Shown here piece by piece: positions 1 through 64,000 of a stretch of 64,000 nt of DNA (position 1 is the first letter of the stretch; each line of letters starts with the position of its first letter). The translations under genes were made by a program, and so were the position numbers. The notes below the pieces were generated by a model. That model had not been told where the DNA came from, searched no databases, and saw nothing but the letters and a program-made list of their open reading frames with translations. The stretch comes from Actinomyces urogenitalis DSM 15434 (GTDB lineage: Bacteria; Actinomycetota; Actinomycetes; Actinomycetales; Actinomycetaceae): NCBI RefSeq assembly GCF_000159035.1, contig NZ_DS999576.1, forward strand, positions 33,148-97,147, written 5' to 3'.

Positions 1-246
1 GGCGTCCTCCCGGGCCTGCTGCTCGGGAGTCAGTCGCAGCGCGTCCCTGGCGGTGGTGGAGGAGATGACACCCTGGGCCTGGGCCTGCAGCATGGCCGCC
101 GTGTATGCGGACTGGGACGGTGTGGCCGGGTCGCGCCACTGCACCTCAAGGGTGGACAGGTCGGCGGCCTGCCCCTGCTTCATGAGCCCGAGCATGAGTC
201 TGGCGACCTCCTCCAGGGCGTCGCCAAACATCTCCTGCTCAACCGA
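1..246 (-). pseudogene. Phage portal protein fragment
   Basis: The minus strand is open from 246 to the left edge (82 codons) and is closed upstream by a TAG at 247-249; the first Met codon is at 231. The reading frame contains TLEVQWRDPATPSQSAY, then AQGVISSTTARDAL and LTPEQQ. This resembles the C-terminal part of SPP1 gp6-type portal proteins, where a W-x-DP-x-T-P-S segment is followed by a helical segment. About 300 or more N-terminal residues expected of a portal are absent, so this looks like a 5'-truncated remnant of another prophage lying left of the tmRNA-integrated element. The call rests on motif resemblance only. Confidence 0.5.
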
Positions 247-285
247 CTACACCCTCGTTCGTGAAGAGCCGCTTTAAGGCGCAAA

Positions 286-321
286 AAGACCTTGGACGAG
301 GATTTCCCCATCCAAGGTCTT
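286..321. terminator. Hairpin terminator
   Basis: An 11-bp perfect stem (286-296 with 311-321, AAGACCTTGGA and its complement) has a 14-nt loop, with an A run on the left flank. The flanking DNA from 250 to 433 holds no gene and is more AT-rich than the rest of the window. Confidence 0.5.
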
Positions 322-433
322 AAAGTCGCTCTACGGGCTTCCTAGAGCGTCTTTCGCAGTCAATAATCGTCCGCGAATCTATATACAAGCGCCAACTCAT
401 TCCTCACGAAATAGAGTTCAACGCTTCCTCTTT

Positions 434-450
434 TGGTGGAGATGGGGGGA
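434..450. repeat. attL core repeat
   Basis: This 17-bp sequence is identical to the tmRNA 3' end at 8107-8123. A second, 13-bp partial copy (TGGTGGAGATGGG) lies 34 bp downstream at 468-480. That copy may be a remnant of an earlier insertion or an accessory site. Confidence 0.85.
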
Positions 451-592
451 GTTTTTGAGATGCCTTGTGGTGGAGATGGGTTTTGCGGCGTCAATCCGGG
501 GTTTGAGTTGGTAGCGCGCCGGAAGGTCCGGTTTTGCTGTGGGGACAGCATACCCCCCAAAACCCCCTAAATCTCGCCTTGTCCCGTATCGT

Positions 593-611
593 TGTCCCCA
601 CTGGGACCCCA
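593..611 (+). repeat. 19-bp terminal direct repeat, left copy
   Basis: TGTCCCCACTGGGACCCCA occurs here and again at 8046-8064, close to both ends of the element and in the same orientation. TGTCCCCAC also occurs inverted at 536-544. The internal GTCCC/GGGAC dyad and the position suggest integrase or excisionase arm sites; that role is inferred. Confidence 0.6.
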
Positions 612-631
612 CAGAGCGGGAGGAGAATCCG

Positions 632-1972
632 TTGGCACGACGGACATTCGGGACGGTCGAACCTCGTTTTCGTCCCCACGAGATGGCTGCGTGGAAGGCG
701 GGGGAGCGCCGCTCTAAACCATCTCCACTTTCCTACCGGGCTCGCTACCGGGACCCTAGGGTGAAGGCACCGCAGCGCGGCCCTTGGATCAGCGCACCCC
801 ACACCTTCACCACTAAGGCCGAGGCTGAGGCGTGGCTGACCTCTGTCAAGGCAGACATCGACCGAGGTGCGTGGCGTCATCCTGACGAGATCGCCGCCGA
901 AGAAGCCGCACGCGCTGAGGCTGAGGCTCGTGCCGCCCGACTCAACTCCTGGACCGTCAAGACTTGGGGCGAAGAATGGCTCCGACGCCGTGCCGCCGAC
1001 ACGAACACCGCCGCCGGTACTGTGCGCGTCTACGTCTCCCGTCTCAACGTCCACATCTATCCCGCCCTTGGAGACCTACCACTGACGGGCCTGACCGCCA
1101 AGAAGGTCCAAGCCTGGTACGACGCCCTACCGTCCCGCTCGGCACAGATCAACGCCTACCGGACCCTACGCACCATGCTCAACGCCGCCATCGACTCCGA
1201 GGAGACGGCACTGACAACCAACCCCTGCAAGATCAAGGGTGGCGACACCAAGAACGTCGAGACCACCGAGCGCTACCTTTTCAGCCCCGCCGAGGTCCAG
1301 GCGCTCGCTGACGCCATCGACGAACGAGCCCGTGCACTAGTCATCCTCCTGGCAGACGCAGGACTCAGGATCAACGAAGCCCTAGCCCTCCGACGCTGCG
1401 ACTTCACCCACGGACGGCAAGCGGCCTTCGTTGACGTCCGCCACTCCATCGTCCGTGAGGGCAGCACCAGGACACTCGGCCCCACTAAGACCAAACGCAC
1501 CAGGCGCGTGCAGGTCTCACCAACCACAGCGGACACGCTGACCGAGCACATCGGCCGCTTCTGCGACGACGGCGACAACGCCCCGATCTTCCCGTCCCGG
1601 CCCGGCGACAAGATCGGTATGCAGGACAACTCAGCCACCCGCTTCCTGGACAAAGCGATGGCTGACGCAGGCATCGTCATCCCAGACGACAAGATGGGCG
1701 GGTGGCACGCATTCCGCCACTACTCAGCAACACGCTTCGGTCAAGCAGGAGCCTCCACCTCCTCCCTGATGCAGCGCTACGGCTGGAGGAAACCTGAACA
1801 GGCCATGCACTACCAGCGCGCCGACTCCGACTATGAGCGCACCGTCCTGGACCGCATGACCCAAGAAGTCGATGCCGGTGCCCCAACCTGGAAAGAACGC
1901 TCCGACGCCATCAAAGCCGCCAAAGCAGACAACGTGACCGCGCTCGCGGACAAGAGGAGGAAGCGAGCATGA
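632..1972 (+). CDS. int: Tyrosine recombinase (phage integrase)
   Basis: This 446-residue site-specific recombinase is predicted to integrate and excise the element at ssrA. The N-terminus (RRTFGTVE, then YRARYRDP and TKAEAEAW) is an arm-binding domain of the actinophage type, followed by a SAM-like core-binding domain. Catalytic residues are visible: Arg in AGLRINEAL (about 246), HAFRH (359-363), Trp of YGWRK (385) in the place of the usual His, and the nucleophile Tyr in AMHYQ (394). A TTG start at 632 is chosen because AGGAG (621-625) precedes it and the family N-terminus begins there; the frame stays open back to an ATG at 539 that has no such support. Confidence 0.93.
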   Translation: MARRTFGTVEPRFRPHEMAAWKAGERRSKPSPLSYRARYRDPRVKAPQRGPWISAPHTFTTKAEAEAWLTSVKADIDRGAWRHPDEIAAEEAARAEAEARAARLNSWTVKTWGEEWLRRRAADTNTAAGTVRVYVSRLNVHIYPALGDLPLTGLTAKKVQAWYDALPSRSAQINAYRTLRTMLNAAIDSEETALTTNPCKIKGGDTKNVETTERYLFSPAEVQALADAIDERARALVILLADAGLRINEALALRRCDFTHGRQAAFVDVRHSIVREGSTRTLGPTKTKRTRRVQVSPTTADTLTEHIGRFCDDGDNAPIFPSRPGDKIGMQDNSATRFLDKAMADAGIVIPDDKMGGWHAFRHYSATRFGQAGASTSSLMQRYGWRKPEQAMHYQRADSDYERTVLDRMTQEVDAGAPTWKERSDAIKAAKADNVTALADKRRKRA

Positions 1973-2514
1973 ACACAGACCCCTGGGGAGGCCCGTCCTC
2001 ATGGTGGGAGAGTGCCGAGCCGCTGTTTGATCTCGACACCGGTAAGCCCACCGAGTACTACGTCAATCCCGGTGACGACTCTCTTCCCCGCCGGTACTAC
2101 ACCAATGGCAGCGAGGAGCTTGAAGCGCTGCTGGCCGAGTATGTATTTGCTGGTGGCGAGGCTATGGGCCCATTTCATGAGGTTGCTCTTTACTGTGGGC
2201 GGTGTACGCGAGAGCGGGGAGGTAGACGTCAGCCCGTGCGTAAAACGATTGGCTATCTCGCTCGTTGGGAATCGGAATGGAGGGTGAGCGTGGGGGTGCC
2301 GACGCTAATGCCGCCTTCCACACCTAGCGATGCACCGGGGAGGCTCAACATCGAGTGCCCGACCTGTGGCCTACGAGGCTGGATCAAAGCGACGCGGGAA
2401 CAGCTGGACGACGAGTTCCTGGAACGCCGCTCAGGGCAGACTCCTAAGCGGACAAGCTTTGCGCACATGATCGAGAAAGGCCTTGCCCGTGAGGATGTGA
2501 AGCCGCCGTTTTAG
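1969..2514 (+). CDS. Hypothetical protein with two CxxC knuckles
   Basis: This 181-residue protein of unknown function starts inside the integrase stop (ATGA overlap), so the two are translationally coupled. Two CxxC pairs, CGRC near residue 76 and CPTC near residue 132, suggest a single zinc-ribbon fold. The N-terminus is acidic and aromatic-rich, and no membrane segment is visible. Position between integrase and excisionase suggests a role in element maintenance or control, but nothing in the sequence fixes it. I do not recognise the family. Confidence 0.75.
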   Translation: MNTDPWGGPSSWWESAEPLFDLDTGKPTEYYVNPGDDSLPRRYYTNGSEELEALLAEYVFAGGEAMGPFHEVALYCGRCTRERGGRRQPVRKTIGYLARWESEWRVSVGVPTLMPPSTPSDAPGRLNIECPTCGLRGWIKATREQLDDEFLERRSGQTPKRTSFAHMIEKGLAREDVKPPF

Positions 2515-2761
2515 CCCGTTGACTACCGCCGCAACCCTTCGAGAGTGCTAGGCTCCCGTCAACAGGTCCGAATGACCTGCGATGACGGTCCTCTCCGCCC
2601 TAGATACGTGACGTCGTAGTTCACGCCCGAAGCCCGCACGGCTGACGGCTGGTAGACAGGTCCGAAGTTACCTGAGAGCGTCGGCACGCCTGGAACCCCT
2701 ACTTGCTTGGGGTGCATCCGGCGTGCCCGCGTGCACCCCGTTCACGGAACGGAGTTCTACC
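2515..2761 (+). promoter_or_regulatory. Leader with repeated hairpin before xis operon
   Basis: A 247-bp gap precedes the excisionase operon. Two related short hairpins start with ACAGGTCCGAA: 2562-2579 (CAGGT/ACCTG) and 2656-2674 (CAGGT/ACCTG). Both are followed by a GCGATGACGGT- or GAGCGTCGG-like tail. A TTGACT hexamer at 2519-2524 could be a -35 box. The repeated hairpins could be repressor operators or leader RNA structures. Confidence 0.45.
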
Positions 2762-2977
2762 ATGACAGCCCGCAAGGCAGCGGTCACCTACCGCACCGCA
2801 AACCTGTCACCCGCTGAGTTCGGCGAAGCCGCCAACATCAGCCTCACCACAGTCCGCGCACTCATCGCCAAGGGTGACCTCAAGGCCACCAAACTGGGCC
2901 GCGCGGTACGCATCCCCATCACAGAACTGGACCGCCTCGGTCTGGCCGTGCCCTCCTACCTGAAGGAGGCGGCCTGA
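2762..2977 (+). CDS. xis: Excisionase-type helix-turn-helix protein
   Basis: A 71-residue MerR/excisionase-like DNA-binding protein. The sequence FGEAANISLTTVRALI, then KATKLGRAVRIPITELDRL, is the typical HTH plus wing with the R-(V/I)-P strand of Xis/AlpA-type regulators. ATG 2762 follows GGAACGGAG; an upstream in-frame start at 2723 lacks support. As the first gene of the replication-like operon it probably directs excision and may also act as a repressor or activator of the leader at 2515-2761. Confidence 0.8.
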   Translation: MTARKAAVTYRTANLSPAEFGEAANISLTTVRALIAKGDLKATKLGRAVRIPITELDRLGLAVPSYLKEAA

Positions 2978-2979
2978 CC

Positions 2980-3315
2980 ATGACGGCAACGAGAAAGCCC
3001 CGCCCGGTGGCAGCCCAGGCGGGGCGTAGAAGCAAGGACCTCGCGCTCGACAACCAGCCTACTGCCCACAGCCGCCGCACGCCCTCCAATACTGCCCTAG
3101 CAGTCCGCGAGCGCGCCCGCGTCCGTCTCGCCCAAAAGTCCGTTCGGCTCGGAGCGTGCCAGGTAGCGCGCAGGATCGGACAGGTCGCCGAGACCGCGCG
3201 AAGGTCGGGCGTGTCGGCTGACGCGTTGGCACTGCTGGCCACGCTGGAGGCAGCAGCAACCGACTTTGCCGACTTCATGTGCTCACCCCAGGCGTGGACG
3301 GAGGCGGAGCAGTGA
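2980..3315 (+). CDS. Hypothetical small basic protein
   Basis: 111 residues, two bases after xis, so in the same operon. The N-terminal half is rich in Arg, Lys and Ala (pI clearly basic); the C-terminal half (about residues 45-105) is predicted alpha-helical with hydrophobic heptads ending in FADFM. No enzyme motif is recognised. A DNA-binding accessory role is possible from the charge only. Confidence 0.6.
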   Translation: MTATRKPRPVAAQAGRRSKDLALDNQPTAHSRRTPSNTALAVRERARVRLAQKSVRLGACQVARRIGQVAETARRSGVSADALALLATLEAAATDFADFMCSPQAWTEAEQ

Positions 3316-3788
3316 GGAGAGGAGAGCCCGTTGAGATTGATTTCCGCGCCGTCTACGCCCGTGAGGCTAAGTGCCTGGAGGAGGCGTTAAGGGCCTACCA
3401 GGCCGCCACTGTGGACACCCTTCCGCGAGACGGCGAACCGACGCCGTTGCCAGCGTGGGCCACCCGACTAGAGAGCCTGGACCGGCAAGCGCTCGCGGAG
3501 GTTAACGCGACCCTGGCCATGGGGGAGCGCACCGGCTACCTGTCGGGCTGGCAGGACGGTGCACGTACCGAGGGGGCGACACAGCGTCGTCTAGGTCGCG
3601 TGGAGGGGCGGTGCGAGTTGGCCGGTGAACTGGTCGACGCCTCAAGCATCTACCTCACCGAGCACGCCCGTGCCCTGGCGTCTGACCTTGCTGCAACGAC
3701 GTCGTTCGCAGACCTGTGTGAGCGTCGTGGTGAGCGGGAGCGGGCCAGCCGAGCACGCGCCGTCCTGGCTGAGAGGGGGATCGCATGA
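3312..3788 (+). CDS. Hypothetical helical protein
   Basis: 158 residues from GTG 3312, which overlaps the stop of the preceding gene (GTGA); GGAGGCGGAG lies just upstream. An earlier in-frame start at 3279 would overlap more and has no ribosome site. The protein is Ala/Glu/Arg-rich and almost entirely helical. No known domain is recognised. Its stop overlaps the ATPase start, so it is coupled to the DUF3631 gene and may be its partner; that is inference from position. Confidence 0.6.
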   Translation: MRRGEPVEIDFRAVYAREAKCLEEALRAYQAATVDTLPRDGEPTPLPAWATRLESLDRQALAEVNATLAMGERTGYLSGWQDGARTEGATQRRLGRVEGRCELAGELVDASSIYLTEHARALASDLAATTSFADLCERRGERERASRARAVLAERGIA

Positions 3789-5158
3789 CCCCCATGCAGG
3801 AGGTTAGAGGAGAGGGCGCCGAGGGCTGGAGCCTGGCAGAGGTGCTAGACAGGCTCAACGGCTGGTTCGCTCGCTTCATCTGTACCACGACGCCCGATGA
3901 CGTGGACCTGCTGACGCTGTGGACGGCACACACTCACGTATGCCTCCAGACGCACACCACTCCGCGACTCATCCTTGACTCTCTGATGCCAGGCTCAGGC
4001 AAAACGACAGTGCTGGATCATCTCAACCGTTTGGCGTTCAGGCCGGTACTAGCCGCCTCATTGAGTTCACCAGCACTGCTTGTCAGGCTACTGAAGGACG
4101 AGCCCCGCACAATCCTGATCGACGAGGTTGACCGCACACTCAACCCGAAAGAGGAGGGGACTAAGGATCTGCTCGCGGTGCTTAACTCCGGCTACCGGGT
4201 CGGTGGGAGCCGTCCGGTCCTTACCCCGGTCAAGGGCGGGGACTGGGAGCCGGTGGAGATGTCAACCTATGGGCCTGTGGTGATGGCGGGCAACATGCCT
4301 AGCCTTCCCGATGACACCCGCAGCCGGTCCATCAGGGTGCTTCTGATGCGCGACGACGACGGCGCGGCTGAGGACTCGGACTGGGAGGAGATCGAGCCTG
4401 AGGCACAAGCCTTGGCGCGAGACCTGGCAGCCGCGCTGGAGCAGTGCCGAGACCAGGTTGCTGCCTCACGGCCCGTCCTACCCACGCAGTGCACCGGACG
4501 TATGAAGGAGGTCTGGAGGCCCTTGGCGCGTGTCGCTGACGTGGCAGGAGGCCGCTGGCCTGACACCGTGCTCCACCTGTACGAGAGACATGCCGAGGAG
4601 GTCGCGGCCGAGATCGCCGAAGGCGTCGCCAACCGGTCTCCCGCCGTGGTCCTCATCAGTGACCTTGCGGAGGTCTGGGACCCCTCAGAGCCCTTCCTGC
4701 CCACGGCTGACATCGTGGCCAGGCTCAAGGCCCACAACCCTGGCTACTGGTCCGCTGCCAGTGCCTACGGTGCGGACGTCAACGGCAAGAGGATCAGCAA
4801 CCTTCTGAACCAGGGTGCCAAGATCAGGTCTCAGAAGGACTCTCGCGACCGCCGAGGCTACCGTCGTGAGGACTTCCTGAGAGTGTGGAGACAGGTAGGA
4901 GCACACCCCTCAGGGGAACCGTCGAACCCGTCGCACCTGTCGGACCCGTCGGAGACCAGCGACCAGCCACCGACGGTTGCGACAGGTCAGACGCTTACGA
5001 CGGATGCGGAGACACCCCCCAAGGAGGTCGCCGCGCCTGGATGCCCGCACGGCGCGCCGACACCCCGCCTCTGCCTGGAGTGCCAGCCACACGCAGGTGC
5101 GGACGACATGGGCACACCCGACATGCTCGGCCTACTGGAGGATGGTGAAGCAGCATGA
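3785..5158 (+). CDS. DUF3631-type P-loop ATPase
   Basis: 457 residues. The N-terminal half has a P-loop, PGSGKTT near residue 71, and an acidic Walker-B-like strand, TILIDEVDRTL near 112. Next comes a sensor-like segment, VVMAGNMPSLPDDTRSRSI. This is the pattern of DUF3631 proteins, which in actinobacterial phages and islands accompany or replace primase/helicase functions. The C-terminal 90 residues are Ser/Pro/Thr-rich with CPHG and CLEC, a possible small zinc site. ATG 3785 overlaps the previous stop. It is the probable replication or mobilisation ATPase of the element; substrate and partner are unknown. Confidence 0.8.
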   Translation: MTPMQEVRGEGAEGWSLAEVLDRLNGWFARFICTTTPDDVDLLTLWTAHTHVCLQTHTTPRLILDSLMPGSGKTTVLDHLNRLAFRPVLAASLSSPALLVRLLKDEPRTILIDEVDRTLNPKEEGTKDLLAVLNSGYRVGGSRPVLTPVKGGDWEPVEMSTYGPVVMAGNMPSLPDDTRSRSIRVLLMRDDDGAAEDSDWEEIEPEAQALARDLAAALEQCRDQVAASRPVLPTQCTGRMKEVWRPLARVADVAGGRWPDTVLHLYERHAEEVAAEIAEGVANRSPAVVLISDLAEVWDPSEPFLPTADIVARLKAHNPGYWSAASAYGADVNGKRISNLLNQGAKIRSQKDSRDRRGYRREDFLRVWRQVGAHPSGEPSNPSHLSDPSETSDQPPTVATGQTLTTDAETPPKEVAAPGCPHGAPTPRLCLECQPHAGADDMGTPDMLGLLEDGEAA

Positions 5159-5397
5159 GGGGAAGAACCGTCACCTACTACGGACGAACCTTCGTCCAGG
5201 ACGCCACAGCCACCCGACTCGCCGAGTCCATGATCGAGGTCACCGGCTACTGGTGCCCCGTCTGTGGCCTGCCTCGTGTCCCCTACCGGGGTGATGGTGG
5301 GGTTCACCCCTGCTGCTACCAGTCCGCGAGCGCGAACACATGCACCTCGAACACGATGGACGTGGCCAACGTGCCGGTAGGAGTGAGTGCGGCATGA
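5155..5397 (+). CDS. Small zinc-finger-like protein
   Basis: 80 residues, ATGA-coupled to the ATPase. A CPVC knuckle near residue 34 is followed by HPCC near 52, a plausible four-ligand zinc site. The rest is short and polar. No family is recognised. Coupling at both ends shows it belongs to the ATPase operon. Confidence 0.6.
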   Translation: MRGRTVTYYGRTFVQDATATRLAESMIEVTGYWCPVCGLPRVPYRGDGGVHPCCYQSASANTCTSNTMDVANVPVGVSAA

Positions 5398-5645
5398 AGG
5401 AAGTCAACGGCGAACCTGTCATTGACAGTGAGGAACTGGCCCTGTTCCTGGACCTCCCCACCCAGGCGGTGGAGGAGTGGAGCGCGCACAACTGGGACGG
5501 CCAGGCGGTGCCTATACCTGGCATATGGGTGGCCCGAGGAAGAAGAGCCATGCGGAGGCTCACCCGGCAGCTGGGGTACGTCCCAGCCATGAGTGAGGCA
5601 CTGGAGGTCCTGCGAGAACAACGCGGCCAGTCCTCAGCCTCCTAG
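5394..5645 (+). CDS. Hypothetical small protein, operon end
   Basis: 83 residues from ATG 5394, which overlaps the preceding stop (ATGA). The segment IDSEELALFLDLPTQAVEEW, followed by VPIPGIWVARGRRAMRRL, resembles a small winged or MerR-like HTH (a helix pair, then a PGIW turn). It could therefore be a second excisionase/AlpA-like regulator; this is a weak structural guess. A perfect hairpin follows 10 bases after the stop. Confidence 0.55.
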   Translation: MKEVNGEPVIDSEELALFLDLPTQAVEEWSAHNWDGQAVPIPGIWVARGRRAMRRLTRQLGYVPAMSEALEVLREQRGQSSAS

Positions 5646-5655
5646 GGGTCCACGG

Positions 5656-5690
5656 GGTGGCCCCGTGACCAGACCGGTTGCGGGGCCACC
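5656..5690 (+). terminator. Hairpin, copy 1 of a paired structure
   Basis: A 10-bp perfect stem (GGTGGCCCCG with CGGGGCCACC) has a 15-nt loop containing GACC and GGTT, which can pair further. It sits 10 nt after the operon's last stop, so it is a likely terminator. A second copy with compensated base changes is at 6820-6854. The gap from 5691 to 5943 has no gene; it holds a nine-G run at 5853-5861. Confidence 0.65.
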
Positions 5691-5943
5691 TCCTCATTTG
5701 TGCTGAGGGGGTCCATGCTCTCGACACCCCAGGGGGAGGGATTGAACGGCGCTGTGCGCGGACCGCCGGGGAGAGGCAGAAAGTACGTGAGGGGTTCAAA
5801 GATTCACGCCCTCGCGCTCGCGGAGCAGGGGCTGGGGGTGAGGCGTGCCCCAGGGGGGGGGTTGTTGCTGATGGAGGGCACGCACTGATCGCGTACCCCT
5901 GTTGGCGAGCCGGTGGAGAAAAACGGCGGGGAGAGATCACGCT

Positions 5944-6498
5944 ATGCCGCCGGGCCAGCGAGCCGGGGTGGGGGAGGGGGATGCCCCCAGGTCGATGCGT
6001 CTGTCTCGTGGGGAGCGTCGGGAGATGGTCGCGATGCTCTCGTCCACCGGCATGTCCACCCGCGCCATCGCACCCGTGGTTGGGGTGAGTCACATGACTG
6101 CATCTAATGACCTGAATGCAGGTGTAAAGACCTTTACACCTGCACCTTCCTCCACAGCAGGTGATGCAAATGCATCACCTGGGCCGTCAGCCGCCAGGGG
6201 TCTCACGAATTCTACTGTCTCAAACGAGACAGTAGAACTATCAACCAATACTTCGGGGCCAACTTCTGAGGAGTCGGTGACCGGGCTCAACGGCAAGACC
6301 TACGCCCGGTCAGCAAGGACAGTTGCCAACGATGCTTCGGCATCTACTGAGCAATTTTGCTCAGTAGAGCAGGGCCCCACAGCCCCAGAGGCCGCATCAC
6401 AAGACATCAAGGCAGGTGTCAGAAATCTGACACCTGAGCCGTCAGCCACCACCCCGGTAACAGATGAGGCCCCGGCCGGGTCCGTGCACTCAGGGTGA
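5944..6498 (+). CDS. HTH protein with five palindromic segments
   Basis: 184 residues from ATG 5944, with GGGGAGAG upstream; ATG 5995 is an alternative. Residues 18-56 (LSRGERREMVAML, then MSTRAIAPVVGVSHMTASNDL) form a helix-turn-helix seen in ParB-like and phage regulators. GLNGKTYARS near residue 116 matches the G-x-[DN]-GKTY tail of that family. Between and after these, DNA encoding five 9-residue segments is perfectly palindromic. Three encode AGVKTFTPA, AGDANASPG and AGVRNLTPE; two encode STVSNETVE and STEQFCSVE. The usual longer N-terminal domain of relatives is missing. It is probably a regulator; the palindromes may be its targets or RNA hairpins. Confidence 0.65.
   Translation: MPPGQRAGVGEGDAPRSMRLSRGERREMVAMLSSTGMSTRAIAPVVGVSHMTASNDLNAGVKTFTPAPSSTAGDANASPGPSAARGLTNSTVSNETVELSTNTSGPTSEESVTGLNGKTYARSARTVANDASASTEQFCSVEQGPTAPEAASQDIKAGVRNLTPEPSATTPVTDEAPAGSVHSG
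6117..6144. repeat. Palindrome P1 (family A)
   Basis: 13-bp perfect arms, TGCAGGTGTAAAG, with a 2-nt spacer (AC). Outer CAGGTG/CACCTG is shared with P2 and P5; the inner bases differ but stay complementary. Confidence 0.95.
6158..6181. repeat. Palindrome P2 (family A)
   Basis: 11-bp perfect arms, CAGGTGATGCA, spacer AA. Same outer hexamer as P1 and P5 and the same codon phase. Confidence 0.95.
6210..6237. repeat. Palindrome P3 (family B)
   Basis: 12-bp perfect arms, TTCTACTGTCTC, spacer AAAC. Outer TCTACTG/CAGTAGA is shared with P4. Confidence 0.95.
6343..6368. repeat. Palindrome P4 (family B)
   Basis: 12-bp perfect arms, TCTACTGAGCAA, spacer TT. Same outer heptamer and codon phase as P3, with different but complementary inner bases. 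Confidence 0.95.
6413..6436. repeat. Palindrome P5 (family A)
   Basis: 11-bp perfect arms, CAGGTGTCAGA, spacer AA. It lies 20 codons before the stop of the HTH gene. Confidence 0.95.
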
Positions 6499-6819
6499 CT
6501 CTCAAACCCGTACAGAATCTGAGCGCCTATACGCGGAGCGATGCGAAGGGTGAGGGGGTGGGGGTGCCTCCCCCCTCCCGTGGCCACCCTGAAACCGCTG
6601 GATAGCAGCCCCGGCACTACGTGCGTCGCGAACCTTCTGTTTTTTGGGCCTCTAGGACGCTGCTGGCAGGCCCGTAGGGGCTCCGGCACCCGCCGCCGCG
6701 CCCCCCGGAGGGAGGGCGTGGTCTCGTGCCCGTACAGGGCGATTGCGAGGGTTGTTTCGTTACAGCCTCACCGTCGTCTCACCCTTGAGGGGGCGGGACA
6801 CAAAGGGAGGGAAAAGGGC

Positions 6820-6854
6820 GGCGGCCTCGTGACCGTGGTGGTTGCGGGGCCGCC
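6820..6854 (+). repeat. Hairpin, copy 2 of a paired structure
   Basis: 35 nt that aligns without gaps to 5656-5690. The third pair is C-G here against T-A in copy 1, and pair 8 is T-G against C-G, so pairing is conserved while sequence changes. The loop keeps GTGACC and GGTTGCG. Confidence 0.75.
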
Positions 6855-7042
6855 GTACCTCCCTCAGCGCACAACGCCGTGAGCCGCTGACATGCCCCAC
6901 AGGTGGCTGAACACCCGCTAAGGGGGCCTAATAGGCCCGTACGCGCTCCGAGTTGCCTATAAGGGGCAACTATGGGCACAGGGTCCGAAAGGCTGTCTAC
7001 AACGCTCCTAGGGGCCTTAAAGGGGTGGTTGCGAGTGATCCC

Positions 7043-7064
7043 TCGCGCGCGCGTGCGCGCGCGA
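7043..7064. repeat. CG-alternating palindrome (Z-DNA-prone)
   Basis: 10-bp perfect arms of TCGCGCGCGC with a GT centre; positions 7044-7063 alternate pyrimidine and purine throughout. Such tracts favour Z-DNA or cruciform extrusion. Confidence 0.85.
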
Positions 7065-7173
7065 CCCCCCTACACCCCAGGGGAGGGGGCGGCCTCTCCC
7101 CGCCCACCACCTGGCCGCCTGGAGCCCTCACCTTCCCAGAACGCCCCTACCCGTAGGGGTCTAGGCCATGACG

Positions 7174-7701
7174 TCAGACCGTCCCGCGAGCGCCCCGCGA
7201 CCATCGGCGGGGACGTGCTGGCTCACTGTGACCGTCTTGCGCGTCCAGGTCGTTGGCAATCTGGTCGAACACACGTTGGACGCGCTCTGCCTCAGCAGCG
7301 TCACGCGCGGCGTCAGACGCCGCCTGTTCGGCGTCAGCGGCCACGAGGTCACCGGCAAGGCAGGACACGAACACGACGCGGCAACCTGAGTGGTCGTCAC
7401 AGGAGGTGGCCCCCTTGCTGACTAGCCAGGAGGTCACGCCACTGATGTAGCGCACACCGGCGAACACCCTCCTTAACTCGCGTTCGGGCAGGTCGAAGGC
7501 GACACGGACCTCGATCACGCTGTCGCCGACGCAGTGCACGTCAGCGAGGTTGGCGCACAGTTGCTCACGGTTGAGGACGTTGTCGAACCACTGGACCCCG
7601 CGCGAGCGGCACCCAACGCGGACCCCCGGCCCCACGGAGAAGGGACCCCCGTTGGGTGTCAGTGCTGAGGAGGGGACTATCACCGAGTAGGCGGGACTCA
7701 C
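7174..7701 (-). CDS. Hypothetical protein, element cargo
   Basis: 175 residues from GTG 7701, overlapping the stop of the upstream gene (GTGA). The longer in-frame extension to 7911 only reads through that gene. The central part, VHCVGDSVIEVRVAFDLP and then FAGVRYISGVTSWLVSKG, looks like a beta-rich domain. It is followed by an Ala/Asp/Glu-rich helix (about residues 115-150) and a basic Arg-rich tail. Five Cys residues do not form an obvious site. I do not recognise the family. Its position near the attR end is where phage satellites often carry cargo such as defence or helper-interference genes; no motif confirms that. Confidence 0.55.
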   Translation of the reverse strand: MSPAYSVIVPSSALTPNGGPFSVGPGVRVGCRSRGVQWFDNVLNREQLCANLADVHCVGDSVIEVRVAFDLPERELRRVFAGVRYISGVTSWLVSKGATSCDDHSGCRVVFVSCLAGDLVAADAEQAASDAARDAAEAERVQRVFDQIANDLDAQDGHSEPARPRRWSRGARGTV

Positions 7702-7997
7702 AGCGCACCCCCGTTCTCCGCAGTGCAGACGCGGGCCCCCAGGTCCTCGGCCGCCGCTCGCAGGGCCGCCATGGCCTCTTCGACGTCGCCACGCGTTGGC
7801 AGGCTCAGTAGGTCGGACACGGTGGGGAGTTGGAGCCTGAGAGTGCCGTCCTCGCCTACCTCTAGGGCGACCCTCAGGTGGTCGGAGTACCTGCCTCGGA
7901 CCGAGGCGCACCCGTAGAGGCGGACGACCCCCCAGTGCTGTCGCTCAGACGTGGGCGGCGTCGGGGTCCCGGCGTGGTCGGGGGAGTGGGTGGGCAT
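7698..7997 (-). CDS. Hypothetical protein, first gene of leftward pair
   Basis: 99 residues from ATG 7997, preceded on its strand by AGAGAGGAC. The N-terminal 20 residues are Pro/Thr/His-rich; then HLRVALEVGEDGTLRLQLPTVSDLLSLPTRGDVEEAMAAL suggests a beta hairpin followed by two helices. No known domain is recognised. It is coupled to the downstream gene by a 4-base overlap. Its promoter must lie between 8000 and 8100, which contains the 19-bp terminal repeat at 8046-8064, so recombination proteins could affect its expression (inference). Confidence 0.55.
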   Translation of the reverse strand: MPTHSPDHAGTPTPPTSERQHWGVVRLYGCASVRGRYSDHLRVALEVGEDGTLRLQLPTVSDLLSLPTRGDVEEAMAALRAAAEDLGARVCTAENGGAL

Positions 7998-8045
7998 GAC
8001 GTGTCCTCTCTGGGAGATGGACTGACGCCGCATGACTCATTTCGC

Positions 8046-8064
8046 TGTCCCCACTGGGACCCCA
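8046..8064 (+). repeat. 19-bp terminal direct repeat, right copy
   Basis: Identical to 593-611. It lies 43 bp inside attR, upstream of the leftward gene pair. See the left copy for interpretation. Confidence 0.6.
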
Positions 8065-8106
8065 TAGGCCCCCATTGAGGGGGTGGATCGTTGGAATTGC
8101 AACGAG

Positions 8107-8123
8107 TGGTGGAGATGGGGGGA
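8107..8123. repeat. attR core repeat within ssrA
   Basis: This is the right copy of the 17-bp att core. It encodes the CCA-terminated acceptor end of tmRNA, so integration left the RNA gene intact. Confidence 0.85.
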
Positions 8124-8477
8124 ATCGAACCCCCGTCCGACGGTGGTGCAACAGGACTTCTCCGGGTGCAGTTCGCTAGCGATTTTCTCAGCCCCGGCGT
8201 CTCACGCGAACAAGGACGCCGACGGGCTCAGTCACCTAAAAGTCCCGAAGCCCCTGATGACGAAGGACCTCAGCAGTGGCTCCCTAGATGACGCCAGGAA
8301 CCGGGGCGGAAGCAGTCCCCGGGCTGACGGACTTCGAGGCTCGCTCAGGCGGCGAGGGCGAAGTCGGTGCGAGTGTTATCGGCACCTATTGGTTCGCACA
8401 GAGCGTTGACGAGATGACTGTGCATCCTCGACCCGCTTCTCCTGAACCCACGACCGTCGTCGAAACCGATCATCCCC
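8107..8477 (-). ncRNA. ssrA: tmRNA
   Basis: The 371-nt RNA rescues stalled ribosomes by trans-translation. The 5' end GGGGATGATCGGTTTCGAC and the 3' end GGTTCGATTCCCCCCATCTCCACCA halves form the tRNA-like domain, with the CCA encoded. The tag frame runs from 8383 to 8348 and reads ADNTRTDFALAA, then TGA at 8347-8345; the C-terminal LAA is the ClpXP degron. The 3' end is the att core of the neighbouring element. The promoter lies between 8478 and 8670, where no gene is seen. Confidence 0.97.
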
Positions 8478-8674
8478 TGTGTAGTTGTCAATGGCCGCCG
8501 TCGAGACGAGGACCGGCAACTGGCCCCGTGGGGCCGGACCGTCATGCTAGCAGCATCGGCACCAAGACAACACACCCTCATCGCGTCGTATTCCTCCGGG
8601 TGCCGCGTGAAGCAGGTCCGCCTGCCCCCGGCCATGACATCATGACCCTGCACTGAAGGATTCAGGAGGAGTCA

Positions 8675-9670
8675 ATGGAGACACGACCGTTTCACGCCCT
8701 GGGCCGCCAGGTCTCCGCGGTAGGGATCGGCACCTGGCAGCTGGGCGCTGACTGGGGCGAGGTAGACCCGGCCGACGCCACCGCCACGCTTGAGGCCGCC
8801 CTGGACAGCGGCGTCACCTTCATCGACACCGCCGACGTCTATGGCGACGGCCGTTCCGAGCGCTTCGTGGGCAGCTTCCTCAAGGACCACCCCGACGCCG
8901 GCCTGACGGTGGTGACCAAGATGGGACGGCGGGTGGCTCAGCTGCCTGAGAACTACACCCGCGACGCCTTCTGGGCCTGGAACGATCGGTCGCGGGAGAA
9001 CCTGGGCGTGGACACCCTGGACCTGGTCCAGCTCCACTGCCCGCCCAGCGAGGTCATCGACGCCGAGCAGACCTGGGACTGGCTGGAGGAGATGGTCGAG
9101 CAGGGGCGTATCCGCGCCTACGGCGTGAGCGTGGAGACCTGCGATCAGGCCCTCTGTGCCATGAGCCGACCTGGCTGCGCCAGCGTCCAGATCATCCTCA
9201 ACGTCCTGCGGCGCAAGCCCCTGGAGGAGGTCCTGCCGACGGCGCAGCGCATGGACACCGCGATCATCGCGCGCGTCCCGCTCGCCTCCGGCCTGCTGTC
9301 CGGCCGCTACACCGAGACCACGACCTTCGCCCCCGCCGATCACCGCAGCTACAACCGTGACGGCTCGGCCTTCGACGTCGGAGAGACCTTCTCCGGCGTC
9401 CCCTACGAGGTCGGTGTCCAGGCTGCTCGCGAGTTCGTGACGTTGTGCTCTGAGCTCGGTCCCCAGGGGGTGAGCCCCGTCCAGGTCGCTCTGCGCTGGA
9501 TCCTGGACCAGGTGGGCGTGACCACCGTGATTCCCGGTGCCCGCAACAGCGCCCAGGCCCGGGCCAACGCCGCTGCCGGCAACCTTGAGCCGCTGTCAGC
9601 GCAGCTGCACACGGCCCTGGAGGAGCTCTACGACCGGCTCATCCGCTCCCACGTGCACGATCGCTGGTAG
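8675..9670 (+). CDS. Aldo/keto reductase
   Basis: 331 residues, a cytosolic NADPH-dependent (beta/alpha)8-barrel oxidoreductase. The catalytic tetrad is visible: Asp51 and Tyr56 in DTADVYGDG, Lys82 in VVTKMG and His121 in VQLHCPP. The C-terminal IPGARNSAQARANAAA is the nucleotide-binding part. The C-terminal region lacks family-specific features, so the substrate is unknown; general-stress AKR5/AKR11-type roles are possible. Start ATG 8675 follows AGGAGGAG. It stands alone between ssrA and a strong bidirectional terminator. Confidence 0.9.
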   Translation: METRPFHALGRQVSAVGIGTWQLGADWGEVDPADATATLEAALDSGVTFIDTADVYGDGRSERFVGSFLKDHPDAGLTVVTKMGRRVAQLPENYTRDAFWAWNDRSRENLGVDTLDLVQLHCPPSEVIDAEQTWDWLEEMVEQGRIRAYGVSVETCDQALCAMSRPGCASVQIILNVLRRKPLEEVLPTAQRMDTAIIARVPLASGLLSGRYTETTTFAPADHRSYNRDGSAFDVGETFSGVPYEVGVQAAREFVTLCSELGPQGVSPVQVALRWILDQVGVTTVIPGARNSAQARANAAAGNLEPLSAQLHTALEELYDRLIRSHVHDRW

Positions 9671-9698
9671 GTGCCTGCGCCGTCGTTTCTGCGACAAC

Positions 9699-9741
9699 GG
9701 GTGCGGCCGGGGAGGACGTACTGTCCTCCCCGGCCGCACCC
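9699..9741. terminator. Bidirectional terminator
   Basis: A 19-bp perfect GC-rich stem with a 5-nt loop lies between the convergent reductase and permease genes. Confidence 0.85.
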
Positions 9742-9760
9742 GCGTCAGGCGGCGCCGGTC

Positions 9761-11737
9761 CTAGTCGAGCTGCTCGAACTTGCGCGACCAGGCGCTACGG
9801 ATCGGGTTCGCGTCAGCCACCATGGCGTCGAAGCGCTCGTCGGCGATGTCGATGACCTCGCCGACGGCGCAGCGGGCCTCGCGGGCCGGCGAGCTCTCCA
9901 CGCGTGCCCAGCCACGGGCCAGCAGCTGGTGGCGGTCGGTCAGGCGCTCCACGCACATGACCAGGGGACGGGAGAACTTCTCCTGGTAGGCCTGGGACAG
10001 GCCGCGAAGCTCGGCCTCCTCGGCGTCGTTGAAGGAGCCCAGCGCGAGTGAGGCGGTGTCGAGCTCGGCCTGGGTGTTGCCGTCCTCGCCCAGCAGGAGC
10101 TCGGTGATGTCGGCGTAGCCGCGGATGAGGGCCTCCTGCTCCTGCGGCTGGGCGGACAGGACCTCGTCCTCAAAGGCCTGGCGCAGTGCGGCGGTCGAGG
10201 CGAAGGGGCGGTGCTCCCACGCGCGCTCGGCCGGCCAGGTGGCGTCGGCGTAGAGGCGCGAGAAGACCTCAACGAACTGCTCGCGCTCCATCTCGTTGAC
10301 CTCGTCCAGGCCCACCGCCCGGCCGTGGACGAGTGCGACGTCGGCCCCGTCCTGACGGTCCAGGTGGAAGAACAGCAGGTTGAGGATGACGGCGGTCAGC
10401 GCACCGATCGTCACGCCCGAGCCGAAGAGGATGGCCAGCCAGCTAGGCATCATCGAGGCGATATCGGGCTTGAAGGTCACCAGCAGCGCCAGCCCCATCG
10501 AGGTCGAGACGATGACGGCGTTGCGGTTGTCATGCATGTCAACCTTGCCGAGGGTCTGGATACCCACCACTGCCACCGAGGCGAACATCGCCAGGGAGGC
10601 TCCGCCGATGACGGGGGAGGGGATGGCGGCGACGACGGCAGCGGCCTTGGGCAGCAGGCCCAGCACGATCATGATGACGCCGGCGCAGGTGACCACCCAG
10701 CGTGAGCGCACCCGCGTCAGGCGCACCAGACCGACGTTCTGGGCGAAGCAGGTGTAGGGGAAGGAGTTGAGCACCCCGCCCAGCATCGTCGACAGGCCAT
10801 CAGCGCGCAGGGCGTTGGCCACGTGCGTGGGCGTGATGCGCTTGCCGACGACCTCGCCGGTGGCGAAGACGTCACCAGTGGTCTCCACCGCCGTGACAGC
10901 CATGACGATGAGCATGGAGACGATGCCGGTGACGGTGAAGGTGGGGATGCCGAAGTAGAAGGGCGTGGTGATGCCGACCACGGCCGCCTCGCCCACGCCG
11001 GAGAAGTCAGTGTCACCCAGGACCCAGGCCAGGCCCGTGGCCACCACGAGGCCAATGAGAACCGAGATCGTGGACATGAAGCCCTTGAAGACGCGCTGGA
11101 CGAGCACGATGAGGGCGATGGTGAGCATGGCGTAGCCCAGGCCTCGCAGGGTGGGGCCGGCAGGGTCCGCCCCCGCGGCGCTGGCCTGGGTACCCCAGGC
11201 GACGATGTCCCCGGCGGACACGCTCATCAGCGTGGTGCCCATGACCGTCAGGAGCGTGCCGGTGACTACCGGCGGGAAGAAACGCAGCAGGCGGGCAAAC
11301 CACGGCGCAACGAGGAAGGTGGCGAGACCGGCAGCGATGATCGAGCCGTACATCGCCGTCAGCCCCTGCGTGCCACCGGCACCGCCTGAGGCTGCCAGGC
11401 CGATGGCGATGAGCGGCGAGACCGCGGTAAAGGTCACACCCTGGATGAGGGGCAGGCGTACACCAATCTTCGGTCCCAGGCCGGCGGACTGGATGATCGT
11501 GGCAATACCGCAGGTCAGGAGATCGGCGTTGATGAGGTGGACGGTGGTGGCCGCGTCCAGGTTCAGCCCGGAGGCGATGACCAGGGGGACGACGACGGCG
11601 CCCGCGTAGAAGGCCAGGACGTGCTGGACCCCGAGGACGGCAAGGCGCCCGAAGGGAGGAACGGCGTCAACAGGGTCCTTGGGGCGAGGGGAGGAGGAGA
11701 CAGGATCAGCGACACTGGGAGGCTGGCCGTAGGACAT
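9761..11737 (-). CDS. NCS2 purine permease fused to UraD-like domain
   Basis: 658 residues. Residues about 25-465 form a xanthine/uric-acid type NCS2 transporter with about 12-14 membrane helices; QHVLAFYAGAVVVPL, QGVTFTAVSP and ATGEVVGKR fit the family. Residues about 485-655 resemble OHCU decarboxylase (UraD), the last step from urate to allantoin: RPFASTAALRQAF, then a DAEEAELRGL helix and YQEKFSRPLV. The family's catalytic HPDL is replaced by GYADI, so the His is missing and decarboxylase activity is doubtful. Purine or urate uptake is likely; the tail may be regulatory. No urate oxidase neighbour is seen. Confidence 0.85.
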   Translation of the reverse strand: MSYGQPPSVADPVSSSPRPKDPVDAVPPFGRLAVLGVQHVLAFYAGAVVVPLVIASGLNLDAATTVHLINADLLTCGIATIIQSAGLGPKIGVRLPLIQGVTFTAVSPLIAIGLAASGGAGGTQGLTAMYGSIIAAGLATFLVAPWFARLLRFFPPVVTGTLLTVMGTTLMSVSAGDIVAWGTQASAAGADPAGPTLRGLGYAMLTIALIVLVQRVFKGFMSTISVLIGLVVATGLAWVLGDTDFSGVGEAAVVGITTPFYFGIPTFTVTGIVSMLIVMAVTAVETTGDVFATGEVVGKRITPTHVANALRADGLSTMLGGVLNSFPYTCFAQNVGLVRLTRVRSRWVVTCAGVIMIVLGLLPKAAAVVAAIPSPVIGGASLAMFASVAVVGIQTLGKVDMHDNRNAVIVSTSMGLALLVTFKPDIASMMPSWLAILFGSGVTIGALTAVILNLLFFHLDRQDGADVALVHGRAVGLDEVNEMEREQFVEVFSRLYADATWPAERAWEHRPFASTAALRQAFEDEVLSAQPQEQEALIRGYADITELLLGEDGNTQAELDTASLALGSFNDAEEAELRGLSQAYQEKFSRPLVMCVERLTDRHQLLARGWARVESSPAREARCAVGEVIDIADERFDAMVADANPIRSAWSRKFEQLD

Positions 11738-11883
11738 ACGAAAGGGACTCTCCTAGGATGGGACGGACATGCCGGGGCGCCTTGAGAGCCCGTTGCGTGC
11801 GCTCCCACCATGGGGAGGACAGCGCGCGGCGCGGGAGACGACGTCTGCGACCCGGCGGCCACCATGCTACTGAAGGAACGCCG

Positions 11884-12978
11884 ATGTCTGCCCTTCCTCC
11901 TGTGCGTCCCGCCTATGACCCACACACTCAGGTGGTTCTTGATGCGCTGGACGCTGCTGGTCTCGACCTTCCCCTGAACGAGGAGACCTTGCCTGCCTGG
12001 CGCAGGCCGGTCGAGGTCACGCGCCAGCGTCTGCTGGACCAGCACCCGGACCTGGTGGTGAGCGAGAGTGAGATCAGTCGCGAGGACGGCTCGGCGATGA
12101 CGCTCGCCGTCGTCCGCACAGGCCAGGACGCTCCGGTCCGTCCTGACGAGGCGGGAGCGGGTGCGCCGCTGTTCCTTTCGCTGCACGGCGGGGGACGGGT
12201 GGTGGGCAACCGGTACGACGACGTCGTACGTTGCGTGCCGTGGATGCGGCGGTGGGGAGGGGTGATCGTCTCCCCGGAGTACCGGTTGGCTCCTGAGCAC
12301 CCCTCGCCCGCGGCGACGCGGGACTGCGTGAGTGCGTTGCGGTGGGCGCATGTGCATGCTGAGGAGCTGGGCTGTGATCCGCAGCGGATCATCGTCACCG
12401 GTCCGAGCGCTGGGGGAGGACTGGGCATGTGCCTCGCGCTCGCCGGCCGCCAGCCGGGCGGACCTCGTGCGCTGGGTTATCTCCTGGATTATCCCATGCT
12501 CGACGACCGCACCGGGATGCAGGACCCCGACGGCGTCGTCCGGCCTTCCTCTGCGGCGCAGTACCCGCAGGACGGGCGCTGGCCGGCGTCCTGGAACAAC
12601 TGGGCGTGGGACCAGGTCCTTGGCGAGCGGAGAGGAGGCACGAAGGTGACTGAGGAGGACGCCGCCTCCCGCGCCCGCGACCTTGGCGGGATGGGCGCTG
12701 TCTTCCTCTCCGTGGCCTCTGCGGAGGTCTTCCGTGACGAGGTCGTGGAGATGGCGAGCAGGATCTGGCGCGACGGCGGAGACTGCGAACTGCACGTCTA
12801 TCCCGGCGGGACCCATGCCATGGAGGTGGTGTGCAGCACCTGGTTGGCGCGTGACCTGGAGCAGGCACGTCAGTCCTGGCTGGCGCGTCTCCTTCAGCCG
12901 CAAGACCCGGCCGAGAACCTGCGGCGGGTCATCGCCAACGGCACCTACCCGGGCCTGCTAGAGCCTGCAGCGCACTGA
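11884..12978 (+). CDS. Alpha/beta hydrolase, HSL family
   Basis: 364 residues. An oxyanion HGGG motif near 101, the nucleophile Ser in GPSAGGG near 180, and the late Asp (VFRDE) and His (GGTHAME, near 319) make the hormone-sensitive-lipase type fold-3 catalytic triad. No signal peptide is present, so it is cytosolic. The substrate is a small ester, not predictable here. ATG 11884 with GAAGGA upstream is chosen; the frame is open to 11758 without support. It is divergent from the permease and convergent with the GntR regulator. Confidence 0.85.
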   Translation: MSALPPVRPAYDPHTQVVLDALDAAGLDLPLNEETLPAWRRPVEVTRQRLLDQHPDLVVSESEISREDGSAMTLAVVRTGQDAPVRPDEAGAGAPLFLSLHGGGRVVGNRYDDVVRCVPWMRRWGGVIVSPEYRLAPEHPSPAATRDCVSALRWAHVHAEELGCDPQRIIVTGPSAGGGLGMCLALAGRQPGGPRALGYLLDYPMLDDRTGMQDPDGVVRPSSAAQYPQDGRWPASWNNWAWDQVLGERRGGTKVTEEDAASRARDLGGMGAVFLSVASAEVFRDEVVEMASRIWRDGGDCELHVYPGGTHAMEVVCSTWLARDLEQARQSWLARLLQPQDPAENLRRVIANGTYPGLLEPAAH

Positions 12979-13010
12979 GGCAGGGTGCCCGGGAGCACGC
13001 CGCCCGCCGT

Positions 13011-13775
13011 TCAGCGGCCAACTGAGGCTAGGAGCGGGCGGTAGTGGGACTTGATTGCTACCAGGTAGGAGTCGGTGTCTCCAGCCTGCGCGGTCCGCAG
13101 CATCTGGCGGTGCGAGGTGGCGGTGTCCAGGATGTCCTTGGGTTCCGGGGCTCGCAGAAGCGGGATGAGCAGGACGTGGACGGCCCACAGTGCGTCGGTC
13201 AGGTGCCGGTAGAGCGGGTTGTCCAGCCGCGCCAGCAGCTGGGAGTGGAAGGCGCGGTCCTGCTCGGGGAATGGCTGTCCCCGGCGCGCCAGCTCCTCCA
13301 TCTCCTCCACCGTTGCCTCGATCTGGGGGTCCTGGTGTCCTTTCCACGCGCGGACCACCTCGGGGGCCAGGGCAGTATCGAGCGTCGCGCGTAGCTCGAC
13401 GACGTTGAGCAGGCCCTGGTAGCCCTTGTCACGGTTGAGCAGGCCGCGGAAGACGAGCGACTCCACCATGGGACGCATCGAGGCCTGGCCGACGAAGGTT
13501 CCATGACCGTGGCGGACCTCGACGATGTCGAGGGCGACGAGGGTGCGCACTGCCTCGCGTACTGACGAGCGGGAGACGCCCAGGTCCTCGCACAGCTGGG
13601 ACTCGGTGGGCAGCGGGTCCCCGGGCTGGAGGTGCGCCTGGATGATGTAGTCCTTGATCGCCTGCATGGTGAGCGTCGCCTGAGTGGTTGGGGCTGGGCT
13701 CAAGGACGGATAGGCGCTGCGTAGGTCGGATGAGACCGTGGTGGTGCCGCGCGCGGAGGGCCTTGCGATTGTCAT
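13011..13775 (-). CDS. FadR-type GntR regulator (NanR-like)
   Basis: 254 residues. Residues about 35-100 form the winged HTH (PLPTESQLCEDLGVSRSSVREAVRTL, then GHGTFV). Residues about 115-240 form the helical FCD effector domain with its metal-ligand His pattern (FHSQL, TSHRQML, SHY). It is transcribed away from the sialic-acid cluster and shares its intergenic region with the binding-protein gene, where an operator-like dyad lies at 13833-13850. It is therefore the probable repressor of the nan genes, answering sialic acid or a derivative (inferred). Confidence 0.85.
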   Translation of the reverse strand: MTIARPSARGTTTVSSDLRSAYPSLSPAPTTQATLTMQAIKDYIIQAHLQPGDPLPTESQLCEDLGVSRSSVREAVRTLVALDIVEVRHGHGTFVGQASMRPMVESLVFRGLLNRDKGYQGLLNVVELRATLDTALAPEVVRAWKGHQDPQIEATVEEMEELARRGQPFPEQDRAFHSQLLARLDNPLYRHLTDALWAVHVLLIPLLRAPEPKDILDTATSHRQMLRTAQAGDTDSYLVAIKSHYRPLLASVGR

Positions 13776-13793
13776 GGCTCTATTGTCCTTGCC

Positions 13794-13822
13794 TTGGACT
13801 CTGGGGTGGTCTGTGTTACTGT
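13794..13822 (+). promoter_or_regulatory. Promoter of the binding-protein gene
   Basis: TTGGAC (13794-13799) and TACTGT (13817-13822) are separated by 17 bp, 50 bp before the ATG. The operator-like site lies just downstream. Confidence 0.5.
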
Positions 13823-13832
13823 CATTCTACCA

Positions 13833-13850
13833 ACGTCAGACAACAGACGT
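13833..13850 (-). promoter_or_regulatory. Predicted NanR operator 1
   Basis: The minus strand reads ACGTCTGTTGTCTGACGT, a dyad with ACGTC/GACGT ends. It aligns with 15397-15414 and 25561-25578 (consensus ACRTCTGWTGTC, then TGAYG). Confidence 0.55.
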
Positions 13851-13871
13851 CCGACCTTCAAGAGTGCTTCA

Positions 13872-15290
13872 ATGGCGATCCCGACTCCCCGTCCTTCCCG
13901 CCGCGGTTTTCTTCAGCTGACCTCGACGCTCGGTGTGGCCGCAGGCCTGGCCGCCGCGCTGTCGGCCTGCGGTGGCTCCGGCTCCGCGTCCTCCGGTGCG
14001 AGCAGCGCGGCCACGGAGGAGCAGTCCTCCTCCGCCCAGGCCAATCCGGACGGTGTCATCAAGGCGGGAATCTCCTACGAGCTGGGCACGAACGGTTACG
14101 ACCCCATGACGACCACCGCCGCCCTGACTGTGGCGGCGAACTGGCACACCATGGAAGGACTCACCGAGCTCCACCCTGCCACGCGCGAGGTCTATGCCGC
14201 CCTTGGTGCGGACCTGCCGACCAAGGTAGATGACACCACCTACGAGGTCGCCTTGCGTGAGGGGGCCGTCTTCACGGACGGCAACCCGGTGACCGCCGAC
14301 GACGTCGTCTTCTCCTTCGAACGCGTCCTCAACCCGGACAACAACTCACTCTACGCCCAGTTCATCTCCTTCGTTGACTCTGTCAGTGCGAAGGATGACA
14401 AGACGGTGACGATTAAGACGAAGTTCCCCTACTTTCTGGTGGCGGAGCGCATCAGCGTCGTCAAGGTGGTCCCCAAGGCTGCGGCCGAGGCAGACGCGGC
14501 AGCCTTTGACATGAGCCCGATCGGTACCGGTCCCTACAAGATGACGGACAACGGCGCGGGTTCGCAGAAGATCGTCTTTGAGCGCAATGACTCCTACTCC
14601 GGTCCGCGCCCTGCCCTGGCCAAGTCCATGGAGTGGCAGATCCTCCCCGATGACACCACGCGGACCAACGCCATCACCTCCGGTACTGTCCAGGCGATCG
14701 ACGCAGTGCCCGTGGCCAACCTGGCCACGATGCAGGCCCCGATCCAGGTGGCGGCCCAGCAGGGCTTCTCGCTGCTGTTCGTCATGTTCAACAATTCGGT
14801 GTTCTCGGACGTCAAGGCTCGCCAGGCCGTCATGTACGCCCTGGACTACGCCAAGATCTGCGAGACGGGCATGGGTACGCTGGCGACGCCGGCTACCTGC
14901 TTCGTCCAGGAGGACCACCCTGCCTACAAGAAGGCGTCGACGGTCTACACCTACGACGCTGAGAAGGCCAAGTCGCTGCTCGCCGAGGCTGGGATTACGA
15001 CGATCAACCTCCTGTGCACCGACCACGGCTGGTTCGCCTCGGCTCGTCCGATCATTCGGGAGAACCTGGAGGCTCTGGGCGTCACGGTCAACTACGACGA
15101 GAAGAAGTCTTCCGACGTCTACTCCTTCATTGACTCCAATGAGGGGACGTGGGACGTGGTGGTTGCTCCAGGCGACCCTTCGGTCTTCGGAAACGACGCT
15201 GACCGACTTCAAGCCGATCGCACTGACGGGCCTGTCCTTCGTCGACGTCGGCTCGACCCAGGCCTGAGCCTGACGAGCCCTCTCGGCTGA
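13872..15290 (+). pseudogene. Oligopeptide-type solute-binding protein, frameshifted
   Basis: The gene begins at ATG 13872 with a Tat-like lipoprotein signal (RRGFLQL, lipobox LSAC). It continues as an SBP_bac_5 protein of the DppA/SatA kind to about residue 441 (GDPSVFGNDAD). The remaining residues in this frame, rich in Arg, are nonsense. The +1 frame supplies a typical family C-terminus, TDFKPIALTGLSFVDVGS, ending at 15267. About 90-100 residues between are absent. An out-of-frame internal deletion is the simplest reading, unless it is an assembly error. The intact gene would have captured sialic acid for the adjacent permeases. Confidence 0.75.
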
Positions 15291-15319
15291 GGCAGGGCGT
15301 CGTCGTCCTTGCCGTGATG

Positions 15320-15353
15320 CTGGGCCCCGCAGCCTGTGTGCTGCGGGGCCCAG
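15320..15353 (+). terminator. Terminator after the binding-protein gene
   Basis: A 13-bp perfect stem (CTGGGCCCCGCAG and its complement) has an 8-nt loop. Confidence 0.75.
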
Positions 15354-15396
15354 TGTCGTCAGTGGACGCGGTTGCCTCGCGGCGAGTCCCCACTTG

Positions 15397-15414
15397 CCAT
15401 CAGACATCAGATGT
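15397..15414 (-). promoter_or_regulatory. Predicted NanR operator 2
   Basis: The minus strand reads ACATCTGATGTCTGATGG. The inner GACAT-CAG-ATGTC dyad spans 15403-15415. It lies 120 bp before the permease operon, after the terminator, so the permeases probably have their own regulated promoter. Confidence 0.55.
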
Positions 15415-15535
15415 CAGACAATAAGGCGGTGGCCGACACTGTCGCCGGCCCTCTCGCACGTGGCAGCGCCATTGTGCCGACATGACGTCGGCCGGCTCTG
15501 CGCGGCGCGGGACGCACAAGCAAAGGAGCGTCCCA

Positions 15536-16501
15536 GTGTCCAACCTCCTCCGCCTGATTGGACGGCGCCTGGTGGCGCTGCCCGTCATGGTGCTGGGCGT
15601 GACGCTGCTCGTCTTCGTCGTCATGTCCTTCTCCTCCGCAGACCCTGCGCGCTTGGCGCTGGGGGAGTCGGCGACGGCGCAGGCGCTCGAGCAGTACCGC
15701 GAGACCCATCACCTCAATGATCCTCTCCTGTCCCGCTTCTGGGACTACCTCGTGGGGCTCGTCCACGGGGACCTGGGGACGACGTTCACCGGCGTCAAGA
15801 TCTCCGACCTGGTTGCTCAGGCTTTCCCGATCACGCTGCAGCTGACCTTCATCGGCATCTTTGTGGCGGTCATCGCAGCCACGGTACTGGGTGTCATCGC
15901 CGCCCTCTATCGTGACCGGTGGCCCGACCAGGTCATCCGGGTGATCTCGGTGCTGTGCCTGGCCACGCCCTCCTTCTGGCTCGCGCTGCTGCTCATCCAG
16001 CGCTTCGGTGACATCCCGGGCGCCAGTGGCACCTTCCCCTCGGTGGTCACCGAGTGGGTCTCCTTCGGGGACGATCCGGCTGCCTACGTGCGACAGATCT
16101 TCCTGCCCGCCCTGGCCATCGCGGTGCCGAACACCGGCACCTTCACGCGTGTGGTGCGTACTGCCATGGTCGAGGAGCTCGATCGTGACTACGTGCGCAC
16201 CGCCATTGGCGCTGGGATCCCCAAGCCCGTGGTCATCGCCCGCAACGTGCTGCGCAACGCGCTCATCACCCCGCTTACGGTCCTGGGCCTGCGGCTGGGC
16301 TACGCCATGGGCGGCGCCGTCGTCATCGAGATGATCTTCAACATCCAGGGGATGGGCCAGCTCATCTTCCAGGGCATTACCCGTAACGACGTCAACATCG
16401 TCCAGGGCGTGTCCATCACCGTGGCGCTGGCCTTCATCATCATCAACATCGTCGTTGACATGCTCTACGTGCTGGTCAACCCGAGGATCAGGAGCGTCTG
16501 A
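15536..16501 (+). CDS. ABC permease, DppB family (sialic acid type)
   Basis: 321 residues, the first membrane subunit of a peptide-type (PepT) importer. It has the N-terminal helix LVALPVMVLGVTLLVFVVMSF, about six membrane segments, and the EAA loop near RTAIGAGIPKPVVIARNVLRNA that docks the ATPase. GTG 15536 is preceded by AAAGGAG; an earlier start at 15482 lacks one. In this context, beside nan enzymes, it matches SatB-type sialic acid transporters. It overlaps the next gene by one base. Confidence 0.85.
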   Translation: MSNLLRLIGRRLVALPVMVLGVTLLVFVVMSFSSADPARLALGESATAQALEQYRETHHLNDPLLSRFWDYLVGLVHGDLGTTFTGVKISDLVAQAFPITLQLTFIGIFVAVIAATVLGVIAALYRDRWPDQVIRVISVLCLATPSFWLALLLIQRFGDIPGASGTFPSVVTEWVSFGDDPAAYVRQIFLPALAIAVPNTGTFTRVVRTAMVEELDRDYVRTAIGAGIPKPVVIARNVLRNALITPLTVLGLRLGYAMGGAVVIEMIFNIQGMGQLIFQGITRNDVNIVQGVSITVALAFIIINIVVDMLYVLVNPRIRSV

Positions 16502-18645
16502 TGCTGCACCGTCGCACACTCGACAAGGTTGCCCAGCCCGGGCTGCGTTTCCAGGGTTGGAGGAAGCTGCCGCTGGGAAGCAAGATCGTCGTCCTCGTAC
16601 TGGCCCTGGTGGCGCTGATCGCGGTCTTCGCCCCGCTGGTGGCTCCCTACAACCCTGGAGCCACAGGCCTGGCCGCCAGTGAGACTGTCACCCACGTGGA
16701 GGGAGTGGGAGACATCGTCTCCTCCGACCCCGCCACCGCTCCCTCCTTCAGCCATCTCTTCGGTACCGATGCCACCGGCCGTGACATCTTCTCCCGCGCG
16801 GTCTACGGCGCCAGGGTCTCGCTCGTCGTGGGCCTGAGCGCCACCGGTATCGCCCTGGCCCTGGCTACGGTGCTGGGCGCCGTGGCGGCCACCAGCCGCA
16901 AGTGGATCGGCGAGGCCGTCATGCGCGTGCTCGACGTCGTCATGTCCTTCCCCGGTATCGCGCTGGCCGCGGTGCTGGTGCTGGCGATGTCGACCCGGCT
17001 GCCGATGGTGCCCGTCATCATCATCGCGACCGCGGTCGTCTACACCCCGCAGCTCACCCGAGTCGTGCGGGCCAACGTCCTGGCTCAGTTCGGTGAGGAC
17101 TACGTGGCCGCTTCCAAGGTGATGGGCGCTCGTGTGCCCTGGATCCTGGCCAAGCACGTCGTGCGCAACTGCGTGGCCCCGATCATGGTCTACGCCACGG
17201 TCCTGGTGGCTGACGCCATCGTCTTCGAGGCCTCACTGTCCTTCATCGGTGCGGGCATCACCTCGGTCAACACCCCGACCTGGGGCAACATGCTCTCCGA
17301 GGGCAAGGCACTGCTGCTGTCAGGGCACTGGTGGCCGACCTTCTTCCCCGGATTGATGATCCTCATCACCACGCTGTGCCTCAACGTCCTGTCCGAGGGC
17401 CTGACCGACGCCATGGCCTCGCCGCGTATCCGCGCCAACGTCGACGTCGAGGCGGACGAGGAGGCGATGCAGACCGAGCACGCTTGGAAGGAGGCCGGGG
17501 CCGCGGTGCGCTCGCACGCCGATCTGCCCGCCGATGCCGTCACCCAGGCGCAGGTCTCCGAGCTGACCGGGCTGGTCGAGCCTGCTGCCGAGGAGACTCC
17601 TCTGGAGGAACGCCTGGCCACGCTGCGCCGGGCCGAGCTCGCGCGCCAGGACCGACTGGTCTACCCCACCCCCGAGGCCGAGCCGGTCCTGGAGGTCAAG
17701 AACCTCTCGATTGCCTTCCCGGCACAGCACGGCGACGTCAACATCGTCGACGACGTCTCCTTCTCCGTTCGCCCCGGCGAGACCATGGGGCTGGTGGGTG
17801 AGTCCGGCTGCGGGAAGTCGATCACCTCGATGGCCGTCATGGGGCTGCTGCCTCCGACGGCGCGCATCACGGGTGAGATCCTGTTCAAGGGACGCAACAT
17901 CTTGGAGATGACGCTCGCGGAGCACAACGCCCTGCGAGGTCACGAGATGAGCATGATCTACCAGGACGCCTTGTCCTCCCTCAACCCCTCGATGCTCATC
18001 CGTTCCCAGATGAAGCAGCTGACTCGCCGAGGGGGCACCCGCAGCGCCGAGGAGCTGCTCGATCTGGTTGGGCTGGACCCGGTCCGCACGCTCAAGAGCT
18101 ACCCGCATGAGCTGTCCGGCGGACAGCGTCAGCGCGTCCTGATCGCGATGGCCCTGACGCGAGACCCGAGCCTGGTCATCGCTGACGAGCCCACCACGGC
18201 CCTGGACGTCACGGTCCAGAAGCAGGTGATCGACCTGCTCAACGACCTGCGCGAGAAGCTCGGCTTCGCCATGGTCTTCGTCAGCCACGACCTGGCACTG
18301 GTTGCCAAGGTCGCCCACCGGGTGACGGTGATGTACGCGGGCCAGGTGGTTGAGCAGGCGGGGACCAGTGAGCTGCTGACCAACCCCGTCCACGAGTACA
18401 CCCGGGGCCTGCTCGGCGCGGTCCTGTCCATCGAGGCAGGCTCCAACCGCCTCCACCAGGTGCGGGGCACCGTTCCCAGCCCCTCAGAGTTCGTCAAGGG
18501 TGACCGCTTCGCCCCGCGCTCGTCCTACCCCACGGTCGGCCTGGACACCCGCCCGGTGCTCAAGCCGGTTGCCGCCGGCAGCGACCACTTCTACGCCGTC
18601 ACGCCTGAGCTTGAGGCGATCCTCGCCAAGGAGGCCATGTCATGA
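16501..18645 (+). CDS. Fused ABC permease-ATPase (DppC-DppD)
   Basis: 714 residues. Residues 1 to about 300 are a DppC-family membrane subunit (FGTDATGRDIFSRAVYGARVS, EAA loop near KVMGARVPWILAKHVVRN). A charged linker of about 80 residues follows, then a complete ATPase with Walker A GESGCGKS (about 433), LSGGQRQR, Walker B VIADEPTTALD and a VSHDLAL switch His. The C-terminus carries the oligopeptide-type extension. Permease and ATPase are separate proteins in most Dpp/Sat systems; the reading frame here is continuous. Substrate is inferred from the nan context. Confidence 0.88.
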   Translation: MLHRRTLDKVAQPGLRFQGWRKLPLGSKIVVLVLALVALIAVFAPLVAPYNPGATGLAASETVTHVEGVGDIVSSDPATAPSFSHLFGTDATGRDIFSRAVYGARVSLVVGLSATGIALALATVLGAVAATSRKWIGEAVMRVLDVVMSFPGIALAAVLVLAMSTRLPMVPVIIIATAVVYTPQLTRVVRANVLAQFGEDYVAASKVMGARVPWILAKHVVRNCVAPIMVYATVLVADAIVFEASLSFIGAGITSVNTPTWGNMLSEGKALLLSGHWWPTFFPGLMILITTLCLNVLSEGLTDAMASPRIRANVDVEADEEAMQTEHAWKEAGAAVRSHADLPADAVTQAQVSELTGLVEPAAEETPLEERLATLRRAELARQDRLVYPTPEAEPVLEVKNLSIAFPAQHGDVNIVDDVSFSVRPGETMGLVGESGCGKSITSMAVMGLLPPTARITGEILFKGRNILEMTLAEHNALRGHEMSMIYQDALSSLNPSMLIRSQMKQLTRRGGTRSAEELLDLVGLDPVRTLKSYPHELSGGQRQRVLIAMALTRDPSLVIADEPTTALDVTVQKQVIDLLNDLREKLGFAMVFVSHDLALVAKVAHRVTVMYAGQVVEQAGTSELLTNPVHEYTRGLLGAVLSIEAGSNRLHQVRGTVPSPSEFVKGDRFAPRSSYPTVGLDTRPVLKPVAAGSDHFYAVTPELEAILAKEAMS

Positions 18646-19466
18646 GCGCCCAATCCGCTTCCACCTGGGACCCGCAGACCGACCCGGTGATCGAGCTGCG
18701 TCACGCCCACGTCATCCACAAGTCCCGCACCGGCAAGCTGTTTCGCCCGGACACGGTGCATGCCGTCAACGACGTCTCGCTGACCGTACGCCGCGGAGAG
18801 ACCCTGGGTCTGGTGGGTGAGTCCGGCTGCGGTAAGTCCACCACCGCCCGTGTCATGGTGGGGCTACAGCCCCTGACCAAGGGTGAGGTGTACTTCAAGG
18901 GACGTCGCCTGGGCAGCTCGGCGGCGGACCGTAAGGCCCTGGGCCGCTCGGTGTCCGTGGTCTTCCAGGACCCGGCCACGGCGCTCAACCCACGCATGAT
19001 CGTTCACGACACCCTGATCGATCCGCTCAACGTCCACGGCATCGGTTCCCCGAAGGAGCGCGAGGCGAGGGTACGTGACCTGCTGCACCTGGTGGGACTG
19101 CCTCCCAGCGCCCTGGAGGTCCTGCCCCGGCAGATCTCTGGCGGGCAGCGTCAACGCGTGGCCATCGCCCGAGCACGGGCGCTAGAGCCGGACATCATCG
19201 TCGCGGACGAGCCCACCAGCGCCCTGGACGTGTCCGTGCGCGCCCAGGTCCTCAACCTCCTCCAGGACCTCAAGAGCGCGCTCGGTCTGGGGCTGGTCTT
19301 CATCAGTCACGACATCAACACCGTGCGCTACGTCTCCGACCGCATCGCCGTCATGTACTTCGGCGAGATCGTCGAGATGAACACGACCCAGGAGATCTTC
19401 TCCCGCCCGCAGCAGGACTACACCCGCACCCTCCTGGGCGCGGTGCCCAGCCTGCTTGAGGCATGA
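18642..19466 (+). CDS. ABC transporter ATPase, DppF family
   Basis: 274 residues, ATGA-coupled to the fused subunit. Walker A GESGCGKST, QRVAIARA after ISGGQ, Walker B IIVADEPTSALD and FISHDINTV are all present, so it is a competent second ATPase. It pairs with the ATPase half of the preceding protein to power the importer. Confidence 0.9.
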   Translation: MSAQSASTWDPQTDPVIELRHAHVIHKSRTGKLFRPDTVHAVNDVSLTVRRGETLGLVGESGCGKSTTARVMVGLQPLTKGEVYFKGRRLGSSAADRKALGRSVSVVFQDPATALNPRMIVHDTLIDPLNVHGIGSPKEREARVRDLLHLVGLPPSALEVLPRQISGGQRQRVAIARARALEPDIIVADEPTSALDVSVRAQVLNLLQDLKSALGLGLVFISHDINTVRYVSDRIAVMYFGEIVEMNTTQEIFSRPQQDYTRTLLGAVPSLLEA

Positions 19467-19504
19467 CTGCAACCCCTGTCCCACCAACGTTAGGAAACAC
19501 CACT

Positions 19505-20422
19505 ATGGATACCCGATTCACCGGTGTCATCCCCCCTGTCATCACGCCCTTCAAGGACGGCCAGATCGATCTGGACAGCCTGGACCACCTCGTTGACCTT
19601 CTCATCGACGCCGGTGTCAACGGCCTGTTCCTCCTGGGATCCTCCGCCGAGACCGCCTACCTCACTGACGCCCAGCGTGAGCTGGTGGTCACGCGTGTGG
19701 TTGACCGCGCCGCCGGCCGTCTGCCCGTGCTGGTCGGTGCCATTGACACAACAGCGAATCGCGTCATCGAGCACGCCCGCCGGGCCCAGGCGTTGGGGGC
19801 TGACGCCATCGTGGCGGCCTGCCCCTTCTACGCCATCAATGACATGACCGAGATCGCTGAGCACTTCACCGCCATCCGTCAGGCCGTGGACCTGCCGCTG
19901 TTCGCCTACGACGTGCCGGTGCGCCTGAACGGCAAGAAGCTCGCCGTGGACATGCTCGTGCGTCTGGGTGGCCTGGGGGTGCTCGACGGCGTCAAGGACT
20001 CCTCTGGCGATGACGTCGCCTTCCGGCGCCTGGTGGCCGCCAACGAGGAGGCTGGGCACCCGCTGGTGCTGCTGACCGGGCATGAGTGCGTGGTCGACGG
20101 CATGCTGCTGCTGGGCGGGGACGGGATGGTACCGGGCTACGGCAACGTCGAGCCCCGCCCCTACGTTGAGCTGTGGCAGGCGGCCCAGCGTGGCGACTGG
20201 CAGGAAGCGCGGCGGATCCAGGACCGGATCTGCGCTGGTTTCGAGATCGTCTTCGTGCCGCAGGGGCGCTCGGCTGACGCCTCGGGCATCGGGGCGTTTA
20301 AGACCGTCATGGAGGCCCAGGGTACGATCGCCTCGAACGAGATGGCCTTCCCGGTACGCGCGCTGACGGGCGAGACGAAGGAGAAGGTCGTGGCTATCGC
20401 CCGAGAACAGGGGCTGATCTGA
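19505..20422 (+). CDS. nanA: N-acetylneuraminate lyase-like aldolase
   Basis: 305 residues of the DapA/NanA class I aldolase family. The carboxylate-binding GSSAET (near 45), the Tyr segment FAYDVPVRLNGKKL and the Schiff-base Lys in LDGVKDSSGD (near 165) are visible. The family also contains dihydrodipicolinate synthase, but adjacent NanK and NanE homologues and the transporter point to cleavage of sialic acid into ManNAc and pyruvate. ATG 19505 follows TAGGAAA; ATG 19463, overlapping the ATPase stop, is an alternative that would add 14 residues. Confidence 0.8.
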   Translation: MDTRFTGVIPPVITPFKDGQIDLDSLDHLVDLLIDAGVNGLFLLGSSAETAYLTDAQRELVVTRVVDRAAGRLPVLVGAIDTTANRVIEHARRAQALGADAIVAACPFYAINDMTEIAEHFTAIRQAVDLPLFAYDVPVRLNGKKLAVDMLVRLGGLGVLDGVKDSSGDDVAFRRLVAANEEAGHPLVLLTGHECVVDGMLLLGGDGMVPGYGNVEPRPYVELWQAAQRGDWQEARRIQDRICAGFEIVFVPQGRSADASGIGAFKTVMEAQGTIASNEMAFPVRALTGETKEKVVAIAREQGLI

Positions 20423-20423
20423 C

Positions 20424-21461
20424 ATGAGCACGCGGGACGACTCGCGCCCGGGCACCGAGGAGGATCCTGTCCTCGTTGGTGTGGACCTCGGAGGGACCAA
20501 GATCGCCGCCTGCCTGGTGACGGTCAGTGGTCAGCTGCGAGGCGAGGTCCACCAGGTCCCCACTCCTGGGCGGGAGGGTCCCGCGGCCATGCTCGCTGCG
20601 ATCGCCGGGCTAGTCGGCCAGGTCGTCGCCGCTGGCACCCATGGCGGGCGCTCGCCCCGCCCACTGGCGGTCGGGATCGGCTCGGCCGGCATCATTGACG
20701 CACGCAGCGGGGTGGTGCTCTCGGCCACCGACGCGATCGCCGGGTGGCCGGGGACGAACGTGGCCGACGGCGTGGCTCGCCTCCTGCCCGGTGCCGGGGT
20801 GCTGGCCCCTGACGGCCAGGCACCGCTCGTGCACGTCGATAACGACGTCAACGCCTACGCGGCTGGCGAGGCGTGGCTGGGAGCCGGGCACGGGGCCTCT
20901 AGCGCCCTGGTCGTAGCGGTAGGCACCGGGGTCGGCGGTGCGCTGGTCCTGGGCGGAGCTGTGCATCACGGCACCCACTTCCTGGCCGGCGAGATCGGGC
21001 ACATGCCGAGCCAGGCCGCGGCGGGCGAGCCGTGCACCTGCGGCAAGTCCGGTCACCTGGAGGCCGTAGCTGCCGGCCCGCAGATCGCTCGCCGTTACCG
21101 CGAGGCCACGGGGGAGACCTCGGTGACCACGGCGCTGGAGGTTGAGCGCCGCGCGCAGGGTGGCGACGTCGTCGCGCAGCGGGTCTATGAGGAGGCCGCG
21201 GTCGCGCTGGGGCGGGGCATCGCCCAGATCGTCACGGCGGTGGACCCGCAGCGCGTCATCATCTCCGGAGGACTCGCACGCTCCGGGGACCTGTGGTGGC
21301 AGCCGCTGCGACGCACGGTGGCTGACGAGCTCATCGAGCTCATCGCGGACTCGACTGAGCTGCTTCCTGCAACGTTGGGGACGACGGCGCCGATCATCGG
21401 CGCCGCGCACGAGGCCTGGCTGCGTCTGCCGCAGGCTGCTGGTGAGAGGAACGAGGCATGA
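20424..21461 (+). CDS. nanK: ROK-family kinase, likely ManNAc kinase
   Basis: 345 residues. The ATP site VGVDLGGTKIAA near 14, the catalytic Asp in VDNDVNAYA, and a zinc loop CTCGKSGHLE are ROK hallmarks; the third zinc ligand is His where many ROK proteins have Cys. Placement between the lyase and epimerase indicates phosphorylation of N-acetylmannosamine. Glucokinase or GlcNAc kinase activity cannot be excluded from sequence. It begins two bases after nanA. Confidence 0.82.
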   Translation: MSTRDDSRPGTEEDPVLVGVDLGGTKIAACLVTVSGQLRGEVHQVPTPGREGPAAMLAAIAGLVGQVVAAGTHGGRSPRPLAVGIGSAGIIDARSGVVLSATDAIAGWPGTNVADGVARLLPGAGVLAPDGQAPLVHVDNDVNAYAAGEAWLGAGHGASSALVVAVGTGVGGALVLGGAVHHGTHFLAGEIGHMPSQAAAGEPCTCGKSGHLEAVAAGPQIARRYREATGETSVTTALEVERRAQGGDVVAQRVYEEAAVALGRGIAQIVTAVDPQRVIISGGLARSGDLWWQPLRRTVADELIELIADSTELLPATLGTTAPIIGAAHEAWLRLPQAAGERNEA

Positions 21462-22159
21462 TGACGAGCACGATGACCAAGACCGAGATCCTTGACCGGC
21501 TGCGCGGTGGGCTCATCGCCTCTGCCCAGGCCTATCCGGGCGAGCCGATGCGTGACCCGCGCACGATGGACGAGGTAGCGCAGGCCTGCGTGGCCGGCGG
21601 CGCCGTCGGCATCCGTGCCCAGGGACTGGCCGACCTGGCCCTGATCACCCAGCACGTGGACGTCCCGGTGATCGGACTGTGGAAGGACGGGCACGACGGG
21701 GTCTTCATCACCCCAACCCTCACCCACGCCGTGGCCGTGGCTGCCACCGGCTGCCAGATCGTGGCGATGGACGCCACCCGCAGGCCCCGCCCTGACGGGC
21801 GGACCTTTGCTCAGACCGTCGCAGGCCTGAAGGAAGCATTCCCCTCCGTGCTCGTCATGGCCGACTGCGGGTGCCTGGAGGACGCCCAGGCGGCCCAGGA
21901 CGGGGGAACGGACATGCTGGGTACCACGCTGGCTGGCTACACCGGGGACCGGCCCAAGACCGACGGCCCGGATATCGAGCTGGTGGACCAGGTCGCGGCC
22001 ATCGCCCAGGTCCCGCTCATCGTCGAGGGGCGGGTTCACACGCCTGAGCAGGCTCGCACCGTCATGGAGCACGGGGCCTTCGCCGTGGTGGTCGGTACCG
22101 CGATCACCCATCCCACGACCATCACCTCCTGGTTCGTCGACGCCGTCGCCCGTCACTGA
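21458..22159 (+). CDS. nanE: ManNAc-6-phosphate 2-epimerase
   Basis: 233 residues, a TIM-barrel enzyme converting ManNAc-6-P into GlcNAc-6-P. The N-terminal GLIASAQAYPGEPMRDP and GAVGIRAQG, the catalytic Lys in GLWKDGHDG, and MADCGCLEDA, then GTTLAGYTG, match NanE closely. It is ATGA-coupled to the kinase and ends the operon before a strong hairpin. GlcNAc-6-P deacetylase, needed next, is not in the window; nagB is at 25651. Confidence 0.93.
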   Translation: MMTSTMTKTEILDRLRGGLIASAQAYPGEPMRDPRTMDEVAQACVAGGAVGIRAQGLADLALITQHVDVPVIGLWKDGHDGVFITPTLTHAVAVAATGCQIVAMDATRRPRPDGRTFAQTVAGLKEAFPSVLVMADCGCLEDAQAAQDGGTDMLGTTLAGYTGDRPKTDGPDIELVDQVAAIAQVPLIVEGRVHTPEQARTVMEHGAFAVVVGTAITHPTTITSWFVDAVARH

Positions 22160-22190
22160 CGGCGGCTGAGTCCTCCCGCACCGCACCACG

Positions 22191-22232
22191 GTGGGCCGGT
22201 CCCTACGCTGTAGCGCGCAGGGGCCGGCCCAC
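22191..22232 (+). terminator. nan operon terminator
   Basis: A 14-bp stem with one G-T pair, 22191-22204 with 22219-22232, lies 31 bases after the nanE stop. The remaining 230 bases before HU hold no gene, presumably the HU promoter. Confidence 0.8.
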
Positions 22233-22463
22233 TGTCGTGTGATCCTCATGTGGCTGGCGGGCCTGAGTGGGGGCAGGGCGCAGTCTCATCGGGTTGTGGT
22301 TGGTGTGACACATGTGACCCAAGAGGCAGCGTCGGAGTGAAAAGTGACGTTCTCCGCCCCGAATCTGTCCGCCGTATCTGACAAAACCGCCGTTTTATGC
22401 ATAGCGTTACGGCCAGCGGCACCGAACCGACCGGTGCCCACCCACGAACTGAGAGGCAGATAC

Positions 22464-22745
22464 ATGTCCGTCAACCGCACTGAGCTCATCGCCGCCATCG
22501 CCGAGAAGGCTGGCCTGACCAAGACCGACGCCGACGCCTTCCTCGGCGCTTTCCAGGAGGTCCTGGTTGAGAACGTCGCCAAGGGCGAGGCTGTCAAGAT
22601 CACGGGTCTCATGGGCGTCGAGCGCGTCGAGCGCGCTGCTCGCACCGGCCGCAACCCCCGCACCGGTGAGGAGATCCAGATCCCGGCTGGCTACGGCGTC
22701 AAGCTGACCGTCGGCTCCGCCCTGAAGAAGGCCGTCGCCAAGTGA
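22464..22745 (+). CDS. hup: HU-family DNA-binding protein
   Basis: 93 residues, a histone-like nucleoid protein. It starts MSVNRTELIAAIAEKAGLTK, has the dimer core FLGAFQEVLVENVAKGE, the arm around ARTGRNPRTGEEIQIPA and ends LKKAVAK, as in short actinobacterial HU without a Lys-rich tail. ATG 22464 is the family start although the frame is open further upstream. Monocistronic, followed by a strong terminator. Confidence 0.95.
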   Translation: MSVNRTELIAAIAEKAGLTKTDADAFLGAFQEVLVENVAKGEAVKITGLMGVERVERAARTGRNPRTGEEIQIPAGYGVKLTVGSALKKAVAK

Positions 22746-22788
22746 CGATCCGCTGACCTCCTCGCCTGGCGAGGACGTCGCGAGCGAG

Positions 22789-22816
22789 GGCGTGCCACCA
22801 CGGCTGGTGGCACGCC
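22789..22816 (+). terminator. HU terminator
   Basis: A 12-bp perfect stem, GGCGTGCCACCA and its complement, with a 4-nt loop. Confidence 0.85.
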
Positions 22817-22897
22817 TTCGTCGTCTGTCCGGGCAGGACAGGGCAGATCCTCCAAGGGGAGGAGGACGGTGTCGGTGTCTCTCCGTAAGGTGTGGCT

Positions 22898-23773
22898 ATG
22901 AGCCAGAGCACGCCTTTCGACGCCGTCCCTCCAGCAGGCCCAGGCGGCGAGCACCCCTCCGCCTGGCAGCCGGCCCCTGACGCCGCAGCCCCCGTGAGCG
23001 CACCGGAGGCGAGCGTGCCCGCGCTGGTCTGCCAAGGGCTGTGCAAGGCCTTTGGACAGAAGCTTGCGGTGGACCATCTCACTCTGACGGTGCCGGCTGG
23101 CTCGGTCTACGGCGTGGTGGGGCCCAACGGCGCCGGCAAGACAACCACCCTGTCCATGGCCACCGGCCTACTCGTCCCGGACGCTGGCCGCGTCCTGGTC
23201 CACGGGGCGGACGTGTGGCGGGAGCCTGGCCGGGCCAAGGCCCTGCTGGGCGTCCTCCCCGATGGCCTGCGCACCTTTGACCGGCTCAGTGGCCTGGACC
23301 TGGTGACCTACTCAGGCCTCCTGCGTGGACTGGACCGCGAGGTCGTGGTGCCGCGGGCCATCCAGCTCCTCCACGTCCTGGGGCTGTGGGAGGCGGGTAC
23401 CACGCTGGTGGCCGACTACTCCGCCGGCATGCGCAAGAAGGTCCACCTGGCCTGCGCTCTGGTGCACTCTCCCTCCGTCCTGGTCCTGGACGAGCCCTTC
23501 GAGGCCGTGGACCCCGTCTCGGCCCAGACCATCCAGGGGCTGCTGACAGACTTCGCCGGCGCCGGGGGCACGGTCATCATTTCCAGCCACGTCATGGCCA
23601 CGGTGCAGCGCTTCTGCAGCCACGTCGCGGTCATCGCCGCCGGCCGGGTCCTGGCGGCAGGGGCCACGCAGGAGGTTGCGGCCGGGCAGGACCTGGACAC
23701 GCGCTTTGCCCAGCTGGTCGGGGCGCCGGCAACGCGGGAGGAGCTGTCGTGGTTGCGACCCTCGTCCGTCTGA
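22898..23773 (+). CDS. ABC-2 type exporter ATPase
   Basis: 291 residues. A 45-residue Pro/Ala-rich leader precedes a standard ATPase: Walker A GPNGAGKTT, signature YSAGMRKKV, Walker B VLVLDEPFEAVD and switch His in ISSHVMATV. It partners with the membrane protein starting inside its 3' end. The signature lacks the usual SGGQ, a variation common in exporters of the CcmA/YadG kind. Substrate unknown. GTG 22892 is an alternative start two codons earlier. Confidence 0.85.
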   Translation: MSQSTPFDAVPPAGPGGEHPSAWQPAPDAAAPVSAPEASVPALVCQGLCKAFGQKLAVDHLTLTVPAGSVYGVVGPNGAGKTTTLSMATGLLVPDAGRVLVHGADVWREPGRAKALLGVLPDGLRTFDRLSGLDLVTYSGLLRGLDREVVVPRAIQLLHVLGLWEAGTTLVADYSAGMRKKVHLACALVHSPSVLVLDEPFEAVDPVSAQTIQGLLTDFAGAGGTVIISSHVMATVQRFCSHVAVIAAGRVLAAGATQEVAAGQDLDTRFAQLVGAPATREELSWLRPSSV

Positions 23774-25452
23774 GGTGGCGGCTGACTGTCAACGGGTTGC
23801 TGCGCAACGTCTGGGCGGTCATCGGCACGATCGTCGGCGTGCTCTACGGCCTGGGCGGGCTGGCCCTGGTCGGCGCTCTCGCCGTCGCGCTGGGCCAGGC
23901 CTCGCCGGAGGCCATCGCTGCGGTGCTGGCGGTTGCCGGTGCGCTGGTGGTGGCGGGCTGGACCCTGCTGCCGCTGCTGCTCACCGGTGCCGACTCCACC
24001 CTGGACCCCCGGGCCATGGCGGCCTGGACCGCTCCGTCGCGCGCGCTGGCCCGTGGACTGGCCGTGGCGGGAGCAGCCGGGATCCCCGGCATCCTCACGG
24101 GCCTTGGGCTGCTCCTTCCGGCCGTGTCCTGGGCCTGCGCCGGGCAGTGGGCAGCGGCCGGGCTCGCGCTCGTCCTGGCTCCGGTGGCGCTGGCAACCTG
24201 TGTGCTGCTCAGCCGCGTCGTCGTCATCGGTGCAGGTGTCTCCCAGTCTCGGCGAGGCAGGGAGATCGCGGGCCTCGTGGGCGTGCTGCTCCTCCTGGGC
24301 GTGGCGCTGGCCCCCTCCTTCCTGCAGAACGTCAGCCTGGGGGCTGACGCCGTGCAGTCGCTGCGTCACGTCGGCACCGTGATCGGGCTGACCCCGCTCG
24401 GGTGGGCGCTCGCAGCGCCGGGATACCTGGCACAGGGGTCCTTCCTCGTGGCGACGGCGCTGACCGTCCTAGCGATCGCCCTGCCAGTGGCGCTCATGCC
24501 TGCCTGGGGCAAGGTGGTGACGCGGGCAATGACCGGGCCAGAGCGCAGCCGGTCTCGCCGCCGCTCCTATGACAGCGTCAAGGTCGCCCGCGAGGCCGGC
24601 GAGGCTCAGCAGGGCGGGGTGGACCCGCTGCCCTGGCAGCGGTGCCTGGGACACCTCGTTCCTGGTCCGGCAGCCGCTGTGGCCGCACGGTGCCTGCGTT
24701 ACTGGCGAAGCGATCCGCGTTATCTCTCCCAGCTCATCAGCCTGCTCCTGCTGCCGACGGTGTTCACCTTCGTCTTCGTTCGCTCGGTGGGCTCGGCCGC
24801 CGGACAGGACTCCTCCATGGCGTGGGGGCAGGCACCTGTCACGGTGGTGGGGGCTGCCCTGCTCCTCGCCCTTTTCTCAGGGTGGATGCTCCATGACGAC
24901 CTCGCTATGGACTCCACCGCCGTGTGGCAGCTCATCTCCGCCGGCACTCCTGGACGTCACGACCGCCTGGGGCGCATGGTGGCGGCAGCCCTGTGGCAGG
25001 TCCCGCTCATCGTGATGGTCCTGCTCCTGACCGCGGCCTACGCCGCGCGGTGGGAGACCGTGCCGGCCGTGGCAGGCACGAGCCTGGCCCTGTACGGCGT
25101 CGGTCACGCCTGGTCCGCGATCTCCAGCGTCGTCATGCCCTATGAGACCAACGCGCCGGGGGACAGCCCCTGGAAGTCGCGAGGATCCGGGATGACCCTG
25201 ATTCTCAGTCTGCTGCAGCTCCTCGGCTTCGTCGTCATCATCGCGGCGAGCTCACCCGTCATCGCTGGCCTGGTATGGATCGCGGTCTCCGGCTCCTGGG
25301 CGTGGGGGTGGCTGGTACTGGTGGTTGGTGCGCTCTGGGGCCTCGGGGCGGCATGGATCGGCATGGTCCACGGCGGGCGAGCGCTGGACGATCGCGGGGC
25401 GCGGGTCCTGACGACGATCCGCTCCTGGCCCGGGCACGAGGAGACACGTTAG
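23749..25452 (+). CDS. ABC exporter membrane subunit
   Basis: 567 residues from GTG 23749, preceded by GGGAGGAG, overlapping the ATPase gene by 25 bases. About 12 hydrophobic segments occur in two blocks separated by a charged loop (PERSRSRRRSYDSVKVAREAGE, near 265). The reading frame upstream to 23386 is only a shadow of the ATPase gene. It is the export channel paired with the preceding ATPase; the substrate is not predictable. Confidence 0.82.
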   Translation: MVATLVRLRWRLTVNGLLRNVWAVIGTIVGVLYGLGGLALVGALAVALGQASPEAIAAVLAVAGALVVAGWTLLPLLLTGADSTLDPRAMAAWTAPSRALARGLAVAGAAGIPGILTGLGLLLPAVSWACAGQWAAAGLALVLAPVALATCVLLSRVVVIGAGVSQSRRGREIAGLVGVLLLLGVALAPSFLQNVSLGADAVQSLRHVGTVIGLTPLGWALAAPGYLAQGSFLVATALTVLAIALPVALMPAWGKVVTRAMTGPERSRSRRRSYDSVKVAREAGEAQQGGVDPLPWQRCLGHLVPGPAAAVAARCLRYWRSDPRYLSQLISLLLLPTVFTFVFVRSVGSAAGQDSSMAWGQAPVTVVGAALLLALFSGWMLHDDLAMDSTAVWQLISAGTPGRHDRLGRMVAAALWQVPLIVMVLLLTAAYAARWETVPAVAGTSLALYGVGHAWSAISSVVMPYETNAPGDSPWKSRGSGMTLILSLLQLLGFVVIIAASSPVIAGLVWIAVSGSWAWGWLVLVVGALWGLGAAWIGMVHGGRALDDRGARVLTTIRSWPGHEETR

Positions 25453-25560
25453 ACCTGGCAGGCCAGGAGCCTGCGTGGGGCGGGCCGGGCGCCGCAGCAT
25501 GCGCCTGGCCCGATCACCGAGGACGCGACCGTCTCGGCGGCGCAGACGCATGGTCCCAGG

Positions 25561-25578
25561 ACGTCTGATGTCCTGATG
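25561..25578 (+). promoter_or_regulatory. Predicted NanR operator 3
   Basis: ACGTCTGATGTCCTGATG, similar to the two sites in the nan cluster, lies just before a TATCAT -10-like box (25587-25592) upstream of nagB. Binding there would block the promoter. Confidence 0.5.
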
Positions 25579-25650
25579 GGTGGGGCTATCATGGGTGCTG
25601 GTGCACGGACGCACCCGGCTACGGCCGTGACGTCTCATCTGAGGAGAACA

Positions 25651-26385
25651 ATGAAGCTCGTCGTCCTCGACACTGCCGAGCAGATCGCTTCCACCGCCGC
25701 CGACGCGATCGAGGAGCTGCTGACGGCCAAGCCGGACGCCGTCCTCGGAACTGCCACGGGTTCCAGCCCCCTGCCCCTGTACGACGAGCTGGTGCGCCGC
25801 TACGAGGCCGGCCGGATCTCCTTTAAGGAAGTCACCGGCTTCATGCTCGATGAGTACGTCGGCCTTCCCGAGGGCCACCCTGAGCGTTACGCCACCTTCA
25901 TGGAGCGCAACCTGCGCTCGCGGGTGGACATGCGTCCTGGTTCCCTCCACGGCCCGGACGCGTTGTCAGCGGACCTAGAGGTGGCCTGCGCCGGCTATGA
26001 GGAGCGTATGGCCGCGGCCGGGTACTGCGACCTGCAGATCCTGGGCATCGGCTCGGACGGTCACATCGGCTTCAACGAGCCCGGCGGCCCGCTGGACTCG
26101 CGCACGCACATTGACGTCCTGACCGAGCAGACGCGCCGGGACAACGCCCGCTTCTTCAACGGGGACATTGACGCCGTCCCCACCCACTGCATCACCCAGG
26201 GCTTGGCCACCATCATGGAGGCGCGTCAGCTGGTTCTCATCGCCACCGGCGAGAACAAGGCTGAGGCGATCCACCAGCTGGTCGAAGGCGAGGTGAGCGA
26301 GCAGTGGCCAGCCACGGTCATGCAGCGCCACGCCAACGCCCTGGTGCTGGTTGACCCGGCGGCCGCCTCGCGCCTGAGCCACTGA
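25651..26385 (+). CDS. nagB: Glucosamine-6-phosphate deaminase
   Basis: 244 residues. It converts glucosamine-6-P into fructose-6-P and ammonia, feeding amino sugars into glycolysis. LGTATGSSPLPLY, the active-site Asp-Glu in FMLDEYVGL (67-68) and GIGSDGHIGFNEPG are diagnostic. ATG 25651 follows GAGGAGA; the longer frame from 25576 is not used. The operator-like site at 25561 connects it to the nan regulon, whose product GlcNAc-6-P becomes its substrate after deacetylation. Confidence 0.95.
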   Translation: MKLVVLDTAEQIASTAADAIEELLTAKPDAVLGTATGSSPLPLYDELVRRYEAGRISFKEVTGFMLDEYVGLPEGHPERYATFMERNLRSRVDMRPGSLHGPDALSADLEVACAGYEERMAAAGYCDLQILGIGSDGHIGFNEPGGPLDSRTHIDVLTEQTRRDNARFFNGDIDAVPTHCITQGLATIMEARQLVLIATGENKAEAIHQLVEGEVSEQWPATVMQRHANALVLVDPAAASRLSH

Positions 26386-26505
26386 GCGTTCCTCGTCCTT
26401 TGACGCAGCCGGGGCCCGCGGGGGAGGTGAGCGTGCGCGCAGCGAGAGAGTTTCCACAGGCCCGAGCCAGGACCACCCCTGCGCGCCCGTCCTACACTGG
26501 GACGC

Positions 26506-26883
26506 ATGACTGAGTCCCTTGAGCAGATGACGGCGAGCACCGACTCCGGCCCTGGCGAGCCCGGCCGCCCGCTCTCGGACCCGTCCACCGGCGTCTCGAC
26601 CGGTACCGCGGTGCTAGAGCGCGAGGAGCTCCAGTCCACCGACGACGGCGACGCTGACCGCTTCGCCCACTACGTGCGCAAGGACAAGATCGCGGCCGCA
26701 GCCGCGACCGGACGCCCCGTCGTCGCCCTGTGCGGCAAGGTCTGGACGCCCGGGCGTGATCCGTCAAAGTACCCGGTGTGCCCCACGTGCAAGCAGATCT
26801 ACGAGCAGATGCGTGAGGGTGGCGACTCCGGCGGCAAGGGACCGCGTTTCCCCCGCTTCCCCTTCTCCCGAGGCGGTCAGTGA
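26506..26883 (+). CDS. DUF3039 protein
   Basis: 125 residues. The conserved core, RFAHYVRKDKI, then VVALCGKVWTPGRDP, then CPTCKQIYE, is the DUF3039 signature, with one Cys followed by a CPTC pair as a likely zinc site. The N-terminal 45 residues are disordered. Function unknown; conserved across Actinobacteria and here, as elsewhere, followed directly by the helicase gene. Confidence 0.92.
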   Translation: MTESLEQMTASTDSGPGEPGRPLSDPSTGVSTGTAVLEREELQSTDDGDADRFAHYVRKDKIAAAAATGRPVVALCGKVWTPGRDPSKYPVCPTCKQIYEQMREGGDSGGKGPRFPRFPFSRGGQ

Positions 26884-28703
26884 GCGGCGCGCGTCGCAAC
26901 CAGGCAGCGAGCAACCCGACCCAGCCTTCTATCTTCGCCGCGGAGACGATGCCGCCGGCCTACCCGCGTCGTGCCGCCTGGGGCACGGCGGGGTCACTGC
27001 GCGCCTGGCAGGCCGCGGCGCTGAAGAAGTACCTGGAGACCATGCCCGAGGACTTCCTCGCCGTGGCCACCCCAGGCGCTGGTAAGACCACCTTCGCGCT
27101 GCGCATCGCCACCGAGCTGCTCAGCACGGGTGACGTTCACCAGGTCACCGTCGTGTGCCCGACCGAGCACCTGAAGTACCAGTGGGCGGAGGCCGCCGCA
27201 CGCGTCGGGATCCACATCGACCCCTCCTTCACCAACAGCCAGGGGGCTCTCGGCTCCCGCTTTGACGGCGTGGCCCTGACCTACGCGCAGGTAGCGGCGA
27301 ACCCCAACCTGCACCGTGCCCGCACCGACGCGCGGCGCACGCTGGTCATCATGGACGAGATCCACCACGGCGGTGACGCCCGCTCGTGGGGAGACGCCAT
27401 CCGCGAGGCCTTCGCCCCCGCCCGGCGCCGGCTGGCGCTGACGGGTACGCCCTTCCGCTCGGACGAGTCGACGATTCCCTTCGTCCGCTACGTCGAGGAG
27501 ACCGGCGGTATCAAGCGCTCGCGGGCCGACTACTCCTACGGCTACTCCGATGCCCTGCGCGACGGCGTCGTGCGCCCGGTGATGTTCATGACTTACTCCG
27601 GCGAAATGCGCTGGCGCACCAAGGCCGGTGACGAGGTGGCGGCGCGACTGGGTGAGCCCTTGACCAAGGACCTGGAGGCCCAGGCCTGGCGTACCGCGTT
27701 GGACCCCAAGGGGGAGTGGATCCCCTCAGTGCTGGCCGCGGCTGACCAGCGCCTGACCGAGGTGCGTCGTCAGGTCCCTGACGCCGGGGGCCTGGTCATC
27801 GCCACTGACCAGGCCAAGGCCCGCGCCTACGCCAAGCAGCTGCGCCAGATCACGGGCGAGGAACCGACCGTCGTCCTGTCTGACGACTCGGGCGCCTCCA
27901 GCCGGATCGAGACCTTCTCCGCCTCTACCGACCGCTGGATGGTTGCGGTGCGCATGGTCTCCGAGGGCGTGGACGTACCCCGCCTCGTCGTCGGCGTCTA
28001 CGCCACCTCCACCTCCACGCCGCTGTTCTTCGCTCAGGCGGTGGGACGCTTTGTCCGCTCGCGCTCACGGGGCGAGACCGCCTCAGTCTTCCTGCCCTCC
28101 GTGGTGCCGCTGCTCAGTCTGGCCAACGAGCTGGAAGTGGCTCGCGACCACGTGCTGGGTAAGCGGTCTTCCTCCCAGGAGGACGACCTGTTCGGCGCCT
28201 ACGCCGAGGACCGGCTGGTGGCTGAGGCCAACCAGGACGCCAAGGCCTCCGACGACCTGCTCGGCGGCTTCGAGGCGATGGACTCCACCGCTGAGTTCGA
28301 CCGGGTCCTCTTCGATGGCGGAGAGTTCGGTACCGGCGCCATGGTCGGCAGCGTCGAGGAGCAGGAGTACCTGGGGCTTCCCGGGCTGCTGGAGCCTGAG
28401 CAGGTCACGGCCCTGCTGCGCCAGCGTCAGGACCGCCAGATCGCGGCGCAGAAGCGGGAGTCAGCGGCAGCGGCCAAGCGGCGCGCCAACTCCGGTATCG
28501 ACGACGCTCGGCGCCGCCAGGCCGCTCGTAAAGAGCTCTCGCAGCTGGTGGCCGCCTGGGCCAGGCGCTCGGGGCAGCCTCACGGTGCGGTTCACAACGA
28601 GCTGCGACGTGTGTGTGGCGGCCCCGAGATCGCCCAGGCCTCCACCGAGCAGATCGAGAAGCGCGTAGCGACGCTGCGCCGCTGGTTCGTCGGCAAGCGC
28701 TAG
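26880..28703 (+). CDS. DEAD/DEAH box helicase
   Basis: 607 residues, GTG-coupled to DUF3039. SF2 motifs are in order: Q-like RAWQAAALKKY, Walker A TPGAGKTT, motif II MDEIHH, motif III LTGTPFRSD, motif V VSEGVDVPRLVVG and motif VI QAVGRFVRSR. A C-terminal 200-residue extension, coiled-coil rich with KRESAAAAKRRA, is typical of this actinobacterial group. It is probably involved in nucleic-acid remodelling or repair; its specific substrate is unknown. Its 3' end overlaps the convergent pncB by four bases. Confidence 0.9.
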   Translation: MSGARRNQAASNPTQPSIFAAETMPPAYPRRAAWGTAGSLRAWQAAALKKYLETMPEDFLAVATPGAGKTTFALRIATELLSTGDVHQVTVVCPTEHLKYQWAEAAARVGIHIDPSFTNSQGALGSRFDGVALTYAQVAANPNLHRARTDARRTLVIMDEIHHGGDARSWGDAIREAFAPARRRLALTGTPFRSDESTIPFVRYVEETGGIKRSRADYSYGYSDALRDGVVRPVMFMTYSGEMRWRTKAGDEVAARLGEPLTKDLEAQAWRTALDPKGEWIPSVLAAADQRLTEVRRQVPDAGGLVIATDQAKARAYAKQLRQITGEEPTVVLSDDSGASSRIETFSASTDRWMVAVRMVSEGVDVPRLVVGVYATSTSTPLFFAQAVGRFVRSRSRGETASVFLPSVVPLLSLANELEVARDHVLGKRSSSQEDDLFGAYAEDRLVAEANQDAKASDDLLGGFEAMDSTAEFDRVLFDGGEFGTGAMVGSVEEQEYLGLPGLLEPEQVTALLRQRQDRQIAAQKRESAAAAKRRANSGIDDARRRQAARKELSQLVAAWARRSGQPHGAVHNELRRVCGGPEIAQASTEQIEKRVATLRRWFVGKR

Positions 28704-30130
28704 CCGCGCAGGGTCTGACGGCCGTCCAGGTCCAGGTGACGGGTGGGCACGGCCGGCTCACCCTCGGACAGCCTCCAGGCGTCGTAGGGCAGCTCGGCGC
28801 GTGAGGCCCGGTGCCGCTCGGCGGCAGCCTGGAGCGCAGCCGGCCCACGGTGCTCCTCGTTGACGACGCCGTCGCGCACGAGCTCGACCTGCAAGGGGCG
28901 TGCTCCGGCATCGTGCAGGGCCGCCAGGGCCTCGCCCTGCTCGCGTGCCGAGACCACCAGCTCCTCGGCCGCTGTGCCGGTGGCGTCCAGGACGCGCCCG
29001 GCCCACTTGCGGCCGCCCACGGTCGACTTGCCTCCGGTGGAGAACTTCGCGACCTCCTGCATGACGCCGTCGGCGTCGGCGCGCTCGACCAGCTTGTAGA
29101 CCAGGGCTGCGGTGGGGCGCCCGGAGCCGGTGACCAGCTTGGTACCCACACCGTAGGAGTCCACGGGGGCAGCCCCCAGCGCGGCGATGGCGTACTCATC
29201 CAGGTCATTGGTGACCGTGATCTTCGTGCTCGTGGCCCCCAGGGCGTCAAGCTGCTGACGCGCCTTGAAAGCCTCGGCGACGAGGTCGCCGGAGTCCAGG
29301 CGCACCGCTCCCAGTTCCCCGCCGCCGGCGCGGGCAGCCTTGACCGCCCTCTCGATACCGCGCTCGATGTCATAGGTATCGACCAGGATCGTCGTGTCGT
29401 GGCCCAGTGAGGCGACCTGGGCGGCGAAGGCCTCCTCCTCGCTGTCATGCAGGAGGGTGAAGGAGTGGGCGGAGGTGCCGACGGTGCGGATGCCGTAGCG
29501 CATGCCGGCCTCTAGGTCGCTGGTACCGACGAAGCCTCCGACGACGGCGGCGCGGGCCGCAGAGACGGCAGCGCGCTCGTGAGCACGGCGGGCACCGAAG
29601 TCCACGCAGGGGCGCCCGTGGGCGGCGATGACCATGCGCGAGGCGGCTGAGGCAACGGCGCAGTCATAGTTGTAGATGGACAGCGCCAGGGTCTCCAGGA
29701 TGCAGGCCTCGGCGAAGGTGCCCTCCACGGTCAGCAGCGGGGAGCCGGAGAAGTAGCACTCGCCCTCGGCGTAGCCGCGGATGCTCCCTGAGAAGTGGTA
29801 GTCACGCAGGTAGTCCAGGGTGGCGTCGTCGACGACGCCGGTGGCGTGGAGGAAGTCGATCTGCTGAGGCGTGAAGGTGAAGCGCTCGATGGCGTCCAGC
29901 AGCCGGCCGGTGCCGGCGACCACTCCGTAGCGCCTGGATGAGGGCAGGGCTCGGCCGAAGATCTCGAAGACGCTGTGGCGCTCGGCGGTGCCGGCGGCCA
30001 GCGCCCCCTGGAGCATCGTCAGCTCGTACATGTCCGTCAGCAGTGCCGTGGAGGTCACCGCCGGAGCGTGCTGGGGGTCGATCGGGCTACCGGTGACCGC
30101 GTTGCGCGGAGTGGCCTTGCTGGGAGTCAT
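28700..30130 (-). CDS. pncB: Nicotinate phosphoribosyltransferase
   Basis: 476 residues, the NAD-salvage enzyme joining nicotinate to PRPP. TDMYELTMLQGAL at the start, VFEIFGRALPSSRRYGV, SMxTR-like RRAHERAAV and VRLDSGDL, then TNDLDEY, match the bacterial family. ATG 30130 fits the family length. It is convergent with the helicase and divergent from clpS, an arrangement shared by many Actinobacteria. Confidence 0.95.
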   Translation of the reverse strand: MTPSKATPRNAVTGSPIDPQHAPAVTSTALLTDMYELTMLQGALAAGTAERHSVFEIFGRALPSSRRYGVVAGTGRLLDAIERFTFTPQQIDFLHATGVVDDATLDYLRDYHFSGSIRGYAEGECYFSGSPLLTVEGTFAEACILETLALSIYNYDCAVASAASRMVIAAHGRPCVDFGARRAHERAAVSAARAAVVGGFVGTSDLEAGMRYGIRTVGTSAHSFTLLHDSEEEAFAAQVASLGHDTTILVDTYDIERGIERAVKAARAGGGELGAVRLDSGDLVAEAFKARQQLDALGATSTKITVTNDLDEYAIAALGAAPVDSYGVGTKLVTGSGRPTAALVYKLVERADADGVMQEVAKFSTGGKSTVGGRKWAGRVLDATGTAAEELVVSAREQGEALAALHDAGARPLQVELVRDGVVNEEHRGPAALQAAAERHRASRAELPYDAWRLSEGEPAVPTRHLDLDGRQTLRG

Positions 30131-30244
30131 GACACCAACCTAGTCCCCAGGCCCGCACGACGCACGAGACCGGGTCAGGCCGTAGGGTCAGGCGGCGGGC
30201 CAGGCTGCGGCAATCGTGTCTGACCCTCTCGATACCCTGGAGCC

Positions 30245-30574
30245 ATGTCAGCCAGTGCACCCGTCGCCTCGCCCGACACCCGCGAGGACTCAGCCACCCA
30301 GCGCCTGGAGCGCTGGCGCACCGTGGTCCACGACGATCCGGTCAACACCATGGACTACGTCGTGTGGGTCTTCCGCAGCTACTTCCGCTTTCCGCTCTCG
30401 CTCGCCCACCAGCGCATGATGCAGGTCCACACCACCGGGCGCGCCATCGTCTCGCGCGGGCCTCGCGAGCGCATGGAGGTGGACGTCACCGCCATGCACT
30501 CCTACGGGCTGCGGGCCACGATTGAGCCCGACGGCGAGGATCCTGAGGGCGCTGAGGGGGAGGCGGGGGCCTGA
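30245..30574 (+). CDS. clpS: ATP-dependent Clp protease adaptor
   Basis: 109 residues. ClpS delivers N-degron substrates to ClpAP/ClpCP. The core WRTVVHDDPVNTMDYVVWVF contains the conserved D-D-P-V-N-T-M substrate pocket and the helix around SLAHQRMMQVHTTGRAIV. A short acidic tail ends the protein. It overlaps the DUF2017 gene by one base, an arrangement conserved in Actinobacteria. Confidence 0.95.
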   Translation: MSASAPVASPDTREDSATQRLERWRTVVHDDPVNTMDYVVWVFRSYFRFPLSLAHQRMMQVHTTGRAIVSRGPRERMEVDVTAMHSYGLRATIEPDGEDPEGAEGEAGA

Positions 30575-31254
30575 TGCAGCACTTCGTCCCTGCGACAGGA
30601 GGGTGGGAGAGCCTGGTGGAGGCCTGGGAGCGTGAGCTGATTGCGGGCCTCCTGGAGCAGGTGCTCTTCGTCCTGACCTCTCAGGGCGGGCCGAGCCAGG
30701 AGGCGCACAGACCGGGAACCGGGCAGCGCAGCGGTGAGAGCGAGCGTGACAGCCAGATCCTGGCCTCCCTCGACTTCGCGATGGAGGATGCCGCCGGGCA
30801 GTCCCGCACAACGCACTCGCCCCGGGCCGACGCGGAGCTCACGCCCCTGCTGGAGGTGCTTCTGCCGGAGGCCTCAGAGGACCCCCTCACCGCCGTCGAG
30901 GTCGCCTCGATCACCCGTGAGCGGCTGCGCTCCCTCAAGGTTGAACGGGCCCGGATCGTCATGGCTCAGCTGCGCGAGCCAACCGGCCAGGGTGCGAGCG
31001 TGCGGGTGGAGGCCGGCACGGAGCAGGACTGGCTCGGGGCGCTCAATGACCTGCGCCTGGTCCTGGCCCAGCGCCTCGGGATCGAGGACGCCCAGGCTGC
31101 CGAGGACGTCCACGCCGTCGCCTGGGAGGACCCGCCGCAGGAGGAGAGCGAGACCGAGCGCTCGCGGCGGGCGATGTCGATGGTCTACGACATGCTCACC
31201 TGGTGGCAGGAATCACTGCTGACCGTGCTGCTTAGCGGCGATGGGCCCGCCTAG
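30574..31254 (+). CDS. DUF2017 protein
   Basis: 226 residues. The family always follows clpS in Actinobacteria; function unknown, perhaps linked to Clp proteolysis by that association. The visible pattern is a helical N-terminus ([17 protein letters not shown]) and a C-terminal [17 protein letters not shown] helix with [14 protein letters not shown]. The stretch between is variable, with many Glu and Ser. Confidence 0.88.
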
Positions 31255-31264
31255 TCTCGAAGGC

Positions 31265-32107
31265 GTGAATGACGCACCGATCGGGATGTTCGACTCCGGC
31301 GTCGGCGGCCTGACGGTAGCGCGTGCAGTCCTCGACCAGCTGCCGGGGGAGCAGGTGCTCTACATCGGGGACACCGAGCACTCCCCGTACGGGCCCCGAC
31401 CGATCGACGAGGTCCGCGAGCTGGCACTGGCCGTCATGGACGAGCTGGTGGACTCCGGGGTCAAGATGCTGGTCATCGCCTGCAACACGGCCTCTGCCGC
31501 GGTGCTGCACGATGCCCGCCGTCGCTACACCCTGGGCAAGGGAGTGCCGGTGGTGGAGGTGATCCACCCCGCTGCCCGCGCGGCGGCGAGGGTGACGCGC
31601 AACGGCCGGATCGGGCTCATCGCCACCCAGGGCACGGTGGACTCCCGGGCCTACGCCGACGCCCTGGAGGCGGTTCCCGGCGTCGAGCTGCTGTCTACTG
31701 CGTGCCCGGACTTCGTTGAGCTGGCCGAGCGCGGCGTGACCACCGGGCCACAGGTGATGTCTCGGGCGGAGGAGTACCTGCTGCCGCTGCGAGAGGCCGG
31801 GGTGGACACGCTGATCCTGGGCTGCACCCACTACCCGTTGCTCATCGGCCCGATCTCCTACGTCATGGGCGAGGACGTCACCCTGGTGACCTCGAGCGAG
31901 GAGACCGCCAAGGACGTCTACCGCGGGCTGGCCAGCCAGGGCCTGCTGCGTGATCCCGACGCCCCGGCCCCGGTCCACGAGTTCCGTGCCACGGGTGACC
32001 CAGAGTCCTTCGCGGTCCTGGCACGTCGCTTCCTCGGCCCGGAGGTCACGCACGTCACCCGCTCCGGCCTGGGCACTGACAGCCCGCTCGGTGGCTCCAC
32101 CCACTGA
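31265..32107 (+). CDS. murI: Glutamate racemase
   Basis: 280 residues. It makes D-glutamate for peptidoglycan. Both catalytic Cys segments are present, ACNTAS near 72 and GCTHYP near 183, and the N-terminal [13 protein letters not shown] and YGPRP are diagnostic. GTG 31265 begins the family N-terminus; ATG 31241 eight codons earlier is possible. Confidence 0.95.
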
Positions 32108-32142
32108 CTCCGTCCCCTACCCCTTCCCATCCAAGGATCCTC

Positions 32143-32973
32143 ATGAAGATCACCGTCATCGGCTGCACCGGAAGCATGTCTGGTCCGGACTCCTCAGCCT
32201 CGAGCTACCTCGTCCAGGCGCGGGGGATGTCAGCTGAGGGCACCGAACGCACCTACTCGGTGGTCCTGGACCTCGGGCCGGGTTCCATGGGGCAGATGCT
32301 GCGCTACATCGATCCGGCAGATCTCGATGCCCTGGTCATCTCCCACTGTCACGCCGACCACATGGTGGATCTGGTAGGGATGCACGTCTTCCGCCGGTGG
32401 AACCCCGCTGGCGCGCTGGGCCCGGTGCTGACCATCGGTCCTGCCGAGCTGCCCGCCCGTCTGCGCGGGGTGGACGGCACGAGTGAGGCGGAGACCTATG
32501 CCACCGAGTTCACCTTCCGTACGGCGGTGCCGGGGCAGAGCATCCAGATCGGACCGATGACCATCACCCCCTTTGAGGCTCTTCACCCGGTGGAGGCCTA
32601 CGGCTACCGCATCGAGGGACCGAGTCAGTCCCTGGGGCAGGACGGTGTGCCGACGCGTGCCGCGATGGCCTTCACTGGTGACACCGACCTGACCGAGTCG
32701 ATGATCGACATGGCTGACGGCGTGGATTTCCTCCTGGCGGAGGCGGCCTTCGTTGAGGGACGGGATACCGTGCGCGGGATGCACCTGACCGGCAAGCGCG
32801 CTGGTGAGCTGGCTGCGGGCACTGCCGGCCAGACCCCGCGCCGGCCGGTGGGGCACCTGGTTCTCACCCATATCCAGCCATGGACCGATCCGGGTGTACC
32901 GCTGCGCAATGCCGCCCACGTCTTTGACGGACCGCTGGAGGCGGCAACGGCAGGCGCGAGCTGGGAGATCTGA
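32143..32973 (+). CDS. MBL-fold hydrolase (Rv1339-like phosphodiesterase)
   Basis: 276 residues. The metallo-beta-lactamase metal motif HCHADH near 67, later His in EALHPVEAYGY, the Asp of FTGDTD and His of VLTHIQPW form the dinuclear metal site. Position between murI and the rdgB/rph pair mirrors the mycobacterial Rv1339 locus, whose product is an atypical cAMP phosphodiesterase; a similar role here is inferred from that neighbourhood. ATG 32143 follows AAGGATCC. Confidence 0.85.
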   Translation: MKITVIGCTGSMSGPDSSASSYLVQARGMSAEGTERTYSVVLDLGPGSMGQMLRYIDPADLDALVISHCHADHMVDLVGMHVFRRWNPAGALGPVLTIGPAELPARLRGVDGTSEAETYATEFTFRTAVPGQSIQIGPMTITPFEALHPVEAYGYRIEGPSQSLGQDGVPTRAAMAFTGDTDLTESMIDMADGVDFLLAEAAFVEGRDTVRGMHLTGKRAGELAAGTAGQTPRRPVGHLVLTHIQPWTDPGVPLRNAAHVFDGPLEAATAGASWEI

Positions 32974-32974
32974 G

Positions 32975-33556
32975 ATGGCAGGTGAGGACTCGCTGGAGCC
33001 AGGCACAGGCCGGGCCGGTGCCCAGGCAGAGGAGAAGGGCGCGGTCCGCCGTATCTCCTACACGCCTGCGGTGCCCGATGGTCCGGACTGCCCCTGGACC
33101 CGTGACCGACGCACGCGCTGGTGGCTCGTGGTCCCGGCGGACCTGCTCGCCGTCGTCCTCATCGCCTTCTTCGCCGCTGCCTGCGTGCATGACACCTCGC
33201 AGGCGCCTGAGCTGCTCGTCGGGGGCATCATCTCCCTGCTTGCCGGGTGGGTCGCCGCCTGGCTCCTGGCCCGCCCATCCGATCACCTGGAGACGGCCGG
33301 TCGCGACGGCGCGAGCGTCGTGGTTATGACCTGGCTGGTGTGGGTGGTCGCGCGCCTGGTGACAGGAGCCGACGGCGTCCTTGGCTTTGCCCTCATGCTC
33401 GCCTGCTTCATGGTCATCGTCATGGGTGGCTGGCGGTGGCTCTACGGCTTCGCTAAGGCCCAGGAGTCGTTGACGCCCAAGGCGATCCAGCGTCGCCTGG
33501 ACGCACAGGAGGCGGCTGGCTCGCAGTCCGGCGCGTCCCAGGAGGACGAGGACTAG
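32975..33556 (+). CDS. DUF3054 membrane protein
   Basis: 193 residues, starting one base after the previous stop. Four hydrophobic segments lie at about 48-70, 79-98, 108-127 and 132-150. The WLVVPADLLAVVLIAFFAAA segment with a following His fits DUF3054. N- and C-terminal tails are charged and cytosolic by the positive-inside rule. Function unknown. An earlier start in the track frame overlaps the MBL gene and is not used. Confidence 0.8.
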   Translation: MAGEDSLEPGTGRAGAQAEEKGAVRRISYTPAVPDGPDCPWTRDRRTRWWLVVPADLLAVVLIAFFAAACVHDTSQAPELLVGGIISLLAGWVAAWLLARPSDHLETAGRDGASVVVMTWLVWVVARLVTGADGVLGFALMLACFMVIVMGGWRWLYGFAKAQESLTPKAIQRRLDAQEAAGSQSGASQEDED

Positions 33557-33593
33557 CCCCCCGCCGCTACTTGCCCGCCACCCTCGCCATCGC

Positions 33594-33666
33594 GACCGTG
33601 GTTTTGCGTGAGAAAACGGCCCCTACGCGATGCGTAGGGGCCGTTCCCGCACAGGAAACCACGGTC
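33594..33666. terminator. Nested bidirectional hairpin terminator
   Basis: An inner 14-bp perfect stem (33615-33628 with 33632-33645, 3-nt loop) sits within an outer 11-bp perfect stem (33594-33604 with 33656-33666). It separates the convergent DUF3054 and rdgB genes. Confidence 0.85.
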
Positions 33667-33686
33667 CTGAGGGCACCTGGGCGGGG

Positions 33687-34367
33687 TCAGGCCAGTAGAT
33701 CCGCCAGAACCGGTGCCAGGTCCCGGAAGGCCTGGCCGCGGTGGGAGATGGCGTTCTTCTCCGCCGCACTCATCTGCGCGGTCGTCCGCCCGGCTGCGCC
33801 CGGCCGGTCCTCCTGGACCGGGACGAAGACGGGGTCGTAGCCAAAGCCTCCCTCACCCAGCGGGGCCGTGAGCAGGCGCCCCTCCATCGAGCGCTCCACC
33901 ACCGTGACGGCCGGAGCCTGGTCCGCAGTGTCCTGGGCTGCCGGGGTCACTAGGACAGCGGCGCAGGTGAAACGGGCCGTACGGTGGGGATCGGCGATGT
34001 CGGAGAGCTGCGCGAGCAGGAGCTCTAGGTTGGCTGCGTCGTCGCCGTGATGGCCGCACCAGCGTGCCGAGAAGATCCCGGGTGCCCCGCCGAGCACGTC
34101 CACGCACAGGCCGGAGTCGTCAGCCACTGCCGGCAGGCCCGTGGCCGTGGCCAGCGCTCGCGCCTTGAGTTCAGCATTGGCAGCGAAGGTCAGCCCGTCC
34201 TCCACGGGCTCAGGAGCCTGGAGCGCGGCGGCAGAGATGATCTGCTCCGGTGCGAGGCCGGGGACCAGCGGCGTGAGGATTGCACGCAGCTCGGCCAGCT
34301 TGCCGGGGTTGTGGGTGGCGAGCACCAGCCGGGCGCCTGCGGGCACGGTGACCTGCGTCGTCGTCAT
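33687..34367 (-). CDS. rdgB: XTP/dITP diphosphatase
   Basis: 226 residues. It removes deaminated purine nucleoside triphosphates such as dITP and XTP. LVLATHNPGKLAEL at the N-terminus, ADDSGLCVDVLGGAPGIFSARW and the LGEGGFGYDPVF and SHRGQAF motifs are complete. A Gln/Ala-rich insertion near 140 (AQDTADQAPA) is longer than usual. It starts eight bases after rph, so the two are an operon. Confidence 0.95.
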   Translation of the reverse strand: MTTTQVTVPAGARLVLATHNPGKLAELRAILTPLVPGLAPEQIISAAALQAPEPVEDGLTFAANAELKARALATATGLPAVADDSGLCVDVLGGAPGIFSARWCGHHGDDAANLELLLAQLSDIADPHRTARFTCAAVLVTPAAQDTADQAPAVTVVERSMEGRLLTAPLGEGGFGYDPVFVPVQEDRPGAAGRTTAQMSAAEKNAISHRGQAFRDLAPVLADLLA

Positions 34368-34375
34368 CGCGCGCC

Positions 34376-35167
34376 TCAGGCGTCCTGGCCCGAGCGGACG
34401 GTGAAGGGCTCGTCGGACGGACCTGCCAGGACCGCCTTCTGCAGCTCGGCCAGCTCGCCGTTGCCCTTGGTAGCCAGGTCCAGCAGCGCGCAGAGCTCGT
34501 CCCGGTTGAAGGGGGCGTGCTCGGCCGTACCCTGAACCTCGATGAACTTGCCCGCACCGGTCTGGACGACGTTCATGTCCGTGTGGGCGCGCACGTCCTC
34601 CTCGTAGGGCAGGTCCAGGCAGGGAACGCCGTCGATGATCCCGACGCTGATGGCGGACAGTGAGTCAGCAATCACTGGCTTGCCGGCGCGTGGGCTGATC
34701 AGTCCCCGCTCAGTGCCCCAGGCCACCGCGTCGGCCAGGGCCACGTAGGCGCCGGTGACGGAGGCGGTGCGGGTGCCACCGTCGGCCTGCAGGACGTCGC
34801 AGTCCAGGGCGATGGTGTTCTCACCCAGGGCCGCGACGTCGACGACGCCGCGCAGGGCACGGCCGATAAGACGGGAGATCTCGTGGGTACGGCCGCCAAC
34901 CTTGCCTCGCACGGACTCTCGGCCCGAGCGCTCGGAGCCGGCGCGCGGCAGCATGGCGTACTCGGCGGTCACCCAGCCCTCGCCGCTGCCCTTGCGCCAG
35001 CGGGGGACGCCCTCAGTGAAGGATGCGACGCACAGGACGCGAGTGCGGCCGAACTCGACCAGGACGCTGCCCTCGCCGTGCTCCTGCCAGCGGCGGGTGA
35101 TGGTGACAGGGCGCAGCTCATCGGTGGCGCGCCCGTCCTTGCGGGTGAAGGTGGATGTAGAAGTCAC
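34376..35167 (-). CDS. rph: Ribonuclease PH
   Basis: 263 residues, a phosphorolytic 3' exoribonuclease that trims t[20 protein letters not shown], then [52 protein letters not shown] and [17 protein letters not shown] are the family blocks, including the substrate-binding RGK and R-x-x-x-RLIGR residues. It heads the rph-rdgB operon. Confidence 0.96.
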
Positions 35168-35423
35168 GCCTGCAGCCTACCCGTAGGCCGCAGGCGAGCA
35201 GCAGGCTAGGCAACGCAGGCGGGTGAAGGCAGACGGGGGGAAGGGGATACGGGGGCGCAACCTTGAGCTGCGCCGGCGTCATCACTCACACGGACAACAC
35301 GCCCAGGTCTTGATCGGCCGCGCACGGTGACGGACACGGACCTGGGGCATGCCTGGGCCAAGGCGTCGACGCTGCCGGCGTCCTCGCTCCGGCCCCTGCG
35401 TCATGCCACGAGGCGGGCTCGGT

Positions 35424-35507
<84 letters not shown>

Positions 35508-35662
35508 TCGCGGGACAGCCTAGCGGTTCACGGCCCGAGCACCGAACTGGGCCGCAGCGCGCCCGAGCGAGAGCGAGGCTGGGGTTGTGGCGGCGCGAAA
35601 CAGCGGACCGATGTAAGTTTGTCCGTGAAACCAATTGGGTGGTGGCAGGGTAGGCTCATGCC

Positions 35663-36814
35663 ATGGCACGCAATGACGCCCCAGGCACACGCACCACTGA
35701 CCTTCTTCCCCCTCTTCCAGACCTCGCCCATGAGCTGGCTGCCGAGGCCGGTGCCGCGGCGGGCTCACTCGACCTAGCCACGCTCGTTCCCGACCCGCAG
35801 GACGCCCCGGTCATCCGCTGGGGAATCCTGGGCGCAGGGGGTATTGCCGGCAAGTTCGCCACTGACGTCCCCAACCTGTCCTCCGGGGTCATCGCCGCCG
35901 TCGGCTCGCGCGAGGTGTCCAAGGCTCAGGCCTTCATCGACGCCCACCCGGGCACGACCAAGGGCGGACCTGCACGCGCTCACGGCTCCTACGAGGAGCT
36001 CGTGGCCGATCCCGAGGTCGACGCGATCTATGTTGCTACCCCGCACATGTTCCACGCTGAGCACGCGCTGACGGCGCTGCGAGGCGGCAAGCCGGTGCTG
36101 GTGGAGAAGTCCTTCACGATCAACGCCCCCCAGGCTCGCGAGGTCCTCGATACGGCACAGGAGCAGGGCCTGTTCGCCATGGAGGCGATGTGGACGCGCT
36201 TCCTGCCTGGGCAGGTCGTCCTGCGCGCGCTGGCCTCCAGCGGCGCGCTCGGCCAGATCCGCAATGTGCGGGCCGACCACTACCAGGTGCTGCTGCACGT
36301 GCCGCGTCTGGTGCGCCCGGAGCTGGCCGGTGGTGCACTGCTGGACCTGGGGGTCTACCCGGTCTCCTTCGTCCACTCCCTGCTGGGCAGCCCGGAGTCG
36401 ATGCGGGTCCTGGGACGCCTGAGCCAGGAGGGCGTGGACCTGGACGAGGTCGTCGCCATGGGCTATCCCGGTGCGACGGCGGTGGCCGGTGCCGGCATGG
36501 ACAGCGTCGGGACCAACACCGCCCAGGTCCTGGGCAGTCGGGCGCGGGTGGACCTCGGGCCGTGGTTCTTCGCCCCCACCACCGTCACCCTGGCACGTCG
36601 CGGGCAGGATGGCAGCGAGGTCAGCGCCACCTGGGACGCCGCGGTGCCCGGCGGCTTCCAGTTTGAGGCGGCGGAGGCGGCGCGTTGCATCGCTGCCGGC
36701 CGTACCCAGTCCGAGATCATGCCGTGGTCGGCGACCATGCGGGTCATGGAGCTCATGGATGAGGTTCGCCGCGATCTCGGCGTGGTCTACCCCGGCGAGC
36801 AGCCCGCGGCCTGA
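35663..36814 (+). CDS. Gfo/Idh/MocA oxidoreductase
   Basis: 383 residues. An N-terminal 50-residue extension precedes a Rossmann NAD(P) domain (WGILGAGGIAGKFATDV), the EKSFTINAPQAREV segment with catalytic Lys, and a C-terminal sugar-binding domain with GGALLDLGVYPVSF. The family oxidises sugars, inositols or dihydrodiols; substrate unknown. ATG 35663. It stands alone between tRNA-Leu and a shared terminator. Confidence 0.9.
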   Translation: MARNDAPGTRTTDLLPPLPDLAHELAAEAGAAAGSLDLATLVPDPQDAPVIRWGILGAGGIAGKFATDVPNLSSGVIAAVGSREVSKAQAFIDAHPGTTKGGPARAHGSYEELVADPEVDAIYVATPHMFHAEHALTALRGGKPVLVEKSFTINAPQAREVLDTAQEQGLFAMEAMWTRFLPGQVVLRALASSGALGQIRNVRADHYQVLLHVPRLVRPELAGGALLDLGVYPVSFVHSLLGSPESMRVLGRLSQEGVDLDEVVAMGYPGATAVAGAGMDSVGTNTAQVLGSRARVDLGPWFFAPTTVTLARRGQDGSEVSATWDAAVPGGFQFEAAEAARCIAAGRTQSEIMPWSATMRVMELMDEVRRDLGVVYPGEQPAA

Positions 36815-36848
36815 TCCTCTGCCTGCGGCCTGATCGCCCAGGAGACGA

Positions 36849-36894
36849 GGCGGGGCGCCGTCGACCTTGTCCGAAAGGCCGACGGTGCCCCGCC
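36849..36894. terminator. Bidirectional terminator
   Basis: A 15-bp stem with one wobble (36849-36863 with 36880-36894) lies between the convergent oxidoreductase and bcp genes. Confidence 0.85.
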
Positions 36895-36906
36895 GCACGT
36901 GGTCAG

Positions 36907-37383
36907 TCAGTCCAGGCCGAGCTCCTTGCGTAGGCGCCCCACGTGTCCGGTGGCCTTGACGTTGTACTTGGCCAGCTTGACGGCACCGTCCTTGCCCAGC
37001 ACCACGGTGGAGCGGATGACGCCGGTCAGTGTGCGGCCGTAACTCTTCTTCTCGCCCCACGCGCCCCAGGCCTCCATGACCGAGTGGTCAGGGTCGGAGA
37101 GCAGGGGGAAGGGCAGGGACTGCGTGGCGGCGAAACGCGCGATAGCGGCCTGAGAGTCAGGGGAGACGCCGACGACGCCGTAGCCCGCCTGCTCCCACGC
37201 GGCCAGTGAGTCGCGGAAGTCGCAGGCCTCCTTGGTGCACCCCGGGGTTGAGGCGCGCGGGTAGAAGTAGACGACACAGCCCTCGCGATGGTTCCTGAGG
37301 AGGTCTGCCAGGTGCACCGGGGTGCCGGTGGCGTCTGCGAGGGTGAAGTCAGGCGCGGCCTGACCGGGGGTGAGCTGAGGCAT
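36907..37383 (-). CDS. bcp: Thiol peroxidase (bacterioferritin comigratory protein)
   Basis: 158 residues, a cytosolic thioredoxin-dependent peroxiredoxin. The peroxidatic Cys lies in ASTPGCTKEACDFRD near 49, with the resolving Cys five residues later, as in the atypical 2-Cys BCP/PrxQ group. GVVGVSPDS and the ending RKELGLD fit. Start ATG 37383. Confidence 0.95.
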   Translation of the reverse strand: MPQLTPGQAAPDFTLADATGTPVHLADLLRNHREGCVVYFYPRASTPGCTKEACDFRDSLAAWEQAGYGVVGVSPDSQAAIARFAATQSLPFPLLSDPDHSVMEAWGAWGEKKSYGRTLTGVIRSTVVLGKDGAVKLAKYNVKATGHVGRLRKELGLD

Positions 37384-37450
37384 GGTGGTCTCCTGTGAGT
37401 CGGTGACTGTCCATGGTAGGGCGAGGCTGCTGCCTGGCTGGTAGCGGCGC

Positions 37451-37621
37451 TCAGGCCGCCAGGGCGAGAGCGTCGCGAGCGGCCTCGAAGCGCTCCAGCG
37501 CCCGCTCCAGGCGGGAGGGGGAGGCGTCAGCCGCCAGGGAACTCAGCTCGGCCTGTGCGGCGCTGTACTCGCGCTCGGCAGCCTCTCGCAGGTCCTGGTG
37601 CATGTGCATCGTGTTCATCAT
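37451..37621 (-). CDS. Small helical hypothetical protein
   Basis: 56 residues from ATG 37621, with GAAGGA 11 bases upstream; an ATG at 37633 would be too close to it. After MMNTMHMHQD the protein is one or two amphipathic helices with regular Ala/Leu/Glu spacing (LREAAEREYSAAQAEL, then LERALERFEAARDALALAA). No family recognised. Coding is supported only by the ribosome site and the helical pattern. Confidence 0.45.
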   Translation of the reverse strand: MMNTMHMHQDLREAAEREYSAAQAELSSLAADASPSRLERALERFEAARDALALAA

Positions 37622-37975
37622 CAATCTCATCATCCTTCTTCAACATCACGGCCCCGTAGGGCCCCTCTGCGCTGGGAGTGAATGGCAGGTCGGTCCTGCG
37701 CCCAGCATGTGTGGTCTGGTCCGGTCCTCATAGCCCGCACGAGGCGGGGGAGTGCCCGGGATGGCATGGCACCTGGCGCGGGTTACGCAGCTCAGGCACT
37801 GCCGACGCAAGGATGAACGCTCGAGGTAGCCACCGGTATTCCATGGGGTGACGAGTCAGCCTCGGACGCGTGAACACTGGGGGTCCTCGATCTTTCGATG
37901 ACCTCGGAGCAGAAGTGCTCACGATGACTGCTGATGCTTTCCGGAGAATCCGGTGCATCACGCAGCCGCCTTGCG
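37622..37975. other. Intergenic, no gene seen
   Basis: 354 bases between the small protein and the tRNA-Lys pair. I see no supported gene; it includes short dyads such as GCCCGCACGAGGCGGGG near 37732 and CCGGAGAATCCGG near 37941, neither convincing as a terminator. Confidence 0.5.
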
Positions 37976-38052
37976 TGGTACCCCCTCAGGGACTCGAACC
38001 CTGGACACCCTGATTAAGAGTCAGGTGCTCTAACCAACTGAGCTAAGGAGGC
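37976..38052 (-). tRNA. tRNA-Lys (CTT), copy 2
   Basis: 77 nt including encoded CCA. The anticodon loop CTCTTAA gives CTT; the T-arm is GGTTCGAGTCC. Sequence identical to the upstream copy at 38089-38165. Confidence 0.96.
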
Positions 38053-38088
38053 GTTGGTTGTGGAAGCGGCTCCGAAGAGCCTCTTCCG

Positions 38089-38165
38089 TGGTACCCCCTC
38101 AGGGACTCGAACCCTGGACACCCTGATTAAGAGTCAGGTGCTCTAACCAACTGAGCTAAGGAGGC
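38089..38165 (-). tRNA. tRNA-Lys (CTT), copy 1
   Basis: 77 nt, identical to 37976-38052 and separated from it by 36 bases, so a tandem duplication transcribed together. Confidence 0.96.
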
Positions 38166-38186
38166 ATGTCTCGAAGCGCCTGAGCG

Positions 38187-38219
38187 CCCGGCGACGGAGG
38201 AAGACTTTACGTCGCCGGG
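38187..38219 (-). terminator. Terminator of the pip operon
   Basis: A 10-bp perfect stem (CCCGGCGACG and its complement) has a 13-nt loop, downstream of the leftward gene ending at 38298. Confidence 0.65.
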
Positions 38220-38297
38220 GCGCCGGCGTCCAATCGAAAAACCGCAATTCTGCGCGAATGTGCGAGAAGTCTCAGCGCGGTGGGGCAAGGTTGCGGG

Positions 38298-38735
38298 TCA
38301 GCGCGCGGCCGGGTCCTCGGGATGGTCACTGTGCTCGCGCGCCTTGCGCTGCCGCTCGACGTCAGCGATCCGCGCCCGGTCACGTGCCGAGAGCTGCGTG
38401 CGGCCCAGCGGCGTGCGGGAGGCCTCGGAGACCTCGCGCCGTCCGGGCTGGGTGATCCGCCCTGTCCGGGTGAACTCGCGGTACTGGGCGAGCTGGCGTG
38501 CCTGGTCCTCGTCCAGCCCGCGCCACAGCGGCAGATCGAGCTTCTTGCGCTCGCGCACCCGCACGCCCACCTGCCAGCCCATGAGGAAGATGAGGACGAC
38601 GACGGCCCCGGCCAGCAGCGAGCGCTCGCCAACCAGCCGGGCGACCGTCCCGCCGGCCAGGCCCGCGACCGCAATCGTTCCTACGACGATGCCCAGCATC
38701 GACAGCCAGTAGCGCTGAGACGGGTTGAGCCTCAT
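38298..38735 (-). CDS. Small two-helix membrane protein
   Basis: 145 residues from ATG 38735, which overlaps the stop of pip (ATGA). Two membrane segments, WLSMLGIVVGTIAVAGLAGG and SLLAGAVVVLIFLMGW (about 10-55), are followed by a charged cytoplasmic tail rich in Arg, Glu and Gln. The annotated longer frame into 38933 is only a shadow. No function is recognised; coupling to the aminopeptidase is the only hint. Confidence 0.65.
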   Translation of the reverse strand: MRLNPSQRYWLSMLGIVVGTIAVAGLAGGTVARLVGERSLLAGAVVVLIFLMGWQVGVRVRERKKLDLPLWRGLDEDQARQLAQYREFTRTGRITQPGRREVSEASRTPLGRTQLSARDRARIADVERQRKAREHSDHPEDPAAR

Positions 38736-39802
38736 GACGCCTGCCCCGAGGTCTCGCGGCTGTGTGCGCCGTCGAACGACTGTGAGAGCTGGGTGGCGAA
38801 GAAGTCGGTCGCCTCGATCAGCGCGGACAGCGTCTCCGGCTCGGAGAAGGCGTGCCCGGCGGTGGGGGAGATGCGGAGCTCGGCCTCGGGCCAGGCGCGA
38901 TGCAGTGCCCAGGCCGTGCCGATCGGACAGCACATGTCATAGCGGCCCTGGACGATCACCCCCGGGATGTGGTGCTCGGCCAAGAGGCGGGCGCCCTGGA
39001 TGAGCTGACCATCTCGCATCCAGCCCTGGTGGTAGAAGAAATGATTCTCGATGCGCGCGAAGGTCACAGCGTAGCTGGGGTCCTGGACCTCGTCGAGATG
39101 CGCCTGGTCCCTCAGCAGGGTGGAGGTCGCGGCCTCCCAGGTGGTCCAGGCGATGCCCGCAGGCCCGTGGACGGCGGGATCGGGGTGGGACAAGAGCTCG
39201 TGGTAGCGCTCGATATAGCCTCCGGGCTCCACGTCCTCGCCCGCTGCGGCCACGTAGTGCTCCCACTCGTCGGGCCAGACCATGTCCGCGCCGCCAGCCT
39301 CGTAGTACCAGTCCAGCTCTCGCTTGCGCAGGGTGAAGATGCCGCGCAGGACCAGGGCGAGGACCCGTTGCGGGTAGGTCTGGGCGTAGGCCAGGGCCAG
39401 GGTCGAGCCCCAGGACCCGCCGAAGACCAGCCAGCGATCAACTCCCAGGTGCGTGCGCAGCCTCTCCATGTCCTCCACCAGGTGCCAGGTGGTGTTGGTG
39501 GACAGGTCTGCCTCCGGCTCCCAGGCGTGAGGCAGGGAGCGCCCGCAGCCTCGCTGGTCGAACAGGATGATCCGGTAGCGCTCGGGGTCGAAGACCTGCC
39601 GGTGGGCGGGGGAGCAGCCGCCGCCAGGGCCGCCGTGGAGGAAGACGGCGGGGATGCCGTCCGGGTTCCCGCACTCCTCCCAGTAGATCTGCTGACCGTC
39701 ACCGACGTCGAGCATGCCGGTGGCACGTGGCTCGATCGGCGGGTAGAAGCTGCGCAGCGGATGGGAGGGGACGCCGTCGTCATGCACGGTGGGTGCTGTC
39801 AT
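38732..39802 (-). CDS. pip: Proline iminopeptidase
   Basis: 356 residues of the S33 alpha/beta-hydrolase family, which removes N-terminal proline. FLHGGPGGGCSP, FDQRGCGRS, the nucleophile Ser in GGSWGST and the late Asp/His (YDMCCP, TAGHAF) complete the triad; TNTTWHLVEDMERLR is a PIP signature. No signal peptide, so cytosolic. ATG 39802 is chosen because the family starts with the LRSFYPPIEP segment soon after; the frame is open upstream. Confidence 0.93.
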   Translation of the reverse strand: MTAPTVHDDGVPSHPLRSFYPPIEPRATGMLDVGDGQQIYWEECGNPDGIPAVFLHGGPGGGCSPAHRQVFDPERYRIILFDQRGCGRSLPHAWEPEADLSTNTTWHLVEDMERLRTHLGVDRWLVFGGSWGSTLALAYAQTYPQRVLALVLRGIFTLRKRELDWYYEAGGADMVWPDEWEHYVAAAGEDVEPGGYIERYHELLSHPDPAVHGPAGIAWTTWEAATSTLLRDQAHLDEVQDPSYAVTFARIENHFFYHQGWMRDGQLIQGARLLAEHHIPGVIVQGRYDMCCPIGTAWALHRAWPEAELRISPTAGHAFSEPETLSALIEATDFFATQLSQSFDGAHSRETSGQAS

Positions 39803-39902
39803 AGGCGCTATTGTGACCCATCCGGCTGCGGCCGAGTGTCGCCTCAGCCATATCGGCCTCGTGCGGCCGCGGCGGAGGCTGTGAAGACGGTACGGTTGCC
39901 GG

Positions 39903-40823
39903 GTGACCAAACCGATCGTGACCCTCGCGACCTGTGCTGACTACCCCGAGCTCGACGTCGACGACCAGGCCCTGCCTGACGCGCTGGCCGAACGCGGCAT
40001 CGAGCCGCGTATCGCCGTGTGGAACGACCCGGACGTCGACTGGAACGAGGCCGGCATCGTCGTGCTGCGCTCGGTGCGTGACTACGCCAAGAAGCGCAAC
40101 TACGAGTCCTTCCTGCGCTGGGCGCACTCGGTGCCACGCCTGCTCAACCACCCCGCCGTCGTCGACTGGAACTCGGACAAGCACTACCTCCAGCGCATGA
40201 GTGGTCACGGGGTGCCCATGATCCCGACCATGTGGCTGGAGCCGGAGCGAGGCTTCTCCAAGCACCAGGTCCACACCCGCTTCCCGGCCCACGGTGACTT
40301 CGTGGTCAAGCCGGCCGTCTCCTCCGGTGGACGCGGCACCGGCCGTTACACGGCTACCGACGCGCGCTCGCGCTCGGAGGCCATCAACGACGCCATGCAC
40401 CACCTGGGGCGCGGGCGCACGGTGATGGTCCAGCGCTACCTGGAGGAGGTGGACCGCAAGGGTGAGCTCTCCCTGGTCTACTTCAACGGTGTGCTCTCCC
40501 ACGCCGTGGAGAAGGCCCCGATGCTTCACCCCTCCTTCCGTTCCACCGATGAGGTACACGAGGAGATCGTCACCGCCCGGGAGCCCAGCGAGCAGGAGTG
40601 GCTGTGGGGCGAGCGCGTGCGCAAGGCGATCCACGGCCTGATCAAGGAGACCGCGGGACGCGACATCCAGCTGCTGTTCAACCGTGTGGACGTGGTCTCG
40701 GACGGGCAGGGCGGCTTCTACCTCATGGAGGTCTCCCTCATTGACGCCGGTCTCTACCTGGGATCGACGCCTGAGGCCCTGACGAACTTCGCTGACGCGA
40801 TCGCTCAGCGAGCCTTCTGGTGA
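39903..40823 (+). CDS. ATP-grasp family ligase
   Basis: 306 residues. HGDFVVKPAVSSGGRGTGRY is the ATP-grasp phosphate loop, followed by VMVQRYLEEVDRKGELSLVYF and the metal-binding LMEVSLIDAGLYLG. It resembles stand-alone ATP-grasp ligases related to glutathione synthetase and the cycloserine ligase DcsG. Such enzymes join a carboxylate to an amine or thiol; no carrier or partner gene is adjacent, so the substrate is unknown. Start ATG-equivalent GTG 39903; divergent from pip. Confidence 0.8.
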   Translation: MTKPIVTLATCADYPELDVDDQALPDALAERGIEPRIAVWNDPDVDWNEAGIVVLRSVRDYAKKRNYESFLRWAHSVPRLLNHPAVVDWNSDKHYLQRMSGHGVPMIPTMWLEPERGFSKHQVHTRFPAHGDFVVKPAVSSGGRGTGRYTATDARSRSEAINDAMHHLGRGRTVMVQRYLEEVDRKGELSLVYFNGVLSHAVEKAPMLHPSFRSTDEVHEEIVTAREPSEQEWLWGERVRKAIHGLIKETAGRDIQLLFNRVDVVSDGQGGFYLMEVSLIDAGLYLGSTPEALTNFADAIAQRAFW

Positions 40824-40886
40824 GGGCCTGCGCCTCGACCCCGTCATGGGTGAGCGTGAACGCCCATGACGGGAGACAATGAGTCC

Positions 40887-41270
40887 ATGCGTACTCTGCT
40901 CAACCTCATCTGGGTGGTCTTCGGCGGCTTCTGGCTGTTCCTGGGCTACCTGTTCTTCGGCGTGGTCGCCTGCGTCTTCATCGTGACGATCCCCGCGGGC
41001 GTGGCCTGCTTCCGCATCGCCGGGTACGCCTTGTGGCCCTTCGGGCGCTCCGTGGTGGAGAGGCCGGGCGCCGGGGCGATGAGCGGGCTGTCCAACGTCG
41101 TGTGGTTCCTGGTGGCAGGCCTGTGGCTCGCCATCGGGCACGTGACGACGGCGGCTGCCCAGGCCATCACGATCGTCGGGATCCCGCTGGCCATCGCCAA
41201 CCTCAGGATGATCCCGGTGACCTGCTTCCCCTTCGGCAAGGAGGTCGTTGACGGAGGCGGCATCCTCTGA
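40887..41270 (+). CDS. YccF domain membrane protein
   Basis: 127 residues. Two YccF repeats are visible: LLNLIWVVFGGFWLFLGYLFFG near the start and LSNVVWFLVAGLWLAIGH near 66. Each is followed by a hydrophobic stretch and a Pro/Phe turn (ALWPFG and TCFPFG). Four membrane segments. Function unknown. ATG 40887 matches the family start MRTLLN; ATG 40866 seven codons earlier is less likely. Confidence 0.9.
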   Translation: MRTLLNLIWVVFGGFWLFLGYLFFGVVACVFIVTIPAGVACFRIAGYALWPFGRSVVERPGAGAMSGLSNVVWFLVAGLWLAIGHVTTAAAQAITIVGIPLAIANLRMIPVTCFPFGKEVVDGGGIL

Positions 41271-41387
41271 CCCCGCGCGCCGGGTTCCTGGCCCGGGCAC
41301 CCGGCCGCTTTCCTCGGCCACTGCCGCGCGGGTCGTGGACGTGAGCTGGCACGTGGGAGAGTAGCGGCGGGACCGCCCCAGTGAGGC

Positions 41388-41897
41388 TTAGTCCTGGGCC
41401 TCCAACGGGGCGAAGGAAGCTTGCGCGACGGTGGCCAGATCGGCTGGCGCCAGCCGCACGCTGACCCCACGCCGGCCGCCGGAGACGATCACCGAAGCCG
41501 CGTGCTCGACCGAGGCATCGACGACCACTGACATGCGCCGCTTGAGGCCGAGCGGGGAGATCCCGCCGACGACGGAGCCGGTGATGCGCTCGGCGTCAGC
41601 CGGCGGGATGAGAGCTGCCTTCTTCATCCCCAGCGCCTTGGCGGCGTGCTTGAGACTGAGCCGGTGGCTGACGGGCAGCACGCACGCCCCGACCTGGTCG
41701 CCGTCGCCGACCAGCAGGGTCTTAAGCGCGAGGTCAGGGTCTACCGCGAGCTTGGCCGCCGCTTCCTGCCCGAAGCCGGTCGTGGAGCGGTCTGAGTGCT
41801 CGTAGGTGAGGACCTCGTGCGCCACACCCGCCTTGTCCAGGGCGAGGAGGGCCGGCGTCGCTGCGCCGGGCTGGGACCCGCGGTGCTTCTTGCTCAT
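41388..41897 (-). CDS. ybaK: Cys-tRNA(Pro)/Cys-tRNA(Cys) deacylase
   Basis: 169 residues of the YbaK/EbsC family, which hydrolyses misacylated Cys-tRNA(Pro). The N-terminal TPALLALDKAGVAHEVLTYEH, the catalytic Lys in LALKTLLV and VGGISPLGLKRRM match closely. A single cytosolic domain, start ATG 41897. Confidence 0.93.
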   Translation of the reverse strand: MSKKHRGSQPGAATPALLALDKAGVAHEVLTYEHSDRSTTGFGQEAAAKLAVDPDLALKTLLVGDGDQVGACVLPVSHRLSLKHAAKALGMKKAALIPPADAERITGSVVGGISPLGLKRRMSVVVDASVEHAASVIVSGGRRGVSVRLAPADLATVAQASFAPLEAQD

Positions 41898-41908
41898 GGG
41901 CAGACCCT

Positions 41909-41947
41909 AGCGCTGGCACGCAGGTGGCCGATCTGCGTGCCAGCGCT
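41909..41947 (-). terminator. Rhamnosidase terminator
   Basis: A 15-bp perfect stem (AGCGCTGGCACGCAG and its complement) has a 9-nt loop, directly after the leftward GH78 gene. Confidence 0.85.
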
Positions 41948-41956
41948 GGCGGAGTA

Positions 41957-44734
41957 TCAGGCGCTCAGGTGGTGACGGCCGTGCCCGAGCCGGACGCTCT
42001 TGCCTCCGGGCAGGCTCACCCTCGCCGTGGCGCCCACGGGGACGACGACGTCGAGGCTGAGCGTGCCGTCGTCGTCGGTTCTCCAGGAGGAGGCGGCCCA
42101 GCCGAAGGGCGTGCGGTGGACCGACTCGGCCCAGCTCAGGCCGCCACCAGGCTGCGGGGCGACCTCGATGACCCGGTAGCCGGGCTCGGCCGGGGTCAGG
42201 CCGCCGACGACCTGCTCCAGCCACGCGGCCACCGCGCCCAGCGCATAGTGGTTGAAGGAGGTCATCCCTCCGGGGTTGATCGAGCCGTCAGGCAGCATCG
42301 AGTCCCAGCGCTCCCAGGTGGTGGTCGCGTCCATCGTGACGGCATAGAGCCAGGACGGGCAGGAGGTCTCCATGAGCAGGCGGTAGGCCTGCTCGGCGTG
42401 CCCGGTGGCGGACAGCGCGGCCGTGAGCGCCGGGGTCCCGGCGAAGCCCGTGGCCACGTTGCCGCCGCTGGCCTCGACCAGCTCGGCCAGGCGCTTGCCG
42501 GCCACCGCGCGACGCTCCTCGTCCCCGGCCAGGTCGAAGGCGATGGTCAGGGCGTAGGCCGTCTGGGTGTCGCTGCTCAGGTGGCCTACGCCGTCGGTGT
42601 AGCGGGCCCGGAAGCCCTCGCCGATCGCGTCAGCGAGCTGGCCGTAGTGCGCTGCCTCCTGCGGCTTGTCCAGGACCTGGGCCCACTGGGAGACGATCCT
42701 GGCGGAGTGGGCGAAGAAGGCGGTAGCCACCAGGTGCGGGTCCGTCATGGCCTGCATCGGGGCCTCCGGTGGGGCGGAGGGATCCAGCCAGTCGCCCAGC
42801 TGCATCGAGCAGTCCCACACGTGGTCCTCGCCTGCCAAGGAGTCGACCAGGTCCACCCAGCCCTTGGCCGAGTCGTACTGCTGGCGCAGCAGCCCCGTGT
42901 CCGCGGTGGCGCGGTAGAGCTCCCAGGGCACGACCGTGGCAGCGTCGCCCCACACAGCGGCAGGCGTCGGCGGGGTCCAGAAGCCGCCAGGAATGACCGG
43001 GACGTACCACGGGACCGTTCCATGAGCCTTCTGCTCGACCGCCAGGTCCGTCAGCCACGAGGAGAGCAGGCCGGTGCAGGAGTAGTGGAAGGCGGCCGTG
43101 GGAGCGAAGGCCTGGATGTCCCCGGTCCACCCCAGGCGCTCGTCTCGCTGGGGGCAGTCGGTGGGGATGGAGACGAAGTTGTCACGCATGGACCAGCGGG
43201 AGTTCTCGTGCAGGCGGGTGACCCGCTCGTCCGAGGCGGCAAAGGCACCCAGACGTTCCATCTGCGTGTGCAGGACGACGGCGACCAGCGCCCCGTTCTC
43301 GATGGCGGCCTTGGCCTCGTCGGCTCTGCCCGGCCACCCGGTGACGTCGACGTAGCGGAAGCCGTGGATCGCGAAGGCCGGCTCCCACTCCTCCAGGCCG
43401 TCACCACGCAGGGTGTAGACGTCAGTGGCCTCAGCCTCGCGCAGGGTCCGCATCCCCAGCTCGCCGCCGTCGAGCACCTCGGCGTGGCGGATGGTGACTG
43501 ACTGGCCGGCTGCGCCGCTGACCTGCATGCGTACGCGCCCGGAGATGTTCTGACCGAAGTCGACCAGCAGGCGCTCGGGCGAGATCTCGATGACCTTGCC
43601 GTTGAGGTCGGCGGTGCGCCGCTCCATGACCGTGACCTCGACGGGGCGCAGGACCTCGGTCGCGCGCACAGGCGCGTCAGAGGGCATGACCAGGCGCTCG
43701 GCGTCGCTGGCGCCGACGGCGATCGGCCACCAGCCGGACTCCTCGAAGCCCGGGGCGGACCAGCCCGGGGTGGCCAGTCGGGCGTCGGCTTTCTCGCCGT
43801 CGTAGAGGTCAGTGAACAGGATCTCGCCGACCCCCGCCTTCCAGGAGGAGTCGGTGGCGATGACCTGGCGAGTGCCGTCGGCCAGGGTGACCTCGAGCTG
43901 GATGAGGGCGGCGACGTCGTCGCCGTAGAGGTTGCGGTAGCCGCCGTCAAAGCCGATGTGGCCGCGGTACCAGCCGTCAGCGAGCTGGGCGCCGACGGCG
44001 TGGGAGCCGCTCCCGTCCCCGCGCGAGGTCAGCAGCTCGGTGACGTCGTAGGTGCGGGCCACGATGCGGCTGCCGTAGACCGTCCAGCCGGGGACCAGCT
44101 CGTCGGCTCCGACCCGCTGGCCGTCGATCTCGGCGCGGATGAGGCCGTGGGCGCTGACGTAGGCGCGGGCCGCCACGACGGGGCCGCTCAGCGTGAACTC
44201 ACGACGCACTCGTGGGGGACGGCGGTCAGCCAGCGGGTTCTCGGGCCAGGCGGGGCCCACAGGCAGCGCCTGCCAGTCACTGGGCTCCAGCAGGCCGACC
44301 TCGTAGACCACGGGGGAAGACCATGGGCTCGTCAAGGTCGGCGAGGTCTCCCGCTGATCGTCCGCCGCTGAGCCCGAGACGCGCACGCGCAGCACGACGC
44401 GCTCGCGGGAGGTCAAGGGCTGGGCGGGCCAGGCGGCCAGGATGCCGTCGGCTGTGGCAAGGGGGAGGACTTCAGGGGTGGCCAGGGGCGTGCCGGCGGC
44501 GTCAGTGCGGGTGACCTCTAGCTCGGCGCTGGTGGCCTTCCACCCTGCCGGCGCCGTGGCGATCTCCCATGACAGACGTGGGGCGGTCGCGGCTCCGCCC
44601 AGGACGTCTCCGGGCAGGTACTGCTCGAGCTTGAGGTGACTGGGGGCCGCGAGCGGGCCGACGGGGTCGGGCAGGTTGGCGGCGTGCAGCTCAGGCTCGG
44701 GCGTGAGTGGCCGGATGGGGAAGAGGGTGGGCAT
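41957..44734 (-). CDS. GH78 alpha-L-rhamnosidase
   Basis: 925 residues. It is a multidomain GH78 enzyme: N-terminal beta domains (SWEIATAPAGWKATSAELEV), a concanavalin-like region with ELVPGWTVYGSRI, the (alpha/alpha)6 catalytic domain, and a C-terminal beta domain. Catalytic blocks are PTDCPQRDERLGWTGD and TTWERWDSMLPDGSIN. It releases terminal rhamnose from plant glycosides or glycans. No signal peptide, so cytosolic. A LacI-type operator sits at 44752-44767, directly upstream. 44% identical-looking blocks are not claimed; similarity to the second GH78 is visible by eye throughout. Confidence 0.93.
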   Translation of the reverse strand: MPTLFPIRPLTPEPELHAANLPDPVGPLAAPSHLKLEQYLPGDVLGGAATAPRLSWEIATAPAGWKATSAELEVTRTDAAGTPLATPEVLPLATADGILAAWPAQPLTSRERVVLRVRVSGSAADDQRETSPTLTSPWSSPVVYEVGLLEPSDWQALPVGPAWPENPLADRRPPRVRREFTLSGPVVAARAYVSAHGLIRAEIDGQRVGADELVPGWTVYGSRIVARTYDVTELLTSRGDGSGSHAVGAQLADGWYRGHIGFDGGYRNLYGDDVAALIQLEVTLADGTRQVIATDSSWKAGVGEILFTDLYDGEKADARLATPGWSAPGFEESGWWPIAVGASDAERLVMPSDAPVRATEVLRPVEVTVMERRTADLNGKVIEISPERLLVDFGQNISGRVRMQVSGAAGQSVTIRHAEVLDGGELGMRTLREAEATDVYTLRGDGLEEWEPAFAIHGFRYVDVTGWPGRADEAKAAIENGALVAVVLHTQMERLGAFAASDERVTRLHENSRWSMRDNFVSIPTDCPQRDERLGWTGDIQAFAPTAAFHYSCTGLLSSWLTDLAVEQKAHGTVPWYVPVIPGGFWTPPTPAAVWGDAATVVPWELYRATADTGLLRQQYDSAKGWVDLVDSLAGEDHVWDCSMQLGDWLDPSAPPEAPMQAMTDPHLVATAFFAHSARIVSQWAQVLDKPQEAAHYGQLADAIGEGFRARYTDGVGHLSSDTQTAYALTIAFDLAGDEERRAVAGKRLAELVEASGGNVATGFAGTPALTAALSATGHAEQAYRLLMETSCPSWLYAVTMDATTTWERWDSMLPDGSINPGGMTSFNHYALGAVAAWLEQVVGGLTPAEPGYRVIEVAPQPGGGLSWAESVHRTPFGWAASSWRTDDDGTLSLDVVVPVGATARVSLPGGKSVRLGHGRHHLSA

Positions 44735-44751
44735 CGAACTCTCCGTTCGTC

Positions 44752-44767
44752 ATTGAAGCGATTCAAT
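44752..44767. promoter_or_regulatory. LacI-type operator, site A
   Basis: ATTGAAGCGATTCAAT, 6-bp perfect arms with a central CG, lies about 18 bp before the GH78 start. It matches sites at 52896, 57038 and 62581 (consensus TTGAANCGNTTCAA). Confidence 0.7.
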
Positions 44768-44917
44768 TCTAGGGTGCAGGCTGAGGCTGGTCAATAAACG
44801 CGATGAGCGGGAGGGGCGTCTTCTTGCCTGGGCGCCTGAACCTGACTCGTGTGGATCGGATGATATTCGCTAGTGAATCATCATGCTCACGGGGGTGTTC
44901 CGTGGCATGGCGGGGCC

Positions 44918-46495
44918 ATGCGCTCCTTGCCCTTTCCCACCGCGGTCCGCCCTCGCACGATCATCACCACGGACCCAGAGCTGGATGACCTCAACTCCAT
45001 GATCCGGCTGCTGACCTACGCCAACGAGATCGACATCCGCGGCCTGGTCTACGCCGGCTCGCAGTGCCACGTGGCCGGAGACCCGCAGCGCGGCATCGCG
45101 CCCTACCGCTGGCCCGCACCGGGTGAACGGGGGCATATCGACCAGGCGATCGACGCCTACGCCCAGGTTGAGGACACCCTGCGCGTCCATGACCCGCGCT
45201 ACCCGAGCGCTGCGCACCTGCGCTCCCTGGTACGCACCGGCAACATCGCCGCCGAGGGTGAGATGGAGGAGGAGACCGAGGGCTCGGGCCTCATCGCCGA
45301 CTACCTGCGCGAGATCGCCCTGACGCCGGACGGCGCTACTGAGGATGACGCGACCCGGCCGCTGTTCATCCAGGCCTGGGGAGGCATCTCCACCATCGCC
45401 CGCGCGCTGCGCAGCGTGGCCGAGGAACTGGGTGGCCGCGAGGACTGGGAGGGGCTACGCCAGCGGATCGTGGACCGGGTGGTCATCACCTCCTTCGGTG
45501 AGCAGGACTCCACGCTGGACAGCTACGTCCGGCCGCAGTGGCCGGGACTGGAGCACCGCGAGGTAGCTACCGAGACCTGGGGCTATATGACGCGTGGTGT
45601 CCTGGCCCCGGCCGACTGTGAGCTCGCCTCAGCCCGGTGGACTGAGCGCAGTATCAGCTCGCGAGGTCCTCTTGGCGCCGCCTATCGGGTGTGGGGAGAT
45701 GGCCGGCAGATGGCCGCGGGCTTCGATCGCGAGGACTACTTCTGGATCCAGGGCAAGGACGGGGCCGAGCTGGCCGCTGAGGGCTACGCCGTGTGGTGCC
45801 CGGTACAGGAGGCTGGTGCCTTCATCTCCGAGGGAGATACCTCCAACTTCCTCCTGCTCGTGCCTAACGGGCTGTCAAGCTGGCAGGACGCCACCTACGG
45901 AGGCTGGGGCGGGCGTCAGGCGCCTCACCCGGAGCACGCCGACACCCTGACCTCAGACATGCGCTTCCACCTGCCGGATCTGCCGGGGATGCCCGAGCTG
46001 CCGCAGCCGACCTGGCCACCCCTGGTCGTGGACCACGACGCCGAGGGGGAGGCGCCTGCGGAGTATCACGCCACGCGCTGGTGGCGTGCAGCCCAGCACG
46101 ACTTCGCCTCCCGGCTGGCTTGGTCGCTCACGTCCCGCTTCGAGGACGCGAATCATCCACCGGTGGTCAGCGTCGTCGGCGGGCCCTCGCGCGAGCAGTG
46201 CCCGGAAGGCGGGCTGCGGCGTGCGGTCCGGGCTGGCGAGCGGGTACGGCTCCAGGCTGAGGCCGCCGATCCCGACGGCGATGCTGTTGCCCTGCGCTGG
46301 TGGGCCTACCCCGAGGCGGGGCCGAGGCCCTGCCCGGTGGCTCCTGAGCTGGACGACGACGGCCAGGGCGGCGCCGTCGTCTCGGTTCCGCAGGAGGCTG
46401 AGCCTGGCCAGGAGATCCACCTCGTGGTCGAGGGGACGGATGACGGCGTGCCGGCGCTGACGCGGTACCAGCGAGTGGTGCTGGTGGTGGGTTAA
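44918..46495 (+). CDS. DUF1593 (nucleoside-hydrolase-like) protein
   Basis: 525 residues. RTIITTDPELDDLNSMIRLLTYANEIDIRGLVY is the DUF1593 N-terminal domain, related to inosine-uridine hydrolases with the same Asp-rich metal motif. The C-terminal 100 residues (LQAEAADPDGDAVALRWW) are an immunoglobulin-like DUF1593_C domain. The family occurs near plant polysaccharide enzymes and may cleave N- or O-glycosides; no activity is established here. No signal peptide is seen. ATG 44918 is chosen; GTG 44873 would add 15 residues. Confidence 0.85.
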   Translation: MRSLPFPTAVRPRTIITTDPELDDLNSMIRLLTYANEIDIRGLVYAGSQCHVAGDPQRGIAPYRWPAPGERGHIDQAIDAYAQVEDTLRVHDPRYPSAAHLRSLVRTGNIAAEGEMEEETEGSGLIADYLREIALTPDGATEDDATRPLFIQAWGGISTIARALRSVAEELGGREDWEGLRQRIVDRVVITSFGEQDSTLDSYVRPQWPGLEHREVATETWGYMTRGVLAPADCELASARWTERSISSRGPLGAAYRVWGDGRQMAAGFDREDYFWIQGKDGAELAAEGYAVWCPVQEAGAFISEGDTSNFLLLVPNGLSSWQDATYGGWGGRQAPHPEHADTLTSDMRFHLPDLPGMPELPQPTWPPLVVDHDAEGEAPAEYHATRWWRAAQHDFASRLAWSLTSRFEDANHPPVVSVVGGPSREQCPEGGLRRAVRAGERVRLQAEAADPDGDAVALRWWAYPEAGPRPCPVAPELDDDGQGGAVVSVPQEAEPGQEIHLVVEGTDDGVPALTRYQRVVLVVG

Positions 46496-46537
46496 AGGCT
46501 GTAGCTGGCCACTTCGGTCGCACGGGCCGGCATTTCT

Positions 46538-48223
46538 TCAGCCCCGCTGAAGCAGGTGGAAGTCCCAGCTGAAGACCTCGCCGTCACTGGCTCCCTCGGG
46601 CGCCTTGGGCCCGCCGTAGGTGCGGCCGGCGTGCGAGCGTGCCCACGGCTGCCAGCCGGAGTCACCGTCGCGGAGGAACCTCACCCAGTCGGCGTGCGCC
46701 ACCGTGGCCAGGGCCTGGGGACGCTGCGGGCCCTGGACGCCGTCGGCGTGAGGGTGGTCCAGGCAGTCGAAGACGAAGGGAATCTCCTGGCAGTGCCCGG
46801 CCAGGCCCGCGCCCGGTCCCGGGAGGGTCGAGCCCCAGGCGAAGTCGTAGAGCCAGGTCCGTCCTGCTGCCCCTCGGTCCGCGGCGCGCAGACGAACCAC
46901 CTCTAGCGCGGGCAGCCGGAAGAGGTAGTCGGAGATGACTTGTCCCGCACCCACGAGATCGGCGTCGGGGCGTCCCGCCAGCTCGGGATAGGCCGCGTGG
47001 AAGGCCTCGACCTCGGCCGGCTCCAGTCCGGCTTCAGCCAGCAGACGGTCCACGCTCACCTGCTCCGCACCACCGCACAGCCGTGCCAGGGGCTCGGCCA
47101 GTGCGTGACCAATGAGCGTCATCTCATGGGTCACCCCGCCAATGAGCAGTGGGACCTGACGACCGGCCCCGGCGCGCACCGCCTCGAAGGTCGCCTGTGG
47201 CAGGACCTCGCCGTCGACCACCGGCATGAAGGTACGTGACATCGTGCGAGGAAGCCGCAGGAAGGGCGCCAGCCCTTCAGGCCCCAGGTTGATATCAAAG
47301 AGCGGGAACTCGGTGCCCAGCGTGGCTGCGACGTCGAGCACCTCCTCCTCGCTCAGGCTGCGCCAGCCGGCCAGGGTGGCTGGCACGCCAGCGATCTCGG
47401 CCCCGCGCGTGGCTACGGCACGAGCATCGGCGAGAGTGGCCGCCGTCGTCCCACCGGACTGGCAGATCGCGGCGCTGAACAGGCCGCGAGCGCCCGGAGC
47501 GGTCAGCAGCGCGAGCACGCTCGCACCGCCCGCGCTCTGACCGGCGATGGTGACGCGCCCTGGGTCCCCGCCGAAGGCCGCGATGTTCTCGCGAACCCAC
47601 TCCAGCGCCATGACCTGGTCCAGGATGCCGCGGTTGACCGGCGCGTCAGAGTCCGGCACCCAGCCGAAGCCGTCCATGCCCAGGCGGTAGGACAGGCTGA
47701 CCGTTACCACGCCGTCGCGGTTGAAGGCGGCGCCGTCGTAGTACGGGCTGTTGTGGCTGCCGGCGAAGAAGCCGCCGCCGTGGATCCACACCAGGACCGG
47801 CAGCCGGGCCTGTGAGGAGGGATCGGGAGTGAAGACGTTGAGGTTGAGGACCTCCTCACCGCTCACGCTGGGCTCAGGGATCGCGGTGGTCACCCCGAAG
47901 GGACGACGCTGAGGCGTGGGGCCGGGCAGGGCCGCCTCGCGTACGCCCTGCCAGCGCTCGGCGCGCACGGGTGCCATGAAGCGTCGCGGGCCCACCGGCG
48001 CCTGAGCGTAGGGGATGTTGTAGAAGGCAGCCGAGCGGTCATGGACCGCCGTGGCACCGGGCGGGAGTGCGACCTGACGCCAGACCCCACGCAGGCTCCC
48101 GGCCGGCGCGCTGACCACGGGGCCCGTCTCGCCGGTGGGGACGGCGATCGGGGTGGAGGCGGGGTGGATCGCCCAGGCGGGTGATGCCGTGGTGGAGTGG
48201 TCGGTGAGCGGTGACTGGGTCAT
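46538..48223 (-). CDS. Type-B carboxylesterase
   Basis: 561 residues. The fold is shown by YAQAPVGPRRF, VWIHGGGFFAGS, the nucleophile Ser in IAGQSAGGASV (near 218) and the His in GHCQEIPF with a preceding Glu/Asp (GGVTHEM). It hydrolyses esters, plausibly acyl groups on plant glycosides given its neighbours. No signal peptide. It follows the GH43 gene on the same strand after a terminator-like hairpin. Confidence 0.9.
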   Translation of the reverse strand: MTQSPLTDHSTTASPAWAIHPASTPIAVPTGETGPVVSAPAGSLRGVWRQVALPPGATAVHDRSAAFYNIPYAQAPVGPRRFMAPVRAERWQGVREAALPGPTPQRRPFGVTTAIPEPSVSGEEVLNLNVFTPDPSSQARLPVLVWIHGGGFFAGSHNSPYYDGAAFNRDGVVTVSLSYRLGMDGFGWVPDSDAPVNRGILDQVMALEWVRENIAAFGGDPGRVTIAGQSAGGASVLALLTAPGARGLFSAAICQSGGTTAATLADARAVATRGAEIAGVPATLAGWRSLSEEEVLDVAATLGTEFPLFDINLGPEGLAPFLRLPRTMSRTFMPVVDGEVLPQATFEAVRAGAGRQVPLLIGGVTHEMTLIGHALAEPLARLCGGAEQVSVDRLLAEAGLEPAEVEAFHAAYPELAGRPDADLVGAGQVISDYLFRLPALEVVRLRAADRGAAGRTWLYDFAWGSTLPGPGAGLAGHCQEIPFVFDCLDHPHADGVQGPQRPQALATVAHADWVRFLRDGDSGWQPWARSHAGRTYGGPKAPEGASDGEVFSWDFHLLQRG

Positions 48224-48271
48224 GGCAGGTCCTTGTCAGTGAGCGGCCAGGTTGCGTCGGTGCTGGGGTGG

Positions 48272-48313
48272 CCGACGACGCCGCGCTCCCCTGTAGGAGG
48301 GCGGCGCCGTCGG
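48272..48313 (-). terminator. Hairpin after GH43 gene
   Basis: A 13-bp stem with one mismatch (48272-48284 with 48301-48313) lies between the GH43 and esterase genes. Confidence 0.6.
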
Positions 48314-48337
48314 ATGGCTGCCTGTGAGCAGTGCGTG

Positions 48338-49897
48338 CTAGACCGTGGTGTAGGTCAGCGACCTGATACGGGTGCGGCCGGCGAGCGCGCGCACTCCGAT
48401 CATGCGGCCGGTAAAGCCACCGGCCACCTCGCTGGACAGGAAGCGGCCGTCCAGGCGGCCCAGCTCGTGGGCGCCCTCGTCGTCGCTCAGGCCCAGGAGG
48501 AGGGTGTCAGGCACCTGCGAGCCGAAGAACCCGGGCTCGGGTGGCTCGGCTCGCGCCCACAGGCGCACCGGGCCCGCGGCCTGGAGCACCGGGCCGAGCT
48601 GCTGGGACAGGTCCAGGACCGTGGCGACGGCACGGACCTGGCCGTCCTGCCATCGCACGGCCACGTGGTGCTCAGGGGAGAGGTAGACGCACAGCTCGAC
48701 GACGGCGCCTGCCTCCGGTTCCAGCAGCGCCTCGGCACGCCACTGCTCGTCGCGCACGCGGGCGCACAGCAGCGGCGCCGGGAGGGCTGCGTTCTCCGGG
48801 CCGGTCATGGCGAGGACACCGTCCTTACCCCGGCAGAGCGCGGCGCGTGCCAGGCCGCCGGGGGAGACCCAGCGGTCATCCAGGTCCCAGGGCTCGTCCC
48901 CGCTGGCCACAGGGCCTGCCGGGCCGGCAAAGGCGTCAGTGAAGGAGCGGTCCGTGGCCGCCTCCTGGTCCCGCACGGCCCGGTCGTAGCGGGACTCGTC
49001 GACCTCGGGCCAGTCCCCGTCCCAGTCCACGCCAACCACGAAGGTCTCGCGGCCGTTGAGGTGGTAGCCGGGGAAGGGCTCACGCTGGCGGATACCCAGG
49101 TGGACCATGGCGAAGCGTGTACCCTCCCAGGCCTCGTCGCCCTCCAGCGGCACCAGGTCGGCGTGACCGGTGGCCTGGACCGGGTGGTCGGTTGAGCGGT
49201 GGGTGAGGACGGGATTGGCCGGGTGAGGCTCCCACGGCCCGGTCAGCTCGCGCGAGCGGGCCATCGTCACGCAGTGCCCGACGCCGGTCCCGCCCTCGGC
49301 CAGCAGCAGGTACCACCACCCGTGACGGCGGTAGAGGTGTGGCCCCTCGGGGTCGCGCATGCCTGTTCCCTGCCACAGGGCCACGGGCTCGCCCAGGCGC
49401 CTGCCGGTGGTGGGGTCGATGGGCACGGAGGTGATCGTGGAGGTCACGGCGCCGTCGGCGAAGGAGACGGCCCGCCAGGTGAGGTGACAGGTGCCCTCCT
49501 CGTCCCAGGCCAGGTCCGGGTCGATGCCGGGAGTGTCGGGCACCAGAACGGGGTCGGACCAGCCGGCCTCAGGGTCGGTGGTAGTGACGATCCGCTGCCC
49601 CATGGGCTCCTGGCCCATGTTGGTCACCACCAGGTAGAAGGTGCCCTCGTGGTGGCGGATCGTGGGGGCGAAGGTGCCCTGGGAGCCGGCGTCGCCCCGA
49701 GGCAGTGGCAGGGCCGAGGGGCACTCGTAGGCGTGCCCCACCTGCTCCCAGGCCACGAGGTCGCCTGAGCGGTGGACCGGGACGCCGGGCAGGTACTCAA
49801 AGCTGGAGCTGGCCAGCCAGAAGGTTCCCTCCGCCCGGCAGATCGAGGGATCGGGGTAGAAGCCGGGCAGGACCGGCAGGGTGTTGAGCGCGTTCAT
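48338..49897 (-). CDS. GH43 beta-xylosidase/arabinofuranosidase-like
   Basis: 519 residues from ATG 49897, preceded by AAGGAAA. The five-bladed propeller carries the catalytic base Asp in GFYPDPS (near 16), the pKa-tuning Asp in GIDPDLAW (near 126) and the acid Glu in RDPEGPH (near 183). A C-terminal beta-sandwich (about 320-519) is typical of GH43 xylosidases. The exact sugar is not predictable. Cytosolic. It follows the second GH78 on the same strand with a hairpin between. Confidence 0.9.
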   Translation of the reverse strand: MNALNTLPVLPGFYPDPSICRAEGTFWLASSSFEYLPGVPVHRSGDLVAWEQVGHAYECPSALPLPRGDAGSQGTFAPTIRHHEGTFYLVVTNMGQEPMGQRIVTTTDPEAGWSDPVLVPDTPGIDPDLAWDEEGTCHLTWRAVSFADGAVTSTITSVPIDPTTGRRLGEPVALWQGTGMRDPEGPHLYRRHGWWYLLLAEGGTGVGHCVTMARSRELTGPWEPHPANPVLTHRSTDHPVQATGHADLVPLEGDEAWEGTRFAMVHLGIRQREPFPGYHLNGRETFVVGVDWDGDWPEVDESRYDRAVRDQEAATDRSFTDAFAGPAGPVASGDEPWDLDDRWVSPGGLARAALCRGKDGVLAMTGPENAALPAPLLCARVRDEQWRAEALLEPEAGAVVELCVYLSPEHHVAVRWQDGQVRAVATVLDLSQQLGPVLQAAGPVRLWARAEPPEPGFFGSQVPDTLLLGLSDDEGAHELGRLDGRFLSSEVAGGFTGRMIGVRALAGRTRIRSLTYTTV

Positions 49898-49913
49898 CGC
49901 CGTTTCCTTGCTG

Positions 49914-49950
49914 CTGTGGCCTGGCCCAGGGATGCTGGGCCAGGCCACAG
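49914..49950 (-). terminator. Hairpin between GH78 and GH43 genes
   Basis: A 15-bp perfect stem (CTGTGGCCTGGCCCA and its complement) has a 7-nt loop. It may end or reduce transcription from the upstream GH78 gene. Confidence 0.8.
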
Positions 49951-49960
49951 GTCGTTAGGT

Positions 49961-52876
49961 TCAGGACTGCTGTGCCGCCGGGACGGGGGCCGCCTGGGAG
50001 GCGACCTCCTCGATCACCGAGTCGAGGGCGGCACGCACCTTCTCCAGCCCCGGCACGAAGCCGTAGACCGTGGCGGCCCCGGGTAGGACCTTCGCGGTGG
50101 AGTCCAGCTCGTGCTTGAGCATGCGAGTGAGCGTGGAGGCCGGGTCCTGTCCGAACATCGGGTGCGCACCGGAGACAGCCTCAACAACGCGCTCCCAGAC
50201 CTGGGGATCATCGATAACGTCACGCACGGTGAGGATCGGGCGCTGGGCGGCCTCCAGGGCAGGGACGGTCACAGTCCACTCGTGCAGCCCGTGACCCACC
50301 TGGACGCACTCGCCACCCGGCAGGCAGACCTCGGCGCTGGCGCCCACCGGCACCTGGAGGCTCAGGTGCAGGGTGGTCCCCTTCAGCTCCCAGGAGGTGC
50401 GGGCGGTGCCCAGAGGAAGGCGTCGCACCACACTGGCGCAGGTGAAGCCATGGCCCACCTGCGGGGCTACGCGCAGCTGGCTGCCGCCGGGGCTGACCAG
50501 CTCCAGGCCAGCCAGGTCGGTCAGCAGCCACTGGGTGACCGCACCCAGGGCGTAGTGGTTGAAGCTCGTCATCTCCCCAGGGTTGATGTCCCCGTTGGGC
50601 AGCATTGAGTCCCAGCGCTCCCAGATGGTCGTGGCGCCCATCGTGATGGGGTAGAGCCAGCTCGGGCAGCCCTTCTCCAGCACCAGACGGCAGGCCGTGG
50701 CCGCCTGGCCGCCCTTGACCAGGGCGATGGGAACCAGCGGGGTGCCCACGAAGCCGGTGGAGATACGGAAGGAGCGCAGACGCACCAGGTCCGCCAGGCG
50801 CCGGCCCGCGCTGGCCACGCGCCGCGGGGTGTCCAGCAAGTCCCAGGCCAGGGCCTGGGAGTAGACGGTGGCGCAGTCGGACATGACCATGCCGTCAGCG
50901 GTGACGTAGGCATCGAGGTAGGCCTGGCGCACCGCGGTGGCCAGCGCCTCGTAGTGGGCGGCGCGCTCGGTGTTGCCCAGGGCCTGGTAGGCGCGGGCGG
51001 TGATCTGCGCGCTGCGGGCGAAGTAGGCGGTGGCGACGACGTCGGTGTCCGCCTTGGCAGCAGCAGCGTCCTCCGGCGGGGCGTCGGGGTCGAGCCAGTC
51101 GCCGAACTGGAATCCTCCGCGCCACAGGTGGCTGGCTCCGGCGACGTCGTCGATCCCGTCAACGAAGCAGGCCATGGCCTCCACCGAGCTGGCCAGCAGG
51201 CCCAGGTCCCCGGTGGCCTCATAGGCGGCCCAGGGCACGAGCGTGATGGCGTCGCCCCAGGCGCAGGTCAGCTTGTTGCCCTCCAGGACGTTGGGGGAGA
51301 CCACCGGCAGCGCGCCGTCGGGAGTCTGGGCCCAGGCCAGGTCCTTGACCCAGGAGTCCAGGAAGGCGGAGGCGTCGTACAGGGACAGTGAGGTCGGGGC
51401 GAAGGCGCCGATGTCCCCGGTCCAGCCCAGGCGCTCGTCGCGCTGGGGGCAGTCGGTGGGCACAGTGATGAAGTTGTCGATGGTGGACCAGCGGGTGTTC
51501 TCCACCAGCTTGGTCACCAGCGGCTGGGAGGAGGAGAACCAGGCGGTGCGCTCCATGCCCGCCGAGACCACACGAGCGGTGATCGAGGCGGCCAGCGCAG
51601 CGTCGTCACCGGGGAAGCCGTCGACCTCGACGTAGCGGAAGCCGTGCTGGGTGAGGGTGGGGGCGAAGATGTCCTCGCCGCCGGACAGCGTGACGCGATC
51701 CGTCGCCTCGGCATTGCGCAGCGGCCTGGTCCCCAGCTCGCCGTGCTCCATGACCTCGGCGTGACGCAGGGTGACGACCTGGCCTGCCTCGCCGTGTGCG
51801 GCGAGGCGGACGTGGCCGGTCAGGTTCTGGCCAAAGTCCACCACCGTCTTGCCGGCGGGCGTGGTGAGGACCTCCACGGGTGCGACCTCGCCGATGACCG
51901 TGGGCAGGGGCAGGGTGGTCGGTTCCAGCGCGGCCTCGGGAAGGTCGAGCACCTCCACGGCCGTCTCGGCGGCCTGATCGCCCAGGGCGGGCAGACGCAG
52001 ATCGGTGGACTGGCCGTTGTACAGGTCGTTGGCGGTGATGTTGGAGGGGCGGGTCGCCCAGGTCGAGTCGGTGGCGATCGTGGTGCGCTCGCCACCTTCG
52101 CTGCTCAGCTCCAGCTGGGCGGCCAGCCAGAGCTGGTCACCGTAGACGCACTCCTTCATCAGCCAGGTCAGGTGCCCGCGGTACCAGCCGTTGCCCAGGA
52201 CGACGGCGAGCTCGTGCTCGCCGGGGGTCAGGGCAGAGGTGAGGTCGTGGGTTTGGGCGAGGAAGCGGCTGCGGTACTCCGTCCAGCCGGGGGCGAGCTC
52301 GTCGCTGCCGATCTTGACGCCGTCGAGGTAGGCCTCGTAGGTGCCTCCGGCGCTCAGGTGCAGCCGGGCGGCGGCCAGGGACTCGGTGACGGTGAAGCGG
52401 CGCACGAGGACGGGAGCGACGTCCGCACGCTGGTTGCCAGGGGCGGTGATCGCCTGGGCGGTCCAGTCAGTGCGCTCCAGGAGCCCTGTCTCGACGACGG
52501 CGGGCTGCGACCAGGGTGAGAAGACGCCGTCGTCCCCGGCCACGCGTACGCACCAGGTAGCGCGCTCGCGAGAGGTCAGCGGCGTGGTTGGCCAGGCCTG
52601 GAAGAGGGAGGAGGGGGAGGCGAGGGAGACCACCTCGGTCACCGGCTGGGAGCCGACGACGGCGCGGGCGATCTCGATCTCGGCGCGTGCCTGGCTCCAG
52701 CCCTGGGGCGCGCAGGGCACCTCCCAGGACAGGGACGGGGTGGCGAAGGTGCCGCCGAGGACCTCGGCGCCGGCGCGGTGGTGGTCCACGCGCAGGCGTA
52801 CGGGGGCAGCGAGGGTCCCGACGGGGTTGGAGAGCTCGGGCGCCGGGGCGTCGAGAAGAGTGGGGTGGTCAGACAT
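49961..52876 (-). CDS. GH78 alpha-L-rhamnosidase with C-terminal extension
   Basis: 971 residues from ATG 52876, preceded by GGAGGA; the frame continues to 52933 without support. Architecture follows the first GH78, with PTDCPQRDERLGWTGDI and TTIWERWDSMLPNGDIN catalytic blocks. After the final beta domain an additional segment of about 85 residues (from VIDDPQVWERVVEAV, containing many helical residues) resembles no GH78 part known to me. No signal peptide. An operator-like site at 52896-52909 lies 20 bp upstream. Confidence 0.92.
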   Translation of the reverse strand: MSDHPTLLDAPAPELSNPVGTLAAPVRLRVDHHRAGAEVLGGTFATPSLSWEVPCAPQGWSQARAEIEIARAVVGSQPVTEVVSLASPSSLFQAWPTTPLTSRERATWCVRVAGDDGVFSPWSQPAVVETGLLERTDWTAQAITAPGNQRADVAPVLVRRFTVTESLAAARLHLSAGGTYEAYLDGVKIGSDELAPGWTEYRSRFLAQTHDLTSALTPGEHELAVVLGNGWYRGHLTWLMKECVYGDQLWLAAQLELSSEGGERTTIATDSTWATRPSNITANDLYNGQSTDLRLPALGDQAAETAVEVLDLPEAALEPTTLPLPTVIGEVAPVEVLTTPAGKTVVDFGQNLTGHVRLAAHGEAGQVVTLRHAEVMEHGELGTRPLRNAEATDRVTLSGGEDIFAPTLTQHGFRYVEVDGFPGDDAALAASITARVVSAGMERTAWFSSSQPLVTKLVENTRWSTIDNFITVPTDCPQRDERLGWTGDIGAFAPTSLSLYDASAFLDSWVKDLAWAQTPDGALPVVSPNVLEGNKLTCAWGDAITLVPWAAYEATGDLGLLASSVEAMACFVDGIDDVAGASHLWRGGFQFGDWLDPDAPPEDAAAAKADTDVVATAYFARSAQITARAYQALGNTERAAHYEALATAVRQAYLDAYVTADGMVMSDCATVYSQALAWDLLDTPRRVASAGRRLADLVRLRSFRISTGFVGTPLVPIALVKGGQAATACRLVLEKGCPSWLYPITMGATTIWERWDSMLPNGDINPGEMTSFNHYALGAVTQWLLTDLAGLELVSPGGSQLRVAPQVGHGFTCASVVRRLPLGTARTSWELKGTTLHLSLQVPVGASAEVCLPGGECVQVGHGLHEWTVTVPALEAAQRPILTVRDVIDDPQVWERVVEAVSGAHPMFGQDPASTLTRMLKHELDSTAKVLPGAATVYGFVPGLEKVRAALDSVIEEVASQAAPVPAAQQS

Positions 52877-52895
52877 GGCGTCCTCCGGATCGTCC

Positions 52896-52909
52896 TTGAA
52901 CCGTTTCAT
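52896..52909. promoter_or_regulatory. LacI-type operator, site B
   Basis: TTGAACCGTTTCAT with central CG, 20 bp before the second GH78 start. Confidence 0.65.
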
Positions 52910-53050
52910 ATCGGTGTGAGGCACTGTAGGCACGTGCTTGGCGCGCTGTCAACGCTCGCGATAGGGTGGGCGTGAGCGCGGGGTGGGAGGCGTGGGGTGG
53001 GGTGAGTGTGTGCAGGGCGGTCGGGCGGATGCGTGGGCGGTGCTGGCGTC

Positions 53051-53728
53051 TTAGGCGCGCAGGCGCGAGACGGCGTCGGTCATGACGGCGGCCATATCAA
53101 CGGCCGGGTCAAGCAGCCACTCCAGCTGCACTCCTTCGATGAGTGAGGCGAGTGCCAGTGCGGTCAGATCCAGGTCGAGGTCGGCGCGGATGCGTCCTGC
53201 GGCCTGGTCTGCAGCGAGGTCGGCGCGGATCGCGGAGCGGAAGCGGTGGGTCAGGCCGACGATGTAGTCGTGTGCGGGGTGGGAGGGGTTGACTGCCTCT
53301 GCTCGCATGACGGCGTCGAGCTGGATGAGCCCGCGAATCGTGGCGTTGTGCGCCATGACCTGGGGTAGGGCGTCGAGGAAACCGTGCTGGGCGAAGAGCT
53401 CGGCCCGCCAGCTGGCCTCAAGCTTTTCTCGGCGGGTCAGGACGGCCTGGAGGATGGCGTCCTTGGTGCCGAAGTGGTGGCGCAGCAGGGTGTGGCTGAC
53501 GCCGACTGCCTCAGCGATCTGGCGCAGTGAGAGCCCTTGGAACCCTTGATCGGCGAAGACCTGCATGGCGGCGTCGACGATCTCGGCGCGCCGTCGCTCC
53601 CCGTTGGCGTAGCGGGTGCGCCCGTCTGGGGTGGCGATGGGGGAGGGGGTGGGCTGGAGAGCGGGTGCTGTCTGCGCGGAGGGCTGCCCTGCGGTGGGGG
53701 TGTGCCTCGGTGATGGTGTGCTTGGCAT
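53051..53728 (-). CDS. TetR-family regulator
   Basis: 225 residues from ATG 53728, with GAGCGAGG upstream. A Pro/Thr-rich leader precedes the HTH: RRRAEIVDAAMQVFADQGFQGLSLRQIAEAVGVSHTLLRHHFGTKDAIL. The C-terminal helical domain is a ligand pocket of unknown specificity. It is divergent from the symporter/GH1 operon across a 50-bp dyad, so it is the likely repressor of both directions, probably relieved by a beta-glucoside. Confidence 0.9.
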   Translation of the reverse strand: MPSTPSPRHTPTAGQPSAQTAPALQPTPSPIATPDGRTRYANGERRRAEIVDAAMQVFADQGFQGLSLRQIAEAVGVSHTLLRHHFGTKDAILQAVLTRREKLEASWRAELFAQHGFLDALPQVMAHNATIRGLIQLDAVMRAEAVNPSHPAHDYIVGLTHRFRSAIRADLAADQAAGRIRADLDLDLTALALASLIEGVQLEWLLDPAVDMAAVMTDAVSRLRA

Positions 53729-53766
53729 GGTCCTCGCTCCCTGTCTGGAACAGTCTAGCGAGTGAG

Positions 53767-53816
53767 ACATGTTCCACTCTGGTTGAGATGTAGATCTCGA
53801 CCAAAGTGGAACATGT
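53767..53816. promoter_or_regulatory. TetR operator dyad
   Basis: Two 23-bp arms (53767-53789 and 53794-53816) are inverted with two mismatches; outer ACATGTTCCACT/AGTGGAACATGT is perfect. A TATGGT -10-like box follows at 53821. Confidence 0.85.
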
Positions 53817-53895
53817 TGTGTATGGTGTGGGCACGCAGCGACCGCTGCGCCCACCAGCCGGCCATAAGCCGGCCTCCTCATCTCAAGGACGATCG

Positions 53896-55239
53896 ATGAG
53901 CACCACTTCCGCACCCCGCCCGGACGACGTCGCCGACGACGTCGCTCCCGCCGTCGTTGATACCCAGGCTTCCCAGGACGCCCCGGACTCCCTGGACGCC
54001 GAGTACCAGGCCATCACCCGTAAGTTCGGCAGCCCCAAGCGCACGGTCTGGCTGGTCCTGATCGCCGCCATCGGTGGTTACATCATGATGATGGGCATGG
54101 GGACGGCGTTCCAGCTGCGCCTGTCCGTCATTGACAAGGACCTGGCGACCCTCGTCTACTCGCGGGCCACTTCGCTGTCCGCCCTGCTCATGCTGGCCGT
54201 CGTGCCCATCGTCGGAGCGCTGTCTGACCGCACAATCTCGCGCTTCGGACGCCGTCGGCCCTGGATGCTGGGTGGCTACCTCGTCGCGCTGGCCTGCTTC
54301 TGGCTCATCGGCACCTCGACCTCGTCGCTGGTGAGCATCGTGGCCTACATCATCGGTATCGCTGCCGCCCAGGCGGGATTCAACGCCTACTCCACCATCC
54401 CGGTCGAGGGGATCCCCGGGAATATGCGTGCTCGCGTCATGGGGGTCATGGGCCTGTGCGGCGCGCTGGCCATGAGTGCCGGCTCCTACCTGGCTGGCGC
54501 CCTGGTCAAGGTCAGCTCGGTGGCCCTGATGACCGTGCCGGCCGTCCTGGCCCTGGTGCTTGCGCTGCCCCTGTTCCTGCTCTACAAGGACCCGCAGCAC
54601 ACCCGCGAGGAGATCCCCTCCGGCGGCATGCTCTCCATGTTCACCCATATGTTCGTCAACCCCGTCAAGCACCCGGCCTTCGCCTGGGTGTGGGTCTCCC
54701 GCTTCCTTGCCGGCTCGGCGATGGCGGCCTTCCTAGGGTTCTTCGTTCTCTACCTCATCGTCGGGCTCGGCAACGACCCCGCCTCCGCCGGTGCTATCGC
54801 CGGGCGCCTGTCCCTGATGAGCGCCCCGGTCTCGATCATCGTCTTCACCGGATCGGGCTGGATCGCGGACAAGCTGGGCATGCTCAAGCCGCTGGTTGCC
54901 CTGGCCTCAGTCATTATGGGCGTCGCCCTCGTCATCGCGGCGACCTCGGACTCCCTGACCGGTTTCACCGTGGCCTGGATGCTCTTCGCTGTCGGCCAGC
55001 CGATGTACCTCACGGTGGACCTGGCCCTGTGCGCCAAGGTGCTGCCCAGCGAGGCTGACGCGGGCAAGGACATGGCCGTCTTCGGTCTGGCCCTCAACCT
55101 CGGCAACGTGCTGGTCCCGGCGATCGCCCCGACCCTGCTGGGGCCGGACTCCACCAACTACCCGCTCCTGTGGGGCGTGGGCACCGGCTTCTGCGTCCTG
55201 GCGGCGCTCATCATGCCGCTGGTCAAGGGCGTGAAGTAG
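53896..55239 (+). CDS. MFS/GPH-type glycoside symporter
   Basis: 447 residues from ATG 53896, with AAGGAC upstream. After a 55-residue acidic cytosolic leader come 12 membrane helices. SDRTISRFGRRRPWM is the characteristic loop 2-3 motif and a long central loop lies near 215. The pattern fits sugar/cation symporters that import glycosides. It is followed by the GH1 gene, so imported beta-glucosides are probably cleaved inside the cell. Confidence 0.88.
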   Translation: MSTTSAPRPDDVADDVAPAVVDTQASQDAPDSLDAEYQAITRKFGSPKRTVWLVLIAAIGGYIMMMGMGTAFQLRLSVIDKDLATLVYSRATSLSALLMLAVVPIVGALSDRTISRFGRRRPWMLGGYLVALACFWLIGTSTSSLVSIVAYIIGIAAAQAGFNAYSTIPVEGIPGNMRARVMGVMGLCGALAMSAGSYLAGALVKVSSVALMTVPAVLALVLALPLFLLYKDPQHTREEIPSGGMLSMFTHMFVNPVKHPAFAWVWVSRFLAGSAMAAFLGFFVLYLIVGLGNDPASAGAIAGRLSLMSAPVSIIVFTGSGWIADKLGMLKPLVALASVIMGVALVIAATSDSLTGFTVAWMLFAVGQPMYLTVDLALCAKVLPSEADAGKDMAVFGLALNLGNVLVPAIAPTLLGPDSTNYPLLWGVGTGFCVLAALIMPLVKGVK

Positions 55240-55338
55240 GTAGGTAGCGGGCCGCGGGTGCGCCGTCGCCAGTTCCTGGTGGTGAGCCGGCAGCCATCTG
55301 CCACTGGTAACAATGAAGGACATGAAAGGACAGATCCT

Positions 55339-56619
55339 GTGACAACAGCTTCGGCGCCCCAGGCGGCAGCCGCTCCCGTCTTCCCCGAGGGCTTCTTGTG
55401 GGGGACGGCCACGGCCTCCCACCAGGTTGAGGGTGGCAACACCAACAATGACGTCTGGCTCTACGAGCACGTCAGGCCCACGATGTACGCCGAGTCGTCC
55501 GGTGATGCCTGCGACCACTACCACCGCTATCGCCAGGACATCGCGCTGCTGGCCTCCCTGGGGCTGAACTCCTACCGCTTCTCCCTGGAGTGGAGCCGTA
55601 TCGAGCCGGCAGAGGGTGAGTTCTCCGAGGTTGCTCTGGAGCACTACCGTGACATGCTGCGTGCCTGCCACGAGCACGGGCTGACCCCGCTGGTGACCTA
55701 CCACCACTTCACCTCCCCGCAGTGGCTCATTGCCCGCGGTGGTTGGGAAGACGAGGAGACCCCACGGCTCTTCGCTCGCTTCGCCCGCAAGGTGACGCAG
55801 GAGCTGGGCGACCTGTTCGACATTGCCTGCACCATGAACGAGCCCAACCTTGCTGTGCTTCTGGGGGAGCTGGGCCTGGCTGAGCGCGACGGTGTCGACC
55901 GCGAGAAGAACCCAACCTGGGTCGGCGCTGGCAAGGCGCTGGGGATCCCGGCGAGCAAGGTGGCGGGCTTCCAGCTGGCGGCCACGGAGAAGGCCTTTGA
56001 GATCAAGTGCGCTGCCCACAAGGCGGCCGTCGCGGAGATCAAGGAGGTCAAGCCCTCGATGAAGGTGGGCTGGACGCTGGCCAACACCGACTTCCACGCC
56101 GCCCCGGGGGGCGAGGAGCGCGTGAGGCGCCTGGTCGAGGAGAGCAACCTGCGCTACCTGCGGGTCAGCGAGGGGGACGACTTCGTGGGGCTGCAGACCT
56201 ACAACCGAACGGTGCTGGGGCCGGACGGCCCGGTGCCGCCGGCGCCGGACGCCGTGGTCAACCCGCAGGGCGAGGAGATCTGGCCCTGGGCGATCGGCGC
56301 CGTCGTCCGCCAGGCCTGGGAGACCGTCAAGGTCCCGATCATCGTCACCGAGAACGGGCTCAACACTGAGGATGACTCCCAGCGGGTGGACTTCCTGCGC
56401 ACGGCGATCACGGAGGTCGGCAAGGCGATTGCTGACGGGGTGCCGATCTCGGGCTACATGTGCTGGTCCGCCATGGACAACTTCGAGTGGGTCTTCGGTT
56501 ATGGTCCCAAGTTCGGCATCATCGCCGTGGATCGACAGACTCAGGAACGGACGCCCAAGGCGTCGGCTCGCGTGCTGGGGGAGATCGCGCGGTCCAACGG
56601 TGCGGTTCTCGCTGACTGA
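55339..56619 (+). CDS. GH1 beta-glucosidase
   Basis: 426 residues from GTG 55339, preceded by GAAAGGA. FLWGTATASHQVEGG, the acid/base Glu in CTMNEPN (near 170) and the nucleophile Glu in IIVTENGL (near 338) are complete. WSAMDNFEWVFGYGPKFGI is the C-terminal aglycone-side loop. It has no signal peptide. The product of rhamnosidase action on rutinosides or similar would be a beta-glucoside, so it may act downstream of the GH78 enzymes (inference). Confidence 0.94.
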   Translation: MTTASAPQAAAAPVFPEGFLWGTATASHQVEGGNTNNDVWLYEHVRPTMYAESSGDACDHYHRYRQDIALLASLGLNSYRFSLEWSRIEPAEGEFSEVALEHYRDMLRACHEHGLTPLVTYHHFTSPQWLIARGGWEDEETPRLFARFARKVTQELGDLFDIACTMNEPNLAVLLGELGLAERDGVDREKNPTWVGAGKALGIPASKVAGFQLAATEKAFEIKCAAHKAAVAEIKEVKPSMKVGWTLANTDFHAAPGGEERVRRLVEESNLRYLRVSEGDDFVGLQTYNRTVLGPDGPVPPAPDAVVNPQGEEIWPWAIGAVVRQAWETVKVPIIVTENGLNTEDDSQRVDFLRTAITEVGKAIADGVPISGYMCWSAMDNFEWVFGYGPKFGIIAVDRQTQERTPKASARVLGEIARSNGAVLAD

Positions 56620-56642
56620 GCCGGCTGATCGGGCTGCTGGAG

Positions 56643-56680
56643 GCGACGCGGCGCGGGTGGCCACACCTGCGCCGCGTCGC
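56643..56680 (+). terminator. GH1 operon terminator
   Basis: A 12-bp perfect stem (GCGACGCGGCGC and its complement) has a 14-nt loop, 24 bases after the stop. Confidence 0.8.
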
Positions 56681-56738
56681 TTGAGGTTGAGGCCGTCTGT
56701 GCTTGGCAGCCGTGGTTCTGTTGCCGTCCCCCTGCCGC

Positions 56739-56811
56739 GTCGCTTTAGGTGGTGAACAGTCGGGTCCCATGCTCCCAGCGCCTGGATCGACTGTTATGGG
56801 CCTGAAGCGAC
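56739..56811. repeat. Two-stem hairpin repeat, unit 1
   Basis: Outer 11-bp stem GTCGCTTTAGG/CCTGAAGCGAC (one T-G pair), internal loop, inner 8-bp stem AACAGTCG/CGACTGTT (56755-56762 with 56788-56795) and a 25-nt variable loop. Unit 2 lies 116 bp downstream. Apart from these units the gap 56620-57104 has no gene. Confidence 0.85.
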
Positions 56812-56854
56812 GGTGGGGTGCGGTCCGGGACTTGGGACTGTGACGTGTTGTGGA

Positions 56855-56928
56855 GTCGCTTTAGGCGGTGAACAGTCGGTTCGGTGGTGAGTAGTGGGGG
56901 TGGTCGACTGTTATGGGCCTAAAGCGAC
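56855..56928. repeat. Two-stem hairpin repeat, unit 2
   Basis: The same architecture with a 12-bp outer stem GTCGCTTTAGGC/GCCTAAAGCGAC, the same inner stem (56871-56878 with 56905-56912) and a different 26-nt loop. Confidence 0.85.
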
Positions 56929-57037
56929 GAACATACGGCGCCGGGGTGTGGGCGGCGACCCTGGCGGCTCAGTGCGGCAGTAGCGCCACGCGGAGGGATT
57001 TAGGTCCTTGTTTGTTGGAGGCTGTTGGTCTCGAGCG

Positions 57038-57051
57038 TTAAACCGTTTCAA
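57038..57051. promoter_or_regulatory. LacI-type operator, site C
   Basis: TTAAACCGTTTCAA with central CG, 53 bp before the third rhamnosidase-like gene. Confidence 0.65.
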
Positions 57052-57104
57052 TTTCTGTGGCGTTCCTCCTACCTTTCCCCGCAATCCCGCGGCATATTCC
57101 AGGC

Positions 57105-59420
57105 ATGGCACCTGAAGACAACGCTGTCGCTGTACCGGGACCTCGCACGTCCTCCACCTCGACTTCTACCTCCAGCTCTACCTCCTCTGCCTTCTCCACC
57201 GCTGCCCACGCCCCCATGGACCCGACCTCCTGGACCAGTCCGCAGCAGGTGCTGGCGGCCTTCCGCGAGCACTCCGCCGATCCTTATCCTGACCGCATCG
57301 AGCCAGACCACATCGAGCCAGACAGTCTCGGCACCGACCACCTCGCACAGCAGGATTCCCACCAGGACGCGGTGACCTGGCTGTACCACCCGGCCGATTA
57401 TCCGGCCGCGCTCCTGCACGCCATCGTCATGCGCGGGCGCGCCGCAGCCACCAACGTTGACTACGCCGACACCTACCGCCGTCCCAGCCCAGTCCTGCAC
57501 CTGCGCTGCCACGCAGACCACCTGCGCCTGCTGGCTCACGGGGACCTGGAGCCCGCGGAGGGGACGACGGCGACTCTGGGCCAGGACGGCTGGTGGGAGC
57601 TGCGCGGCCACGGCGTGCTCGGCGCGCGGCTCACGGCGCCGCTGGCGGCCGACGGCACGAGCGAGGGAGCAGCCGTCGGCCTGGATGGCCGCGCCGTGCA
57701 GGCAGAGGCCCGGGGCATTGAGCTGAGCACCGACGCCACGAACTGGCTCGCCCCACGCTGCGAGCATGGCGCGCTCCTGCCCGTCCACCTGGCCCAGGAG
57801 CCCACCGTGCTCCTGCATCCCACCCAGCGCGCCGACGGCGTGTGGGACCTGGGGACCCAGGCGCTGGGCTGGCCAGTCATCGAGCTGGCCGGGGTAGGGA
57901 CCGTACAGCCTGGCAGTGACACAGGCGCGGCAGTCACCCTCGGCGTGGGGGAGTCTGTGGCCGAGTCCGGCTACGATCCCGAGGTCGCAGAGAACCGGAC
58001 CGACCTCGTCCCTCGTGCTGGTGGTGGATGGACGACGGCGCAGGCAGTGGCCGGCCGCTATCTGCGCCTTAGCGGAGAAGCGGTCGGGCAGGCCCGCCTG
58101 ATCGGCTTCGAGGCGATGATTCACCCGGTCGCCCGGCGCGGTGCCTTCCTCAGCTCCGACCCCGTCCTCAATGAGATCTGGGACCGAGCTGCCCTGACCC
58201 TGCGCCTGTGCACCCAGCGCCTGGTCATTGACGGGATCAAGCGCGACCGCATGCCGTGGGCTGGTGACCAGGCCCTCAACACCCTGGCCAACGCCTACGC
58301 GCTGGGGGAGGGGCAGGTGGTCCTCGACGGCCTGCGCGCACTCGGCTCGCCCAGCGACGGCCTGGTCAACGGAACGCTCACCTACTCCCTGTGGTGGATG
58401 GTCAACGCCGCAGAGGCCCGGCGCTACCTCGGCTTGGATGACGCCCTGGACGAGCTCGCCCAGGGGGCCGAGGACCTGCTGGAGCGTCTGTCCGCCCGGA
58501 TCGACCCGGCCAGTGGGGTCCTGCGCGGTGACACGAGCGAGGAGCCGACCTGGGTCTTCGTCGACTGGGGCTATGAGGTAGCTCGCGACGCCCTGCCCAC
58601 CTCCCTGCAGCTGCTGTGGTACTGGGCGCTGCGCTGCGTGATCGCCCTCCAGCGCGAGGCGGGTGGGCGTCACCTCTCACGCGCCGAGCACTGGCAGGGG
58701 GTGTCCGAGCGCGTCGCCTCGACCCTACGCGAGCGCGGGTGGGACGCGCAGGCAGGGGCGTGGGCGGACTACCTGGACCTCCCGGGTGACGGCCAGGGAG
58801 GAACGCCGACCGCCTACCCCCAGCTCCTCGCGCTGTTGTCCGGGATCACGCCGGCTGTTGGCCCTCACGAGGCGGCGGGCCCGGTCCAGGGCGGACAGGC
58901 CGACGGCGTCGGCGGCGTCGAAGGCAGTGTGGCGGCGGGAACGGTGGCGGCCCGGCTGGCCCCCTCCCAGACCCACACCCCCTTCATGCGTGGGATGGCG
59001 CTGCGGGCGCTACATACCCAAGGGCTGGACGAGCGGGTGGTCACTCACCTGCGCCAGGCCTGGGGAACGATGCTGCACGAGGAGACCTCCACCTTCTGGG
59101 AGGAGTTCCCCGGCGCCGGTCCCACCCCGTGGTCCATGTACGGCCGCCCCTTCGGCAAGAGCCTGTGCCACGCCTGGTCCTCCGGCCCAGCCACGCTGCT
59201 TCCCCAGGCAGTCCTCGGCCTGGAGCCGACGGCGGCCGGGTGGCGCGAGGTCCGCATCGCGCCGTCGCTGGGGGACCTGAGCTGGGCGGCTGCCGTGGTG
59301 CCCACCCCGGCCGGGGACCTCGCCGTCGTCGCAGCAGGGGGCCAGGTGCGAGCCTGGCTGTCCGAGGGCGTGGAGCTGAGTGCGGATAGCGTCGCAGATA
59401 TCGAGGTCCTGCGCTCGTGA
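57105..59420 (+). CDS. GH78-like alpha-L-rhamnosidase, short form
   Basis: 771 residues from ATG 57105. A Ser/Thr repeat leader (residues about 14-32) is followed by beta domains and a catalytic (alpha/alpha)6 domain. The catalytic blocks are the diverged LVIDGIKRDRMPWAGD, in place of CPQRDERLGWTGD, and FWEEFPG with FGKSLCHAWSSGP. This is the pattern of the shorter GH78-type enzymes with an altered acid motif. A low-complexity Gly/Ala loop interrupts the catalytic domain near 590. ATG 57216 is a possible later start that removes the Ser/Thr leader. Cytosolic. Confidence 0.8.
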   Translation: MAPEDNAVAVPGPRTSSTSTSTSSSTSSAFSTAAHAPMDPTSWTSPQQVLAAFREHSADPYPDRIEPDHIEPDSLGTDHLAQQDSHQDAVTWLYHPADYPAALLHAIVMRGRAAATNVDYADTYRRPSPVLHLRCHADHLRLLAHGDLEPAEGTTATLGQDGWWELRGHGVLGARLTAPLAADGTSEGAAVGLDGRAVQAEARGIELSTDATNWLAPRCEHGALLPVHLAQEPTVLLHPTQRADGVWDLGTQALGWPVIELAGVGTVQPGSDTGAAVTLGVGESVAESGYDPEVAENRTDLVPRAGGGWTTAQAVAGRYLRLSGEAVGQARLIGFEAMIHPVARRGAFLSSDPVLNEIWDRAALTLRLCTQRLVIDGIKRDRMPWAGDQALNTLANAYALGEGQVVLDGLRALGSPSDGLVNGTLTYSLWWMVNAAEARRYLGLDDALDELAQGAEDLLERLSARIDPASGVLRGDTSEEPTWVFVDWGYEVARDALPTSLQLLWYWALRCVIALQREAGGRHLSRAEHWQGVSERVASTLRERGWDAQAGAWADYLDLPGDGQGGTPTAYPQLLALLSGITPAVGPHEAAGPVQGGQADGVGGVEGSVAAGTVAARLAPSQTHTPFMRGMALRALHTQGLDERVVTHLRQAWGTMLHEETSTFWEEFPGAGPTPWSMYGRPFGKSLCHAWSSGPATLLPQAVLGLEPTAAGWREVRIAPSLGDLSWAAAVVPTPAGDLAVVAAGGQVRAWLSEGVELSADSVADIEVLRS

Positions 59421-59500
59421 GCGCGAGGCCAGCAGGCTGAACCGCTGGGAGGCCGAGGGAGACCGAGCCGGTCCCCTTGGCCGCTGAGGGCTCCTGGCAG

Positions 59501-59548
59501 GCGGGCGCCGTCGGTCACCAGGTACTGCTGGTGGCCGACGGCGCCCGC
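59501..59548. terminator. Bidirectional terminator
   Basis: A 20-bp stem with one T-G pair (59501-59520 with 59529-59548) and an 8-nt loop lies between convergent glycosidase genes. Confidence 0.9.
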
Positions 59549-59587
59549 GTCCGTCGCCAGTGGCCGTCACCTCATCGGTGGCCTACC

Positions 59588-62569
59588 TCAGCCCTGAACG
59601 AGTCTGACCGGTCCCTGCAGGCCGTAGCCTCGCAGTGGGACCTGGTGCGGGCGAGGCTCTCCGCCGGCGAGCATGAGCGCCACGTCCGGCAGGGCGTCGT
59701 AGTAGCCACGTGCCTTGAGCCGGTTGGACAGGGAGGAGGAGACCCTCACGACCACCTCGTTGTCCCCCTGACGCAGCAGGCCGGTGACTTCAGCGACCGG
59801 TGCGGAGGTGTCGGCGCCCACCGGCTCTGAGCCGTTGATGGACACCGAGCTGAGCCCTCCGCCCACGTTCCCCAGGTCCAGCAGGACTCGGCCCGCGGGC
59901 AGCGCGTCCAGACGCACGGTGGCACGGTACTCACCGACCCCGGAGACCTCGGTGCCCACGCCGTCGAGCTCGCACCACGGCGCCAGGCGGTCAGAGGCGG
60001 CGTGCATCGCGGTGACCTCGGTGTGGGGGACGACCTCGCGGGTGACGTAGCCGAGCCCGCGGTCCTCCTCGATGACCTCATCCTCGCCGGCGTCCCAGGA
60101 CTCCACCGTGATGTCCCAGTGCGTGAGCTCGGCCAGCACCTGCGGCGTCCGGGAGACGACGGCGGTGGCGAGCTCGGGGGAGACGGGCGCCGCCGTCGAG
60201 CCAGAGGCGGCCGAGCGGTCCAGGGTGATAATCGCCGGCTCGCCCGGGCGCAGGCTGACGGGCACCAGCGTGTCCTCGCCCTGGGCGCGGGAGGGAACCT
60301 CGGTGAGCGTGCCCGTCCACGCGTCCAGGCGGTAGGCGGTGCCGTGGCCGGGCAGGCGCAGCTCGACCGTGGTCGGCTCACCGGTCTCGTAGAGGTAGTG
60401 GTAGACGTAGACGTGCAGGAGGTCGCCGTCCTCGCGCTCGTAGGTGAGCACGTTCTCGTTGGCCTGGGTCAGCTCGTGGTAGCCGCGCACGCCCAGGGCC
60501 CTCAGGGCGTTGAGGGTCTGGGACTGGTCATCGATCTCGGCCACCGTGTCCAGCGCGCGCAGCTGAGCCATGGCGGCCGCCAGCTCCTCGTCACGTCCGT
60601 CCAGGCCCGGCGTCCGAGAGGCGGCACGCTCGTGGTGGGTGTAGCGGCCAGCCGCCAGGTAGGCCAGCTCGGTGACGCCGTTGACGATGAGGACCTTGAC
60701 GCCGGTGCGAGCCACCTCCACCAGGCGGGCGGCCACCTCCGCGCTCAGCGCCTCCTGGTAGACGATGAGGGCCTGGTAGCCGGGCCCCTCGGGCTGGACG
60801 GTTCCCTCGCCGAGCCTCACCTCGGGGCGCAGCAGGTAGGAGCCGTCGAAGAACTCGTAGGTCCACCCGGCGTCCTGCATGCCCAGGTCCACCCACCAGT
60901 GGTTCTCGCGCGCCCGCATCCAATGGCGGCCGTAGAGCTCCTCGTCCGCCACGCGCCGGCCCTCGGCGTCAAAGAAGACCATGCCGGAGCCGTTGTCCGT
61001 GAAGTGGTCGGTGCGCAGGATGCCGACGTCGATACGCGGGCGGCCCTGACGCAGCAGGTACTGCATGCGGCCGACCGCCTGGGTCCACAGCGGGTAGAAC
61101 TCGGCCGCGGGCTGGCGGGTATCGAAGCGCTCGGAGAAGAGGGGGAGCATGCCCTCGTGGCCCGGCCAGTGGGTGGTGCCCTCGGCCCCGCGCGGAGAGG
61201 ACCAGCCGTGCAGGACTGTCTTGGTGATGCCGGCGGCGAGCTGGGTATTGATGATCTGGTCGTAGAAGCGGTGGTCGAGCATGTGGTTGCGTGTGGTGGC
61301 ACCGGTCTCGGAGGAGTACTGCTTGCCCAGCAGGTGCGCGGCGCCGGCCATGAGGCGGTAGGCGTCGATCTGGGAGCCGAACTCCAGGGACTCGTTCTCG
61401 ATGCCGTCCACCGCGATGCCGGGGCGGGTCAGCTCGAAGGGCAGGCCGTAGGAGATCTCCGAGCGCAGCGAGATGCCGTAGGAGTTGAGGAACTCCTTGA
61501 AGGGCAGCAGCATGTTCTCGATGTAGAGGTCGGTGAGCGTCTCGACGTAGTCGTGGCGGACCTTGGCCACCGTCACCGCGTCCGCGGCGTTGAGAGGCTC
61601 GAAGGTGTAGACGGTGGACACCGCCCTGAGCGGGGCCCGGCTGACCAGCACCGGGAGCCAGGGGATGATGTCGTAGCCGCGGCGGGTGGCGAACTCATCG
61701 GCCACGGTCCGCCCCCAGAACATGCCTGCCTCACCGGACAGGTTGAGCTCCAGGGAGTCCATGTACATCTGGGCGCGGGGGTTGCGCGCGATGATCTCCT
61801 TGAGCTCGTCGGTGAGCACCACCTCGCGCCAGTAGTCGATGACGGCGTCCACGCCGTCGCGCTCGAGGTAGTTGACCGTGTAGTTGACCGAGGCTGAGGG
61901 CTTGGCGATCTGGCCGGTGCCGTGCTGCCAGAAGATGAACAGGCGCCAGCTGCGCGAGTCTGGTGCGCTCCAGGTCAGCTCGCGCTCCTGGCCCGAGCCG
62001 GTGACCAGGTCCGTCAGGTTCGTCAGCGTGGAGACGTCGATGCGCGCAGGACCGTCCTCAGGCGTGGTGACGACGGCGGCGACCACGGCCACGAAGCGCT
62101 GACGTGTGCCGGGGATGCGCTCGAAGCTGGTGTCCGGGCCGTCGTAGGAGGCAGACAGGTCTGCGGTGGGCAGAGGTCCGCGGCGAGTGCCTGTCACGTC
62201 CTCGTAGACGAGCCCGAGCTCCTGGGCCGCGGCGTCGTCGTCGGGGGTGATGGTGGGCAGGTTGGCATTGGACCAGTTGGTGCCGGAGGTGAAGGAGAAG
62301 GACATACTCCGCTCGGTGGTCTCGCGCGCGACGGTGACCGAGTCGTGGGTCCACTCCTCGCTGCCCCACCCGTAGCGGGACTCGTCGATGCCGTCCTCGG
62401 GCATGGCCAGGAACTCCATGCCGCCAAAGCCCAGGCGGTGGGCCTGCTCGATCTCGTGGCGGATCGTGGCGTCGGTGTGCAGGCCCGCGGCGAGCCACCA
62501 CCGCTGCTCGGGGCGGTACTCGATGCCGGGGTCCTTCAGACGGGCGCGCAGCTGGTCGACCAGGGTCAT
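59588..62569 (-). CDS. GH106-type alpha-L-rhamnosidase
   Basis: 993 residues. The N-terminal RPEQRWWLAAGLHTDATIRHEIEQAHRLGFGGMEF is the GH106 barrel entrance. Further blocks are MYMDSLELNLSGEAGMFWG, SETGATTRNHMLDHRFYDQIINTQLAAGI and a C-terminal galactose-binding-like beta domain (VGEYRATVRLDALPAGRVLLDLGNVGG). The family removes rhamnose from plant cell-wall pectin side chains and related glycans. No signal peptide. It has an operator-like sequence 12 bp upstream and is in line with the aldolase gene. Confidence 0.85.
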   Translation of the reverse strand: MTLVDQLRARLKDPGIEYRPEQRWWLAAGLHTDATIRHEIEQAHRLGFGGMEFLAMPEDGIDESRYGWGSEEWTHDSVTVARETTERSMSFSFTSGTNWSNANLPTITPDDDAAAQELGLVYEDVTGTRRGPLPTADLSASYDGPDTSFERIPGTRQRFVAVVAAVVTTPEDGPARIDVSTLTNLTDLVTGSGQERELTWSAPDSRSWRLFIFWQHGTGQIAKPSASVNYTVNYLERDGVDAVIDYWREVVLTDELKEIIARNPRAQMYMDSLELNLSGEAGMFWGRTVADEFATRRGYDIIPWLPVLVSRAPLRAVSTVYTFEPLNAADAVTVAKVRHDYVETLTDLYIENMLLPFKEFLNSYGISLRSEISYGLPFELTRPGIAVDGIENESLEFGSQIDAYRLMAGAAHLLGKQYSSETGATTRNHMLDHRFYDQIINTQLAAGITKTVLHGWSSPRGAEGTTHWPGHEGMLPLFSERFDTRQPAAEFYPLWTQAVGRMQYLLRQGRPRIDVGILRTDHFTDNGSGMVFFDAEGRRVADEELYGRHWMRARENHWWVDLGMQDAGWTYEFFDGSYLLRPEVRLGEGTVQPEGPGYQALIVYQEALSAEVAARLVEVARTGVKVLIVNGVTELAYLAAGRYTHHERAASRTPGLDGRDEELAAAMAQLRALDTVAEIDDQSQTLNALRALGVRGYHELTQANENVLTYEREDGDLLHVYVYHYLYETGEPTTVELRLPGHGTAYRLDAWTGTLTEVPSRAQGEDTLVPVSLRPGEPAIITLDRSAASGSTAAPVSPELATAVVSRTPQVLAELTHWDITVESWDAGEDEVIEEDRGLGYVTREVVPHTEVTAMHAASDRLAPWCELDGVGTEVSGVGEYRATVRLDALPAGRVLLDLGNVGGGLSSVSINGSEPVGADTSAPVAEVTGLLRQGDNEVVVRVSSSLSNRLKARGYYDALPDVALMLAGGEPRPHQVPLRGYGLQGPVRLVQG

Positions 62570-62580
62570 GTGATTCTCCT

Positions 62581-62594
62581 TTGGATCGTTTCTG
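62581..62594. promoter_or_regulatory. LacI-type operator, site D (degenerate)
   Basis: TTGGATCGTTTCTG keeps the central CG and most of both half sites. It lies just before the GH106 start, overlapping the region that also carries its ribosome site. Confidence 0.45.
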
Positions 62595-62750
62595 TTGTGG
62601 GGTGGAAGAGTGCCTGGGCTTGAAGGGAGATGAGGCGCAGGACTTCCGGGGTGAAGAGGCGGCTGGGTGCCTCGGCGTAGGAACCGGCCTGGAGGTGCCC
62701 GGGCCGTGGCCCCAGGGCAGGAGGTGCCCCGGGGCCGGGTGGCAGGTAGG

Positions 62751-63578
62751 TCAGAACAGGTCTGTCTGGACGCCGAAGGCCTCGATGACCGCGCGCAGCT
62801 CCTCGTCCGTCACGCCCTCGCCGAGACTGCCGGAGGTGATGTTGCGGACCTCGTACATGGCGCCGGTCTCGGCGTACTCGACCTTGTCGACGGCGGCCAG
62901 CGGAGCGACGTCGGAGCGCACCATGATCCCGTGCTTGGACCACAGCACGATGACGTGGTCACGCAGGGCGCGCACGTTGTTCTCCATGAGGGTGGCTGAG
63001 CCCGGCACCATGAAGTCCAGGACCTCGATGCCCTGCGGCAGCTGGACGATCGTCTCCGGCTCCCAGCGCAGGATCCGGCGGTTGAAGTCCGCGGTGTTGC
63101 GGATGTCCTTGATGTGGGACAGCTGCACCAGGTACGGGGGTTGGGCGTGGATGACGGCCTGGAAGCTCACCCCGCGCGTGGCCACCTGGTCATTGTGGAC
63201 GGCCAGGTGGGAGTTGAACTCGCTGGTGGGGCGTACGTAGGCCTTGTCCGGGTGGGTGTACCAGGTGCCGGTCAGGCCGCCCTCGTCCACCACGAAGGCC
63301 GAGACATTGGCCTCGGGGCTGGCGGCGACGTCGCGCAGGCGGCAGCCCGAGCCGGTGACCAGCACGGTGCGTCCGGCCAGGGCCGGAGCCGCCAGCGGCA
63401 GCTCGGTGCCGGGGTGGACCTGCGGGAAGCGCTCGGCCAGGCCCAGCTCCTCTGCCGAGGCGTCAACGGACACCGAGATGTTGCCGGCGCCGGCCTCCAC
63501 GGCGCCCATGTGGTCCAGGCGGCGTCCGGCGGCGCCCATCTGGGACAGGATTTCGTCAAGGGAGAGGCTGGTGGTCAT
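62751..63578 (-). CDS. rhaD: Rhamnulose-1-phosphate aldolase-like protein
   Basis: 275 residues from ATG 63578, preceded by AAGGAG. It is a class II zinc aldolase: EAGAGNISV near 28, VIHAQPPYLVQLSH near 143, and VLWSKHGIMVRSD with the third His near 210. The usual HxH reads HAQ, as I recall for one RhaD-like subgroup. It would split rhamnulose-1-P to dihydroxyacetone-P and lactaldehyde. Upstream enzymes RhaA/RhaI and RhaB must lie elsewhere, perhaps beyond the right edge. Confidence 0.75.
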   Translation of the reverse strand: MTTSLSLDEILSQMGAAGRRLDHMGAVEAGAGNISVSVDASAEELGLAERFPQVHPGTELPLAAPALAGRTVLVTGSGCRLRDVAASPEANVSAFVVDEGGLTGTWYTHPDKAYVRPTSEFNSHLAVHNDQVATRGVSFQAVIHAQPPYLVQLSHIKDIRNTADFNRRILRWEPETIVQLPQGIEVLDFMVPGSATLMENNVRALRDHVIVLWSKHGIMVRSDVAPLAAVDKVEYAETGAMYEVRNITSGSLGEGVTDEELRAVIEAFGVQTDLF

Positions 63579-63615
63579 GGTGACTCCTTGTGGTGGTGTG
63601 TAGAGAGAAGAGTGG

Positions 63616-64000
63616 TCAGGAGCGGCGCGCCAGGCGGGCCGCGAAGCGGTCCAGGGACTGAGAGGACAGGGCCGAGCCGACTGCGTTGAGGTGGCCGTGG
63701 GGGACGCCGGCGGCGGTGACGCACTCGACGTCGCAGCCCGCCTGCGCCAGCGCCTGGCCCAGGGCCTCGCCCGAGGCCCGTAGGTCGTCGTTCTCGCAGT
63801 TCTCGATGTAGCTGGCCGGGAACCCTGCCAGGTCTGCCGCACTGCCGTTGCCGTCCCCGGGGAAGGCGTAGGCGGGGGCGTCGACCGGGGCAGCGCCCAG
63901 GTAGTTCGCGTTCATCATCGCCATGACGTCGGCGGGGAAGCGCAGGACCTGAGGCATGTCCTCCAGGCGCTGGGCGAGCTCGCCGCTGGCGGCTGGCCAG
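63616..64000 (-). CDS. Alpha/beta hydrolase, C-terminal part
   Basis: The minus-strand frame is open to the right edge, so the N-terminus and the nucleophile Ser are outside the window. The 127 visible residues include an Asp in ENCENDDLRASG and the catalytic His in GVPHGHLN, as in acetyl-esterase/HSL-type hydrolases. It is followed by the aldolase gene 37 bases downstream on the same strand, so probably co-transcribed with it. Confidence 0.75.
   Translation of the reverse strand, partial: WPAASGELAQRLEDMPQVLRFPADVMAMMNANYLGAAPVDAPAYAFPGDGNGSAADLAGFPASYIENCENDDLRASGEALGQALAQAGCDVECVTAAGVPHGHLNAVGSALSSQSLDRFAARLARRS

Follow-up and report, generated by a model that had tools for sequence, protein, structure and literature searches.

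Palindromes inside an Actinomyces helix-turn-helix gene as probable docking sites of a phage DNA-binding protein family

Five palindromes lie within one helix-turn-helix (HTH) gene of the window, the 64,000-nucleotide stretch of Actinomyces urogenitalis DSM 15434 DNA analyzed here. On sequence comparison, their most likely role is that of docking sites for phage DNA-binding proteins of one family, whose genes normally carry one such site each. Across this family the inner bases of the palindrome follow the recognition helix encoded by the same gene, so that the palindrome looks like a dimer-binding site for its own gene's protein. We are fairly confident in an interpretation that combines DNA sites for HTH dimers, a split module resembling ParB/parS, and a shortened gene in the window that carries a five-site array.

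The original prediction reported five perfect inverted repeats with 11-13-bp arms and 2-4-nt spacers within 320 bp of one HTH gene, and all five are present where it placed them. P1 (6117-6144) has 13-bp arms and a 2-nt spacer, with the core CAGGTG-TAAAG-AC-CTTTA-CACCTG. It is followed by P2 (6158-6181; 11-bp arms, 2-nt spacer), P3 (6210-6237; 12-bp arms, 4-nt spacer), P4 (6343-6368; 12-bp arms, 2-nt spacer) and P5 (6413-6436; 11-bp arms, 2-nt spacer), none of which is assigned a strand. The proposed division into family A (P1, P2 and P5, outer CAGGTG/CACCTG) and family B (P3 and P4, outer TCTACTG/CAGTAGA) was reproduced, as were the inner arms TAAAG, ATGCA, TCTC(A), AGCAA and TCAGA of P1 to P5 and their single codon phase in a common 24-bp frame. 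In this frame the palindromes lie at +70, +109, +163, +295 and +364 from the GMSTRAI motif of the HTH, and the fifth inner pair of P3 is a mismatch. Inverted repeats with arms of at least 11 bp and spacers of at most 4 nt did not arise in any of 1000 first-order Markov sequences modeled on the segment, against the five observed. Over 40 nt, the unit of P2 and that of P5 are 75% identical and represent copies of one another, with four of the five inner bases altered in both arms. This pair was also picked up as a direct repeat, and three of the five palindromes were recovered when 12-bp arms were required.

The HTH open reading frame runs on the forward strand from an ATG at 5944 to 6498 (longest form from a TTG at 5902). 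It matches phrog_29861 (E 1.1e-10) and profile A3 (E 1.3e-25), and its match to Pfam HTH_23 (E 0.0028, 17.9 bits) lies under the cut-off of 24.6. The gene is a shortened relative of phrog_29861, without the N- and C-terminal domains present in four aligned relatives. Its HTH, GMSTRAI...SHMTASND, is encoded at 6049-6111 (forward strand), with the recognition helix (residues 13-20) at 6088-6111 as positioned through the structure model of the relative L061. A VTGLNGKTY motif follows at 6277-6303 (forward strand), and its counterpart forms a beta-hairpin in that model.

The gene sits in a 7.7-kb island at the tmRNA gene (8107-8477, reverse strand; ARAGORN), the presumed integration target. The att core TGGTGGAGATGGGGGGA lies at the outer end of the island (434-450) and recurs as a 17-bp direct repeat at the 3' end of the tmRNA gene (8107-8123), neither copy being assigned a strand. 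The island encodes an integrase (539-1972, forward; PF00589, E 6.7e-15) and a DUF3631 protein (3785-5158, forward; PF12307, E 7.1e-19). Its integrase and att repeats make it a candidate phage satellite or integrative island. An intergenic repeat of about 600 bp is present at two places in this genome, one of them within the island. There, its left half (5659-5948, forward) is 86-87% identical to G000:C67:387888-388174 and its right half (6475-6793, forward) 94% identical to G000:C67:388169-388487. The copy at G000:C67:387888-388487 is uninterrupted, and by eye the open reading frame adjoining it resembles a formate/nitrite transporter. It lacks the piece of about 526 bp (5949-6474, forward) that carries the DNA-binding domain and the five palindromes, so this piece was either inserted in the window or lost from the other copy. 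Because GCCGGG occurs at both 5949-5954 and 6475-6480, the edges of the piece are uncertain by 6 bp. Among 48 other genomes of the genus, the repeat gave short weak matches in G008 only. Elsewhere in the window, a perfect inverted repeat with 20-bp arms (9698-9742) lies between two convergent open reading frames and is probably a terminator.

The starting relatives came from two other genomes of the order and from phages PFR1/PFR2 and vB_MoxS-R1, and a palindrome follows the HTH in all five. Further loci were drawn from a viral-contig scan (68), a genome scan (27), a phage collection (two M. abscessus prophages) and a plasmid collection (L124). A motif and length filter passed 100 rows, which gave 83 distinct genes once 17 duplicates, identical to another row in their first 20 HTH residues and in their site, were removed (L005 is represented by the identical L032). 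L012, L013, L107 and L122 gave no row through this filter, and L109-L111 and L125 repeat known records. Two early weak matches, L002 and L009, were rejected as family genes with a site, and the plasmid homologue L008 has no site.

A site was called where at least 8 of 11 pairs matched and at least one TG/CA mark was present. By this rule 76 of the 83 genes, from actinobacterial phages and prophages, carry an embedded site within the gene just after the HTH, with the pattern CNNS-TG-N12/13-CA-SNNG; two doubtful sites with an odd offset or weak pairing (L040 and L096) were retained in the 76. The site lies 64-76 nt from the start of GMSTRAI in 69 of the 76 (full range 60-97) and measures 24 bp in 60 (with a 16-bp TG-N12-CA palindrome at its center) and 25 bp in 16 (N13). 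The left T is found in 72 and the left G in all 76, TG/CA being favored in site picking. A separate scan that required at least 9 of 11 pairs and ran without the TG/CA marks found palindromes in 56 of 63 distinct genes, against 19 of 750 equal-size control scans elsewhere in the same genes. The codon phase of the site is 1, 0 and 2 in 52, 23 and 1 genes, respectively. Seven genes lack a site by the rule; among these, L105 and L124 hold palindromes of different spacing or place, with a perfect one at +106 in L124.

L124 with its displaced single site apart, four of the 83 genes have a further site (TG/CA and at least 10 of 11 pairs) within the gene or close to it. Outside the window, extra sites with other inner bases occur in L004 (three sites of two kinds), L025 (three kinds) and L092 (a second site before the HTH). 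Multi-site arrays are rare, yet they recur. In Galactobacter caseinivorans (L101, 4073 and 4972), we also observed tandem family HTH stretches, each followed by a different palindrome, and the first frame is broken.

In 24 of 25 records we found exactly one CAGGTGN12-13CACCTG, and none of the 25 matched the reversed-pattern control; these records were hand-chosen, mostly for having a CAGGTG-type site, may be fragments, and were counted for the CAGGTG outer sequence only. Dispersed partition or stoperator sites are disfavored by this count. The same count bears on plain transcriptional autoregulation, in which a dimer bound within its own gene blocks RNA polymerase. A single site within a gene of an operon would suit such a roadblock, but no second CAGGTG-type site, for instance near a promoter, accompanies it in those 24 records. 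A roadblock also needs no near-fixed distance after the HTH motif, and this distance is kept although the N-domains have a median identity of 39%. We therefore regard autoregulation as distinctly unlikely. The L026 record (G603) differs from the other 24 in having three near-identical sites of one kind, at 868, 1369 and 33524.

Wider searches added few members. Three of 396 genomes of the phylum matched phrog_29861, the window's own among them. PDB sequence searches returned nothing useful, and single-protein scans little beyond the query itself. In a CTACTG pattern scan, three of the records were already known and the other two were new contigs, where we found no family HTH gene beside the palindromes. 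The CAGGTG pattern matched at least 235 of 297 genomes of the order, and among the matches listed most were non-palindromic inside. Several single loci showed other features. L118 and L121 (IMGVR_UViG_3300044728_000078) have several CTACTGAGTC..GACTCAGTAG palindromes that, judged by the open reading frames, apparently lie near the starts of structural genes and not within an HTH gene, and these look like a different, repeated element. In L007, an inverted CACCTG..CAGGTG with perfect arms (19-47) lies directly before the R1 integrase gene. L082 belongs to the family although its contig is assigned to a Dehalococcoidia MAG, possibly through a binning error or transfer.

We compared the recognition helices with the inner bases of the sites, numbering the HTH from the G of GMSTRAI (residue 0; helix residues 13-20) and the inner bases i1 to i5 from TG to the center. 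Helix and inner bases were correlated in a partial Mantel test with N-domain distance removed (r 0.456; none of 5000 permutations as high), and N-domain distance itself was barely related to the inner bases (r 0.04). Individual residues followed simple rules. Gln14 went with A at i1 (16/16 versus 0/60 others), Asp, Asn or His at residue 13 with G at i3 (25/26 versus 0/50), and Arg19 with C at i4 (37/43 versus 5/33). The top mutual-information z-scores linked residue 14 to i1, residue 13 to i3 and residues 15 and 14 to i2, followed by residue 19 to i4, and residues 13, 14, 15 and 19 showed no such link with the outer bases. HTH residues 8-10, outside the helix, were associated with the outer bases (z up to 7.4), probably through shared descent, which may likewise account for part of any signal.

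The rules for residues 13, 14 and 19 persisted when the sets were thinned so that N-domain identity did not exceed 50% (8/8 versus 0/13, 7/7 versus 0/14 and 12/14 versus 1/8), and were weaker at 45% (P 0.015 for residue 19). A rule linking Asn14 to T at i1 failed to hold. At 50% N-domain identity or less, the gene with the nearest helix gave 3.76 of the five inner bases correctly, compared with 1.99 for the nearest N-domain neighbor and 1.73 for the average gene. Recurrent pairings include HHDT with TCGGA (three times), SVGT or SVGQ with TTCA(G/A) (five), DQKT with AGG(A/C) (five) and SKDT-like helices with TCTCA (five). There are counterexamples: L069 (SVGT) and L078 and L094 (SKDT, for which TCTCA was expected) have no site by the rule, and L063 (SHMT) carries TAACA while the window gene and L077 carry TAAAG. 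A motif further along the protein seems to govern the outer bases: SLDGRxRP goes with outer CG(T/A)C (5/5 versus 0/71, in about two lineages). The multi-site protein of L004 (1285-2427) has a second HTH further on with the helix SQRT, the kind paired with AGCAA in L024; no AGCAA site is listed in the multi-site gene of L004. Protein and target lie within about 100 bp of one gene, and each sequenced member records both a helix and its presumed site. An HTH recognition code may therefore be learnable from sequence, and it is directly testable.

These associations also bear on the level at which the palindromes are selected. Between genes with less than 50% N-domain identity, the identity of the site-encoded peptides is 0.21; in the same gene pairs the recognition helix is 38% identical and the first 13 HTH residues 72%, the latter partly because the search required GMSTRAI. 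In 45 of the 60 24-bp sites, a selection biased to better ones, 93.5% of pairing cells were paired, and changes on both sides numbered 114 against a shuffled mean of 31. One of the five measures, further pair types, was not above shuffles (258/500). When all 76 sites are taken together, 753 of the 836 pairs are matched. The DNA palindrome is thus kept rather than the peptide, the opposite of the outcome that the original prediction named as refuting it, conserved peptides without palindromes.

The original prediction had read the five repeats as selection for pairing rather than for one sequence, through RNA hairpins, cruciform sites or operators read inside the gene. Complementary change is indeed strong, as hairpins or cruciforms selected for pairing would lead one to expect, but we read it instead as selection for a symmetric site, with the protein dictating the sequence of each half. 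Mismatches of the G.U type are not commoner than A.C (10 versus 18; binomial P 0.18) and so give no sign of RNA pairing. Residues of the recognition helix predict the inner bases, which hairpins and cruciforms alike leave unexplained. The near-constant length of 24-25 bp, itself part of site picking, and the position-6 G in 76 of 76 sites also count against pairing, and we consider both structures highly improbable. Operators read inside the gene, one of the three options in the original prediction, come closest to our reading, and its interpretation is partly supported.

The L061 model (mean pLDDT 87, pTM 0.52) has a helical N-domain with the HTH and a C-terminal helical hairpin. Between these well-predicted parts, a poorly predicted linker of low pLDDT starts where the palindrome is coded, and a small hairpin forms at the LDGKTY-like motif. 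The HTH model aligned with Spo0J over 45 residues (1vz0_H; Z 5.9, rmsd 1.9). Unrelated rows scored equally well (Z 6.4 to 5.7), and a Z below 8 may reflect a common arrangement only. Foldseek gave no significant match for it (best E 0.32). Among the proteins scanned, the site-reading HTH did not match Pfam HTH_ParB, and a weak match to that family (E 0.032) was confined to the second HTH of L004.

A conserved gene lies directly downstream in 31 of 82 loci and was not found there in 51, some of which are cut short. In comparisons of the model of one such protein, where the same caution on Z applies, ParB, PadC and KorB make up the first six rows (Z 6.6 to 6.0), followed by sulfiredoxin and ParB-N, and the first other kind scores 4.6. 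The match to ParB 7bnr (Z 6.6) has an rmsd of 2.9 over 87 residues, and the best Foldseek E is 0.0058. In two prophages, the depositors label the gene at this place a ParB-like nuclease. The modeled partner is therefore a probable ParB-fold protein. No ParA is annotated in two whole phage records, where many genes are labeled hypothetical.

The TG-N12-CA spacing of the 24-bp family sites is that of consensus parS, TGTTTCAC-GTGAAACA, and Noc Gln173 prefers half-site adenine 1 (PMC7383237). When the residues are aligned by eye, residue 173 reads a base that, in parS numbering, is one position farther outward than the one linked here to residue 14. We gave no weight to a likeness between the L045 site core and parS, which could arise by chance among 76 sites. 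From the common spacing, the Noc Gln173 preference and the ParB-like fold of the partner, we read the module as ParB/parS-like in its working rather than as a proven member. The comparison points to an actinobacterial phage module of HTH protein, embedded parS-like site and ParB-fold partner; our literature search, directed at split ParB proteins and at sites embedded in the gene of their reader, found no report of this module.

We propose that each palindrome is a double-stranded DNA site that would be bound by a dimer of a family HTH protein. The site would lie within the gene of its reader, where the flexible linker that directly follows the recognition helix is encoded, and protein and target would thus travel and change together. 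The recognition helix would set the five inner bases of each half-site, and the later LDGKTY-like hairpin may help set the outer bases. The module most likely works as a split ParB/parS-like system, in which the HTH protein would mark the site and the neighboring ParB-fold protein would act on phage DNA from it, whether for partition, for loading or to control early genes. The window gene is a shortened relative that retains the DNA-binding part only, with a five-site array in an integrated island; the partner profile had no match anywhere in the window.

A replication origin inside an initiator gene is one alternative, in which the HTH protein would open the DNA at its own palindrome. In PFR2 and R1, the gene comes after a repressor-like small gene at the start of a rightward operon, which suggests a place like that of lambda O, and in the window the island encodes the DUF3631 protein upstream. 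The cumulative GC skew of PFR2 peaks 1.1 kb from the site (24573 versus 25682), at a change in gene direction; an origin usually lies at the cumulative minimum. The R1 skew shows no turn at the site. Nearly all genes have a single site and no row of iterons, and the flanks are not AT-rich (mean GC 0.62-0.71 in 25-bp bins, and 0.54 at the site only). The neighbor's modeled fold is ParB-like, unlike a helicase loader. The lambda ori does lie within the gene of its binder O, which binds the ori iterons (PMC4488673, PMC7466680). On balance we think an origin unlikely.

A self-immunity tag like that of BstA/aba would have the HTH protein block foreign phages while the embedded site exempts its own DNA, and extra sites in the window would then exempt it from several systems. 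The logic is the same as that of BstA/aba, a short in-locus DNA element with cognate specificity (PMC8585504), and specificity is strongly diversified in our family. Gene order, however, suggests an early-operon gene running away from the repressor rather than one expressed in lysogeny, and we consider this reading very unlikely.

Five different inner sequences within one gene are still the unusual part. P1 occupies the usual place of the relatives' single site, and its TAAAG is shared with L077, whose helix start, SHMT, is that of the window gene. The ATGCA of P2 also occurs in L006, L029 and L102 (helix DQ[SA]T or NQAT), and the TCTC(A) of P3 in L004, L018, L061, L090 and L099 (helix [SG]KD[TS]). 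The AGCAA of P4 is shared with a single other gene, L024 (helix SQRT). The TCAGA of P5 was unmatched among the other 75 genes with a site, and IMG/VR held no exact copy of P5. Four of the five inner 5-mers are thus present among the 45 5-mers of the 75 other genes (P = 0.006 for at least four matches at a random match rate of 0.19). As P1 is the gene's own site, the support for sites of other phages' proteins is three of four, which is modest. Three readings remain for the array: sites for the proteins of other phages, one tolerant protein, or debris.

In the first, the array would be polyspecific, with one island displaying sites for DNA-binding proteins of several phage types. It would ride on the ParB-like or replication machinery of an entering phage or draw its protein away, and new specificities would come from duplicated site units whose two arms then change in concert. 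Partial precedents exist: parS sites of SGI1 hijack the IncC ParABS system (PMC10954446), and decoy origins stop phage lambda (PMC4488673). A search of 48 further genomes of the genus with profile A3 found no other family member, and hence no sign there of the presumed target phages. We offer this as a tentative idea that is probably wrong; if true, a mixed five-site island would offer a single mobile element a new means of handling several phages. Debris of a phage gene without a present role, a reading that concerns the window copy only, is also somewhat unlikely in our view. The N-domain, C-domain and partner are all missing, and the paralogous repeat lacks the piece of about 526 bp, but the five palindromes are intact, the frame is open, and the copied unit P2/P5 has changed in both arms.

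Four known systems are closest to what we describe. As in SGI1, the window would be an integrated element with sites for another element's DNA-binding protein. SGI1 differs in having two nearly alike sites (repeats DR1 and DR2) and one kind of helper (PMC10954446), whereas the window has five unlike sites in one gene and no known helper. In BstA/aba, a prophage protein predicted to have a DNA-binding domain also has a short cognate DNA element in its locus, but aba extends across the start of the gene and carries direct repeats at its ends (PMC8585504), while our family has a palindrome after the HTH. Like lambda O/ori, the family has its sites in the middle of the gene of the predicted reader; it differs in having mostly one palindrome instead of iterons, no AT-rich flank and a ParB-fold neighbor. 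ParB-parS and Noc-NBS likewise combine a TG-N12-CA palindrome read by an HTH (predicted here), few specificity residues and a protein of ParB-like fold (probable here, and encoded nearby). In our phages, by contrast, the two whole records lack an annotated ParA and the sites vary between phages, and the HTH and ParB-fold parts are divided between two genes, with the site inside the HTH gene.
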